Positions 1-64,000 of a DNA stretch of 64,000 bases are shown in pieces (the stretch's first letter is position 1; every line of letters starts with the position of its first letter). The translations under genes were made by a program, and so were the position numbers. The DNA lies in the NCBI GenBank assembly GCA_036971615.1, contig JAYKKR010000001.1:558001-622000 (forward strand), in the 5' to 3' direction. Source of the DNA: Amyloporia xantha (taxonomy: Eukaryota > Basidiomycota > Agaricomycetes > Polyporales > Adustoporiaceae). A model generated the notes under the pieces. That model was given only the letters and a program-made list of their open reading frames with translations. It did not search any database and was not told the origin of the DNA.

Positions 1-704
1 GTCAAATATCTCCGCCTGCTAGATTCACCTGAGCAACGCAAGGTGACCCTAGGTTTATGCTGCATGTGTGATATATCCGCGTGTTCAAACTGGATGATTC
101 TCAGCGTTCTGCCGAGTTTGCAGACAAACACGCCGCTGAACTCAAGCTTGCATATGGGGACCGAGCAAAGGATATGTTCGCCGTACAGCAACTGTCGACT
201 GCTCCTCAACACCAAGGCAAGGGCTACGCCACTGCACTGGTGAACGCTGTTACTGCGATGGTGCGTCAGATGCTATAGCGTGAAGCATGAGTGTGATGAG
301 AGCAGTCGGACGCGGTGGCAATATACACGTCACCAGAGTGCATAATTGCCTCTTGGTGAGGCTGCTTTCATCACCTTGATGGTCTATTCTCAACCTCCAG
401 CGTTCAGTTCTGACCTCGTCCCATCTTTCGGCGTCTCTAGGCGGACGCCGAATCGCGCGCTACATGGTTATGTTCGTCGAATGTGGCGAATACGGCGTTC
501 TACGAGAGTTGCGGATTCGTGACGGTCCGTGAATTCCTGTTAGGTGACGGCAACCCGACGTGGGATAAGCCTCCGATTGTCATTCGTATCGTAAGTTCGA
601 CAGGGCTGAGCAACATTGTGTTACCTTCTTACTGATTTTTGACCTCTTTACAGATGGGCAGAGAGTCGCAGCATGTCGGGGTCGATACAATAAAGCAACT
701 GTAA
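1..704 (+). CDS. GNAT-family N-acetyltransferase, 5'-truncated by window edge
   Basis: Four exons join in one frame (1-42, 105-260, 441-590, 654-704; 133 codons with stop). The 5' end lies outside the window. The translation carries the GNAT acetyl-CoA motif QHQGKGYATAL (Q/R-x-x-G-x-G/A), followed by NVANTAFYESCGF, the typical C-terminal segment that packs beside the cofactor, and a basidiomycete-style end with NPTWDKPPIVIRIM. The family transfers an acetyl group from acetyl-CoA to a small-molecule or protein amine; the substrate cannot be read from sequence. The second intron is long for this locus (180 nt). Expected to be a soluble cytosolic enzyme. Family assignment is firm, exact N-terminal exons are unknown. 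Confidence 0.8.
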
Positions 705-1721
705 TGATTGGTATGACGCGTCCATTTTGAAATTGCCATACAAGTTTATCAGAAATTCATCTGCCCGTACGTGCCATTTCTATGTTTCCCCTCGTTTAGA
801 TTATGCACTATATATTACAGTATTTAACAGTGCCAGACAGAGACAAACGTGAGGCTATCAAGTGGCTTTCAGGAATTGGAACGTCAGTAATCCCAACTCG
901 GCGGTACTGCGTTGGGAAAGTCTTCCTCGAGTTTTGCTATCTTTTGTGTCGGTTCCCTATGCTCTTTTTTCTGGGTGTAATCTGTCGTGCGGATAACGAA
1001 TATACCTCGAGTTACATGCATTTTCGGGCTGAGAGCATTGCAGCTAAGTCCAGAATGCAGGACCCCTCCCAAAATTACACAGGCGCTTTTTCCAATCTCC
1101 GACAATCACCGCCCGTTCACACTTGCTCGGCGACGGGCCTCCTGTTCTGAACTTAGCTGTGAAACGGCCAGCATTGCCAGAGGTGTCTGTTAAACTGGCA
1201 ATGATAACGAGATGAAGTCTAGGAGTAGTCTCGGTCGTCCGGACACTTTTGCTCGTGGCTGGTATCAATTGTAATGATGGGATTTTGTTACGGCTCGCGG
1301 ACTTTGATTCCGGGACCCGCGATCACTCGTCAACACCGGCCATCCTAAATTAGCACTCGCCTGTGGATGGTCTATCTCGTCTATTACAGTCCTCCATACT
1401 TTCAGTACTCCAGTTCCGCGAATCGATAGCATAGTCTCTGGCTAAATCACTATGGCGTAAAGGAAATGAAGGCTATGTTCCCATGAAAATGAAGACGCAA
1501 GACACGACGGTCATATGGACGGAGAACGAATGCCACTGCTTCTGTAGGACCTACCTTGCTACACGATGCTTCGTTTCCCCACGAATCAAGATCCAGCGTA
1601 ATCACCGCGACTAAGCGCATCAAGCGTACGATGCTGTCGGACATTAAGCGTGACTTGGGAATACTTATACTGGCCCGGAGGAAGAGCCTTCGCGTTCTGT
1701 ACAGCAGCTCGATCAACGAGT
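705..1721. other. Intergenic stretch, no gene recognised
   Basis: About 1 kb between the acetyltransferase stop and the P450 start. Short open frames on both strands (for example 803-1150 +, 884-1105 -) show no recognisable domain and no consistent splice partners. The part just upstream of 1722 must hold the P450 promoter, but I see no clear TATA box. Confidence 0.5.
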
Positions 1722-3812
1722 ATGAGCGACACAGCTCAGGTCCTCTTCACCCTCGCGGGTATTGCATTTGTGTGGATTTTCGTCAAATGGAGATTCAACC
1801 CGGTAAGCCAAACCGAATGATAACATGACTCAGTGATCGCGAGGCTAAGTGGATTTTCCCCGCAGCTATATCATATCCCATGCATGGGCCCTTCTCTGCC
1901 TCTGCTCTCGTACTTGGGGGCATATAGGTACTCTCGCAATGCCCCTGAGATCTTGAAAGAGGGATATGCTAAGGCATGTACATCAGTTGGATTTTGTTGG
2001 ATTTGACTGAAGAATTGACACCTGTTATATAGTACAAGGTCTTCAGGGTCCCCATGCTCGACCAGTGGGCCGTTATTGTCAGCGGTTCAGAGATGAACGA
2101 GGAGCTGCGTAGGCTACCGGACACGCATGTATCATTCATGGGAGCCGTAGAAGAGGTGCGCCCGAGACGCGAATATCTTGTTCGCCCGCTTGTGCTGATA
2201 CCGCTGTCTAATGCGCGCAGCTGGTCCAAACGAAGCACACCATCGCACCAGATGTTCAGGAACATCAGATCCACATCCCTGTCATCCGCGGACAGCTCAC
2301 GCGCAACCTGAACGTGGTCTTCGACGATGTCGTAGATGAGATCCACACAGCATTCAAAGACGTCATTTCGGTCGAAGGCGATGGTCAGTGTCGTGTCTCC
2401 TATTCACTCTTGCGTAGGGATTGACGATGCTTTAGGCTGGACAAACATCCACCTCAGGACGGCTATGGCAAGTATCGTAGCTCGCGCGAGCAACCGCGTC
2501 TTCGTCGGTCTTCCTCTTTGTGCGTTCTCCCTTCATCATCACAGCCCGACGTGCTGAGCCCCTCATACAGGTCGGGATGGAGAATACCTTTCGACGGTCG
2601 TGAACTTTGCCTTCGATGTCATGAAAGGCCGGGGTGTCCTGAGCTGGGTCCCAAAGATCTTCAAGGAGTGAGCCCCATTTATCATTGCCATTGATGAAAT
2701 GCCAGACCTTGCTCACGCGCGTGAACAGTTTCGTCGGGCCTTTGATGCCTTGGTCGAAGAGAGCTATCCGCCGTGCCTCTGTGTTCTTGCGGCCCATAAT
2801 TGAGGAGCGCCAGCGAAAACTGCAAGAGCTTGGTGAGGACTGGAACGACAAGCCCGTTAGTATTGTACTACCCTCATAACTTTCTCAGAAATTGAAGTCA
2901 CATTGACAGAATGACTTCTTGATGTGGCTCATTGAGGAAGCCAGCAAGGAGGGACATACTAGTGTCAACTTGATTGTCCAGGGCGTGCTCGTCTCGAACT
3001 TCGCAGCTATACACACCTCGAGCAACGTAAGTCCGCCCTTTGCGACCTGGCAGTCACTCCCTCATCCTTTTTGCTTCAGAGTATCACCCACGCGCTGTAT
3101 CACCTTGCGGCGAACCCAGAGTACATACAACCGCTCCGCGAAGAGGTCGAAGCGGTGATCAAGGAAAATGGCTGGACCAAAATCGCCATTGGGAAGTTAT
3201 GGAAGCTGGACAGCTTCATGCGGGAGTCTCAGCGCTTAAATGGCATTACCGCTAGTACGTCTACTCCTTATTCTCGTGATGGCCTGCGCATCTTTACTGA
3301 CCGCTTATTATAGTCACTGTCATGCGCAAGGTCCTCCAAGACATCACCCTTTCTGACGGTACATACCTTCCCCGAGGCACGCTTGTCGCCGCAGCCGCCT
3401 GCGCGACACACTATGACGGAGAGTATTACGAACGGCCCGAGGAGTTCAGCCCATTTCGCTTCTCTGATATGCGTGGAGAGGAAGGCGAGCGCATCAAGCA
3501 CCAGTACGTCAGCACGTCCCCGGAATACGTGGCATTTGGTCATGGAAAGCACGCCTGGTACGTGTTCAGGATATTTCTCCTGGCTTACCGTCTCTGATAG
3601 CCCAATGACCGCGTTGTTTCGCCCTCGGCAGCCCCGGAAGATTCTTCGCGGTGAACGAATTGAAGGTGATGATGGCGTATATATTGCTCAACTACGACGT
3701 GATGTTTGAAGGCGGAGGCGGGCGACCGAAGAATAAGTCGAACTGGAACTCTGTAGGTCCAGAGCCAACAGCCATGGTGATGTTCAGAAAGCGCCAGGCG
3801 ACGGCCGCATGA
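1722..3812 (+). CDS. Cytochrome P450 monooxygenase, CYP512-like
   Basis: Eleven exons: 1722-1802, 1866-1973, 2033-2155, 2221-2383, 2436-2519, 2571-2667, 2729-2855, 2910-3026, 3080-3254, 3314-3557, 3632-3812. They sum to exactly 1500 nt (499 aa), the usual P450 length. Visible: N-terminal membrane anchor (about residues 5-22), K-helix ExxR (E349-S-Q-R352), a PERF-like SPFRFSD, and the heme loop FGHGKHAC with Cys440, then PGRFF. The Cys codon is split by the last intron. Family knowledge: ER-bound, NADPH-reductase-dependent monooxygenases; CYP512 members are expanded in polypores and several act on triterpenoids, but the substrate here is unknown. Intron 2 uses a GC donor (1974) instead of GT. 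A paralogue with the same exon plan lies at 25564-27647. Confidence 0.9.
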
Positions 3813-4101
3813 TGGGATACGAGTCAGGAGATACCCACGTACATTTTGTGTGTTAAATATGTCTGCTCAATGATACTTTTGCTGTTCATATTTTCGTTGA
3901 TGATTGAATTGCTAATACGGATATGGACGCTTTTAAGCGCTTGGGAACGCAGCACTCGGCAAATCAGAAACGTCAGTGGCAGCAATGTGATGATCACTTG
4001 TGACAAGAAAAGACGTTTGTCAAATTGGGAGCATGTGATACACAACGGACCATTTACAAAGTAAGAGGCGGAACAGCAGAAGACGTTACAAGATGTTGGA
4101 T

Positions 4102-5047
4102 TCAGATGCTCCTCTTCGACAGGAACGCCTTAGCCCCAAGGACACCCCCCATAGCGAGGGTAGTCCAGCCCAGTCCTGTGCTCCACTGGGCAGCACCAGG
4201 GACGCTGCGCTGACCAACGAAAATCGCCAGGGCATCGTACAGCAGAATGGAGCCAAAGAACGGGGAGGAGCCAGCTGCGGCAAGGGGAAAGAGCGCATAG
4301 GTCAATCCTTGAATGAGCTTTGACGGCGGAGCTTGATACCGCTGTTCTCATGTCAGCACGAGAGATATAGTAGGGAGTAGGTCATGATCACTGACAAGCA
4401 TGACACCGCCGTTATCGATGAAGTCCAGGACACCAATACCCGCGAATGTCTTCGCGACCAGATGCGTGAGGAGCATGAGCGAGGTACTAGACGATGTAAG
4501 GGGAGGAAGGCGGGAAACAGCGAACAACTGCGCCAGTGTGTTGATAGTCACAAGCACCTGTGATCCGGTGAAATCTTCACGCAGCCAGAACAAAAGCCAT
4601 CCGGCTGATGACGCGCACTAAGTATGGCTCGATATTGGCAACATGCGGGCGTACCGATACACAGATTTCCTAGCGCATATATGGGCACATAGTTCAGACC
4701 GGTCTGTACGCTCTCTTCGTCGTGCGCGGTGTATTCGGTAACATCTGAAGAGCCGATACTCGTATATCCCGACGGGCCGATGCTAAAAAGCTTTCGGATC
4801 CAGGCCAGCTGGAGGACCATCTGGCCCGAGAAGAAGGCGGCTATAAACCACGGGTTTGGAGAGAATGCGAAGTGGTTCTGCAGAGCAGTGACCGTAAGCA
4901 ACGTAAGATCGAAAGAGGTGATGAACGGACCGCATCAGCTATGTCTTTCATCGTGGGGGATGTGAGCATGCCATAGCTCTGCACCCCGAAGTTTACGAGG
5001 AAAGAGCCTAGGGCAAGATAGCGAGCTCGGGACACCTGATTACCCAT
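4102..5047 (-). CDS. Conserved multi-pass membrane protein of unknown function
   Basis: Four exons on the minus strand (5047-4931, 4877-4655, 4604-4396, 4341-4102) give 263 codons and 262 aa without a break. Most of the protein is hydrophobic, with about six candidate membrane segments, including one near the N-terminus (LALGSFLVNFGVQSYG) and a C-terminal pair around LTYALFPLAAAG and WTTLAMGGVLGAKAF. The conserved-looking core GSQVLVTINTLAQL and FAGIGVLDFIDNGGVML is typical of a fungal family without assigned function; I do not recognise a named domain with certainty. A minus-strand TATA-like box lies about 107 nt upstream of the start. It is convergent with the P450 at 1722-3812 and 289 nt away. 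Confidence 0.75.
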
Positions 5048-5153
5048 GGATTCACGGAAAGATATCAGGGTAGCAGATAAACTACTAGTGGTGGATGGAG
5101 ACGATGAGAGAAAGGTGGAAAGAGGTGAAGGGGGTCGGGGAGTATGGTGCTCC

Positions 5154-5161
5154 TTTATATA
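5154..5161 (-). promoter_or_regulatory. TATA-like box of the 4102-5047 gene
   Basis: Read on the minus strand, the sequence is TATATAAAGG, about 107 nt upstream of the ATG at 5047. Spacing and sequence fit a core promoter element, and CCAAT-like pentamers lie further upstream near 5250-5280. This is inferred from pattern only. Confidence 0.5.
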
Positions 5162-5604
5162 CGGCCTGGCAGGCGGTCTCAAAGATGGTCAGAGTGACAC
5201 GCTGATGTCATTGCACGTCAGCCAGCGGCTGGAGGTCCTGATGCGGATCCCAATCGGTTTCTTCCAAAATCGGACATTGGGCTACCATATCAGGACTGCC
5301 TAGCGTGCCCGCCGCCTCATACTACGGAACCCCGCGCGTCCCTGTAGCACAAGCACTGCAGCCCAGTGTGCACTGACGCCTGCCTCTGACGCCGCGTCAC
5401 AGTTGGGGTCGAGTATCTGGAAAGATGGTTGCAAGGATATAAACAAGGTACGTATGGGCACATAGGATGGAGACGTCTCTGAGACTTTGATACACCGCCA
5501 TCAAAATCACTGTCGAGTACGAAATGTGTACATGAGATTTATCTACAATCATCAATGGGGTCTGTTACACACTGGCTCGGTGGAAGCTAAGCGCATAATC
5601 ATGC
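5162..5604. other. Intergenic, upstream region of the membrane-protein gene
   Basis: This holds the upstream sequence of the 4102-5047 gene and the 3' flank of the F-box gene. No ORF with recognisable content is seen. Confidence 0.5.
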
Positions 5605-7033
5605 TTACATCGTGACAAACGACAATAGACCTCGAGCATCGAGTGCCGGTACTTCTCTCCGAACAAATTCCTCCACCAGAATCCTCACGTCTTCCCTGTC
5701 AATATAAAACATGACTTTTTCTAGGTTGCAGAACTGCTCCTGCGCCAGGACAGGCTGCAAAGTATGCAGAGTTCGGAGGCCCATCAAGCCCGACTGTGTC
5801 ACCTCATACGCAGGATAGACGTGAAAACATATGGTGCGGACGCCATTTGTCTTGACGAGTGACAGATATTCAGATAGCCAGATATGCATGTAAGGCCCGT
5901 GGCCAAGATGCATGCCGTAGAACCCGATACTGCGGAGATTGGTGCATTGAGCCAAGCTGGACTCGATGACTAGATGCCATTAGAAGTCAGACCACCAGAA
6001 ATGACGAAAGTATTAGACAAAGTTGGGCCTAACCTTCTCGTTCAACGTCCTTAAGGGCATATACATGGATTGAAAGATCTTCGATAGATGCTCCCACGCC
6101 CTGTAAAAACGCTTGCAGGCCGCAACCGTTCGCACCGCGCATCGCTTCTATACTGCCGTGCAGATACGAGTGGACTAGAGTACTACCCTGCAACTTATAC
6201 CTGTTGATCGGCAAAGAAAATCCCCAGCCCCTAACGGGAGATGCACCTGGGTCGTTAGGGAAATACCAGGCAGGCCTTCGGGGGAATCCGCCTAGTCCTA
6301 GTCGCGAGTGGTTGTAATTCTCCACCTGTATGGCAGAAGGGTGAACGTGCGGGGGTGCTTTTATTATGACACGTGTCAGAAGGGGGAATGCGCGGGGGAG
6401 AGCCGTCATGAGTTCGTCTGACGTGGCCACCAGCGATGACATCAATCCCCGCCCGACTTCGACCGTTTTCACAGTTGTCAGTCTCGATAGAGTCGACAGG
6501 AGGGACGAAGTCACAATGACACCGTTCAGAGATAAGCTTTCAACCGTTTGGAGGTGAACGCATACTTCGTCCAGGGAGGCTTCCTGGCTTAGATGTGTCG
6601 ACATAGGGCGAACGAGTTTTTGAGACGGCAAGTCTGGGCCGACGGATGTAGAGAGTGGCTCATACAAGGTTGACCACGAAAACTGAACAAGGAGATGTTT
6701 GACGTGGGGTCCAATTTCTGGGGAGAACCTCAGGAGATCGAGAAACGTCGTTATATTGCGGTCCGTGAGGCAAACTCGACTGAAACGATGCGAATGTATC
6801 GCGTAGAGCCATTCACGGCATGCAAGGCTACATGCCGACAGTGTGGATGGATCATCGCGGAGGATGTGTATAATCGATTCGCATACGTCCAAGGGCAGCT
6901 TCGGACTCCGAGCCGAGTCAGTTCCGCTATTCTGGGGCAGGAGTGATTTTATTTTTCGGTCAACATTCGTGATTATAGCGGGAAGTCGAAAGATATTCCA
7001 TGACGATGTGCCCGTTACCGCCTTCTCCGACAT
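5605..7033 (-). CDS. F-box domain protein
   Basis: Two exons (7033-6034 and 5969-5605) give 455 codons, 454 aa. Residues about 45-85 (PKLPLDVCESIIHILRDD through ACREWLYAIHSHRF) are an F-box: LP-x-D/E start, hydrophobic periodicity, and the conserved SLACREW block. The remainder has leucine-rich, LRR-like spacing. Family knowledge: F-box proteins bind Skp1 in SCF ubiquitin ligases, with the C-terminal part selecting substrate; such genes are strongly expanded in basidiomycetes. The start at 7033 is chosen because it precedes the domain by a plausible 44 residues; the frame stays open upstream to 7165, so a longer N-terminus is possible. A decayed 5' copy sits at 16205-16620. Confidence 0.8.
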
Positions 7034-7434
7034 CGTGCTCGAGTCACCGACTGCTAGAGGATAGCTCGTCACCAGAACCAACGAGAACGGGACTTGTACG
7101 ACTTGCCTGAAGGCCTTCGCGTTAGTCTCGCGATTGAGAGCCTCGGTTCCTCTGCTCAAGCGCAATCGACAAGTAACACCAATATGAAGGCGTCGCTATG
7201 CCAAGCAATCTGCAGCAGTCCAAATCACCCCTTCACGCCCACCACTGCTAGAATGAAAGGGTTGTTTATGCTGCGACACGGATGACTACGGTTGAGTGAG
7301 CGTAACATGGACGCCACCAGTTGCCACGCGACCACATGCCTCGCGTACGTCGGTCATCCCAATCAGGCAAAAGCGGGATTCAGGTGCTTCTACTACGCAA
7401 CATTTGTTCCACCACAAGCTTCAAGGCTCAGTCG
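7034..7434. other. Intergenic between F-box gene and MULE
   Basis: Upstream sequence of the F-box gene up to the transposon's target-site duplication at 7435. No coding signal recognised. Confidence 0.5.
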
Positions 7435-7441
7435 AAAGAAA

Positions 7442-7714
7442 CACTTGAGGTTAATGTCCCGGTGCGCTTGCGTAGCCTTTCAAACTCCGCGGTGGCGCAA
7501 CACGCACGTGATCGCTCCCGCGCGCAGACACGTCTAAGTCCCTCTCTTGCGTAGCTTATGTAACGCGATGTCCTTCAGCTGCGTTCCCTAAGTCTCGATA
7601 TATTCTCTGTATTCGGTTTGTTCTACATGGAATAAAACTAAATCTAGGATAGAGCCGTTGCCGTCGCATGCGCGCGCCCTGACGTGCGCGCCCTACCTGT
7701 ACTGGTAGCCGTGG
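7442..7714 (+). repeat. MULE left terminal inverted repeat (273 bp)
   Basis: Begins CACTTGAGGTTAATGTCCCG and is the reverse complement of 11144-11416 over its whole length with a single substitution (CTGACG versus CCGACG near 7680) and no indel. Similarity stops at 7714. Confidence 0.93.
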
Positions 7715-7836
7715 CCATGAGCGTGGCTCGAACACGTGATCGGACGCGTTGAAGTGACGGAGAGGCTGGTGCCACTCAATGCATGTGACTTTCCGCTCGC
7801 TTCTTTGGTGAACTTCTTTGATCCTATCTCATCCGA

Positions 7837-10800
7837 ATGTCGAAGACGTGCACGCAATGCCATGCTGAGAAGGCGCTTTCAGAATTCGCACTTCGGGCTA
7901 GAGATACCTCCGCTGGGAAAAAAGGTGAGCTTACAGCAAAATGCAAGTCCTGTATGGAGAACGAGAAGAAGAGACGCGCGGGAAAGAAACGCCCAGCCGG
8001 GGTTCTGGAAAATGATGAAGATTCCGATTCTGATGGAGGCCTGGATCTCGTATCGTTCGCCGAATTCATCGACATTGTTGCCGAGGGAATAGACGAACGT
8101 TTTGAGATCAAGGCCAAAGTTGAGATTGGTGAGTATGTACTAAGTGATGGTGATACCCAGCAGTGCGCTCGCAAGCTTGCAGATTTAATTGGAGAGTATA
8201 CAATGTTGCACTGGACGTGAGCTCTATTATTTGTGTCACTAAATAATGTAATCATGTTTTTATTTTGGCAAGCCCCGAAGGCAAAAAAAAGAGGAAGCAT
8301 TCAGACATGATAGCGTATTCATACACTTGTGCACAGTCAAGTAGCAGAGAACACAAGCCGAAGGTTCTCAAAGAGGGTCACAATGCACGTGCCACTCGGC
8401 GTATGGATCGGTTCCCATGTGATGGATGGCTTCACATCTCAATAGCCCTGGGTGCTGATTATGCAATAATCATGCTCAGGCATGACATACAACATGTCGC
8501 ATATGTCAATATCGATCTACCGGACCACTGGAAGGAGTATATTCAGCTACATGCGAAGTCCCAAACTCCGGGTGAGGTACTGCCCAATATAGTATCTACG
8601 TTGACAAATTGCACTAATTGTTCAATAGATCTGGCGAAACATTGTCCGCACTGAGACTGAAGGCCGAAATGTAACGGAAGTTAATATTCCCTTTCGCTCA
8701 AAGGCAGTATATTATTACTGGCATGTGGTGAGCAAGGATGAGTGGAGATTGGCTGATAATCCTTTGGATTCTGCACGGAAATTCATTTCCGAGCGTGGCC
8801 ATGATCATCAAGTCAAACTGTTGGACATCCAACCAGAGCCAGGCACACAAGTTGTAGCCTTTGAGGTTACAGATTTTATGGAACAATGGGCTTCCAACAC
8901 ACAAGAGCTGGCTATGGACTCCACATGTAGAGTTTTCTTTTCAAAAATGGAGTGAGGCTTATATACTGATGACAACATTGTCTAGGGAATACAAATGGAG
9001 CCAATTTTGAATTATTTGCAGCCGTTGCTGATGCACAAGGCTCCGGCATACCACTTGCATATCTCCTGATACAAATGAGTAAGGATGCAGCCAGTGGTTC
9101 CAAGCAGGCAGCCTTAGAAAGGTTTCTACAGCATCTCAAGTCCAAAGGCGTACAGCCAGAATTCACATTAACAGACAAAGACTGGTCAGAAATTAATGCA
9201 ATGCGCATTACATGGCCTGATGCCAAACATCAGCTGTGCTTTTGGCATGCATTACGTGCTTTGAAGCAGCGTCTTGCCAAGAACAAAGAAACACCTGCAG
9301 CTTACAATCCTGATGAAGCCCGCAAGGAGTTCACATTTGTGAATATCAATTTTGTTCCTGAAGGTCAACAAAATTTGGCAGAAGAGGTATGTGGTAAATT
9401 TTAGGTCCAGAATATCCCACTGATCTGACACAATTTCATGTATCAGCTACCAAAACCACCCGAAAAGCCTTTACCTCGGATACGACTTCTTATTAATGGC
9501 CGGCCATCTGTCATCACACCTGCGTTGCCCAAGCTTCGCATCCCACAATTAGCAAATAGAGACCAGCATACATCCATCTCTGATTCAGAGATCAATCCAC
9601 CACCCGAGGACTTTAATCCCAAGGAGCATGTGGCTACTGCATGTGATAATGTGGAATCCTCTCAGTCCGATGACGATCGGAGTGATTCTGGAAATTACTG
9701 GGGTGATCGCGCAGCCAAGATGCAAGAAGAAAGCAATAACAACTCGACCGCAGATGACTGGAACGATGATGATGACGATGACTGGGATGATGAAGACTTC
9801 CGCAAGCAAGTCGATGACTTCGCAAACCATGAGGACAATATTGACACAGGGACCCCAGTCGCCGAAGCCGAGAAAGGCCCAAAGGCGAAACGTGCGGAGT
9901 ATCAGTTCTGTCCTGCTCCGCACCGCCTGTCAATCATGCGCTTATTCGCAAAACATGCGTCGCAGCATCCTATGCTCCCGGAGCGTCATGGCCAACCACG
10001 CACTGCTGCAGATATTCGACGAGATGCCGTGCAAGAAATGTATAGGCATTGTGAGGTGAACAATCTTCGTGAGGTCTGGGCTTACCTGTGGAACTCATGG
10101 TATTCCCGTGACCGTTGGCCTCTCTGGGCCCGTGCTGCTCACCCACAAAGCATCCCCTGCAAGCGTACGACCATGATGGTGGAGGCGCTTTGGCGTAATC
10201 TCAAACGTCTTGTCCTCCACATGTATAATCGTCCGCCAGTTGACCTTGCCACTCATGCCATCATTACGAAAGCAATCCCACCTTATCGTCTCACACTTGC
10301 TCGTCTCATTACAAACCATCGAGAGGGACGGCCGAAGTCTCTTACACACATGCAAGAGGCATTGAAGCGATCTTGGGAAAGGCTCGCAAAGGTGCCTTTG
10401 AAAGGGACCTATCAAACAGATCTGTCGAAATGGACATGTAGCTGTGGTGCTCAAAAATACCATGCTTACCTGTTGTGCAAGCATTTGGTACATCTGGCCG
10501 GAGAGATTCCTGCATCGTGGTGGGTGGAAGCCACTCGATACCATATCCCACCGTTCTACACGGTCCCAGACTCTCTAGACGGCACAGTCCCTGTCGCCCC
10601 GGAAAAGCGGACGTCGCATGCCTGGCTGCCCCGCATGCGCGCAAGTATTCTGAATCGCTCGACAACCCCCGAGCACGACTCGGATGTTGACCTTGATTTA
10701 GGCTCTTCAACAGTGAGTCCCATTGAAATCTTATTCCGTCAGTTCGTCACTGAGCTTCATTACTAGATCACTTCCTCACCAATTAGGGCACCCCCTCCGG

Positions 10801-11165
10801 GCCGTGATGGATTGATGCGAGTGGGAGCAGGAGGCAACGCTGGTTTTGAGGTAAGTGTTCCGATTCTCCATCAGAAGGTTGTTGTGTATAGGCGCACTGA
10901 GACCTTGCTGCAGCTTGACGACGAGGAGGATGCGGAGACCGACGAGCTTATACGACTTCTACGTCGATCAGCAGAGATTCTGGAAGAGCAGAGGGATAAC
11001 GCAGATCCTCGATTCGTACGAAATGCTAAGCGCGTCATGAAGCCAATTGTCAAGTGGGCCAGAGATGTAGAGCAGCATGAACAGCGCCGCACAATGCCCA
11101 AAACAAATGAGCGCGCGAAACACCAGCCGCTGCCCGCAAACGTCCACGGCTACCAGTACAGGTAG
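7837..11165 (+). CDS. MULE transposase with SWIM zinc finger
   Basis: Seven exons: 7837-8216, 8273-8576, 8629-8926, 8986-9386, 9447-10712, 10767-10850, 10914-11165. They total 2985 nt and 994 aa in one frame. N-terminus: a Cys-pair zinc motif (CTQC, then CKSC). Catalytic triad in order: Asp325 in MDSTW, Asp391 in TDKD followed by the MULE CxxH signature CFWH, and Glu707 in MMVEALWRNLK. Between Asp391 and Glu707 there is an acidic low-complexity insert (about 9700-9830). A SWIM finger follows (Cys792-x-Cys794, then Cys805-x-His807). The tail is charged. It acts in the nucleus by cutting and rejoining DNA at the TIRs. The Asp325-Trp328 codons cross an intron whose donor is GTAGAG, which is needed to restore the motif. 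The stop codon lies inside the right TIR. No inactivating change is visible. Confidence 0.9.
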
Positions 11166-11416
11166 GGCGCGCACGTCGGGGCGCGCGCATGCGACGGCAA
11201 CGGCTCTATCCTAGATTTAGTTTTATTCCATGTAGAACAAACCGAATACAGAGAATATATCGAGACTTAGGGAACGCAGCTGAAGGACATCGCGTTACAT
11301 AAGCTACGCAAGAGAGGGACTTAGACGTGTCTGCGCGCGGGAGCGATCACGTGCGTGTTGCGCCACCGCGGAGTTTGAAAGGCTACGCAAGCGCACCGGG
11401 ACATTAACCTCAAGTG
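11144..11416 (-). repeat. MULE right terminal inverted repeat (273 bp)
   Basis: Inverted partner of 7442-7714 with one mismatch. Its inner end codes for the last six residues and stop of the transposase. Outer end CAAGTG is followed by the AAAGAAA duplication. Confidence 0.93.
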
Positions 11417-11423
11417 AAAGAAA

Positions 11424-12542
11424 CCGCTTGGTTCTAGGCTTTTATCGCTCATGTCAGGTTTATGTACTTCTCCAAACCGTGTCTTGGATTCTAGTGCTTC
11501 TGAAGCGGGTATTGTTTGGGACTTCCTGGCGACAAATACTCTGTCGGCCGTCTTCCAACACACCTAGCTTCCCCATCTGCCGAGAGAAACTTTGCGTGTA
11601 CAGGTGCGGTCATTTTCTATGTTGATGGGGTCAGAACTAAGAAGCGACGAATCGCTGTAGCTCCCAGAGGAATCCGGTTGCTATATGCAGCCCTCTATTA
11701 CTCAGAGGGTCACAGAGATGGCAGCTTAGGCGGCGTAACGAACGCCATTTTTACATTTTGGAGCCTTCAATTTCTTCCACATCATGATTGAGGTCTGACT
11801 TTCGGGCCATATCTGGGCGCGGAAGTACTCGAGAGACATAAAACCATGATTATAGCCTTTGACGAAGTTTGAGGTTCAGGGATAGCTCTACTCGGTCCTC
11901 TGGAGCCTGAAGTTGTCGGCTTGACCCTCTGTCTGTGTTCCTCCATGACTAGATGCTTCTCCAAAGAGTATTAGTCTCAAGCTCTATTTTCTTGTCATTT
12001 TATCATGAATAAATCAAACCCGAACCAATTTTCAGCCACATGGGCCTCGAGACCCGCGCAGTGGAGGGCAGACGGCCAGGTGGACTCCTTAACGGTTTCG
12101 CTCTCGAGTGTTCGTCCCTTGTGACCTCAATCTACCATATCGAAGGCCGATCCGAAGCTCTGGCTAGCGGTTGTTTAAGATACGGAAGGACAGTGCACTT
12201 ATGATTCTGACGAAGTGTAGTGGATCACGTAGAAGCCGATGTACTCCGTCCCTACTCAAGTTGAGTTGGTATCGATGGCAGTGCTAATTCTTCTCTCCAC
12301 ATCTTCTCATGTATGTTGAAGTATTCCTCGAACGGTGTCATAAGAATCTATCTGTTTATTATCACCCTCCGGTATGGATATCAGGATCACTCAGAAGTCA
12401 GTCGGTTGCATCTTCTCATGGAATCTAGTCTCATTTTACTTTTACTGAAGAGTAGCGGTCCTTTGACACAGCTCCAATGGGAACGTTCTGACCCTGACTC
12501 TTGACAGCTGATCATGGTGCTTTCGCCGATAACCTCCATATA
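11424..12542. other. Intergenic, nothing recognised
   Basis: About 1.1 kb of AT-balanced sequence between the MULE and the small TIR element. Open frames are short and none gives a recognisable protein. Confidence 0.5.
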
Positions 12543-12946
12543 TGGTGCGTGTCACTTAGTCACCACTACTTTTGTACAGCGGCCAAATCCTTGAACCAAA
12601 ACCCGGACCCCACTTTAACATGTATAGCTGAGTCAAACGGCCGTAGGCCGGATACAACTGGGTTTTGTGATACGAAAAGTACCATTCACAATCATTTCTA
12701 GTGTCTTTTAGCACCTGATTTGCGACAGTCAAGTGGGCGCTTACTTTCTATATATGGTTAACAGCCAAATTTAGGCTCGTAAAAATAAATAACTCCTTCA
12801 ATTTTGAGAATCGAGACAATCCGTCTGGCAGATCGTTTCCTATGCTGAAAACAACCATTTCTATCAAAGTAGATTTCCTAAAACTTGTTTCCTGTGAGCG
12901 CTATTTACACTGTACAAAAGTAGTGGTGGCTAAGTGACGCGCACCA
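12543..12946. mobile_element. Small non-coding TIR element (MITE-like), TA-flanked
   Basis: 37-bp inverted repeats at 12543-12579 and 12910-12946 match at 35 of 37 positions (start TGGTGCG, inner end TACAG). Each end is bordered by TA (12541-12542 and 12947-12948), the target duplication of Tc1/mariner/pogo-type elements. The 404-bp body has no substantial ORF. This fits a non-autonomous element mobilised by a transposase elsewhere; the superfamily is inferred from the TA only. Confidence 0.75.
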
Positions 12947-12948
12947 TA

Positions 12949-13794
12949 GAACTCTTTCTTGGAAGAAAGGACCGGAGCTGTCATTGCTCCTTGTCGAGCC
13001 CCATGGCTAAACTCGCTTATAGGATCTCCACAGAACGTTCACAACACTTTCATTGTTATATCTCTCACAGACAGGCTCTCGATTTGAGTACTTTCAATTC
13101 AGTCGAGCCCTCTGGCGATGACCATACCATCATTGGGTTGGCCCGGTTGTGGTCATTATCGAGTCAAGTATGCGTTCAAGACTATAAATACCCATTTGAA
13201 TAAGGTTCCGTCATATTATGTTTCTCGCTTCGGACAGGGCATCTTACACATGTCGGTGTAGGCGCTTGTCGATAAAGGCCGTTCTCGGACTGTGCAAGTC
13301 ATGGCACTGAATACGCCATGGTTTTTGGGTCAGATGTTAAATTAGACTTACGTATATGTCTTCTCTGTCCGCGAATACCATGTGTGTTATCGCATGAACA
13401 TCTTGATTCAAAAGGAGGGGCAGGGGCGCGGTGGCAAGCGAGTAGCGCATTTAGAAAGGCCTTTACGCGAGATTGGGTGCGCACACCGGAAGCTGGATGG
13501 ACGGGTTTGGTTGACCATACCTCCGATCACAGCTGACTTGTGTACTAACTACATTTCTGTCTTATCCCGGTAAACAAGCGTCGCCAAGAGCTCTCAGCTG
13601 TTCGGGTTGCTTGACCAATGTCGTAAGTGCGAATTGGACCTTGGGAACTTCAGTATCCCCACTGACGTTACATATTGCATCCTGTAGATAGCATGGTATA
13701 CGCAGAGATAAGACATACGGTAACTTACTCTGGCTATGGTATAAATGACTGATTGCCTGCTCGAAATCCAAGTTAGAGCACATCCACTTGGAAG
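12949..13794. other. Intergenic upstream of P450
   Basis: About 850 nt with no recognisable gene; the promoter of the 13795 P450 must lie here. Confidence 0.5.
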
Positions 13795-16093
13795 ATGGCG
13801 GTCTCAGCGTATCTCATACCTTCGGATTTCGTTGTCCTTCCCCTGGTTTTAGTTTACTTGGCGTACATTCTATTCATCAACCCAAAGCCTGCACATCACC
13901 GACCCCCGGGTCCAAGACAAATTCCCCTGCTCGGAAACATCCACCAAATATCGTTGGAAGATCAGACCATCACTTATACTGAATGGGCCAAAAGATACGG
14001 TATGGACTGGCAACTTGTCGTATCTGCCTATCAATAATGTATGGATATTTCAGGGGATGTTGTCTATGCTAAAGTATTCAATAGGCCTCTTCTCATCCTG
14101 AATTCTCTGCGAGCAGCAAAAGATCTCATGGAGAAGAGAGGATCCAAGTATTCCGAGCGACCGCCGTTCGTTCTGCTAGAGGACATGTGAGTAGCTATCG
14201 CCTTATTAGGGTGAAGCTTGATGATTTGCTGCAGATACGACTTCAAGCCCTTCACTGGTTTCTTGTCCACTGGTGAAGAGTGGCGCCGCCATAGGAAATG
14301 GATGCAGAGCGCCCTCGAGACAAAGCATGTGCTCGATGGCTACGTTCCTCTTCAGCGCACGGAAGTCAATAAATTACTCCTGGATCTCATCCAAACACCG
14401 GACATGTTCATCTCTCACATTAAAAGGTACGTTCTTTTGTAGTGTGTCTACTTTTGTTGATAAATATCATGAGCTATCAGGTTTGCGGGCGCCATGATGC
14501 TGGAGATTGCATATGGACGTAATGTGACCACAGTAGAGGATGAGTACATCCGCATGGCGGACGAGGCATTAATAGCTATACTTCGTGGGGGGTTCGTGTC
14601 GAATGTAGTCGACTTCTTTCCCATCCGTGAGTTTACATATGTAATCGTTGCCACCTTGAGTTGATAGCGTAACCCTAATACTGATATGTTTAGTGAAGCA
14701 CATTCCAATGTGGATGCCCGGCGGCGGGTTCAAGCGACATGGGATTGTAGTCAAGAAGTTGGTTCGTCGAATGCTGGACATTCCCTTTGAGGGTGTACAC
14801 AGCGCCATGGTCAGTTCAAGGCAATGTTTACAAATGTTCCTCCGTATTTGATGACTTGTAGATGTCTGGACAGGCGAAACCATCTTTTTTGTCATCTCTC
14901 ATCGAAGAAACAACGAGCAATGGAATTTTGAAAGCAGCTGATGAATTCAGTATCAAAGGTGCCGCATCACAGCTGTATCTCGGTCAGTACAACATCAATT
15001 TGGTAAATTTATAGGAAATTCATCTGTGTTGTATGCATAGCGGGATCTGACACTGTGAGTCACTACATTATATAATGCTTATAATAACCGTGACATCGAT
15101 TACGAACATGTGGAACGCCAGAGTAGCAGCGTTCTCACAACGTTGGTATTGGCTATGACCCTCTATCCGGATGTTTTTGCCAAGGCGCAAAGAGAAATTG
15201 ATCAAGCGATCGGTGGAGAGCGGCTACTCGACCTCCAGGACAGAGCCCAACTACCATATCTCGAATGCATTCTAAAGGAATTATATCGGTAAGCGACTAG
15301 GTTGCTGACACATTGCGCCAACCTGAATCATTCGCAGCTGGCATCCACCGGCACCTCTTGGTAGGTCTGAAGCGCGCTGGAGCTCAAAAGCTAACATCGC
15401 TGGTACTATCTTCAAGGCGTTCCCCATCGGATAATGCAAGATGACCAGTATCGCGGGTACGATATTCCTGGGGGATCCACTGTTGTATCGAACATTTGGT
15501 GAATCTACGCTGATTTTACATGACATGGACATAGTAACCATATGCTTCCTAGGGCAATGTCACGGGATACATCTATGTTTTCTGATCCAGAAGATTTCAG
15601 ACCCGAGAGATTTGAAGATATGGATACCGAGACAGCCAAGCTCACCGATCCCAGGCACTTTGTATTCGGATTTGGCCGACGGTGAGAGTTCGTTCGTCCC
15701 TTGACCACCCTGCGTCTCTGACATAGTACATTTCACAGCATGTGTCCTGGCCGCCATCTGGCTGATACCAACATTTGGCTTGCAGCAGCGAACATGTTGG
15801 CGGTTTTAGATATACGCAAAGCTCGCGATGCTGCGGGAAAGGAAATTACGCCCTCTGCGTCCTTCACGTCCAGCGCTATCAGGTAGGGTCCCGTTACATG
15901 GCAAAATGTTGGCAGCAAAGTCTGATCACGTCCTCGTAGTCATGCAGAGCACTTCCCTTGTGATATTCGTCCCCGCACACAAATGGCCTGCAGACCTAGT
16001 TGCTCAGAGCGTTATGCAGAATGCAGCTTAGGCAATATCCGACGTACTCGGTATAAAGTAGGCGCTGGCACAGAATGTATCTGCATGGAGTAG
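13795..16093 (+). CDS. Cytochrome P450 monooxygenase (CYP64-clan / OrdA-like)
   Basis: Thirteen exons: 13795-13999, 14054-14186, 14235-14426, 14481-14626, 14694-14809, 14862-14982, 15041-15054, 15122-15288, 15338-15360, 15417-15498, 15553-15681, 15739-15882, 15940-16093. The open frame is 542 codons. Visible: N-terminal anchor (about residues 12-31), proline hinge [13 protein letters not shown], oxygen-binding helix AGSDT (about 305-309, on a 14-nt exon), ExxR (E362-L-Y-R365), heme loop FGFGRRMCPGR with Cys445. The family resembles CYP5144-type enzymes often annotated as O-methylsterigmatocystin-oxidoreductase-like; the substrate is unknown. The last exon is odd: after CDIRPRT the frame runs into an atypical Cys-rich tail, while the +1 frame gives a more usual end terminating at 16031. 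The gene may therefore carry a late frameshift. Confidence 0.85.
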
Positions 16094-16204
16094 AAAGCGA
16101 GCAAGCCTTGAGCTTTGAGCCCCCGTATTTCCTTTCCATAGTGAAATCCGATTTCGGGAGAAGACCATAGGAGACCGAAGAAGGTTGATATGAAGTCTGT
16201 GGAG

Positions 16205-16620
16205 CAGACTCGCGATTAGTGAGACGTATGATCGACATGATCGTCGCCGCGGAGGATCTCTATCATTGCTTCGCATGCAGCTTCGTACTCCGAGTTGAAT
16301 CAGTTCTGCTTTTCTCGGAGCTGAGTAATTTTGTTTTCCGGCTCACATTCGTAATTCGGGAAGTCGAAAGATATTCCATACCGGTTTGCCTGTTAGCGCC
16401 TTCCTCGACATTGCGCTCGGGTAGCAGACCTGAGAAACAGTTCGTCAACAGAAACAGCGAAAGCGTAACTGTTATGACTTGCCTGCCAGTCCCTCGCGAT
16501 ATGCTGGAGAGCGACGTCGGTCAGACCGTTCATCTTGCGATTGTCTTCCAAGAGCTGAACATAATAAGAAAGGATTTCCATCATAGCCAAACATTAACGC
16601 TACATTGCATGCAAGAATAA
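16205..16620 (-). pseudogene. Decayed 5' fragment of an F-box gene
   Basis: On the minus strand the translation contains SRITNVSRKTKLLSSEKS and neighbouring residues that line up with the N-terminal leader of the F-box protein at 5605-7033 (AIITNVDRKIKSLLPQ). DNA similarity to about 6838-7110 is evident, including the shared stretch GGGAAGTCGAAAGATATTCC. The F-box is only partly represented and is interrupted, and no C-terminal part follows. It looks like a truncated duplicate that has lost coding capacity. Confidence 0.7.
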
Positions 16621-16661
16621 TATAAAATACAAATGTATTGTGCGCCCTATTCCCAAATACT

Positions 16662-18552
16662 TTACCAGTCTTCCCAGCCCGCATCTAGACCATCGGTGAT
16701 TCTCCACCGTTGGTCACCCAACCACGCTTTCAACCGGGCTGTATCTTCGTTCCGCAGCCCCGTCGTCAAGAACCGTGACATCCCCTTTCTCCCACAGAGA
16801 CAGCACCGACCACCCCACCACCATCATCCCCGGAGGCCGCTGTTCGCCCGCGCTCTCCAGCGCAACGGCGATGTCCCGCAGCGTCGAGAATATCACCCGC
16901 TGGTCGGGCATCGACGCGCGCTCGATGATCGCAATAGGCGTACACGCAGGGTACGCAGCGCCACTGCGCCGCGACGACGGTTCCGCGGACTCGGCGAGTA
17001 GCGTCTCGAGGATCTGCGGAAGCCGCGCGACGCCCATCAATACAACCAGGGTACGGCTCCGCTCATACCCCGGTAGCTTGACCTCCTTGCCCTGCCGCCC
17101 CACGCCCGTGCAGACGACGAAGGACTCAGCTGCCCCGCGCTGCGTGACAGGAATCCCGGCGAACGTGGGACCTGCGAGGACGGAGCTCACGCCAGGCACG
17201 ACGACGGGCTCAAAACCGTGTTCTCGGAAGTAAAGGATCTCTTCCCCAGCACGCCCATACACCGACGGGTCGCCTTGTTTGAGCTGTCAGGAGGAAATGA
17301 GCACGAATTCGATTAAGAGGGCCTTAGAATACTTACCCGTACCACCGTCAACCCGCGTCTTGCGGCCTCGACGGCTGCCTCCATGAGTTCGGCCTGTGCG
17401 CCGTCCGCGTTGCCAGGGAACTTGCGCGCAATCCGCACCTCAACATGTGGTGGTATAAGCGCGAGGACGGCTGCAGGTACGAGTTTGTCCGATAGCACCA
17501 ATTCGGCGTGTTTCGTGAGCGCAGCATGTGTGGCGACAGTCAACAGCGACGGGTGTCCGGGACCAGAGCCAACGAGATATATGCGTCCGCGAACCTGGGG
17601 TGTCGGCAATCCGAGGCCGTGCAGAGACACCGCCGTGCCGTCTCTGTCCGGCAATGGCAATGGAGCGGCTCCCTGCAGTCCTACGCGACCGTCGAGAACG
17701 TTTGTCATGTCATCTTCGGTCATGTCTGCGAGCTTCTGTATCGGCCAGTACTCGCTCACTTGCGCTACCCACTTCATCCGCCTCCGTGCGCCCTCCTCGG
17801 CAGTCTCGCGTGCGCACCGCTGCGAAACGGGCTGGTTCGGCGTAGATGGCCATGCCTCTTCACTGAGCTCTGCCGCAGCGATGCCATCTTCCCCATACCT
17901 TGACGCCTTCGCCATGTCCCTCAGCTTGCCAACGTTCGCTACGGCTTTGCCCATTTCCTTCGGAAGCTTCGCAACAATCTCCCGCCGAAGTCGACTGGCC
18001 AGTCGACAACCGTGCCCGTTCGTAGTGACTCCTACCTGCAAGGGAGACGCAGTGTCGGTGTCCGGATTGCTGAAGCGATGCGCGGATACGAACGAGAAAT
18101 CGCAGTACTCCGGGACATCAGTCACGTTCACGGGGAATGTTGCGTTTCCGACAAACTTCTGCTATGAGTCTAACGGACTCCTTGTTCCGACGTAGTGAGG
18201 GGTCCATGCCAAGGACTGTGTCCGTAATGCAGACAAGACGTATATGGCCTGATGCAGACAAAAAGTCAGACAACGCCTGCGCGTCTCTGTCGACGTAAGA
18301 GTCCGTAGAGCAGGAGAGGGCGTCCAGGTCCAGGATGCGAAGCTGGCCATTATCTGTCCGCCATCGCAATTCGTCGCAAGTAGATCGTATGCCACCCTTT
18401 GCCAAGACGATAACATCCGAGTCGGCGTCGAGAGCTGCATAAGCTCGAGAGGCCGCTAAGGCGTTCGAACCGATGATTAGAACAGTCTGACGCGGGAGGC
18501 GAAAGGACAAGAGCAGGGATGCGCCGCCTTGCGGAGAAGGGTATGAAGCCAT
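16662..18552 (-). CDS. Siroheme synthase: Met8-like dehydrogenase fused to uroporphyrinogen-III C-methyltransferase, two apparent frameshifts
   Basis: Exons 18552-17337 and 17283-16662. The N-terminal part (TVLIIGSNALAASRA, PVNVTDVPEYCDFSF) matches the precorrin-2 dehydrogenase/ferrochelatase type; the C-terminal part has SUMT motifs VGSGPGHPSLLTV, LKQGDPSVYGR and VVPGVSSVLAGP. The enzyme methylates uroporphyrinogen III with SAM, oxidises precorrin-2 and inserts iron, making siroheme for sulfite and nitrite reductases. Two +1 shifts are needed to keep the conserved protein: one at 18132-18135 (CCCC on the coding strand where CCC is expected, before VNVTDVPE) and one near 16753 (before the end RLKAWLGDQRWRITDGL). 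Without them reading stops early. Removing both extra bases gives 612 codons. Errors in the assembly or real loss are both possible. Confidence 0.85.
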
Positions 18553-18778
18553 AGGCAGTCGAAAGAGCTCCAGTGAGGACGTCTTGAATAGGTTGTAGAC
18601 ATTATTAGGACTGCCCGAGTCAAAAAATTATCCAGGGGCGCCAATGGCGAGCGGATGGCAAACGAATGGTGCAGTAAGTGTCACACTCCGATCACAGTCA
18701 CATGAGGTGAGTGATGTCACAGAGACGGAGACCGTAACACCTGCCATATGCGATCTTGAAGCACGCCTACCAGCTTCA
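18553..18778. promoter_or_regulatory. Divergent promoter between siroheme synthase and SRP14
   Basis: Only 226 nt separate the two divergent start codons, so both promoters must share this stretch. It contains TGATGTCA (CRE-like) and TCACATGA (E-box-like) sequences; any role is inference from pattern. Confidence 0.45.
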
Positions 18779-19477
18779 ATGCAGCTGGTAGACAACGATA
18801 CCGTATGTTTCCATGTATCGCCCAATGCTAACCGTCCTGACGAACGATTGAACAGTTTCTACAACGACTGACGACACTTTTCCAGTCATCCCAAGAGTCG
18901 GGATCAATATGGTTGACTCACAAACGACGTGCGCAGTGGTGCAATACTAAACACCTATGCATACCCTGCTGATATGATCGTACTTGTCAGTTACGCATGA
19001 CGGGGACGATGTACACATGTCTTCCGCCAGCGATGAAACAAAAGAATATCCATGCTTGGTGCGGGCAACCGATGGTGGTGAGGTGAAGTTCTCGACACAG
19101 GTAAGTCCGCCTCTTTGTAGATGTCTATAGGAGCAAGCCAGTACATATGGTGTATAATTTCCTTGACGTTATTCACTGTTTTCTTGATGTAGATCGAGCC
19201 AGGCCAACTCGAAAAATTCCACATTGCTTACGGTGCCCTCTTGAAATCCTCCATGACTACCCTCCGCAAGCGTGACAAGAAGCGAGAAAAGCAGAAAGCC
19301 GAGGAGACCGCGCGCCGCAAACGTCGTTTGACGGAGGAGATCGTCGTTGAAGGCGCGAAGAGAGGAAACGGGCGACGAAAGCGACAGCGAATGATTAAGG
19401 CTGTCTTGAAGCAGGAGGAAGCACGCAAAAGAATCCAGGAGAGAGAAGAAGCTAGGTCACTGGCAAAACAGACATAG
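18779..19477 (+). CDS. SRP14: Signal recognition particle 14 kDa subunit
   Basis: Four exons (18779-18802, 18856-18928, 18991-19100, 19193-19477) give 164 codons, 163 aa. Diagnostic segments: start MQLVDNDTFLQRLTTLFQSS, the YPCLVRATDG strand, and FHIAYGALLKSSMTTLRKRD followed by a long Lys/Arg-rich C-terminal tail. SRP14 binds the Alu domain of 7SL RNA in the cytosolic SRP; in animals it does so with SRP9 and arrests elongation during ER targeting. The start is fixed by the conserved N-terminal MxLVDNxxFL motif, split after eight codons by the first intron. Confidence 0.93.
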
Positions 19478-19719
19478 TCAGTTTGTAGCTTTAGCATACT
19501 GTTTCTTGGAATTTGTAGCCAGGATTGAAGACAGGCTCGTGCGCACAGAATTATGTAAATAATTGGGAACCTGAAGAAATGAATGAGCGTGTGAATCATG
19601 TGTCTGCTCCGTGCCGAAACGACCGCCTGAGCCTCCTCCGTCAAGCTCGCTGCACATAGCATTCGAACGACTGAAGTCTCCTCATTGTCTGTCTCTGCGC
19701 TTTGACCGGTGTTGGTAGG

Positions 19720-22700
19720 ATGCCGGTCGTAGCGCCTCCCCCGATTGCCCCCATTGAGCCAGACCTCTTCGACGATGACGATGAAGGCTGGCAAGACATG
19801 CCGGTCGTCCGAGACGCAGATGATGGCGCACTGGGACTCGATGAAGAAGACCAGAAGAAATACCATTACGTACCACCCGCAAAGAAGGCCGACAGTGGCG
19901 GGAATGCAACTGGAAACCTACTGGATGTCGATTATCAGGGACAAGAATGGCGCTCGAAGGTCGACCAGAACGAGAGCGAGTACACACGTCTGCGCGTGCA
20001 GGAGGAGGACGAATCAGACGAGGTGCACCTTCGGACCAGGTATCTGTTTGACGAGGACAAAGCTATGACCCCGCTCAGTCAGATGCAAGCTACCAAGGAT
20101 CTGCTCACGGAAGCTCAGCGGATAGCATATGTCGGTTTGTGCGCCCTCACCAGCCGTGAGATGTCCGACAGGTTGAAGGCAGTGAACCGGAAGGAGCTCA
20201 AGAAGGCTATTGAAAGCATGGAACTCTGGGCTCTCAAAATCATGGGTCGGTTGTATTATCATATGGAGCTGACCACTGAAGGTGATATTCTGCTCTTTCG
20301 TCGACCATCCAGGATGATCTTACGCTGAACGAGTCCGACAGAACAGAAGATGATAGACAGCCTCGCAATGCACGGTATCCAGGCGAAGGACCTTGTCCCC
20401 GCGCTCATGACCACGCATACTGTCGCAAACCCCGAGTATGATCCTGTAGAAGCGCGGAGACAGGCCGAAGAACAACTGGCATCGGACGCGGCGCATTTAG
20501 AAGAGCTGGAGAATGATACCGCAGACGTATCCGATACGATCCATTCGCCTCCGCCAAGCTCTACATCCAAAGATTCCGTAACGTCTCAGACTACTCCGAA
20601 GCAGATTCAGACCACTGCTAAAATCCTGGAGGATGCCTCTTCTTCTGTGCCTGGTGTCAGTACTCATCTCTCCGCTGCTGATGAGAAAGTGACGCTCGAT
20701 ATCCGATGGACTGTCCTTTGTGATTTGTTCCTCGTTATCATAGCGGACAGTGTCTATGATGCCCGATCCCGGGTATTATTGGAAAGTGTCGCCTTCAAAC
20801 TAGGTCTTGGATGGCTTGACGTGGTCAAATTCGAACGGCGAGTAACTGAGGCGCTTGAGATTGAAGAGAGTACAGAGAAGCTGGAGCAGGAAGATGTCAT
20901 CAAGAGTGTACAGAAGACTTCACGAAAGAGACGTTATATGATGCTCGGACTTGCTACGATAGGTCCGTGAATGGTTCATGACAAGTTCTTGTGCTCACAT
21001 GATCAATTCGATTCTGTCCAACAGGTGGCGGTCTGGTCATTGGCCTGTCGGCCGGCCTTCTTGCGCCAGTTATTGGTGCTGGGCTTGGTGCAGCGTTCAC
21101 TACAATCGGTATAACTGGCACGACAGGGTTTCTAGCCGGAACTGCTGGAGCAGCCGTCATCACGACAGGTGGTGTCTTGACTGGTTCCGGCATGGCTGCG
21201 CGAGGCATGGCGAATCGGACACGATATGTTCGGACGTTCGATATTCTACCTTTGCATAATAATAAGCGAGTGAACTGTATTCTCACCGTTCCTGGGTACG
21301 ATGTCTTCCCGTGATCATGCTCGTTGCATGTTACTCATATGGTCCGTTTCATTCGTTAGATTCATGACGGGGGCTCATGACGATGTTCGTCTGCCATTCA
21401 GTGTGTTGGACCCTGTAGTCGGCGATGTTTTCAGTGTTCTGTGGGAACCAGAGATGATCAAGGAGACCGGAAGCGCTCTCAAGATCTTGACAGGCGAGGT
21501 TTTGACCCAGCTTGCCCAAACTGCACTACAAGCTACCGTCATGACAGCTTTAATGAGTGCGCTACAGTGGCCGATCAGTCAGTCCTTCATTCGTTATGAC
21601 TTCAAAAAATGGCGATCCTGACGGACGTAATCCTTCTCAGTCCTGACTAAATTAGGGTACCTCATCGACAATCCTTGGTCAAATGCATTGGACCGCGCGA
21701 AGTCGGCCGGACGGGTCTTGGCCGATGTCCTCATGCATCGACACCTGGGTGTGCGTCCTATCACACTTATCGGCTTCTCGCTCGGCTCTCGGGTGATTTT
21801 CTACGCTCTGCTCGAGTTGGCCAAGAATAAATCATTTGGAATCGTACAAGACGTGATTCTTCTTGGCGCAACGGTCACTGCGCCGCTTCGTACATGGCTC
21901 GAAGTTCGGTCTGTCATCTCGGGCCGGTTCGTCAATGGCTATGCGCGAAATGACTGGGTGTTGAACTATCTATTCCGCGCTACCAGTGGCGGTCTGAACA
22001 CAGTCGCGGGCCTGCGACCTGTGGAGAATGTCCCAGGCTTGGAAAACGTAGATGTCACGGACAAGATAGCAGGCCACATGAGCTACCGCACATTCATGCC
22101 TCTAATCTTGGATCAGTTAGGCTTCCCTGTCTCAGCCGATTACTTTGATGAACCCGTGGTAAGTACGGTCATGGGGCCTGTGATTACAAATTGCTCAAGC
22201 CACCTTATCCTTGTATAGGAGCCTGATTTCACGGAGGATCGAATTGTGGTGCGGGAAGGCGAAGAAGACACGAAGAAGCGGAGCTGGTTTTCGAGGAGGA
22301 AGAAAAAGTCATCTGCTCCAGCAGCTCGGGTATCGCGCCCGCCATCAGCGACATCGGTTTCGTTCCACAAGAAACAGAGATCGTCGCAGTCTAGTGTGGC
22401 AGATGACGACTTACCGCCCCGTGAAGCCACATCCAGTCCAATACCACCCCCGACGTCGCGTCCAGCAACGCCACGTTCCGAGACCATGCCAACGGGAACA
22501 CCCCCCGTCGAACATTCGGAAGACGGCGACCTCTCGAGCTCCGCTCTGCCGGCGCACGCTGGATTCAATTTCGATGCGATTAAGGAGGTCATTGGCAAAG
22601 TCGAGACGAACCCCATTGAATTACAGCTACCGATTGCGAACCCGCCTCTTGCGCAACGTCTAAATCCGCCTACACAACGCTCAGAATCCGTTCCTCTACC

Positions 22701-23310
22701 CTCTCCGACCTCTCCCGAGGCCACTCCGACGCTCCGATCTTCACTCGATGTAAGACTGACGGAGGAGCGGGAGGAACCTATTGCCGGTCCTAGTTCGTAT
22801 TCCAGCGGGTCGTCCCTGTCGCGGGCGCGGTCTTTGAACCAGATTCACGATGAAGACGATAGCAGCTTGATATCACATGGTATGGGGTCGTCGTTGCGAT
22901 CAAGGAACGAGAGCCTCTCTCCCCCTTCTTTATCATTCGGTGGCAGTGACGGTTTGACGTGGTCGACTTCAGAGGAAGTGACGCCAACTTTCAATGCATT
23001 CGGCGACTACCGTACGGCTTTCAATCGCGATCCCTTACTATCGAAGGACGCGCTGTCCTTTCCTGATAGCTCTGTTTCATCATTCGCCCCAACGTCCTTT
23101 TCATCTTATGGGTCAACGGCCCGCAGCACATTTATGTCACCTCCACCCGATACATCGCTTGCGTTCGGTGGTGTGGACGGCTCAATAACTGTTTCACCGT
23201 CCCCTTTGAGTGTGGAGCGGGATCCATGGGACATCGGTACACGCACGTTCGGCTCTCAAGGTGTAAAGAAGTCTGCAAGTACCCTTGACCTCAATCCGTG
23301 GCAGAGTTGA
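19720..23310 (+). CDS. DUF726 family lipase-like membrane protein
   Basis: Six exons (19720-20281, 20342-20962, 21025-21295, 21360-21577, 21641-22158, 22219-23310) total 3282 nt, 1093 aa. Order of parts: acidic N-terminus; helical region; a long Gly/Ala-rich hydrophobic hairpin (about residues 395-445, GLVIGLSAGLLAPVIGAG); alpha/beta-hydrolase domain with nucleophile elbow GFSLGSR (Ser604); then a Ser/Pro-rich disordered tail of about 350 residues. Family knowledge: DUF726 includes TMCO4 and yeast Mil1/Yfl034w, a clathrin-adaptor-associated lipase-like protein of endomembranes. The GFSLGSR motif supports an intact serine hydrolase fold, but no substrate is known. SRP14 ends 242 nt upstream. 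Confidence 0.85.
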
Positions 23311-24235
23311 TGATAGAGATTGGCGATACGGACAATAGGTCCGCCCATCCCACACTGGTGTTGTTTTCGTCTTCCTTTCTATTTTCATGTCTCGGATGCA
23401 TCTTACAATTGTCATATCTAGCGCATTGTCTTCATCGATGAGAGTACACAGCATGTTCCGTAGCTCTAATCCAATTCAACGTAGTTGATTGAACGATTAA
23501 ACTTGCCGTTTTGGGAGCTTTGGAGCATTCGAACACTCCACTTGATCTCGTCTATCGGGGTTCGGCTCTGGGGACGGATCCTGTGCCAGAATGCCAGTGT
23601 GCCTCATGCGCGACCTCCACAAACACGTTCAGTCAAGCAAGATTCGCATCGGGTATTCGGTCTCTCCAACCCGACAATCGCCTTTCTAAACATACTGGCG
23701 CTCATTTCACTCCAAATTTCAACAATGTATTCATCAGGGTAAATGCATACTCTGTTTTGGAGGAACCGCTAAGGTTGGACAGTTGTAGGGGAGAGAGATC
23801 GTTCAAGGGGATGTATGTCGGGGAATCCCCTGTGCTTGCTCCATGGGAAGAACACTCCTCTCAGAGACGCCGTATCTACGAGCAAGACTGACTTGAGACG
23901 GGTTCTACCGTTCGGTCCGCGATTGTGCAGTGTGTCATGCGGAGCTGCACAGCTTAAGAATTCCTCGCTGCACATTGTTGCCACTGGTGGAGAAATCTCC
24001 CAAGCCAATGTGAGTCACACGCTGCTTCTCCGTACTATCCTCCATCCGTGCTCCAAAGCTGATGTGTGGCGCGTTAGCCCTGGTCTCAAATCACTTATAA
24101 GCACAGGCAATCACACCGACGTTTTCCAGCGTTGTGCAGCCAGTGACACATCGTGCGCAGTCATCCCCTCGTCTCCTTCCAGTACCTCGTGCTGTCAGCG
24201 TTCATAGCTCCGTGCCTACTCACAAGGCGACCGCA
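23311..24235. other. Intergenic, nothing recognised
   Basis: 925 nt including the 3' flank of the DUF726 gene and the upstream region of the next gene. An open frame at 23511-23891 has no recognisable content. Confidence 0.5.
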
Positions 24236-24973
24236 ATGACTTCTCATCCCCGTCCGATTCTCAAACGGGAGTCGCCTCCCCCACCACTCCCCACTGATCT
24301 CCCATTCGCAACGTGCGACCACATTTCATCGCCCCACGTCCATTTCCCTCCCACCCCATGCATGTCCTCCCTGCGCTTCACACATTCGTCAAATACATAT
24401 GACCGCGCCCCTATCATCGTCTCTCCGAACGAATTCTTGCTGCCGAAAAGAGGGCGCAGGATGCAGTCTCCTCCCGTCACTCCCCCTGTGAGCACTCCTG
24501 AGAGGGGTCGATCGCGCAGTCGCAGCCGCGACAGCAGTGATATGGAAGAGGATGTTAAGGGCAGCTACTTCCATCCACGTGCGTACGAGGCTTGCACCCT
24601 CGAACCCCTTCACGTTTCCAGAGCGACATTCGACATGCCCTCTCCACCAACCCTTATTCCCGATCTTTCACCCTCAGACGAGTCAGACGATGTCGTTCAG
24701 ACACCACCAGATCCTGAGGTGTCCGCCTTGATAACTGTACCCATTCGGAGCGACGTGACGCGTGTTTTGAATCGGCGCACGCCCACTTCTGTCTGCGAAG
24801 CACACAGAGACGGTGTCAGTGCAGTGCCTTTGTCTGGCTCCGACCTCCGCCCGGTGAAGACACCGTCGCAAGGAAGGAAGGGACCCAGGCCAAGACTAAG
24901 CAAAAACAGTGTGGTCAAGAGTGCGGTGTCGTTCGCAACGAGTCTGGACGAGGGCTGCTTGGGTGGTTTTTGA
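24236..24973 (+). CDS. Conserved hypothetical proline/serine-rich protein
   Basis: Single exon, 245 aa from ATG 24236. It starts MTSHPRPILKRESPPPPLP and contains HVHFPPTP, RFTHSSNTYDRAPIIVSPN and an SR-like run RGRSRSRSRDSSDMEED. The combination PILKR, HFPPTP, YDRAPI recurs in agaricomycete hypothetical proteins as far as I recall, so this is probably a real gene. The protein is predicted to be largely disordered and basic-acidic mixed; I cannot give a function. The frame is open further upstream to 24134, but 24236 gives the conserved start. Confidence 0.7.
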   Translation: MTSHPRPILKRESPPPPLPTDLPFATCDHISSPHVHFPPTPCMSSLRFTHSSNTYDRAPIIVSPNEFLLPKRGRRMQSPPVTPPVSTPERGRSRSRSRDSSDMEEDVKGSYFHPRAYEACTLEPLHVSRATFDMPSPPTLIPDLSPSDESDDVVQTPPDPEVSALITVPIRSDVTRVLNRRTPTSVCEAHRDGVSAVPLSGSDLRPVKTPSQGRKGPRPRLSKNSVVKSAVSFATSLDEGCLGGF

Positions 24974-25563
24974 CTACGGGCGTTGCACTCTCCAGTCGCG
25001 TCTTTCCCCCAACCGCTTCCCTACTTTCATGGCCTCTGTTTCGTTTGGGTTCAAGTTTCTTGCAGGACAAGCATTGGATACCACCTCAGTTTTAGTCGAT
25101 ACCTGGTCCCTAACTCTAGCAGCTCTAATGTAACGCCTCCCGTTTCCTTGCATATTTGAATTTGACGTTCTCCGTTCAAACCCTACTTCAGTGGAAAAGA
25201 CGACGCAAGAACCACTGTGCATGTGAGAATTGCGCTCAGTTGGATTGCATCGCATCGCATCCCCCCCGGGTTTTTGAGAAAGCACACCAGGCGACAGCGG
25301 ACTCGGAACGAGATAATCTGACGAGTTGTATGGTCATTGCTGAAACAGGCTACCCCATTATCGGTGTCGATCAATCTCAATGGTCCCGAATTCAGGTCCT
25401 GTATACATTCAACTTCTATTGCGACATACTCGGCAGCGAGAACAATGGATACACTGTCCGGGTCATTCTAATTCAGTACACCCTTACTCGCTATGATACA
25501 CGTTACCACACACATTACATGCAACATACAACAGAGCAAACTAGAAAGTGTGCTACCGACAAT
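24974..25563. other. Convergent intergenic region
   Basis: 590 nt between two convergent genes. No coding or structural signal seen beyond an open frame at 25156-25761 that mostly shadows the P450 3' end. Confidence 0.5.
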
Positions 25564-27647
25564 CTAGAGATTCGGACCTGGCTGACGTTTCCTGAACATG
25601 ACAGTCGCAGACTGGTTCGGGATGACAGAAGAACCAAACCATTGGTTCTCTGGGCGCCCGCCATCACCCTCAAATTTCACGTCGTAGTTGAGGACAAGCT
25701 GTGCAAGCACTGCCTTGAGTTCGTTGGCAGCGAAAAACCTCCCAGGGCTGCGGGGACATAAGAAGGTTAATGACATACGATAGAGTAATGAATTTCTACA
25801 CTGACCAAGCATGTTTGCCATGGCCGAAAGAGACATACTCGGGCGATGTGGTGACGTACTGGTACTTGATGTGCTGGCTTTCCTCCCCTCGCATGTCAGA
25901 GAACCGGAATGGGTTGAAGACATTTGGCTTGTCGTAGTTATCTTCATCAAAGTGAGTACCCTCGGCCGCGGCGCCACACAGCGTGCCTGCAGGAATCAGA
26001 GTGCCGTCGGAAAGTGTCACGTCCACCAGCGCCTTGCGGATCACGGAGACTGCGAAGCACACATAATGAGTACACCGACAACCAGAGAATAGTGTAGTAT
26101 TGCCTACTGCCGCTGATTCCATTCATCCTCTGGGATTCTCTCATGAAGCTATCTAATTTCCACATCTTGCCCACTGCTATTTTGGTCCATCCGTCGGTCT
26201 TCACGACACTCTCAATTTCCTCTCTGAGCGGTTGGCTGAATTGAGGATTTGCAGCTAGGTGATACAGAGCATGAGTGAGACTCTGGATAGGCGGCAGTAG
26301 ATGAGCTGTCCCATAGTCGTGCGAGAGACAAGTAGTACATACAATGGATGATGTGTGAATGGCCACGAAATTGGACGACAGCAACGCCGATACGACCAGG
26401 TCTACGGATTGACCAACAGCTCGTCCTTCTTCGATGAGCCACATCATCAAGTCGTTCTTCGGATGGATGAAGACAGTCAAGGTATCGTCAAGTTCGATTA
26501 CTAGTCCGACTCACAGGCTTGTCAGGCCAATCTCCTCCACGCTCCTCCAGCTGTCTCAGGCGCTCCTGTATGATGGGCTTCATCAATGTAGAGAAACGCT
26601 GCACGGCTTTCCGCGACCATGGCAATAATGGCCCGATAATACTTCGATGAAAAATAGCGAATCAACACGCCGTGACACCAGCACGTCTGTACGTTCTACT
26701 CACGGCTTCAGGATCGTGGGGACGAGACCAAGCACAAACCTCCCTTTACCCACCTCACGGGGGAAATTGACAACTAATTTCAGATATTCGGGATCTTTGC
26801 CTGTCAAGTAGTCTGATTTGTGGGCGATGCAGTAAAGTATATGGGGAGTGTACGCACACATAGGAAGACCTACAAAGACGCGATTGCTAGCCCGGCACAC
26901 GATCTGCGACATTGTGGCAAGCCCAGGAACAGCGACCCATTCTATCATACAATTTCGGTACCTTGAAGAGGCAAACAAAGAAGATGGGACTCACCATTAC
27001 TGTTCCCACGGATGATTTCTTGGCAAGCATCACGAATCTCATCAACAACCTCTGGAAGAACAGTGGCCAGGTTACGAGTGAGAGGCCCTTTGATGACAGC
27101 AATGTGAATTGGATGGTCGATGACGTCTGCCGCGATAGTGTACTTCGTTTGCACCAACTGCTCAAATTCGCCGGTTCATTAGTCGGTTCACAGCTGAGAT
27201 ATCACGAACTTTCATGCTCTTACTTCTTCTGCAGCATCCAGGAATGACATTTGGTCGTCGGGCATCTTGCGAAGTTCTTCATTCATTTTTGCGCCGCAAA
27301 CGATGACTACCCATCGATCAAGTAAAGGGATCCTGAACGCGGACCCGCGATACTAACACCACACACTGCCATATGAGATGGATAAATGTTGGTTGAAGAA
27401 GTGACTAACCTTGGCATATCCTTCTTGCAGAATTTGCCTGGCATGGCGAGTGAATCTGAGTGCCCCAATGTAAGACAATCCTGGTGCAGAAAGACCAACT
27501 GCAGGAATAGAGTATAACTGACAACCATCATCAGCTGATCGAACACACTGCAGCATATTCATAACGTACAGGGTTGGATCTTCTATAAAGGAAGATAAGA
27601 ACCGGAATTGCAGCAATAACGGCGCAGACAAGCTGTGTCGTATCCAT
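25564..27647 (-). CDS. Cytochrome P450 monooxygenase, CYP512-like (paralogue)
   Basis: Eleven exons on the minus strand: 27647-27570, 27517-27410, 27352-27224, 27157-26995, 26941-26858, 26800-26704, 26641-26515, 26456-26343, 26282-26108, 26049-25806, 25747-25564. Total 1503 nt, 500 aa. Motifs: anchor in the first 25 residues, ExxR (ESQR), NPFRFSD, heme loop FGHGKHAC with Cys440 and PGRFF; the Cys codon is again split by the last intron. Seven internal exons have exactly the same length as in the 1722-3812 gene (108, 163, 84, 97, 127, 175, 244 nt), so the two are ancient duplicates within one family. ER monooxygenase, substrate unknown. All introns here are GT-AG. Confidence 0.9.
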
Positions 27648-29164
27648 ATTAGAATTTCGAGCGGGAAGAATATGGGCAGGGCTTGAAAGCCTGGTAGCAC
27701 CGCAATCCTTCTTTTATGTAGATTCTCTCGTCGTCTGAGAGATATTCTATGTTCAGCTTATCCTATGTTCTCACGACAGCGCGGGGGTAGGGAGGCTGCA
27801 TCTCGAGATTGTGCCTATATATTGCTTCCGCAAGCAGGTTACAATGCGTTCTTGATGAATCGTCTACAGCACGGACGTAAGGGTGGAGTCGCCACGTTCT
27901 TTCTGCCGACGATGTACGTCGGAATGGCGCCCCGGCTTATGACAATCTCATATGACATACCTGACTAGCGTTCATCCTGGCGATATATTACAGACCGAGG
28001 CGGCCCCAGGAATGATTACAACTGGATCCCAGCGTCGAAGCGAGCAAATCTGGAATGGATGGCGTAGCATGTTGCTAGTAGCCCGTCGGCTACGCAGTAA
28101 ACCGATAGCGGATGGCATGCCTCATGCTAATACTGCGTTGAAATCGCTCCCCTAAGTGTGTCAATCCTCAGTGATGTATCCAAGCCAAACTACCGGTATT
28201 ATAAGCTTACGTCGTCAACAGGGCTGATGCCGAGGTACAGCAGTATGTCATTTCGCAAATAATCTTAAAATGTCAATTCTCGATCGTACCACTCTATTGA
28301 ACAAGTGATTACGCCGTGCACCGTGCAGCCTAGATCCCCGGGGAGATAGATAGAAGCATTGGCTGACTCGAGCTCCATTGGGAACCGCCACCCGGAAAGA
28401 TCGGAATACTAGAAGCAGTAGGAATGGAAAGAGCAGTAGATCATATACGGAATTTCTGGCGGGACCGCAATTCAGTTATTCGCTTGATTTATAGCATGGA
28501 TGTCATTCGCAGATGGACAGAAGTACGCATGTCAGACGACAATACTGAATTGTCATGTCATGGATCACTGCGGACAATCTGCCATAGACAGTGGCTCTCA
28601 ATCGCCGCGAGTACCAATGGGGCTGAGCAAAAAAGATAACCAGGGTCGTTCATTATTAGTGGGTAACAGTGCGGCCTAGGAACAAAGATGTACGTAACAT
28701 ACCTGTATGGTCCCAAGGCCTTTCGCGGGACATTTGCACTCACACGAGGCTGGGGCGTGTCAATATTTGAGAATCAAGCTCCACATGTCTTCGAGCTGTA
28801 GAAACCGAAGACAAATGCTACCAGACCGAGCGGCAATTCAAGGCGCCATGGATGTGTCTTGGGTCTGGACTTCCAGGAATCTGACCAATTTGCGACAGCT
28901 TATCTGGTAGCAAAGACAACTCGCGGTGAGAACGCGCGAGGTGCTTGTGATCGTCTCGAACAAGAAGATCGTTGTTGATGAGCACTTTTGCCTCATGTAT
29001 TCGACTTCGACAGGCTTGACCATGTCCCATCAGCATCACGCAAACAACATCTGTTGTTTGAATCGCAGCAAAAAAGACCACGACAAGAAGGGAGCCATAT
29101 TAGATGGTGTGTAGGATAAGGTGTACAAACTTGCACAGGACCGCTCTGCGATGCTTCTGCTCCT
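27648..29164. other. Intergenic, nothing recognised
   Basis: 1.5 kb between the P450 promoter side and the 3' end of the DUF2235 gene. Short frames (28424-28639 +, 28818-29081 -) show no domain. It may contain degraded sequence but I cannot assign it. Confidence 0.5.
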
Positions 29165-31236
29165 TCAATCCACCCACACAGGGTCCTGCGTGAAAATGGC
29201 GTTGGGCTTGTATGATCCGCCTACCAAGTTCTTAGCCTGAAGACGGATGTCCACACTCCGGTGCACATAGAACGGCTCGTGCGTGGGAACCTTCCGTCCA
29301 CGGCCCATATTAATCCTACGAGCATCGTGTGAGCGGTATCGATGCACTGCACGAGACGCCTTCACTCACATCAATCTATTTGTCCATTTGTGCTCGGCAT
29401 CTTGCACACGGTGTTCCAGCGGTATTACCTCTAAAGCCCACCAATAGGGTGCCAGCTTCAGCTGGTCGTAGATGGGGCACAGGGCATCGATAAGATCCTC
29501 TTCTTCCTCGCTCTTTGGCAGGGAATCAGAGTTCACGAGTGTGGCGCCGGTAGAATCCCGCAGATGACTGGAAGGAAGCGGTGACGATGAATAGATGGCT
29601 GGCGCTCGCGGCTTGACTTCTGGGTAGAGAGCATCCGGATCAAGCCCAATGTTTTTGAGGCCATCCGCGTGGAAGCGAATGCCGGTCTTGTTGAGGAAAC
29701 ATTCGCGGATCATCCAGCGCAACGGAATGCGTGCGAGGTTGTGCTTGCTGTCGTTCGGTACGGATCCCCCGCCCACATCTGTATCACTGAGTAAGCACCA
29801 TTGCTGATACTCACGGGAGATCCCGAATCGCTGCTTGATACATACCACAGTGGCATCCTGCGAACCAGACCTCAAGTACATTCGTTTTCTCATTGTGCTG
29901 ATCCTGTGCAGAGAACTCGGCTTCCAGTTCCGCATTATCCTTCTTCGGGGCGGAGCGCCTTTTGCCGCCCGACTTGGGCATATCTCCTGGCTGCGTGCCC
30001 AGCTTGTTCTCGTCCTCGGAGGGCCAATTGAAATGGTTCGCCTTGAACTTTGCGCGGTGTTCATCGAGAGATAGTGCATGGCGGAATGTACGGATAGCGG
30101 TGTTCGATGACGTGAATGGCAGCGTGTGGGGAATCAACCCGACAGAGCAAACCGTATCCCTGTGGCAACAGCTCGTCAGGATTTCCAGAATGACATTCGA
30201 GTACTTAGGAAACGGTAATGGATGTGTTCAATCACATACCATACACCAATGAAATCGATATCAACGTCCATCGAGAAGGCCTTCTTGAACGCTGTTGACT
30301 GCTTCCAGCCAGCTTCATCTGTCCGAGAGAACATCTTGTACGCGAATGGAACTTGCTGATGATTACATCTGGGAAGCAAGCCAACCTACGGCAATGTCAG
30401 CAGGTTGAATACCATACCGGCTAACTGAGTGGTCGAACCTTATGAACCATTCCAGCGACAGCCCGCGCAGTATATGCACCGCGCGAGAACCCAAACAGAC
30501 AAATTTTGTCGCCTGACTGATCTACAAAAGCGCGATCCTATTATTAGGCTTTCTGCAGTGCCACTATTCGGGTTGAATGCATACAATTCGTCATGAGAAA
30601 TTCATAGCCAGCTAAGAACACGAACTACTATAAGCGATAGCACGTGCAAGGAAAGAGTTATAACATACCCATAACATGGGCATCCAAATTCCATGCAAAC
30701 ATCTCATCAAGAGTCTCTGAAATATTGGCCCAGAATGGGGTAGCAATCTGGGGTATTGTGTACGTCCCGATACCAGCCTGTCAGTCGATTTCCGTAGTTG
30801 TGTCAATGACTGCTAAGGGATTCTGCCATGAGACGCACCTGGTAATAGACCATCTGCTCCGATGGTCTATCCTTCTGCAACATAGAAAACAGCATCACGA
30901 CGTTGGAGTTCTGCAATAGCCATAGCCGCAGAATGAGATTCTCCCACCCGTATGCTAAGTAAGGCGAATATTACTTACATCTGCGTCGAATTGATCGCCC
31001 GTGCCGTCAAAGCATAGCACCAGCGTCCTAGGAAGCCGATGTTGTGGCGGCGGGATAACATCCCTGTCGACGAAGTCACTAAGACTCCCCAAAACTGACC
31101 CGTATGGCGTGAACGCAGTATCTTCAGAACCCATGGATGGCGATGATAGCAGATGCGAGGTGGACGCCGCTGTCGATACCGAGGTATCTTCTGACGCGGT
31201 TCGCCCGAAATACGATGGGACAGGTGTGCTACCCAT
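29165..31236 (-). CDS. DUF2235 alpha/beta-hydrolase family protein
   Basis: Nine exons (31236-30979, 30910-30839, 30777-30669, 30611-30585, 30521-30439, 30385-30240, 30159-29846, 29778-29370, 29315-29165) give 1569 nt, 522 aa. Motifs in order: LVLCFDGTGDQFD near residue 77, nucleophile elbow GFSRGAYTAR with Ser168, GVWDTV near 232, and CHCDVGGG near 336. This set defines DUF2235, the family that includes bacterial type VI phospholipase effectors of the Tle1 group; fungal members are uncharacterised hydrolases. One exon is only 27 nt. The N-terminal 60 residues are Ser/Thr-rich and look disordered. The start is the first ATG giving a compact leader; the frame is open further upstream. Confidence 0.88.
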
Positions 31237-32111
31237 TGGTTGTATGCGAAAGGTGGCTGCGATAAACTTCTGGGAGAGATGGTGATGTGCCAGGGTCAAC
31301 ACATGGTCGCTGCCTTTATAGCATGGCGCGCAAAATCTACAACAACGGCGGTCTTTTGCGTAAGCCGAGAGGTATCTAATATGACAGTTGGACAACGCTT
31401 GAGGATCAGCGCTAGGGATGCGGCGCTGCAACACGGGAACATTTAAGGCAGTGTAACAATCATTACAGTGTTGGAATGCACCTAGTAAGGGCAATCGTCC
31501 ATTCCAGCAGTCAGTCGTAAGTCATGGGAGCGGCGTAGGCAGCGAAGCAGCGTTTTTGTGGACTAATGATCCTGGATAAGGGATGGCTCCCCGCTTCCCG
31601 CTCCAGGGGGTTGACTGTTTTGACTGTCTTCCATGTTTCGGCTGCTTGAGACGATTGAAGGACCTAATTAATCATTCTCGGCGTCGACGATCACCGAGAT
31701 GGGGCAGTGTACACGGGCGTCCAACCTTCCGCATGTGCGTCTGAGGTCACGGTGTCGCAGAGATAGTTACGACATAGCCCAGGGAAGAACATAGGAATAT
31801 AACTGCAGAAGGCGAGATACGCCTGTTCATGGCAGAGTAAGACGAAAGGAGCTGCCGATGTTCTGGAGGATTTGTTACGATATACGTCCACTGTCCCTGA
31901 GCTTGAAACTACAGCCAGATGCGACGGCAACCGAAAGGCGCCCTCCGATAGACACGGTCACATGACCGTAAGAGATTCCCTTTTCGTGAACGCTAATTGC
32001 GCTACACACGCAGGCTCCTCTCCATCCGTCTCCGAGTGGTAGGGGAAACTCATCCGAATATTCAGTGTCCCTTCCTAAAATAGTCTAGTCCGAGAGCCAT
32101 GTGCCAAAACT
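31237..32111. other. Intergenic upstream of DUF2235 gene
   Basis: Holds the promoter side of the DUF2235 gene. No recognisable ORF or element. Confidence 0.5.
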
Positions 32112-32753
32112 CCGCCAACTTTATTTCCCTCTACCACTCTGCGACGGCTGGCACAAAACATTTGTAAACAATGCCAGCCACAGCGCCGGAGCGTGAAAAA
32201 GAACGTTGAAACTTTATTGACCTAACCCTAGCTTAACGAGAAATAGTTTTTGAAATCTCATTTTGGGATATGTGGTGCGGCTCTATAGTTACAGGTACCA
32301 CTGTAAATGTGCAGCCTTGAATTCAACAATGTCAGAGAATGCTCGCCTCTACGCCCAGATTGCGGCGTCGTCATGTACTAAGTACATCACCGCAAGATGC
32401 AACATTGTTGGATCTATCATTCGTCAAGGACTTGCTTGAGTCTTCGACACAGCTTCTCTTTGCATTTCTTAAGCACACGGAATCTCGCCGCCATGTTCAA
32501 GACGGGATTTTCAAGATGGCGAGCAAGTCCCAGTCTCAACATCAAAGAATTAGTAACAGAAATCAAAGAATGGCACTTCAATGCTCTTCATATATGCCAG
32601 GAACAAGTAGATAGTGCGAACGGCCAGAACAACATTGTTACATAATCGATGTGTGAGAGAGGTTTCTTTCATCCTCCGACGGTGTGGCACGCATTGTTTA
32701 CAAATGTTTTGTGCCAGCCGTCGCAGAGTGGTAGAGGAAAATAAAGTTGGCGG
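32112..32753. repeat. Fold-back / MITE-like inverted repeat
   Basis: 63-bp arms at 32112-32174 and 32691-32753 are reverse complements with one mismatch. Each arm also carries an inner palindrome (left: GGCTGGCA ... TGCCAGCC at about 32146-32179). Partial similarity continues outward to about 32101 and 32774. The 516-bp middle has no convincing gene. Consistent with a non-autonomous DNA transposon; no clear target duplication was found. Confidence 0.65.
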
Positions 32754-32774
32754 GGTTTGAGAGAGATTTGACAC

Positions 32775-34160
32775 GTGGATTACAGATCTCGAGAAACTAG
32801 TACATATTTAGGAAACGACGATATTCGGATGAGTTTCCTCTACACCGCCGTTCCTGTGCCACGTGAATCCCACTTGGGCGGTGCACGTGCCCCAGATGCG
32901 TCTCCCAGAACGGGGCAGCAGGGTGTCCATGTCGAATCCACGTGTCGAAGAAATTGGGCCTATCGTGGCTCCCGTCCAGTCTGCCGCCACTCATGAATTC
33001 ATCTGGTACCCTGATGGCATCTTTGTAGGTACAACCTATGCACAACCCTACGTGTTGCACAATTGTATGCAAATGCTCGAATCTTTCAAATTCCTCTGAT
33101 TGTACCGTCAAATTGCAGTGAAATGAGTCATACAGTCAAATTAATATCATCCCGATGCAAGACTCGATAGCTACTTGATACCGCTCCCTGTAGAGACACC
33201 GTGTCCCTCCCACTCTATGCCCGCCAAGGAGACCTGATCATGCTGTCGACAGTTCTGACAACACCACCATTTAACCTGTATCCAGTAACCAGTTCCGTGA
33301 ACAGTATCTATGAAAATTTTGAGTTTGAACCGCATAACTGTCCATATGACTGTATATGTACCTTTATTGCAGCCAACTCGGAGCCAAGGCGAGCTCCTTG
33401 ACCTTGTGAATGTCCCACCAAGGGCCGTTGGAGACATCTAGTGAGACGAAGCTGTGCGCGAGCCTGTCTCGATGAGTCAATGAGTTCGACGTGGTCACAA
33501 GTCAGCGGATTGAGCAGACCTTGTAACTTTCCTCGTTAAGCTTGACATGGGTCCTGATGACGTCCTGTAGATTGATGTTAGTGTCTGTGGCCCGTAACAG
33601 TGACACGGTTCTTCCGCGGAGCGAGCAGCTCAGGGTCGCACAGAGTGATAGGATAAGTAAATGCATTTCGCTACTCTTCCCCATACATTGGACGCACTCA
33701 TACAATGTGCGGAGCGAACAGCTCGGGAACACGATATCACAGCCATAGTCTACGAAGGCAGTGCATATTTGGTGCATATGGCCAAGAAACGAAGAAACCG
33801 GACGCAGACGCAGCAGGTCGATTGCGATGAAAACTGTCCGACTTCTCACGTGACCCAGTATCGGCCAGCGCAAAGTGATTAGAACGAGAGTAAGATGACC
33901 ACCTCAGCGCGGGCTGGAGGCGGATCTGCCCCGCGGTGGACCTTGCATGGCGGCAGGATGGACAAAATCTAAAGATAATGGGACGACGGGGTATTGTGGC
34001 GCGCGTAACTCGCGTGGAGCGCACGTTGGCCGCGTGGCTGCCACGCGATGGCGCAGGTCCTCCCATAGGAGCTGCGCGCAGCGCCACGGCGCAGAGCGCA
34101 GAGACGTCGAATTAGAAAGACCGCGCGGCGTACGCCGGCGCGCAGTCGCGGAAATGCTTT
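32775..34160. other. Intergenic with unresolved coding-like remnant and GC-rich hairpin patch
   Basis: Minus-strand frames at 33502-33873 and about 33398-33470 (ending in GPWWDIHKVKELALAPSWLQ) read like protein but do not splice into one frame by any junction I tried. From 33900 to 34160 the sequence is GC-rich with hairpins, for example CGCGTGG-CTG-CCACGCG at 34031-34047. No gene is claimed. Confidence 0.4.
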
Positions 34161-37100
34161 AGAAGTACTTTAAGATTACTATAGCTCAATATGAAATGAA
34201 TATTCGAAAGTGACCCAACCTCCGAAATTATTGTGCAAGGGGGCACCCTGCGAAAACGCGATTTAGTGGACATGTAAACTCACGCCTCACGCGGCGACGC
34301 GCATACAAACAGGTACAAACAGACAGCCACTGCAACCTCATGGGGGAGTGAGAAAGTGAATAGAAATAGAGCAATTGAATCACTGTTGAGCCAAGCCACA
34401 CTATATTAAAGCATAAAAGTGTCTCAACCCTCCCCCTAGCCATGTCTGATTATAATTTGGATGGTGAATTGTGGGTCAATTTGGGCTTCTATTGATGGCT
34501 ATGGTTGTATGAACTGATTTTGAATGCAGAGGCCAATTAAATGGTCAGAATGAAAATATAATTGCTGCTGCAGAGGAAAATCAATTGTTGTGAGTGCTTT
34601 TGCTGGATTTTGAAAGCAATTGAATAATGAAATGTAATCTTATGATAGCAGGCAAGCGCCACATACTCCGGAACGAGACCGTCATTCCGCAAGAGAGAGG
34701 GAGCGTGTAGAGCGACTTCAGATGACTTCGCCTACAATTCGGAGGCAGAGGCAGATCGCTCAAAGGGATATTCCTGCGCAGCCTATTTTTGCAGCTCCTC
34801 CTGTGCAAGTGCCACCGCCACCTCAAATGGGACCTTTGCATGATCCATTTGGTGGATATGGATACAACTACTGGGCTCAACCCCAGTATGGTGCTTATAA
34901 TTATTATAACCACTATGTGCAGAATCCTGGACCAGTCGCTGGACCTGCACAGATTCCGATTCAACCAATTGCTGAACCTTTGCGAGTGGTTCAAAATAAT
35001 GTTCCTGCACGGCGTAATTGGGATGCTGAATTACTTCAGGGATTTCAGCAACGTCACAGAGAACGGGTCAACAATCGTCAGGCTGGTAGAGCAAATGTTG
35101 CTGCCATTCCGGTCCAGGTGCAAGAACCGGTCTTTGCTTTGCCTGAAGGAGGACGCTATCAGGCATTACAAATGCAGCGACAGCAGCATGCACGGGATGT
35201 TGAACAGGCAGACAGGGATCGTAGAGTGCAGGAACATAACGATCACTTGGCACAACAGCATTTGATGGAGATGGAAGCACAGGCAGCACAGCAGGCACAG
35301 GTGGAGGTGGAGGTGGAGCAGCAGCATGTGGAGATTGTACAGGAACAGCTACAAGAGCTAATCGTACATCAAGCTGTACAGCAGTTGCCTCCTGGACGAA
35401 GGCCATATACGGAACCGGTCACGCGTAACAGCATAGGGCAAATGAACATAGTTTGCTCGCATTGTCAGGCACTGCACTTTCCAGAGGAAAGACTTTCGAA
35501 AAGCTCTTTGGCAAATCCAAAATTTGGCATGTGTTGTTTGCAGGGTCAAGTACAACTACCACCTTTTCAGCCACCTCCAGTTAGGTTACAACAGTTGTTC
35601 AAAGGGGTCGATCCGCGTTCAAGGGCATTCAGAGAGCAAATCCGACAGTATAATGCTGCATTTGCTTTTACGTCTCTGGCAGTCAAGGTGGACCATGCTA
35701 TATTGAACAGTGCTGGACCTTATGCATTTCGCATACATGGTGGACTCTACCATAACATGGGGAGTTTGCTGCCCACTGGAGATAGGCCACCGAGCTATGC
35801 GCAGCTCTACATACACGATCCGCATGCTGCGCTTCAGACACGGAATGCTCGGAATCCAAATCTCGATGCAACGGTGATGAATGACATTCAAGAGCTGCTT
35901 CTGGAGCACAATCCATTTGTCCCCTTATACAAACGGGCCTTCGAGATCTTGAATGACAAGCCACCAGAGGAACAGACAAATGTGCATGTTCAGATAAGGC
36001 TAAGGGAAACAGAGGACCGCCGTCGTTATAACTTGCCCACTGTCAATGAAGTCGCTGCGATCATACCAGGGAGTGGAGATGAAGATGTAAATCAACATCG
36101 GGATGTCATTTTGCGCTTAAGGGATGGGGAATTGAAGCGGATAAGCAATCTTCATCCACTGTACTCCCGCTACACTATGTGTTGCTGTTTCCACTTGGTG
36201 ATCAAGGATGGCATCCAGCTATTCCATCCATGCTTGGTGCAGAAGGTCAAGTCCGAAGCACTCATGTCAGCCAGCGGTGTTATTATGCCCATCGTCTCCA
36301 TCCAAGGATCATCGAGCTGGGTCATGGTGTGGTGGATTATGATTATTTGTTTCGAGGAGGGCGCTTATTTCAACAGTACTTGGTGGACGCATGGGCATCT
36401 GTGGAGGGATCCAACCTTTCTTGGATTCAACACCATCAGAAGGAAATTCGTGCAGATGTTTATCAGGGTTTGGTCGATGCTATGGAAGGTGGTGACCATG
36501 ATGTTAATCTTGCTCGACAAGGCCAGCGCATTATTCTTCCTTCCTCTCATGCCGGTAGTGCACGGCACATGTACCAGCTCTTCCAGGACTCTATGGCAAT
36601 TTGTCGACATTATCGGAAACCGGACATCTTTTTGACAATGACAGCCAATCCGAACTGGCCAGAAATTCAGGAGGCATTGTTGGAACTGGAGGGAGAGGAT
36701 GGTGATCCTGATCAGCCAAGGCGTCATCAAACTGCTGCAGACCGTCCTGACATTGTGGCCAGGGTTTTCTATCAGAAACTTCAAGTCCTCCTTAAGAAGA
36801 TCAAAGGAGGCTTTTTGGAGACCTGGCCGCTGATGTTTATACCATCGAGTTTCAGAAGAGAGGACTGCCACACGTCCATCTTTTGATCTTTCTGAAGGAA
36901 CCGCACAAGATCCGTGATGCTGCACATGTGGACAGCATTGTGTCTGCTCAGTTGCCTGACCCAGTAGAGCATCCCATGCTCTATGCAACTGTGACCAAAT
37001 GTATGTTGCATGGACCCTGTGGACCGAACCATCCGAACTCTCCCTGCATGTCGGAGAATAGCACTTGCTCAAAGCATTATCCCAGGGACTTCTGCGAGGA

Positions 37101-40100
37101 CACCGTTTTTGGAGAGGATGGGTATCCTATTTATGCTCGGCCTGACAATGGTCGTCAATTTACAAATGCACGTGGCCATGTCTTCACCAATAGGGATGTT
37201 GTGCCCTATAATCCACAGCTCTCAGCTGAATTCGACTGTCACATCAATGTGGAGATCTGTGCTTCGGTCAAGGCAGTCAAGTACATCCACAAGTACATCT
37301 ACAAAGGAAATGACAGAGCCACGATTGAAGTTGGACCAGTCAATGAGGTGAAGGAATACATCGACTCGCGGTATATTGGTCCGGTGGAAGCGTTCTGGCA
37401 CATTGCAGAATTTCCTATGCATGAGGAGAAGCCTACTGTCTATCGTCTGCCTGTTCATCTCAAGAATGAACAGACAGTCTACTTCGATCCTGATGACGTT
37501 GCCTTGGAGGTCTTGAATAGGGAAGCTTCTACAAAACGAAGCTTACTGAATGGTTTACAGCAAACGAAACTTATCCGGAGGCGAACAATTATTTCTATCA
37601 AGATATGCCCCAACATTTTGTTTGGCGGAGTAATACTAAGGCTTGGGTACCAAGGCAAAGGGATTTTGCCATCGGCAGAATGAGCTTTGTCCATGCATCT
37701 GCAGGAGAGAAGTTTTACCTTCGTCTTCTGTTGACGGTGGTGAAGGGAGCGAGGAGTTTCGAAGATCTACGGACATTTAATGGGATTCTTTATCCCACCT
37801 TCAAGGGAGCATGCTCAGCCAGAGGCCTGCTGGAGGATGATGGAGAATGGACTCAGTGCTTGCAAGAAGCAGCTGAGATGCAGACAGGTTATCAATTGCG
37901 CAGTCTGTTTGCAGTGATTTTACTGCATTGCCATCCTGTGGAACCTGCGGTGCTCTGGAATACTTTCAGAGACAGAATCTGTGATGATCTCAGGCATCAT
38001 CTCATTCAACGTGGTTATGAAGATCCCACACAAGAGCAAGTGTGGGATTATGGACTCTATTTGTTGAACAGGATCCTGCTCAAGTCAGGAAAGCAGCTGT
38101 CCAACTTTCCACCGATGCCTCTATTCGAACATCCATGGGAAGAGATGGCTGCAAATCACATATTGCAGGAGGAGTTGCATTATGATCATGCAGCTCTCGA
38201 GGAGTTAGTCGCAACAAATCGGGGAAATTTCAATCCAGGACAGTTGGTGGCCTACAATGCTGTCATGGATTCTGTCAGGAGAAACGAAGGCAAGATGTTC
38301 TTCTTGCACAGTGCTGGAGGGGGAGGAAAGACATTTGTATGCAACACCATTGCAGCAGCGGTTCGGGCAGGAAACAAGGCCTGCCTTGCTGTGGCATCAT
38401 CCGGTATTGCTTCGTTGCTGTTGGAAGGTGGTCGCACTGCCCATTCACGCTTCAAGATTCCAATTGCCATCCATGAACGTTCAACCTGCCGGATTCTGAA
38501 GGACAGCGAGCTGGCAGGGGTTCTTAGGGAGACTGGGGTGATTATTTGGGATGAGGCTCCTATGCAGCATCGCTATGCAATAGAAGCCGTGGACCGAACT
38601 TTACGCGATGTGTTGGACGTCAACAGGCCATTTGGAGGAATCACAGTGCTATTTGGAGGCGATTTCCGTCAAACTCTCCCAGTGGTGGCCAAGGGTTCCA
38701 GACAGGTTATTGTTGGGGCCTCACTGAAGAGGTCTTCACTTTGGTTACAGATTCAGGTTCTCCATCTTACAGAGAACATGCGCTTGGATCGAACTCCGGA
38801 AAGTGATGCCTTTGCAGAATGGTTGCTCAAGGTCGGAGCAGGTGACAATGTATCACCTCAGAAGACCATCAAGCTGCCAGAAAATATGCGGCTGGAGGAC
38901 AATTCGGTGGATGCATTGGTCAATGCAGTCTATCCAAATATCGAGGAAGGAGATAAGCCGGATCAGTACTTCCTGGAGAGAACCATTCTTTCTTCAAAGA
39001 ATGATACTGTGGATGACCTCAATCTCCACATTCTGGAGAAGTTTCCAGGGGAGAAGGTTGTTTTGACAGGTGCAGACAAGGTTATTGGAGCAGAGAATGC
39101 TCATTATCCTATGGAGTATCTCAACTCAATTAACGTCTCAGGCCTACCACTCGCACATCTCGCCCTCAAACCTGGCTGTCCCCTTATGCTTCTTCGAAAC
39201 ATTGACCCTGCCAATGGTCTTTGTAATGGGACACGTATGGTCCTTATGTCTATTAAGACACGTGTGCTGGAATGTCGGATTTTGGGAGGAAAACATGCAG
39301 GAGATGTGGTTTACATTCCAAGGATTAGCATCGAGCCATCAGCAGAAGACTTACCCATTCCTCTCAGTCGTCGACAATTTCCCGTTCGCTTGGCCTTCGC
39401 AATGACCATTAACAAGGCACAAGGTCAATCTGTCACGCATGTTGGCTTGGATCTTCGGCTTTCTGTCTTCTCCCATGGCCAGCTATACGTTGCATTGTCT
39501 CGCTGTACTTCAGCAAATCGGATCAAAGTCTTATTTCCTCCGGGTTCACAGGATACAAGCACAGCCAATATTGTCTATCAGGAAGTGTTGACGGGCTTGC
39601 TCAATCCTTGGTAGAGTGTTGTTAATTGTGTGTGTGTGCTCATCAGAGCTAACACTCTATTTTACAGAACCATTGCACAAAGCTCCATTTGCTTATAAAT
39701 TGTAGATGGTATTATGAATGATGGTAAGTCTTCAAGTCTATGATCTGTCTGAACATTGACCAATTGATGTCTACATAGTTTCAATTTAATGATCAAGGCC
39801 ATTAAAAATTGTATACGATGTTCTCAATAGTTGTAAGTGTTGATCCTCTTTTTGAATAATTGACTGATTTCTCTTCAATACAGTTCCATTTAATCTTTAC
39901 CTTCTCTTAATGTACATGTAATTTCTGCTCAATTACAAAAAGTATTCTATAAAGTTTGTAATCAATTTTTGTTGGCTTCACAGTGCCCAACTTTAGGGCA
40001 GGCTTGAAAAAACTTGAGTGAATGAGCAGTTATTAAAGACATGAATTGTAAGGTATATATACGAGCCCTAGAAGTAACAAGCACTAGAAGTAACAAGGCG

Positions 40101-40179
40101 CAAAGCGCCCACACTTATTGTATTTGTATTCAAAGGCGCAAAGCGCCTTACGTGGCAAAGCCACGGGTAAAGACACTAG
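34161..40179 (+). mobile_element. Helitron rolling-circle transposon
   Basis: The element codes for a RepHel protein (34442-39614) and ends at 40176-40179 with CTAG followed by host T. Ahead of it are two hairpins, GGCGC-AAA-GCGCC (40132-40144) and CGTGGC-AAA-GCCACG (about 40151-40165), 10 nt from the CTAG. A terminal hairpin about 10 nt before CTRR is the Helitron hallmark. The 5' TC end could not be fixed; 34161 marks only the change from GC-rich to AT-rich sequence. There is no target-site duplication, as expected. Confidence 0.8.
34442..39614 (+). pseudogene. Helitron RepHel protein (HUH replicase plus Pif1-like helicase), three apparent frameshifts
   Basis: Proposed exons 34442-34470 and 34530-34589, then a long exon from 34652. 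The N-terminal half is Gln-rich with a Cys motif (CSHC ... MCC). The Rep domain has the HUH motif PHVHLLI (about 36868) and the tyrosines of KYIHKYIYKG (37282 and 37294). The C-terminal Pif1/RecD-like helicase has Walker A GGGGKTF (about 38320), Walker B IIWDEAP and a terminal MTINKAQGQSVTHVGLDL motif. It nicks and unwinds DNA for rolling-circle transposition. Reading continues only if one base is restored at three homopolymers: 36165-36168 (CCC), 36812-36816 (T5) and 37532-37535 (A4). As given it is non-functional; sequencing error is an alternative. Confidence 0.9.
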
Positions 40180-42160
40180 TCTCGTTGGCGGCAGAGACGG
40201 CACTGGCTGTGGGCCACATGGACATGCCACACGGGCGACACCGAGACCTTCCACATGGCTGCCCGGTGAGCCGGGGTTGGTGGTGTACCACTCGGAGACG
40301 GATGGAGAGGAGCCTGCTACACACGGCTCTTCAGGTTTTCGTCAGCCGGTTGTTGTAGTCCTGTCTATGGTATAGCTCAAGTTATAAGTAGTAGGGCCGC
40401 GTGAAGCGGCAGCACCCGCTACGGTCTTGCCCCTCCTGTCCGGCGTGCGTCATGAACTCATCGTCTATAGCACGTCCATGTATTCGCCATTGATCACACA
40501 CGCGCATTCTCGGACACCCAAAAGCGTCATTTTCGAATGGAGCATTTACTACCAATTTACTACAAATGTAGATCTGTAGTAGGCAATTTCTCTGATTCAA
40601 TTCGGTGGACTTGCACCCACTGAGAATCGAAATTGGAATGCCCGCGTACAGGCCAGGCTGACATAAGCGAGGCATCGTAGAGGGTCAAAGGACAAATTGG
40701 AGGTTGAGGGCAGGCCGCGCTGCAAGATTAGGGCCGGTCTTTGCCAGGTTTTGCATTTTTGGTGGACGATCGTTGGAATGGATTGCGATAAGAACCCACT
40801 ACTCTCGTAGCGGGAATTTTGTTCCTATTGCTTTCGACGAATGTGGTGTCTGTGCAATGGCCAAAGTAATCTTTAGGAGCGTGAACACGGAGTCTCTACC
40901 CTGTTCAAGTTTTACAATCCGACAAGGTAAGTAAGCCGTCAATCATTCACATTTTCTAATCCAAAATCCCAATCTGTTAGCTTCTGTTTGCACACATAGA
41001 GGGACGCCATTAGATTAAGACTAATCGAATGTGCAAGAGAGTGAGGGCGTATTTTTAGACCGCACCCTTGTTTGCATCTTGACAGCGTTATACAACTCAC
41101 AGGGCTGATGGAAAAGGTAATTTTGTGAAAAAAGGAACCCTGACAGCGAGAGATTGTGCAGGCTGCAACGGTCAATGGATGTGTTCGGCGCTGTGCTTGT
41201 CACGCTCATAGCACGTTCGGTTTCGACAAGGTGTACACACCACCAATGGTTCAATATATGAGTGCAAGCTCCGACTGGTGCTAGCGTCAGACAGGACTAC
41301 GATGACCACAACTATCGAAGCATTGCCCAATCGTTTGGGCGAAACGAGTGTGTGGCTACATTCATGACACTGCATCGCGAAATCATTGATCATCTGTATC
41401 ATTCCGTCAACAATGATCTTTGCATTACAATCAGATCTGTCTGCTGTTCTGTTGTACCTTGTCCTGCTCTTCCCTCCCGAAGGAAACAGCGCCCAGCTTC
41501 AAGCTTGAAATTGAAATACCAACTACGGTACCGCATCAAGTCAATTCTCGTCGATCGGCTTTCACCGTCCCGCCCTCCGTTCATGCACATAGCCTCATAA
41601 GTCAGAGGAGTCTTGTTGGGCGCCGTGAAAGCACAGCATGCTCTTGCGCGCCGATGCTAGGAAAGGGCAGGCCGAAACGTTACGTGGATACAAGATGATC
41701 CGCGTGGGTTTTATGCAAAGAAGGCATGGAGCGTGATGCCTCCGTTTTGAGCGTCCGCGTTTCTTCTACGTTCCTGTGTCGCGCATTAGTACCGCGTCCC
41801 TTTGGGAGTGGATTCTTGCTTGGGAAGACAACGCGCAATCTCGAGTCCACTACACTATGTTATTATTCCTGGAAATAAGATGGACGCTCTCCGTGAATTT
41901 ATATGAAGCCACGATTGTCTGCTCAGACAGTCGGCGGTCGTTTCTGGTTTTCGATGTCGCCGTCACGTAGCCTCGAATAAACTGGCCGAGGCAAGACCGA
42001 AACGGCGCTTATAAGTTCGCCCAATAGTTGGGCGCTTCCGATATTGGTGCTAAGATTGATGGCATCGAACTGCTGAATCAGCGAATATTCGACTTTGGGC
42101 GAGCTTCAATCGAGTACTCACTTTGCAACATACGCTGAACAACGATTGAGACTACGGCGA
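40180..42160. other. Intergenic, nothing recognised
   Basis: About 2 kb from the Helitron end to the transcription-factor start. No recognisable ORF, tRNA or repeat. The proximal part must contain the promoter of the 42161 gene. Confidence 0.5.
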
Positions 42161-45100
42161 ATGGTTATGGCACCGGCTAATAAGACCTCAGAAAAGGAGG
42201 GAGAGCCGAAGCAGAAACGACGCCCCGGTCGCGCTCCGGTCTCCTGCGCAGAGTGCCGACGGTGAGTTGACAGTTGCACTGTAATTGGAAAGAATGGCTC
42301 TCTGACCATCCATGCATCAAGCTTGAAGCTGCGTTGTGACCGGAAGGTTATCTTGTCTCCAGAGCTATAAGCTGGTGAGCTGAGAGTCAGCTGATTCTAG
42401 GTACCATGTGAGACATGCGTGAAAAGGGGCACTTCTTCACTCTGTCCGGAAGGTACGCGGCATGTCATCGCTTTGCATGTTGTTTTGATACGTGTGCCTC
42501 AGGATCCCTCACGACGGGAAGGGGCAGTCGGTGAGCTTAAGGGTCGGGTTCTCATGTCCAGGGAATTCATGTTATTGTCAGTTTGGCTCTTGCAGATGCC
42601 GAGGAACTCCACAAGAAGGTCGAGTGTTTGCGGAACCGATCTGCGGCTTTGGAAGAAGCTTTGAGAGCTCTCCAAGCGGCTGTATGCGACGAGCCTCATC
42701 CGCTGTTGCTTGAGGATGCTATGCAAGTGAGCTCAGCAGAACGGCCAAACGGCTCCCCTACGGATGGACCGCTGCTATCGCGAGAAGATGAAGAGATTCT
42801 TGATGCGTTTGGTACGCTCACTCTTGGGCTCCGGGGCGAGTCCCGATTTTTTGGGCAGACATCTCGATCCGAGGTACCTGCATTGATTTCGACTCTCTAA
42901 GCCACGTCTCACCTATAAACCTTTCTGCAGTACTTGATACACGTAGGTCATGAGTGTGTCATCTCTGATAACTTCAGCTACAAGTTCATCCTTAGGCACC
43001 TACGAGAACCCCGGCCACCACATCAACAACATTTCCACATCTTTCGCCGGAACTAGTCAAAGAGGCGTATATTGAATGTGATATTCCATGTAATCATGCT
43101 GCAGTGCAAGACGAAGTCAGAAATGCTTTGCCGTCACTATCACAAGCATGCCATCTCTGCGAAATTTTTATGGAGTACGGGCAATACATGTAGGTCGTAA
43201 AGTATCAGGTCTTTCGCGTAACTGAATGCGCTGTGATTGCTTAGATGGTATCCGATCCCGCGGAGAGAACTCTTCGATGAGGTATTTGGCTCCGTCTACA
43301 GGGCGATGTCGTCAGTGCCTTTTACATCATTTCACGAACGATATATTCATTCAATGAAGTACAGTCCGGGACCCTGCGATCTAGCAGGGACACATGCAAT
43401 AGGGTTACTTTTTATGGTATTTGCCCTTGCGGTTCTGTTTGATCCCAGCGTGCCTCCATACGCCATTGAAGCCCATGAGTACTATTTGTTGTCCCGCATC
43501 TGTCTGCGATGTGCACCACCTATAACTGACACCACTCTCGTGGCGATACAAACCATGGTATGTCTCTTGATTAATAGATGTCCACAATTAATATGTGGAC
43601 GTCTTGCAGATCTACATGGCACAATATCTTGAAATGAGTGATTGCGAGCCTGCGCACACAGGGTCACATAAGGCCTGGCTACAGATAGGCTTGGCGTCTA
43701 AGCTTGGACACAGTGTGGGTTTGTCCCAATCCCTGATACCTCGCCGCACGATGCTGATTGTTGCGTAGATTGGCTTGCGTATGTCGCTTAAACGTTTGTT
43801 CGGTGAATCATGTCACAATGTTTCTTTGTAGATGTGAACAGCTCTCGGTGGAAACTCGATGATGAGTCTAGTCAGAAACGCGCCCGCGTTTTTTGGCAGT
43901 TGTTTATGCAAGACACATGGATTGTGCGCGGTCATTTTGTTTGAATCGGCATTCCTAGCCTCGACTAATATCTGTATAGAGCTTCGGGTTCGGCAGGCCT
44001 CCGAGCATGTGCCTATCATTTATTGACTGTGCAGTCCCTAAAGATGCAGAGGAAAGCCACAATGAAGATGGCCAGAGAGATTGGGGATGTGCGTCGCCAG
44101 GCACCATTAGCCGGATTTACGAACTAACACGGCTACGTTCAGACCACTCTTGGACCTGGCAATATACAAAGCTACTTCACACGGTCATGACATCTGTTTT
44201 TGGAGCCAAAACACCACAGTATTCAACTATTATAGAATTCGACAGGAAAATTCGAGACTTCCCTATCCCTCATAATTTGCGTCCAAACTGTGGACAAGGA
44301 GAGCCTGTCCCCCCTGTCCCTCTATACATGCAGCGCATGCTGATTATGTCTTGCAAAGAAGCGAGTGAGTGCGCGGATCACAGGCTCAGTCATTACACTT
44401 GCTGAACTTCTGCCATATTGTAGCACTACTTAGCCTTCATCGGGCTTTCTTTACACAGGCTTTGCGTGAACAGCCTCAAGATCTGTTGCGACATAGATAT
44501 GGACCTTCGGTCATGGCCATTTATCGTTCGGCTTGGAGAATTATCGAAGGTGCGAGGGATGCGTACAAGCGCGCTCCTCATGTTGTCTCTAGATTAGGTT
44601 ACATCTGGTCCCAAAGTATCGCCGGAGGGGTATGTCACATCACCACTATGACATTCACACCTTTGACGACAATTGACAGATTGTGATGTGCCTGCTGGTA
44701 ACGCGAGCGCCGATATCGCCCCTGGCTGCCCCGTCCCTGCAAGAGTTGGACAACTTGTGTGAATTGTTCGAACAGGTCGCGGGCTCTTGTCAAATTGCTT
44801 CTAACAATCTGGTAGTGCAATTCTCCCATCATCATATGAACCGATGGGCTCACCAGACGTGAACAGGATGTTGTGCGAAAGCTCCGCCGACAAGGTCACG
44901 AAACGATGAACAAGCCTCGGCTGCCCAATGAGTTGAGCGTCATAGATAGCGAACTCGACCGACTGGGCGGCAAGACACATCTCATATCGTCGTCTGACGA
45001 GCCTCCAGTAGCATGCGCCCGTACCAATGCTCACCGCCTTGTCATGCCAGCACAGACATCTGCGTCGCCGCCAGCGATCCCCATGAGCAGCATCCATCCT

Positions 45101-45334
45101 ACTATCATGCAGGACCTGCGTGTATTCGAGGGGATCGATGGCTCGATGGACTTCGCGCAGTTCAACCTCGACCTTCCGTCAAGTTTCCAGCCAGCATCGG
45201 TGACGCCAGCTCCCGACCTCTTCGAGGAGCTGTTCGGCCCGCAGGTGTTTCCACTTGAACCAGAGCCTGTTACCACGGGTCCCCCGCTGCTGGATTCTAC
45301 TTGGCAGTCGTTTGTAGAGCAGCTAGGATTTTAA
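42161..45334 (+). CDS. Zn2Cys6 transcription factor with fungal-specific TF domain
   Basis: Sixteen exons (42161-42261, 42322-42346, 42401-42452, 42503-42530, 42582-42873, 42931-42942, 42996-43189, 43245-43557, 43610-43714, 43769-43778, 43832-43923, 43980-44088, 44143-44364, 44424-44629, 44680-44811, 44867-45334) total 2361 nt, 786 aa. The N-terminus has a basic stretch and the binuclear cluster CAECRRLKLRCDRKVPCETC, ending with SSLC, split across three exons. A coiled coil follows (ADAEELHKKVECLRNRSAAL). The middle homology region (WYPIPRRELFDEVF through LLRHRYGPSVMAIYRSAW) is the fungal_trans type. The C-terminus is acidic with DFAQFNLDLPSSF, a possible activation segment. A nuclear DNA-binding regulator; targets unknown. 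Two exons are only 12 and 10 nt. Confidence 0.9.
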
Positions 45335-45655
45335 TGTTTTCAGCGGGACTGCTCGCACGGGACGTTGGATAGCTGACGGCATCGCTATGTGATATAGTAC
45401 AGGGATGTAATCCGTTTGATTAATATTCATATGCCGCACTACAGAGCGCACATTACGGGCGTGAGATATCATGTCAAGGCCCGACGCTGTCCGATTGTGG
45501 CGTACAGCAGAAGATGCAAATTGGACTATGAGCGTGTACTATCAGACGAATTGCAATGTTCCGCAACTGATGAACTACATCGTTATGAACCATCCATCGA
45601 AAGGTATCTTACAATTACTCATCACTTCTGGACATCTGGGCGTACCCCCTTCTCA
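45335..45655. other. Convergent 3' intergenic region
   Basis: 321 nt between the ends of two convergent genes; contains no gene. Confidence 0.5.
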
Positions 45656-46349
45656 TCAAGCAGTCCTCAAAATGAGGTGTACTCCGCTATCAGTGCTTAT
45701 AACATCGCTGATCTGACCGACGTTGAGCGAGTAAGTCGCGTCCTCGAACGGTTTCTGCATTTGTCCCTGCAGCCGTAAAAGTCAGTAACAGACCTCTACC
45801 TCCAAACTAGTTCAAACTGTACATACAGGCCTGAAGAATCCCAGATCGCCGTCATTCGCGTGAGAAGAACAGTCAGAATGTTGACGGGCAAGCTCTGCGA
45901 ACTTTGCCGGCGACCCGTTGATCTCCGCAGAATACTGCTGCAGCATCGCGATGGCCTCTTCCTTCGAGCGCGTAATATTCGCCTTATGGTCCATAACGCG
46001 TTATATACAGTGAGATTTAATAGTAGGAGAAGATGTACGCACCTCCTTCCAGCTGCTCGGCCTCCTGCTACCCCGATGCTTCACCAACAGATGGCTAGCA
46101 CGAACCTGAGCGGGTCGACCGTCTGGGCCCTCATTGATAAGATACTCTTTCGCGCCAGGAAGCGATTGCACTTCCTCCTGGGTCAGCTCCGCCGGAGGCT
46201 CCCAGGATGATTGGCCGTTATGGACGTTATAGAAATACGGGACCTTGCGCGAGTTGGAAAGACGGACTTCCCATGGGGTGGACTTGGTGTAACAATGTGA
46301 GGATTGACAATATGCTCTGACTTAATTCAATACTGCAGAGACATACCAT
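45656..46349 (-). CDS. ESS1: Pin1/Ess1-type peptidyl-prolyl cis-trans isomerase (WW + parvulin)
   Basis: Four coding exons (46349-46347, 46282-46043, 45982-45827, 45766-45656) give 510 nt, 169 aa, the normal Ess1 length. WW domain at residues 5-31 with both tryptophans (W5, W28) and the YFYN core. The parvulin domain has RASHLLVKH, a basic GSRRPSSWK loop for phosphate binding, the catalytic Cys in [25 protein letters not shown], and [10 protein letters not shown] at the end. It isomerises phospho-Ser/Thr-Pro bonds; yeast Ess1 acts on the RNA polymerase II C-terminal domain. The first coding exon consists of the ATG alone; the next exon restores [14 protein letters not shown], the standard start. 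Confidence 0.92.
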
Positions 46350-46970
46350 GGCTATTGATAATGTGCGACGACAGGTGGGCGACGATAATGCAGTACTGGT
46401 TATCAGTTACACAGTACACTTAGCGCTACTTAGCGGCGCTGCTGCAGCTGCAATCTAGCGTTGATCTAGTGCGACCGATTACGTGATCACACTGATGCAC
46501 ATTGCAAGGTCATGATCAGACTCACTCAATACTTATCATTGCTGTCTGCATTACGAGCGAAACTGAAAGTATCCCGCCATTTAACGTCATACTATTCCTA
46601 CTCTCGAGTTTTTCTTGAATACCTCTGGGAGAATGTCCAACCAAACCACAATTACCTTTGAGGGGGATCCCACCATTCTTGAAGCATATGCATATCGCCG
46701 ACTGGTCACTGTATGAGGCAGCTGTTTCGATGGCCGCGGGCCTATGTCTGATGCCTCTCGGCCTCGGATGAAGTAGCATTCGGCTGCACAGCACGGGGCG
46801 GTGTGAAACACGGTTTCTCGTTGGTCTCTCGCTAGAGTGGCCGTCCTCCCCTCCCTCTCAAAGGTCACTATTTAAGATCTGCCTACGGGAGACTAGGCGT
46901 CTCGGCGATTCTTCCAGGGTCCATTTTCCTCGTATCGTTGCGCTCGTCTAAAGCTTGAAGGCAGACAGCC
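46350..46970. promoter_or_regulatory. Divergent promoter region ESS1 / oxidoreductase
   Basis: 621 nt between divergent starts. No coding signal. Individual elements were not resolved. Confidence 0.4.
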
Positions 46971-48520
46971 ATGTCGGGTTTCCTAGGGCTACTGAAGCGT
47001 ATTCGTCATGTGAGTGTACATTCTCGTGGTACTCGGAGGGGAATCCGTATACTCACCGGTTCTGTGTCCAGCTCAATGCACCCCCTTCTCAACCTCCGAA
47101 GGATCCGCACGCATTACGCTTTGGAATCCTTGGTGCAGCTCGCATTGGTCCCAATGCGTTGATTATTCCTGCTATGAGCCACTCGGACGTTATAGTGTAT
47201 GCAGTAGCATCTAGAGACTCGACGAGAGGCGCCGCGTACGCCAAGAAACATCAAATCCCAAAGACCTACTCTGGTGATGGCTGCTATCAATGTGTGTAAA
47301 TTCACCCTATCTCAAAATTTGGAGTACTGTTTCTCACTGGTGGATACGATATAGCGCTCGTAGAGGACTCTGAGATCGACGTTGTTTACGTTGCGGTATG
47401 TTCCTGTATGAAGTATATAGGATTGATGCTTATTCATCACTCGCGTTAACCCTCTAGCTTCCCAATGGTTCGCACTATGAGTGGACGATGCGTGCGCTCG
47501 AGCAGGGAAAACATGTCCTCGTCGAGAAGCCTATGGCCGACACGGCGGCAGAGGCGCAGCAAATAATCGACCTTGCGGAAAAGAACAATCTGATCGTCTT
47601 GGAAGCGATACATTACACGTGAATGCTTTATGTGTATCTGCCTGCCTACTCATGCTGAAGGGCCTCTGTTAAGCTTCCACCCTGCGACACAGAGAGCGAA
47701 AGAGATCGTCGACAGCGGGGAGCTAGGCAAAATCACAAGCATCCGCGGCGAATTTGCCGTGCCGAACATTGCCAGTAGCTCAGTCTTCCTCAAGGATGAT
47801 GTTCGATTCAACTACGACCTTGGTGGCGGCTGCACTATGGATATGGGAGGTTTGTGGACTGACCCTCACTTGAGAGACCGTGATGTCTCACTGCCCACCC
47901 AGTCTATCCTCTGTCTGCGCTCCGCTACTTCACCTCCAGCGACCCTGTCAAAGTCACCGGCGCCACTGCCACAGGCCATCCCTCCGACCCCGCTCGCGTT
48001 GATCGCGCCATGCACGCACGCTTCACATTCCCACCCGCAATCGAAGGGGAGACATTCGCCGACTTCTCCATGCCCGGCTGGGGCCCGTTTAATTTACTCC
48101 CACGGTCTCCCAAGTGCACCATCTTTATCACCCTCGAAGAAGGCGAGATTAAATATTACAACTTCGCCATTGCGCACATGTACCACAGCATCACAGTGAA
48201 GCCCAGAGGTGGGAAAGCGCGCACGGAGAAAGCCTACCAGTTCAAGGATGGGCCAGGCGAGGAATGGTGGTCTACGTAGGTGTCCGGTAACGTCATCGGC
48301 TGTTGCCTGTCTCTGACGGTTGATTTGCATTGGCAATAGATATCGGTACCAGCTTGAGGCCTTTGTGGACAAGGTGCGGGGCCGTGAGCCCCAATTCTGG
48401 CCACCCGCCAGTGATCCGGTCAAGCAGCTGCAGTGGATCGAGGATGTGTACTCCGCAGCTGACATGCCCCGCCGGCCTGTATCTAGATATTTCGCGTCGC
48501 CTCGGCCTTCGACCACGTAA
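46971..48520 (+). CDS. Gfo/Idh/MocA-family NAD(P)-dependent dehydrogenase
   Basis: Seven exons (46971-47009, 47072-47291, 47355-47395, 47458-47618, 47674-47849, 47903-48275, 48340-48520) total 1191 nt, 396 aa. N-terminal Rossmann fold with FGILGAARIGPNAL (about residues 30-43), then YVALPNGSHYEW and the family signature VLVEKPMAD; AIHYTFHP and DLGGGCTMDMG follow in the substrate domain. The sequence is closest to dimeric dihydrodiol/D-xylose dehydrogenase-like fungal members, which oxidise sugars or diols using NADP, but the substrate is not proven. Likely cytosolic. Confidence 0.88.
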
Positions 48521-49223
48521 ACTGCGTGTAATTCGTCTGTCAGACTATCGATTTTCTACCTCGCAGGCCTTATATATGCTACTGACGTCTTGGACACGGT
48601 GCATGGGAGAGTTCGTAGAGCCTGAGGAACGCGTGCTAGATTCGAGTGCGCGACATGCTATCGCAGAGTCTGAAACATAGAGCAAGGTGCAGCCGGTGAG
48701 CGTCGTTGCATCGGATCTTTTGTTTCCTTTGAGGTGCGAGGAAAGAATCTGGCAGCGAATTGACACCAGGAATGAAACACACGTGATCGCGTTTGTGGGG
48801 TTACGTTCTTTTGTGAGCACTTTCTTAGATACCTCGTCAACGCCTTCCTTTCTCTGAATCGTCGTAGATGATCTACCGATGTACAGTCGCGCGACGCGAG
48901 TCAGCCGACGAGTCTGTCAGGTCGAATGTCTCGTATTTGAGCTAATCAGATGTCGTACGATTGCGAAAAATTCCAAAGGTAAGTAGCACACATCGGTGAT
49001 GCATGCACAAGGGGCTCGAAGACAACGGGACAAACACTCGATAATATCCTAGATGCACCCAACCCAATTTATTCTTCATTATAGTCACTAATATACCATG
49101 GGCTGTCCGATTCAACCGCGGTAGCTAGGTTGTACATTTACATGCCGTTCACCGCATACACGGCTCTGGTGATATCATTCCGTCTATATGGCGTACACTT
49201 GCTTAGTTCCTGGCATTGAAAGA
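48521..49223. other. Convergent intergenic region
   Basis: 703 nt between two convergent genes; no ORF or element recognised. Confidence 0.5.
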
Positions 49224-50771
<1,548 letters not shown>

Positions 50772-51248
50772 GTGTGGAATTGAAGAGCAGTGGTTGCGTG
50801 ATGGTAGTATGGAGGACGGTGACGGTGCGACGTGCAGAGTTTATATCGGATGGCAAGGCATCCAAGGTCGCACCTGCAGCCGTCGAGGTCGGACCCAGTC
50901 TCGTCGATAACCATGTGGCTCGGGCCCATCCCGGTCCGCTCCCGGCGGCACAGCTCGGACTAACTTTCTGCTGCTCCCGCTCATCGCTCTCATACGTTCT
51001 CGGTGTCTGCGGCAGGTGCATTCGGAGCGAACGAGTCACTCTCAGAACACCACTTACGGGGCGAGAAGGTAGAAAGTACAACGGCGTAAGTACAGTTAGG
51101 CTGCAGCATCTCCTCCAGGCCTGCTCGCACCACGGTCGAGAGACGACCAGGCGGTCTGTCAACCTGCGAAGCTCAGCCGGAGATAGCAGCGCAGATAGAG
51201 TGACGGCATGAGACAGAGATCTCAGGGAACATCACTCCCCGATCTCCC
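50772..51248. other. Upstream region of the epimerase gene
   Basis: 477 nt between the epimerase start and the 3' end of THOC1; promoter of the former. No specific site identified. Confidence 0.45.
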
Positions 51249-53964
51249 CTATCGTTCCTCCATCTTCACATCGCCCTCCGGATCCTTGGGGGCACCACCA
51301 CCATTGGCCAAGTCCTCCGCCTTTTCAGCGACTTTCTTCTCACCCGCGCCCGCCACGCCGCCAGAACCGGCCATCGGACTCGTCGAACGTTCGTCCCCAG
51401 CCCCTGTTGTGCCTGCCACCAAGTTCGCACTTGGCGACGCCGTCGTGTCCTCGCTCGCCGCAGCACGCTCGCGTTCCTCTCGCTCCTTCTTCTCCTTCTC
51501 GATCTCCTGTGCCAGGAGGACGATGTCCCCGGTCCCGATCTTGCCGAAATGCTGCAGGTACAGGTCCCGGGCGGTCCGCAGCGCGAGCCAGGACCATCGC
51601 TGCTTGTTCTGGAATGCAAAATCTAGGTCAGTTGCCGGGACAAAAGTGGTGACAAGGAAATCCAGATGTGATCTACCTCTTCGTATTGAGCAATGATGTC
51701 GTCTGGCGGTAGAACGGGTGCGGGCTCTGGAGCAGGAGGTGTTGGCGCGGCCACGGGCACCGGCGCGGGGGCTGGTGCAGGTGCTGGCACTGAGGCAGAT
51801 GATGGTATTGGGGTAGGAGCAGGCGAAGAGACAGACTTCTGAGGCACACTGTCCAAAGAAGCGGATGTAGGAGGTGCAGTGCCAGGTTTTGCAGGAAGGG
51901 AAGGATGCAGTGGTGCGGAAGACGACGGCGGCATATGCGCCGACGTCGTTGGGGGTGCTGTTGTTGTCTCTGTTGGCGTCGGAGCTGTAGGTGCAGGTTC
52001 CTTTGCAGGAGACGACACGCCAGCCTTGGCAGCAGCCGCCCTTGCACGCGCCTGTGCAAGCCTTTCTGCAGTCTTGGTGAGCTGTTTCTTCCTCATGTCT
52101 ATTCGCGCGTCCTCCTGCTTGATCTTCTTGACGAAATCGCTGACGTCGCCGGGTCTACGACGAGTCAATTATCCGTTGTCAGCGAACGAATGTAAATTGA
52201 GATGAAAATACGCAACTGGAATGGTCGCTCCAAATCGCTCAGATCCCTGTATCCCATCTCCCATATCTCTGTCAACGGCGCAGACCCCAGCTTGTGTGGC
52301 CACGGCTCTGGGTCCATCCGCATCTTCTTCCTGACATCCCTCGTCGCCTCCTCCAGCCCCACTTTCCTCTTCCCGCCATCCCCCGTCGTGACCTCCTCTG
52401 CCCATGGCTCCTTGTCAAACGGCATGCACAGCTCGTTCTTCCATCGCACCCAGTTCTTCTCCCGCTCAAGGATAACATGGACCGTCTCCGCGAATGCGCG
52501 TCCATTTGGTGTCGTCTGCCGCAGTTCCTCTGTTGCCTTCGCTACTGTCTCCTGCACCCACTGCGCGTCTGCCGCCTCCAGCGTGAAGTCGATCTGCAGC
52601 GAGCGGTTCCGCGGTGTCGACCATGTCGCCTTTGCGGACTTGGTGAATGTGAGAAGGTGGCTGAGAAGGATGAGGAGCTGGAAGAGGAATTGCCGCCGGA
52701 AGTGCGTGTCCGCGATCTATAAACGTAGACATTCGTACTTAGCAGTCAATTCATTGAGCCTCATCAGCATCTCGCCTACTTCGAGGTCCAGCAAGTCCGG
52801 GTTGGTAAGGTATTTCGCAAAGAAATAGTCTTTGCCAGCGTTGTCCTCCACGCCTTCCGAGTCGCGCTTGCGCTTCAGCGACGCGCCGCCTCCCCCACCG
52901 GCAAGCGTCTTGCTGCCCATCAATGCACGCTCTTTTGCCGTCGCCTCCTTAATGACAGGGAGCACCTTGTTTACAGCATCCTTGAGCTGCGCTAACGTAC
53001 CAGCCTCTGCGAATAGCGGTGGGCGCGAGAACGGCAGCTGAAGCATCCAGAAGGTATTGTAGAAATCTGCAACACGAGATCCGTAAGACATGAAAGGATT
53101 TATAGGAGGATGTCCACGTACCCTCTTTCTGTTCCCGTCTCTTGGCAACTGGGCTCTCGGCTCCCTCTGCCTTCGGCTCGTCCACCTGCATCTTGTCCTC
53201 CTCCCCCGCACCCTTCTTCTCAACCTCCACCTGCATCTTGTGCTCGCTCTCGCCGCTCTTCACCCCCGGCCCCTCCCACACAGGCCCATACTCGCCCCTC
53301 AAATTCACCCCGCTCCGCTCCCCCAGCGGAAACACCTGACTCAGGAAGGCCAATATGCGCCCACAGAACATCGTCGTGTTGCCCGTCTTCGAGAGCCGGC
53401 GGAGGAGGTCGTTCAGCGTGCGCAGCAGGACGAGGGCCTTGCCCTTCTGCGGGACCATGCCCTCCGTGAGGCGGTCCGCGCGCGCCTCGATCCAGGAGAA
53501 GATGTGCGAGCACGAGGCGATCGTCTGCGTCTCGAGCAGGTCTTGGAGCATGTTGAAGGGGACGACTTGCTCGCAGGCATCTGGGGAAGGGATGGGGGTG
53601 AGTGTGAGTGTGGCGCGCGGAGGCATGGGAGACGGCGCGGACCGTGCTCGGTGAAGGTCAGCACGACGTCGAGCCTATCTCGAAGATCTTCGTAGTACGT
53701 CGTCTTGGGATCTTTCAGAGCCTTTCCTTCGGTTATCTACTGCAGTGTTAGGTCTCGTCAGGGAAAACATGGCTTGCACGTACCTGCCAGCGCAAATATT
53801 TCATTTTTGAGCACATATTCCCACTGGTTCTTGCGGATGTCGGCAGGAGACTTGGCCTCCGTCTTCGCTAGTGTGTCGGCTACTAATTCATCGAGTGTAC
53901 GCCTATCGGGAGCGCGTGGTAGCGACTGCAGAAGAGATTTCAAGCTGGTCTCGAGTACCTGCAT
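51249..53964 (-). CDS. THOC1: THO complex subunit 1 (THOC1/Hpr1-like)
   Basis: Seven exons (53964-53788, 53736-53643, 53580-53122, 53066-52780, 52716-52217, 52154-51677, 51608-51249) total 2355 nt, 784 aa. Conserved segments: [101 protein letters not shown]. These identify the efThoc1 family. It acts in the nucleus, coupling transcription elongation to mRNP packaging and export. Two low-complexity inserts are present, the larger Pro/Ala-rich (about 51690-51990). The exon 1/2 junction works only with a GC donor at 53787 or a 1-nt slip, so that boundary is tentative. High-GC open frames antisense to it (53090-53695 +) are shadows. Confidence 0.88.
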
Positions 53965-55751
53965 ATCGCGAAATGTTCTCGCAAAGCAGATCAAGACAAG
54001 ACGACTGCAGCTAAGAAACGAGATGAAGAGCTGGTTCCAAGGTTTCGATGTGGCGCGTATATGCAGTATGTCTCGATCCCAGACACCGACCAGCGACAAG
54101 GAAGTGTGTGTCCGTAGGCTAGGACTCGGAATGACCGCCACAGCTGCTTGAGCCTGGGCCCGGCGCTTCTTGAACACCTTATTCTAGCGCCCGTCGGTTA
54201 TCCTTCAAGTTGATACTGTACACGACAGTTCTTGCTTCCTTCAGGCTTCGACTTCGTCAATGTCTATCTGGCTCAGTCTCGAGTAGATCGGACATGGCTT
54301 GGAAACCACTCTCGACTCCCAGGCCAATGCTAACAAAGCTTGGCTCGTTTTCAGCCTGCTTCAGAGCGAGGCCGAACACATCGTTGAAACCTAGCTGAAA
54401 ACCATACTCTGAGCCACCCTAGTAAAGCGCAGTCATTATAATATGCCATGGATGTCCGTGGTCCCCTTGCAGAGACGATATACGGGGTTATCTTGGATAC
54501 GCGTTGGATGCGAGTGCCCATATGGGTTCTGCAGCCATACTTACTGTAGCTATATTCGGTTGCTGTCGAGCGCACAGGTGATCGACTGTCATCTCTTGGT
54601 TGCGCATGGAACGTGTCTGGCCTAAAAAAAGAATGCCGCCATCTTCTTGTCTCAATTGTTATTTGTGAGTATGATCTGATTTGACCATCCGAGGGGTCGT
54701 TGACAACCGTGTACAGCCATAAGTTCTGTAGGCTGTGCAATCAAGCTATTCGAAGAAAGAGCGAGGCCTGTTGTGGTACTGGTAATGCGTTTCCTTGATC
54801 ATTACACCCACAGCCTTCTAGACCGTCGTAGACCGTCGCATGGTCATTAACTCGGGTTTCATATACTCTTTTTCATGAACAGCTCGTCATGCGTTCAGTT
54901 TAACCCTACAGGTTATCCCATACTTGAAGTCATGGTTCTCATTCATCACGTATCTAGGCCCGCTTCCGTGTTTCCTGTGGCTATGGACCTCATCAAAGAT
55001 TGAAAATGTGGTTGCACTGTTCCATTTCATGATTATCAGCGTCCGCTTGCATTCACTAATATCTGGCGACTGCGCACTTCTCCCGAGGAAGACGCCCAGC
55101 GCAGGACTTGTAGGGATCCCGACCCCAGCTACAAGTGTTATGAGCAACTTGAATCCCTGAATGGCTGGTCGGGCAGGGAAAGCTGATTCCGTTTTCAGCA
55201 ACTGAGCTGAGTGCCTTGATGAGGTGGTCACAAATCACATTAAATGATCATAACATCAATCACTGCATTCGGACAGCGCGGTCTGCATTCATCTGTTCTG
55301 TTTTATTAGCAATATCTGCGAATTAGTGCAGGCGCAACCGCTCGAATACTGGCGGTAGATATGATCCTCGCTCATTATTCAATTCACTGAATGTCTACCT
55401 CCTTGAGTGCTAGTTCGAGAAGCATATGAGACTCTTTTCAACTTCCTGGTTCTTTGGGAGTCCAGTATGTTCATTCATCATGTCCAGAAGAACAGTTCTG
55501 AACTTGACGTGTACCTTTGATAGCGTTCAAACCCTAATCGCATATGAGGTACCTTTCAATCGTTTTTCACTTGCCATTCCCCCGATAGGTTCTCCCGGTC
55601 AGGCTTATTCCGATTCACCATCCCTCTCATTTAATCCTGCACCTTCATCACCTATTGGTCTGCTTCAAGGAAAGCGAAATTACTGTTCTCTGCGGGTTCA
55701 TCGCCTCCGCTTGACACAAGCCACTAGCACTCTTTCCTGCTCGTTACTTAA
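53965..55751. other. Intergenic, no gene resolved
   Basis: 1.8 kb. A minus-strand frame at 54257-54418 (containing LGFNDVFGLALKQAEN) looks protein-like but has no start, partner exon or recognised domain. The segment just upstream of 55752 should contain the promoter, and possibly a missed first exon, of the next gene. Confidence 0.4.
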
Positions 55752-57284
55752 ATGTCTCATCTCACGTCTCCTCCTGGTAATGCCCAAGGTCCGTCGCTCA
55801 CGGCATGGGTTGCCTCTGAATGGTCCCTAGGGTCACAACAACTCTCGTCATTATCATCATGTTACAACCAAAATCCCCATGCTTGGTTCACGATGTGTGC
55901 ACCAACCCCTTCGACTCCGTTTGAGCCTCCCATCTCGCAGCACACACAGGCGTCGGTATCCCCTGCGGTACCACAAAGCACGACTAGTCCGCCTTCTCCC
56001 CATCCCCCTTCCTTTCCTTCACCCTCCACTGCGAGCGTCGTTACACCCTCACTTTCGCCTTCACCTGTGGTCCCGTCCTCAACCACGTATCAAGATCAGG
56101 GACACTCCCAAGTGGGCCAGGATTCAACAAGCACGCAGATGCAGGACACGACCACCCCCATCCTGGCCAGCACGAGTGAATATAGTAACAGTCAGATGGG
56201 TCTCTCGAAGCCGACTGTCTCTGATTCTGCTGTATCCACGCCTACATCGGGGTCCACGACCGTAGCCGAGTATGTCGGCGCACTTTATCTCGTCCTCCTG
56301 TCGCTGATAGGACTACTGTAGGAACGATGCTTCTCCGGACTCGTCCTCGGGAATGCAAGCGACCACCCATTACTCGTCATATACCACAATTTCCTCGACC
56401 GTGTCAACGCACATATTCACCGTCACTGGACCATCAACCACTTGGACAACGCACCAATTGACTACAATGACCTCACGTGAGGTGGTCACAGTTTATTCTA
56501 CAGGCGCGAGCGGGGTCACCTCCTTGTCGCCAAGCGGTGTGAGTTCTGGCGCGTCATCGTCTAGGTGAGGACGAATCCCATCACGACTGCATTTCGGGCA
56601 GCTTTCTAATTACATCTCGTTTTGTGCTTTCTTGACACGCACAGCCACTCGAAGACGCCACAGATTCTCGGAGGTGTCTTTGGAGCTCTGGCCGGCCTCT
56701 TCCTGCTATTCTTCGCCTTCGTATCTTTCCAGCGCTACCGACGCCGTCGCCGAACTCAGCAGAAGTTCCAGTACGACTGGGTCTCTCGTCGCCGGCTTTC
56801 TGGGCCTATCTTCGCTTCCCCAACCGCGAGCCTCCTGTCATACAGAGGAGGCGGCTCCAGGCCATCTTCGTTCCACACCGCCGACACTCACATGAGCGAG
56901 ACGGTGCCGGGCAGTACGTACAGATACGGTGCGTTAGGACGGGCGGTTTCCCCTCGGCTTGCAGACTTTGCCTCTCCGACACAGGGGGAGACGCCGGTCA
57001 CACCGCAGATCGAAACACGCGGGGTTTATCCGCATAGTGGCCAGTCACTTGCGCAGAGCTCGGTCGAGTCCCCGACGACGCATGAATCACTTCACAACCC
57101 GTTTGATGGTCCTCAGAGGATATCTTTACCTTGGCAGGAGGGCGCTGGGCCGCCAATAGGGAGTAAGTTAAGTCGCACCTCGGCGTCGTCTGGGGCGCCG
57201 TCAGAGGGAGTCGAGGTGAGTTGCATTTCGATGTGAAGTGATCATAGACTCACCACTGCTTGTCAGCCTGGATATGCGGTTTGA
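55752..57284 (+). CDS. Single-pass membrane protein with Ser/Thr/Pro-rich ectodomain
   Basis: Exons 55752-56269, 56322-56564, 56645-57215 and probably 57267-57284 (449 aa). About 280 residues of Ser/Thr/Pro-rich sequence, dense in potential O-glycosylation sites, precede one transmembrane helix (QILGGVFGALAGLFLLFFAFVSF, split here: start QILGGVFGALAG). A basic stop-transfer stretch YRRRRRTQQKF and a 170-residue cytoplasmic tail follow. The layout resembles fungal cell-wall sensors of the Wsc/Mid2 kind, but I see no WSC domain. No signal peptide is visible at 55752, so an upstream exon may be missing. If the last donor is not used, the protein ends at 57236. Confidence 0.7.
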
Positions 57285-57454
57285 TAGCATGTAGTACGTG
57301 GAGGTGTGATGCGAATCCTGCTATTGTGATACCCAATCGTTCTTTTGCACATTACGTTCCTTTGTGTGTACTCGTACTGAATCGTACTATTTATCGCTGG
57401 GCTTATTATGCCGGGCATAGGAATATACAAAGCCGTAAGCGATCTCTTCTTCAT

Positions 57455-57550
57455 GGCTACCTGGCGCAATGGTAGCGCGTTTGGCTTCGATTGCCGACGG
57501 CTGCTTACGTAGTGACCAAAAGGTTGCAGGTTCGAGTCCTGCGGTGGTCA
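57455..57550 (+). tRNA. tRNA-Arg(TCG) with 24-nt intron
   Basis: Acceptor stem GGCTACC pairs with GGTGGTC (two G-U wobbles). D arm GCGC-AATGGTA-GCGC, anticodon stem TTTGG/CCAAA, T arm GCAGG-TTCGAGT-CCTGC, discriminator A, then T6 at 57551-57556 as the RNA polymerase III terminator. The loop reads C-T-TCG-A followed by a 24-nt intron and the last loop base A. The intron contains CCGA, able to pair with the anticodon TCG as in other nuclear tRNA introns. A and B boxes (TGGCGCAATGG and GGTTCGAGTCC) are present. Confidence 0.85.
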
Positions 57551-57556
57551 TTTTTT
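57551..57556 (+). terminator. Pol III T-run terminator of the tRNA
   Basis: Six T residues directly after the discriminator base. Confidence 0.8.
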
Positions 57557-57753
57557 GAGACGAGTTTATTTTACCATTTTACACTGGAATAGGCAGGTCG
57601 TCGAGTCGTATACAGCCACGAACCCCTTTTTGCGCCAAGCTCTTTCTCTAAACCCATACCATCATACAGGACTACAACACAATTCCACACCCCGAGTCCA
57701 TGTTTATATCACCGATAACGGATAACTACAGTCCTGCACACATATCACAAACG

Positions 57754-59144
57754 TCATGGTCGTATGAACGCTTGAACGGCTGCATCGAAGAGGACATCGC
57801 CCCAGTTAATCCCCAAGCGGGCCGTCTTGGCACGGAGCATGGTCAGTGCCTGGACGATCAGGGCCGCATCTCGTATCTGCAGAATATACAGCGGTTGCTC
57901 CCCGGTCAGCCGTGTGCATCTCGACCATGTATCATACACACGCACCCGGAATTCATCAAACGTGATATCCGTACGCGGCACATACAGATTGACGGCAGTC
58001 ATGGGGTGGTTCATGATGTGCGCGACGTCGAGCGGAAACTGCACCAGCGAAGTGATCAGTTGCCTATGCGCATGTCCGTTTCTCGGGTCAACGATGGAAG
58101 AGTACTCCTATGCGAATGCACTCACAGCCACCATGAAGTTATTGAGCGCTGGTAGGGCCAATGTACGCGGACCCAGCGGGATTCCTCCGCGACCAGCACG
58201 AAGCTCCCGCGATCCTCATCCCAATCGCGCCGCAGCTGGGCATCTAGTGCGCCAAACGTGTATATGCGTCCCTCCGTGTTGCTAAGATGCAACTGACGCG
58301 CGGACGCGGACACGCGCAGCTCATCGGTGTCGGTATTCGAGAAGGGCGGAGGAGGATCTCGATGGTATACTGATCCGAGCCCGTTGTTCTCATGTGTGGT
58401 ATCATGTTCGCTCTCGTCATCACACCCGTCTGTACTGGAGAGGTCGTCGACCTCTGAAGAGCTGGACTCGTCCTCGCTGGTGCTGCCATCACAATCGCCA
58501 TCACGCTGCGGAGCGACTGGGCGGGCAGCAGAGAGGGGAAGTTTAGCACGTCTCGTCCGCTTCTTCGGCTTTCCAGGCATGAACGGCTCGGAGAGCCCTG
58601 CGAAGCGCACGCTTGACCAGAAGTCATCCAAGCGGAGGACGTCGCCCTGCAGCAGCGCAGCGACCACGTTCTGCCGCAGCTTCTGTATCCAATATGGTGT
58701 CGCGTTGCTTCTGTGGACCCGAATCGTGAATCCGTCGATCACAGCGCTCGTCCATGGGCCTGCGGTGCGTCTGGCGAGAACGGGGAAGAGCCAGAAGGTC
58801 ACGTCGAGAGTAGCGACAGATAGATCGCATGTCGTGGAGGTGTAGCAGAGGTTATTTCCACATACTTTGAGCCAGCGAGGGTATGATGGTCGTGGTAGAT
58901 AGAATGCTATCGAGAGTGCGGGTGCGGTGAATGTATAGGTATAATCGCGCTCGTAGAGTGTGTCACAGTAGTGCACGTCGTAAATGCTAAGGTTCCTGAG
59001 CGAAATACGTCCGATTTTGAGGGAATGGCTGGCAATGGGGCGATTGATCGCATATGAAGCAAGAACAAGGACGACCGTCCAAAATACTTGGACGGTGAAT
59101 TTGAGAAACTCGCCAACTCGTGCAAGGCGATCATCCACCGCCAT
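57754..59144 (-). CDS. Membrane-anchored conserved hypothetical protein
   Basis: Two exons (59144-58126, 58063-57754) join to 1329 nt, 442 aa. One hydrophobic segment near the N-terminus (FWTVVLVLASYAI) is followed by a region rich in beta-like alternation (IGRISLRNLSIYDVHYCDTL). An acidic Ser/Asp-rich low-complexity stretch lies near residues 215-255, and a folded C-terminus follows (TAVNLYVPRTDITFDEFRVRVYD). The N-terminal anchor plus strand-rich start recalls bridge-like lipid-transfer proteins, but this is a weak impression; I do not assign a family. The starts of this gene and the 59495 gene are divergent, 350 nt apart. Confidence 0.7.
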
Positions 59145-59494
59145 GCGTATTCAGCACCTGCACGCTTGACCGACGAGTTGGGGACTTCAGCTGGTGAGCT
59201 TTGGGGAGGAGGGGGGGTGGTAAACTGGAAGTGCATGGCAAGGCGCCCTTACACCATGGTGGAATTGGAATTGGCGTATTGGCATTCACACCTGTCTGCG
59301 CGAAACGTCATGACACTTCTCGCAAAAGCGCCCGTATGGACCAATCGAAACGTCCCATTAGTCGCTGAAAGCGGAAATTCGTGATGCCAAATGGAATTGC
59401 GAAAAGATTCTATTGTCACGCATAGTCACGCTCTTCATTGAGTGTGACACGTTATGTCGAGGGCCCTTTCAATCGAGTTCCCGCCGGCTAGACG
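59145..59494. promoter_or_regulatory. Divergent promoter region
   Basis: 350 nt between divergent start codons at 59144 (-) and 59495 (+). No individual motif assigned. Confidence 0.35.
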
Positions 59495-59866
59495 ATGAAC
59501 GGACTACCGAAACCCAATGGCAGCACCCACTTACTTGAGCAACAGCGCAGTCTACAGTCAGACATTGCTTTTCTCCAGTCGCTTCTCTCCCAGGACGAAC
59601 CAGACGGCTCCGATCCCGACGTGGTAGAGCTTCTCCGACGTCTCGAAAGCGCAGACGGTATCGCTACTGGAGTGGAAGGGAGGCTTGACGACATCATAGG
59701 CAGTCTGGACAACCTTCTCGGTGCCTTGGAGAATGGAGGTGGGACACCAGAGACGGGCACTACTACGCCCGGAGGGACCAGCGTTGTCCAGGAAGAGCAG
59801 GCACCAGTGACAAGTCAAGGGTGTGGTACAGAGAGTGACCATGCGGAAGATAAAGAGAAGCCTTGA
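59495..59866 (+). CDS. Small acidic hypothetical protein, predicted helical
   Basis: Single exon, 123 aa. The first 85 residues show heptad-like leucine spacing (LLEQQRSLQSDIAFLQSLL, then VVELLRRLESADGI and LDDIIGSLDNLLGAL), suggesting a coiled coil or helical hairpin; the rest is Gly/Thr/Glu-rich and disordered. I do not recognise the family. Codon use and the divergent promoter arrangement support a real gene. Confidence 0.6.
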   Translation: MNGLPKPNGSTHLLEQQRSLQSDIAFLQSLLSQDEPDGSDPDVVELLRRLESADGIATGVEGRLDDIIGSLDNLLGALENGGGTPETGTTTPGGTSVVQEEQAPVTSQGCGTESDHAEDKEKP

Positions 59867-60290
59867 GAGAAGAACAAAGCGGTCTTGGTAGAGCCGCTGC
59901 AGGTGCAGATGCCGTCATTTGGTACGCCGATCATGGTCAGTCCTAGGTGCTTTCCGGCTCATGGATGCGCGATGCCTCGATTTGTCCTCCGCCGGGCTTT
60001 TTTACTTATTTGCTAGGCCGTTGTGCTCAAGTAGATCCTTGCGGTGCCGATGATAACGAAGAAGCCTTCTCATCCCTCAAATTTAGGTTTAGTGGGAAAC
60101 TATCTGCGCTGGACCAACGCAGAAACAGGTAAGTCGATCACAAGGTGGTGAACGCAGGAATGTTCATTCAATGTGTAGGAAGATATCCAGTGTGACATAT
60201 AATTACATATGCAATATAATACAAATGCTAGTGAATAGTAAAACAGATCGTCGAGCGATCGTGAATGGTCGTGTAAAGAAATCGTTCGTG
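59867..60290. other. Convergent intergenic region
   Basis: 424 nt between two convergent stop codons; nothing recognised. Confidence 0.5.
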
Positions 60291-62269
60291 TCATGCATTA
60301 TCGTCGTCGGCTTTCGACTTGTCCTCCCGGACCTCGGTCGTCTCCACCTTCTCCGGCACATCCTTGTCCACCGGACGCCAGCTGCTCGACTTCCAGGGTA
60401 GCACCTGAGCGCGGTACATCTCGTCGACCTCCTCGAGCGACAGCCCCTTGGTCTCTGGAATGAAGAGGTACACGTAACAGAAGCCGAACACAAGCATTCC
60501 TGAGAAGATGAGCAGGATGAGCGGGCCGATGTCTGCCGCGATGCGGGGCGAGAAGAACGAGAGCAAGAAGTTCCAGACCCAGTCTATAGGTTCGCAAAGG
60601 TAGCAGTGGTCAGTGAGAAGGTTTGGAACGGAAATAGCAACGTATACGCACTCGTTGCGCTACCGAGAGCGATACATTTCGGGCGGACGCGGAGTGGGAA
60701 GGATTCGCCGAGGTACACCCACGGTGTCGGGCCCCAGAATATCGAGTACGCGAAGACGTGCATAACAGCGAAGGCGATAAGGACATCACCACCTTGCTTG
60801 TTCGACGGGGTGAGCTCGGAGTCCGGAGTGCCTGAAGGTGCGAGCAGGAAGTGACCGACAAGACCAGCGATGAGTGCGCACATCGCCTCGAAAGCAGCTC
60901 CTGTCATCAGCGACTGATGATGGGAAATTATTGTCAGCAACACGAAAATAGATTCAGGAAGGGCGGACGTACCTTGCGACGACCCCAGGTATCAATCAGA
61001 TACAGAGCGGGAACGGTACCGGCAACAGAAACGGCTCCGAGGATGGTCTGAATGACGTAGGGAGACAAGGTCGTTCCCGCGCTTTTGAAGAACGTATCAT
61101 CATAGTAGTCTGAAACATATGGTAAGTCGACACTTTCGGTGAGTGCGTTTGCGAATTAACTCACAGTAGAAGTTCTGCCCGTTGAGCTGTTGGATGAACT
61201 GGAGCATCATGCCGTTGATCGTGCGCTTCCACAGCATGTTGCGCTGTGAGAAGCACTCTAGCCATGTCGCCTTGCCGCCGTCGTTCTCCGCGTGTATAGC
61301 GATCATGAGCTCCTCGACGGTGTCAATGACGAGTGGATCATCCTCCGGCACGCTGTTGAGCTCTGCGACGACCTTCCGCGCCTCCTCTTCTCTCCCTGTG
61401 CCGAGCAAGTGACGCCTAGAAATACCGTGAACGGTCAAATGATACCCTCTCATAGGCATATTTATAAACCACATACGGTGATTCAGGAAGGAAGAAAATT
61501 CCAGAGAGTAGAATAAGACCCCACAGCATCTGCAGACCGACAGGAATACGCCACGACGCAGACCCGGTGATGGTATGTGTCCCGAGGTCGATCACATAGC
61601 TGATGAAGATGCCCATGATGATCTGGACCTGGTAGAGGACGATAAGCATGCCACGCAGCGCTTTCGGTGCGGTCTCTCCGTTGTACAAGGGAACGATTGC
61701 TGATAGTGCGCCGACACCCAGACCTGCGACAAATCGGCCGATGACGATTTGCGCAAGAGAACGGACGGTGCCAGTTTGGATGACGGTGCCGACGGTGAAG
61801 ATGAACGACCAGATGAGGATGGATCCTCGACGGCCAAAGCGATCTGACGTGAAGGCCTGTGCGATCGCTCCGACGATCGTTCTGAGGAAGAAATAAAAAT
61901 GAGGCTCGAAACGGTAAATCGTGAGGGAGACGCGGTGCGTACCCAGCGGACAACAGAGATGTGATGATAGACTGTCGTGAACTTGATAGGGTATATGAAC
62001 CGTCGGCATTTTCTTGACCAAATCGGTTGATGAAGTCAGGCATAATCAAGCATCCCTGCGAATTGAAGACATAAACAACGGGGAAAATATCGATGAAGGA
62101 GCAAGGATACATACTGAGATAACACCGATGTCGTAGCCGAACAGGAAGCCACCTAGACAAAGGACGGCGGTTGAGATACGCCGGCCAACGCACAACTATA
62201 AGTAGTAGACATACCGAAAGCAATGAAAATCGCAAGGAGAATCGCCTTGCGGTTGGATGGTACCGCCAT
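60291..62269 (-). CDS. MFS sugar (hexose-type) transporter
   Basis: Eight exons (62269-62215, 62152-62115, 62055-61943, 61881-61477, 61415-61165, 61109-60973, 60913-60652, 60583-60291) total 1554 nt, 517 aa. Sugar-porter signatures: FGGFLFGYDIGVISG in helix 1, DRFGRRGSI, VIGRFVAGLGVGALSAIVPLYNGE is the family PROSITE-type region (start VIGRFVAGLG), PESPRHLLGTGREEEA, QFIQQLNGQNFYYYY, and PETKGLSLEEVDEMY at the end. Twelve helices are expected. A plasma-membrane H+/monosaccharide symporter or facilitator; QQLNGQNFYYYY is common in fungal monosaccharide carriers. Specific sugar not inferable. Confidence 0.92.
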
Positions 62270-63117
62270 GGTGTTATCGTCACAGCGCTCGTAGAGAAGT
62301 CGTGAGGGGCAAGGAGTTTGTCAAGTTCTCCCAACTTCGAGCGAACCCCCATTGTGTTCCTGTTCCTTTTATTGTGCGGGGGAGCGCTTAACTTCTCCAC
62401 ATCGCGGGGTTGTAGACCTTGATGTGCGGGGAGGATGAAAGCTTTAAGCAGCGGCCCGGCCCAGCCAGCGTGCGCGGACCGGACACATGCTACGACATGC
62501 TATCTTTGCCCCGCTTTCCCCTCGTGTTCATCGTTATTCCAAGCGATCAACGCCCGCGGAATTAGTTCGAACAGAGAGTTAGCGCTGTCCCCCGGATTTT
62601 GTACCCCATATCTTCGTACGCTGGCCGTGTCGCTTCGTAGACGAGTGGCGGAAACAGCTTGGCGGCCCGAACCATGCGCAGTTCTGGGGCATCTTGACCG
62701 ACATTTCTTGCGTCAGCTTTCGGCCGAGTGCCTCCTGAACGGCGGGCCACCGCAGTGACGGAGTGCGACGATAGACCATTCACCCGCACCAAGTGGGGCT
62801 GAAACGGTCGCGTCACACAAGTCCACATGTGAACAACGACATGATGCCTACCTAGCACGACCCGCATGCTGCAGTGAAATTTGAGACGACCTGCAACGCG
62901 TCTACGTCACATCCCATCTTAGTCAGGGGTCAATCACCGACAAGCCAAGGGGCCAAGGGAAGCGAGCGTCGGAGTCGGTCGGATAAGTCTGATCGCGGAA
63001 ATCACACCAGAAAATGAGCCCTCAGTGAAATTCGCTTTTTCGTGAGTCGTGAACTAATGTACACGGAACTGATTGATACCATATCACGAACGTAAGACAA
63101 ACATGGCGAATGACAGC
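62270..63117. other. Intergenic upstream of the transporter
   Basis: 848 nt with the transporter promoter and the 3' flank of the repeat gene. Open frames on both strands at 62435-62867 show no domain. Confidence 0.5.
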
Positions 63118-64000
63118 TCAGTCGAGCTCGTCCAGCAGAGAGCGCGAGCTCTTGAAGTTGTTGTAGGCGTCCTTGACGGCCTCGTATGCATCGTAGCCAT
63201 CCTTGCCAACCGTGTACGCGTCCTTGGCGACGTCCACGATAGGTCCGAGGGAGATCGCCTCCGAGCCGGTCTGCCGTGCAAGGATGTCAAGCAGTTCGCT
63301 GACATTAAATACTTAACCATAGCGCAAGCGAGTAATAGAAGGGACGTAGCTCACCGCTTAGTGGAAGATGTCGGGGCAGTGATCCCGTCATTGGATTTAC
63401 TAGAGGAGCTCTGGGTATTGCCAGAGGAGCCCGTCACATCCTTGACTACATCATAACCGTCCTTGCCAACTTTGTAAACGTCTTTGATCGCATCCCAGAC
63501 AAAACCCAACGACAAGGCCTCCGAACCAGTCTCCCGCGCGAGGATTTCAAGTAGTTCACTAGCGGTTAAAGCATTGAGCACAAAGTATAAGCGAGGGGGA
63601 AAATGGCTCACCGCTTGGTGGAAGATGTCGGGGCAGTAATCCCGCCATTGGTCGTACTAGAGGAGCTCTGGGTATTGCCAGAGGAACCCCCCACATCCTT
63701 GATTAGATCGTAACCGTCCTTGCCCACGGTGTAGACATCTTTGAGCGCGTCCCAGACCGAACCCAGTGACAGGGCCTCCGAATCAGTCTCTGAGCCAGTT
63801 TCGCGAGCAAGGACATCGGCTAAGTCGCTGTGTACCATGTATGAATCAGAAACGACTGATCAATATAGTCGCGATGCTACATACCGAACCTGCATCGGGT
63901 GAATACCAAGAATGCCCCCGTAAGAAACATCGTTTTTGAATTTGCTCCAGTCAAATGCCCTACTCTCTGCTTCTCTCGGACGGACATCAGTCAGTTCCCT
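63118..64000 (-). CDS. Tandem-exon repeat protein with Lys-Arg junctions, 5'-truncated by window edge
   Basis: Four exons on the minus strand: 64000-63885 (start outside the window), 63827-63612, 63558-63355, 63298-63118, in frame to a stop at 63118-63120. Exons 2 and 3 encode near-identical modules of about 72 and 68 residues (LARETGSE ... ALSLG ... VWDA ... KDVY ... VGKDGYD ... KDV ... GSSGNTQSSSS ... GITAPTSSTKR). Exon 4 encodes a third, divergent copy (LARQTGSEAISLG ... YTVGKDGYD) without the Ser-rich tail. Every internal intron is phase 2 and splits the Arg codon of the Lys-Arg pair that closes each module. Lys-Arg is the Kex2 cleavage signal, so this may be a secreted precursor cut into repeats, but no signal peptide is in view. 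The first visible exon has AFDWSKFKNDVSYGGILG. Function unknown. Confidence 0.75.

What the first reader, a model, noticed from the sequence alone, without database searches (positions are those of the whole stretch)
63118..64000. Candidate kexin-processed repeat precursor built by exon duplication
Two adjacent exons encode nearly the same module, each ending TSSTKR, and a third exon is a diverged copy. All junction introns are phase 2 and fall inside the Arg codon of the Lys-Arg pair, so a module can be added or lost without breaking frame and each junction recreates a Kex2 site. This is the design expected of fungal KEP/RiPP-type precursors, but with long (about 68-72 aa) modules rich in acidic/aromatic and Ser-rich parts. 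I know no described family with this exact plan.
Basis: partly seen in the sequence, partly recalled or inferred. Interest (0 to 1): 0.75.

Follow-up and report, generated by a model that had tools for sequence, protein, structure and literature searches.

The report
Fungal multi-peptide precursor gene with exon-coded modules
A fungus related to bracket fungi carries a gene for a protein that looks made to be secreted and cut at arginines into short amphipathic peptides, with its repeat units on separate exons whose borders lie inside the cut-site arginine codon.

Summary
The gene (minus strand) starts 1,106 bases beyond 64000 with a signal-peptide-like N-terminus and encodes 552 aa in seven exons. 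The window modules are real copies under purifying selection (modules 1-2: dN 0.115, dS 0.558). All three window introns are phase 2 and split an Arg codon, but only two are Lys-Arg. I found 14 related loci in this genome and 20 homologous proteins, the named ones all from Polyporales. In seven spliced models 29 of 29 introns are phase 2; 14 split an Arg codon, all CG|N, so any next exon restores Arg; 8 of these sites are dibasic and 12 are followed by Glu/Asp. [quoted passage not shown] The window gene fails the published KEP repeat count; paralogue D appears to pass. A dikaritin RiPP is unlikely. Secretion, cleavage and peptide function are untested; I favour surface- or membrane-active peptides.

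The parts
63118..63298 (-). last exon (7) of gene A: third base of the split Arg, ELLDILAR, core SEAISLG...GKDGYDAYEAVKDAYNNFKSS, then R and tail SLLDELD, stop at 63118-63120
   Evidence: against the last exon of paralogue C (L010 5971-5791) dN 0.247, dS 1.386
63299..63354 (-). intron 6, phase 2, inside the CG|C Arg codon of Lys-Arg
63355..63558 (-). exon 6 = module 2 (ELLEILARETGSEALSLG...TSSTK), with CG of the next Arg at its end
   Evidence: dN/dS 0.21 against module 1
63559..63611 (-). intron 5, phase 2, inside the CG|T Arg codon of Lys-Arg
63612..63827 (-). exon 5 = module 1 (DLADVLARETGSETDSEALSLG...TSSTK)
63828..63884 (-). intron 4, phase 2, inside the CG|C Arg codon of Val-Arg (not Lys-Arg)
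63885..63998 (-). exon 4 (ELTDVRPREAESRAFDWSKFKNDVSYGGILGIHPMQV), not a module copy
63999..64000 (-). last two bases (AG) of intron 3; gene A continues to its ATG at G000:C1:623106 (window-equivalent 65106; L009 4106)
63015..63024 (-). 3'UTR motif TGAGGGCTCA; form TGAGG[AG]?GCTCA is shared with paralogues B-G, 56-112 nt after the stop
   Evidence: a second match in the window at 2565 has no family gene beside it

Best explanation
Gene A encodes a secreted prepro-polyprotein. After signal-peptide removal a kexin-type protease cuts after the Arg at module boundaries (Lys-Arg, Arg-Arg, and probably single Arg before Glu, Asp, Ser or Ala). This releases several amphipathic, mainly helical peptides of roughly 35-60 aa, plus short linker peptides (ELLEILAR type) and a conserved C-terminal tail (SLLDELD). 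Modules in genes A, C and E sit on separate phase-2 exons; because the split codon is CG|N, the cleavage Arg is encoded wholly by the upstream exon and survives any exon swap. Shown by sequence: the gene structure, the repeats, purifying selection on them, the family in this genome and its relatives in Polyporales. Inferred: splicing, secretion, cleavage and activity. The likeliest role of the peptides, at about even odds, is surface or membrane activity (like Ustilago Rep1 peptides or host-defence-type helices). In mechanism it belongs with the KEPs.
For: Intact 552-aa model with six GT-AG introns and a signal-peptide-like start. 29 of 29 introns in genes A-G are phase 2; 14 split an Arg codon, all CGN; 12 of the 14 are followed by Glu/Asp against 28 of 127 other Arg in the same proteins, Fisher p = 4e-6. 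Kex2-cleaved sites are enriched for Asp/Glu and small residues at P1' and P2' (PMC2515848, passages). Paralogue D has Arg-Arg after three type-1 and four type-2 modules; H has Lys-Arg after its three modules; the C12:197k and C12:19k frames have Lys-Arg or Arg-Arg after every module. Module pairs in A, B and D have dN/dS of 0 to 0.21, leaving out B 3-4 (identical) and B 1-5 (dS saturated); several dS values exceed 1 and are rough. Of 15 module cores that I picked, 14 are more amphipathic as helices than their shuffles at p<0.05 without correction for multiple tests. AlphaFold, at low confidence, gives helices 2-9 and 18-44 and a loose Ser-rich tail for module 2. Kexin P-domain matches lie at C12:2329k. 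Cleavage after single Arg was reported, as a possibility, for three Coprinopsis KEPs expressed in Pichia (PMC9769878, Results part 1).
Against: No expression, splicing or peptide data for this gene. Gene A has two Lys-Arg and two Arg-Arg sites in 552 aa. 6 of the 14 Arg-split junctions are monobasic (Thr x3, His x2, Val at P2), and the last Arg before the C-terminal tail is dibasic in only 4 of 25 proteins; classic Kex2 is expected to cut single Arg poorly (recalled). Using CGN at all 14 splits is no more than codon usage predicts (p = 0.25). Introns 5 and 6 of gene A are not detectably related. The 29 introns are not independent, since the genes are related, and no background intron-phase distribution was measured for this genome. 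Core H1 is not amphipathic (p = 0.57).
Confidence: 0.78

Rival explanations
1. An uncut, secreted modular repeat protein (for example a metal-binding or wall-associated His-rich protein) whose amphipathic repeats work while joined; Arg at module ends is a remnant of the exon structure.
For: Few dibasic sites in gene A (two Lys-Arg, two Arg-Arg); long His-rich stretches and Ser-rich linkers; 6 of 14 Arg-split junctions monobasic.
Against: Paralogues D and H and the C12:197k and C12:19k genes place dibasic pairs after their modules; acidic residue after the Arg at 12 of 14 junctions; in all 25 of 27 tabulated proteins that have the tail, the last Arg lies 6-9 residues from the end; no compact fold predicted, though at low confidence.
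Confidence: 0.12
2. A dikaritin (ustiloxin-type) RiPP precursor: Kex2 cuts, then UstYa-family oxidases cyclise Tyr-containing cores.
For: Signal-like start, repeats and Lys-Arg sites as in dikaritins; cores contain Tyr and Trp.
Against: Of 32 UstYa (PF11807) matches in the genome none lies on C1, C60, C22, C12, C55, C27 or C39; on C45 the nearest is about 88 kb from gene G (the search is a lower bound). Cores are 35-60 aa with helical character.
Confidence: 0.03
3. A signalling precursor (alpha-pheromone-like or developmental peptide).
For: KEPs with pheromone-like features exist in Basidiomycota (PMC6339444, abstract and passages).
Against: By eye, no repeated Ste13 dipeptide (XA/XP) at the start of the modules and no short invariant core; several divergent module types within one precursor.
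Confidence: 0.07

Closest known systems
KEX2-processed repeat proteins (KEPs), linear-peptide type (Le Marquer 2019; Umemura 2020; Vogt 2022)
   Same: Signal-peptide-like start, repeated segments bounded by basic sites, fungal protein; products consistent with cleavage after single Arg were reported for Coprinopsis KEPs expressed in Pichia
   Different: Gene A fails the count of at least three repeats between dibasic sites; modules on separate exons with a CG|N split Arg; conserved tail of the LDELD type; mixed module types and His-rich stretches
Ustilago maydis Rep1 repellents
   Same: Basidiomycete precursor cut into 37-aa peptides (passage in PMC6339444), close to the 36-aa units of paralogues B and D
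   Different: No sequence comparison was made; Rep1 peptides form amyloid-like fibrils (passage in PMC9769878), untested for this family
Candida albicans Ece1/candidalysin
   Same: Linear KEP-derived peptide from a fungus (passage in PMC9769878); cytolytic 31-aa peptide encoded by ECE1 (abstract start in the listing of PMC12153327); that it is amphipathic is recalled
   Different: Distant organism; no sequence comparison was made; no evidence of cytolytic activity here
Dikaritins (ustiloxin type)
   Same: Repeat precursor with a signal peptide, cut by Kex2
   Different: Nearest UstYa match to any family locus about 88 kb away; long cores

Membership tests
KEP | N-terminal signal peptide | tested here: inconclusive
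   Signal-like hydrophobic start in all seven modelled genes (mean KD 1.85-2.35); SignalP was not available
KEP | At least three repeats between dibasic sites (Umemura: 8-100 aa; Le Marquer: three similar KR/RR/KK fragments; criteria read) | tested here: not met
   Gene A cut at KR/RR/RK/KK gives 14, 135, 101, 155, 68, 59 aa, at KR/RR only 149, 101, 155, 68, 59; judged by eye only the last two are clean modules. Paralogue D appears to meet it: 36-38 aa fragments, two type-1 and three type-2, when cut at KR/RR
KEP | Kex2-type protease in the genome | tested here: met
   Two P_proprotein matches over the cut-off at C12:2329488-2329800, taken as one gene; its catalytic domain was not examined
KEP | Module peptides found after processing | not testable with these tools
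   No proteomics available
dikaritin RiPP | UstYa (DUF3328) gene near the precursor | tested here: not met
   32 UstYa matches, none on C1; nearest to any of the 14 loci about 88 kb, on C45
Rep1 repellents | Surface-active amyloid-like fibrils | not testable with these tools
   Needs peptide biochemistry
Rep1 repellents | Sequence homology to Rep1 | not tested
   No Rep1 sequence was compared

The most novel reading that the evidence does not exclude
A peptide-precursor superfamily of Polyporales in which module exons share phase-2 boundaries inside a four-fold degenerate CG|N arginine codon, so that cut-ready peptide modules can be exchanged between genes without losing the cleavage residue, while a 5'UTR intron element, the signal exon and an LDELD-type tail stay fixed. 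Processing would rely on a protease that accepts single Arg followed by an acidic or small residue.
Probability: 0.3. Interest if true: 0.65.

Novelty: new variant of a known kind. Interest (0 to 1): 0.5.

Why it matters
KEPs are widespread in fungi and their functions are largely unknown (PMC9769878, abstract); the two published screens whose criteria I read count dibasic sites. The window gene fails that count, yet its modules are under purifying selection and its relatives occur in several families of Polyporales. It offers a case of exon modules whose borders preserve the protease site, and a defined set of peptides to look for by mass spectrometry.

Tried and rejected
Pfam on proteins A-D gave no credible domain: the one match over its cut-off, Peptidase_M15_4 on C (26.6 against 25 bits), lies across repeat modules and I regard it as chance. 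A PDB sequence search with the type-1 module profile gave only weak matches (best E 0.018). The AlphaFold model of module 2 has mean pLDDT 54.7 and pTM 0.26, so no fold search was run. A 3'UTR-motif match at window 2565 was checked for another family gene; none was seen. The two C15 matches and C45:1715817 show no family-like frame and were dropped from the family count; so 8 of 11 matches are family genes (reversed-pattern control 2) and 9 of 9 (control 0). Both patterns were taken from family genes, and gene G is found by neither. A weak protein match at C1:1889637 (E 0.076) was not followed. That the split codon is selected to be CGN was tested and not supported (p = 0.25). Intron similarity as proof of exon duplication in gene A failed. 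A paper search for an amphibian caerulein-type exon plan found nothing.

Full report
What is there. The finding's gene lies on the minus strand and runs off the window end. Reading on (locus L009) gives a complete model of 552 aa in seven exons, start codon at C1:623106, stop at window 63118-63120. The model has no internal stop and six GT-AG introns of 52-58 nt, all phase 2.

Check of the observation. Modules 1 (63612-63827) and 2 (63355-63558) differ at 36 of 201 aligned bases, 20 synonymous and 16 non-synonymous, dN 0.115, dS 0.558. Module 3 (63118-63298) shares the ELLDILAR, SEAISLG and GKDGYD parts and has SLLDELD at its end in place of the Ser-rich half. The three junctions are V[R]D, K[R]E and K[R]E, where the bracketed residue is the split codon. 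So phase and Arg are right for three of three, Lys-Arg for two of three. Beyond the window the gene has a signal-peptide-like exon, a His-rich exon with another type-1 module ending R[R], and an exon with DQxQTG repeats whose last codon, split by the intron, is Gln.

Family in the genome. Protein and DNA searches led to paralogues B (tandem neighbour, L009 6941-5550), C (C60), D (C22), E (C12:2147k), F (C55, short, no amphipathic module) and G (C45:300k). Six of the seven end in an LDELD-type tail (DEMD in E); G does not. All seven carry a motif of splice-donor form 159-203 nt before the ATG and the motif TGAGG[AG]?GCTCA 56-112 nt after the stop. Using the 5' motif as a pattern with up to 3 mismatches gave 8 family genes among 11 matches (reversed control 2) and 9 among 9 (control 0). 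These added H and I (C27:76k, C27:251k), C12:197k, C12:19k, C27:329k, C39:13k and C45:1513k; a protein search with repeats of H hit all of these except C45:1513k. That makes 14 loci, a lower bound. 12 of 14 show the tail (in C39:13k in a separate frame); G and the frame listed for I do not. The exact 3' motif is present in A-G and absent from the H and I loci and from the other loci checked. The patterns came from family genes, so these hits find the family and are not independent proof of it.

Anatomy of the junctions. In genes A-G 29 of 29 introns are phase 2. Fourteen split an Arg codon (14 of the 22 that are not the first intron of a gene), ten CGT and four CGC. CG|N encodes Arg whatever base comes next, so the upstream exon alone carries the cleavage residue; this follows from the code, and the sole use of CGN is not more than codon usage predicts (p = 0.25). 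P2 is Lys or Arg in 8 of 14 and Thr, His or Val in 6. The next residue is Glu or Asp in 12 of 14 against 28 of 127 other Arg in the same seven proteins (p = 4e-6), in line with the enrichment of acidic and small residues after Kex2-cut sites (PMC2515848, passages only). Duplication of exon plus intron is visible in C (introns 4 and 5, 73% identical, shuffle maximum 68% in 300) but not in A (introns 5 and 6, 57%, shuffle maximum 66%). Against a general exon-per-module plan, B and D carry tandem modules within one exon and H reads as one frame.

Modules. Type-1 (SEAISLG...GKDGYDAYEAGK), type-2 (NDIDTGLKVAGDA...HNAWDSFK) and gene E modules are linked by profile comparison: E with type-2 probability 98.5, E with type-1 89.6, type-1 with type-2 90.7 (few sequences each). 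Repeats within B and D keep their protein sequence in spite of silent divergence, dN/dS 0-0.10, with the identical pair B 3-4 and the saturated pair B 1-5 left out. Of 15 cores that I picked, 14 have a helical hydrophobic moment above shuffles at p<0.05, uncorrected; H1 does not. AlphaFold gives helices 2-9 and 18-44 of module 2 and a loose tail, mean pLDDT 54.7.

Relatives. Three protein searches, each scoring a capped list of 7,996 or 7,997 candidates, gave 7 (E up to 0.001), 7 (E up to 0.01) and 10 (E up to 0.001) proteins, 20 distinct ones: from Laetiporus sulphureus, Wolfiporia cocos, Rhodonia (Postia) placenta, Daedalea quercina, Rhodofomes roseus, Sparassis crispa, Antrodiella citrinella and unnamed metagenome sources. 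19 of 20 carry the tail; P0018 does not. The last Arg before the tail is dibasic in 4 of the 25 paralogues and homologues that have it. P0003 (326 aa on a 1,045-base contig) and P0006 (392 aa on 1,549 bases) read on past the signal peptide, where genes A-G have an intron, which suggests spliced transcripts; I infer this from lengths and did not see their DNA. Wider distribution is not excluded by the capped searches.

How it most likely works. Secretory entry; cutting by a kexin-type protease at dibasic and acid-flanked single Arg; trimming of basic ends by a Kex1-type carboxypeptidase, as described for KEPs (PMC9769878, passages); release of amphipathic peptides. Kexin P-domain matches were found at one place in the genome, a lower bound. 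None of these steps is shown for this gene. The role of the peptides is open; Rep1-like surface activity or membrane activity lead, both untested.

Comparison and novelty. In mechanism this is KEP-like. By the published repeat counts (read) the window gene fails and paralogue D appears by eye to pass, so I file the gene as a variant, not as a plain member. It is probably not a dikaritin: the UstYa match nearest to any family locus is about 88 kb away. Papers seen: PMC9769878 (abstract, Results part 1 of 3, Discussion, passages), PMC6339444 (abstract, pipeline section, passages), PMC7329392 (abstract, Methods, passages), PMC2515848 (passages), PMC12153327 (search listing). The searches listed no paper on this family or its exon plan, as judged from titles and abstract starts; supplementary KEP tables could not be opened, so members may already be listed there.

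Noticed in passing
L009 6941-5550 (C1:625941-624550): Tandem paralogue B upstream of gene A, with five 36-aa repeats in one exon; repeats 3 and 4 are identical in DNA.
   Followed up: yes
L037 4762-4298 (C55): Short paralogue F (86 aa in the model) keeps the signal exon, UTR motifs and tail but has no amphipathic module.
   Followed up: partly
L036 5221-5277 (C12): Intron 4 of paralogue E appears to use a GC-AG splice pair.
   Followed up: no
L059 (C12:19k), L061 (C27:329k), L062 (C39:13k): Two copies with identical 370-aa frames and a third that looks frame-broken, each within about 20 kb of a contig end; recent duplications or assembly copies.
   Followed up: no
L053 and L054 (C27:76k and C27:251k): Near-identical paralogues H and I with Lys-Arg-ended short units; in the frame listed for I the C-terminal part and tail are missing.
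   Followed up: partly
L063 (C45:1513k): Family locus with repeated APFYEGPGPQAVRLPPAFQELCGTSKR units between SEAINIKK-type modules and the tail; it was not spliced or studied further.
   Followed up: no
window 60291-62270, minus strand: Neighbouring gene looks by eye like an MFS sugar transporter; no domain search was run on it.
   Followed up: no
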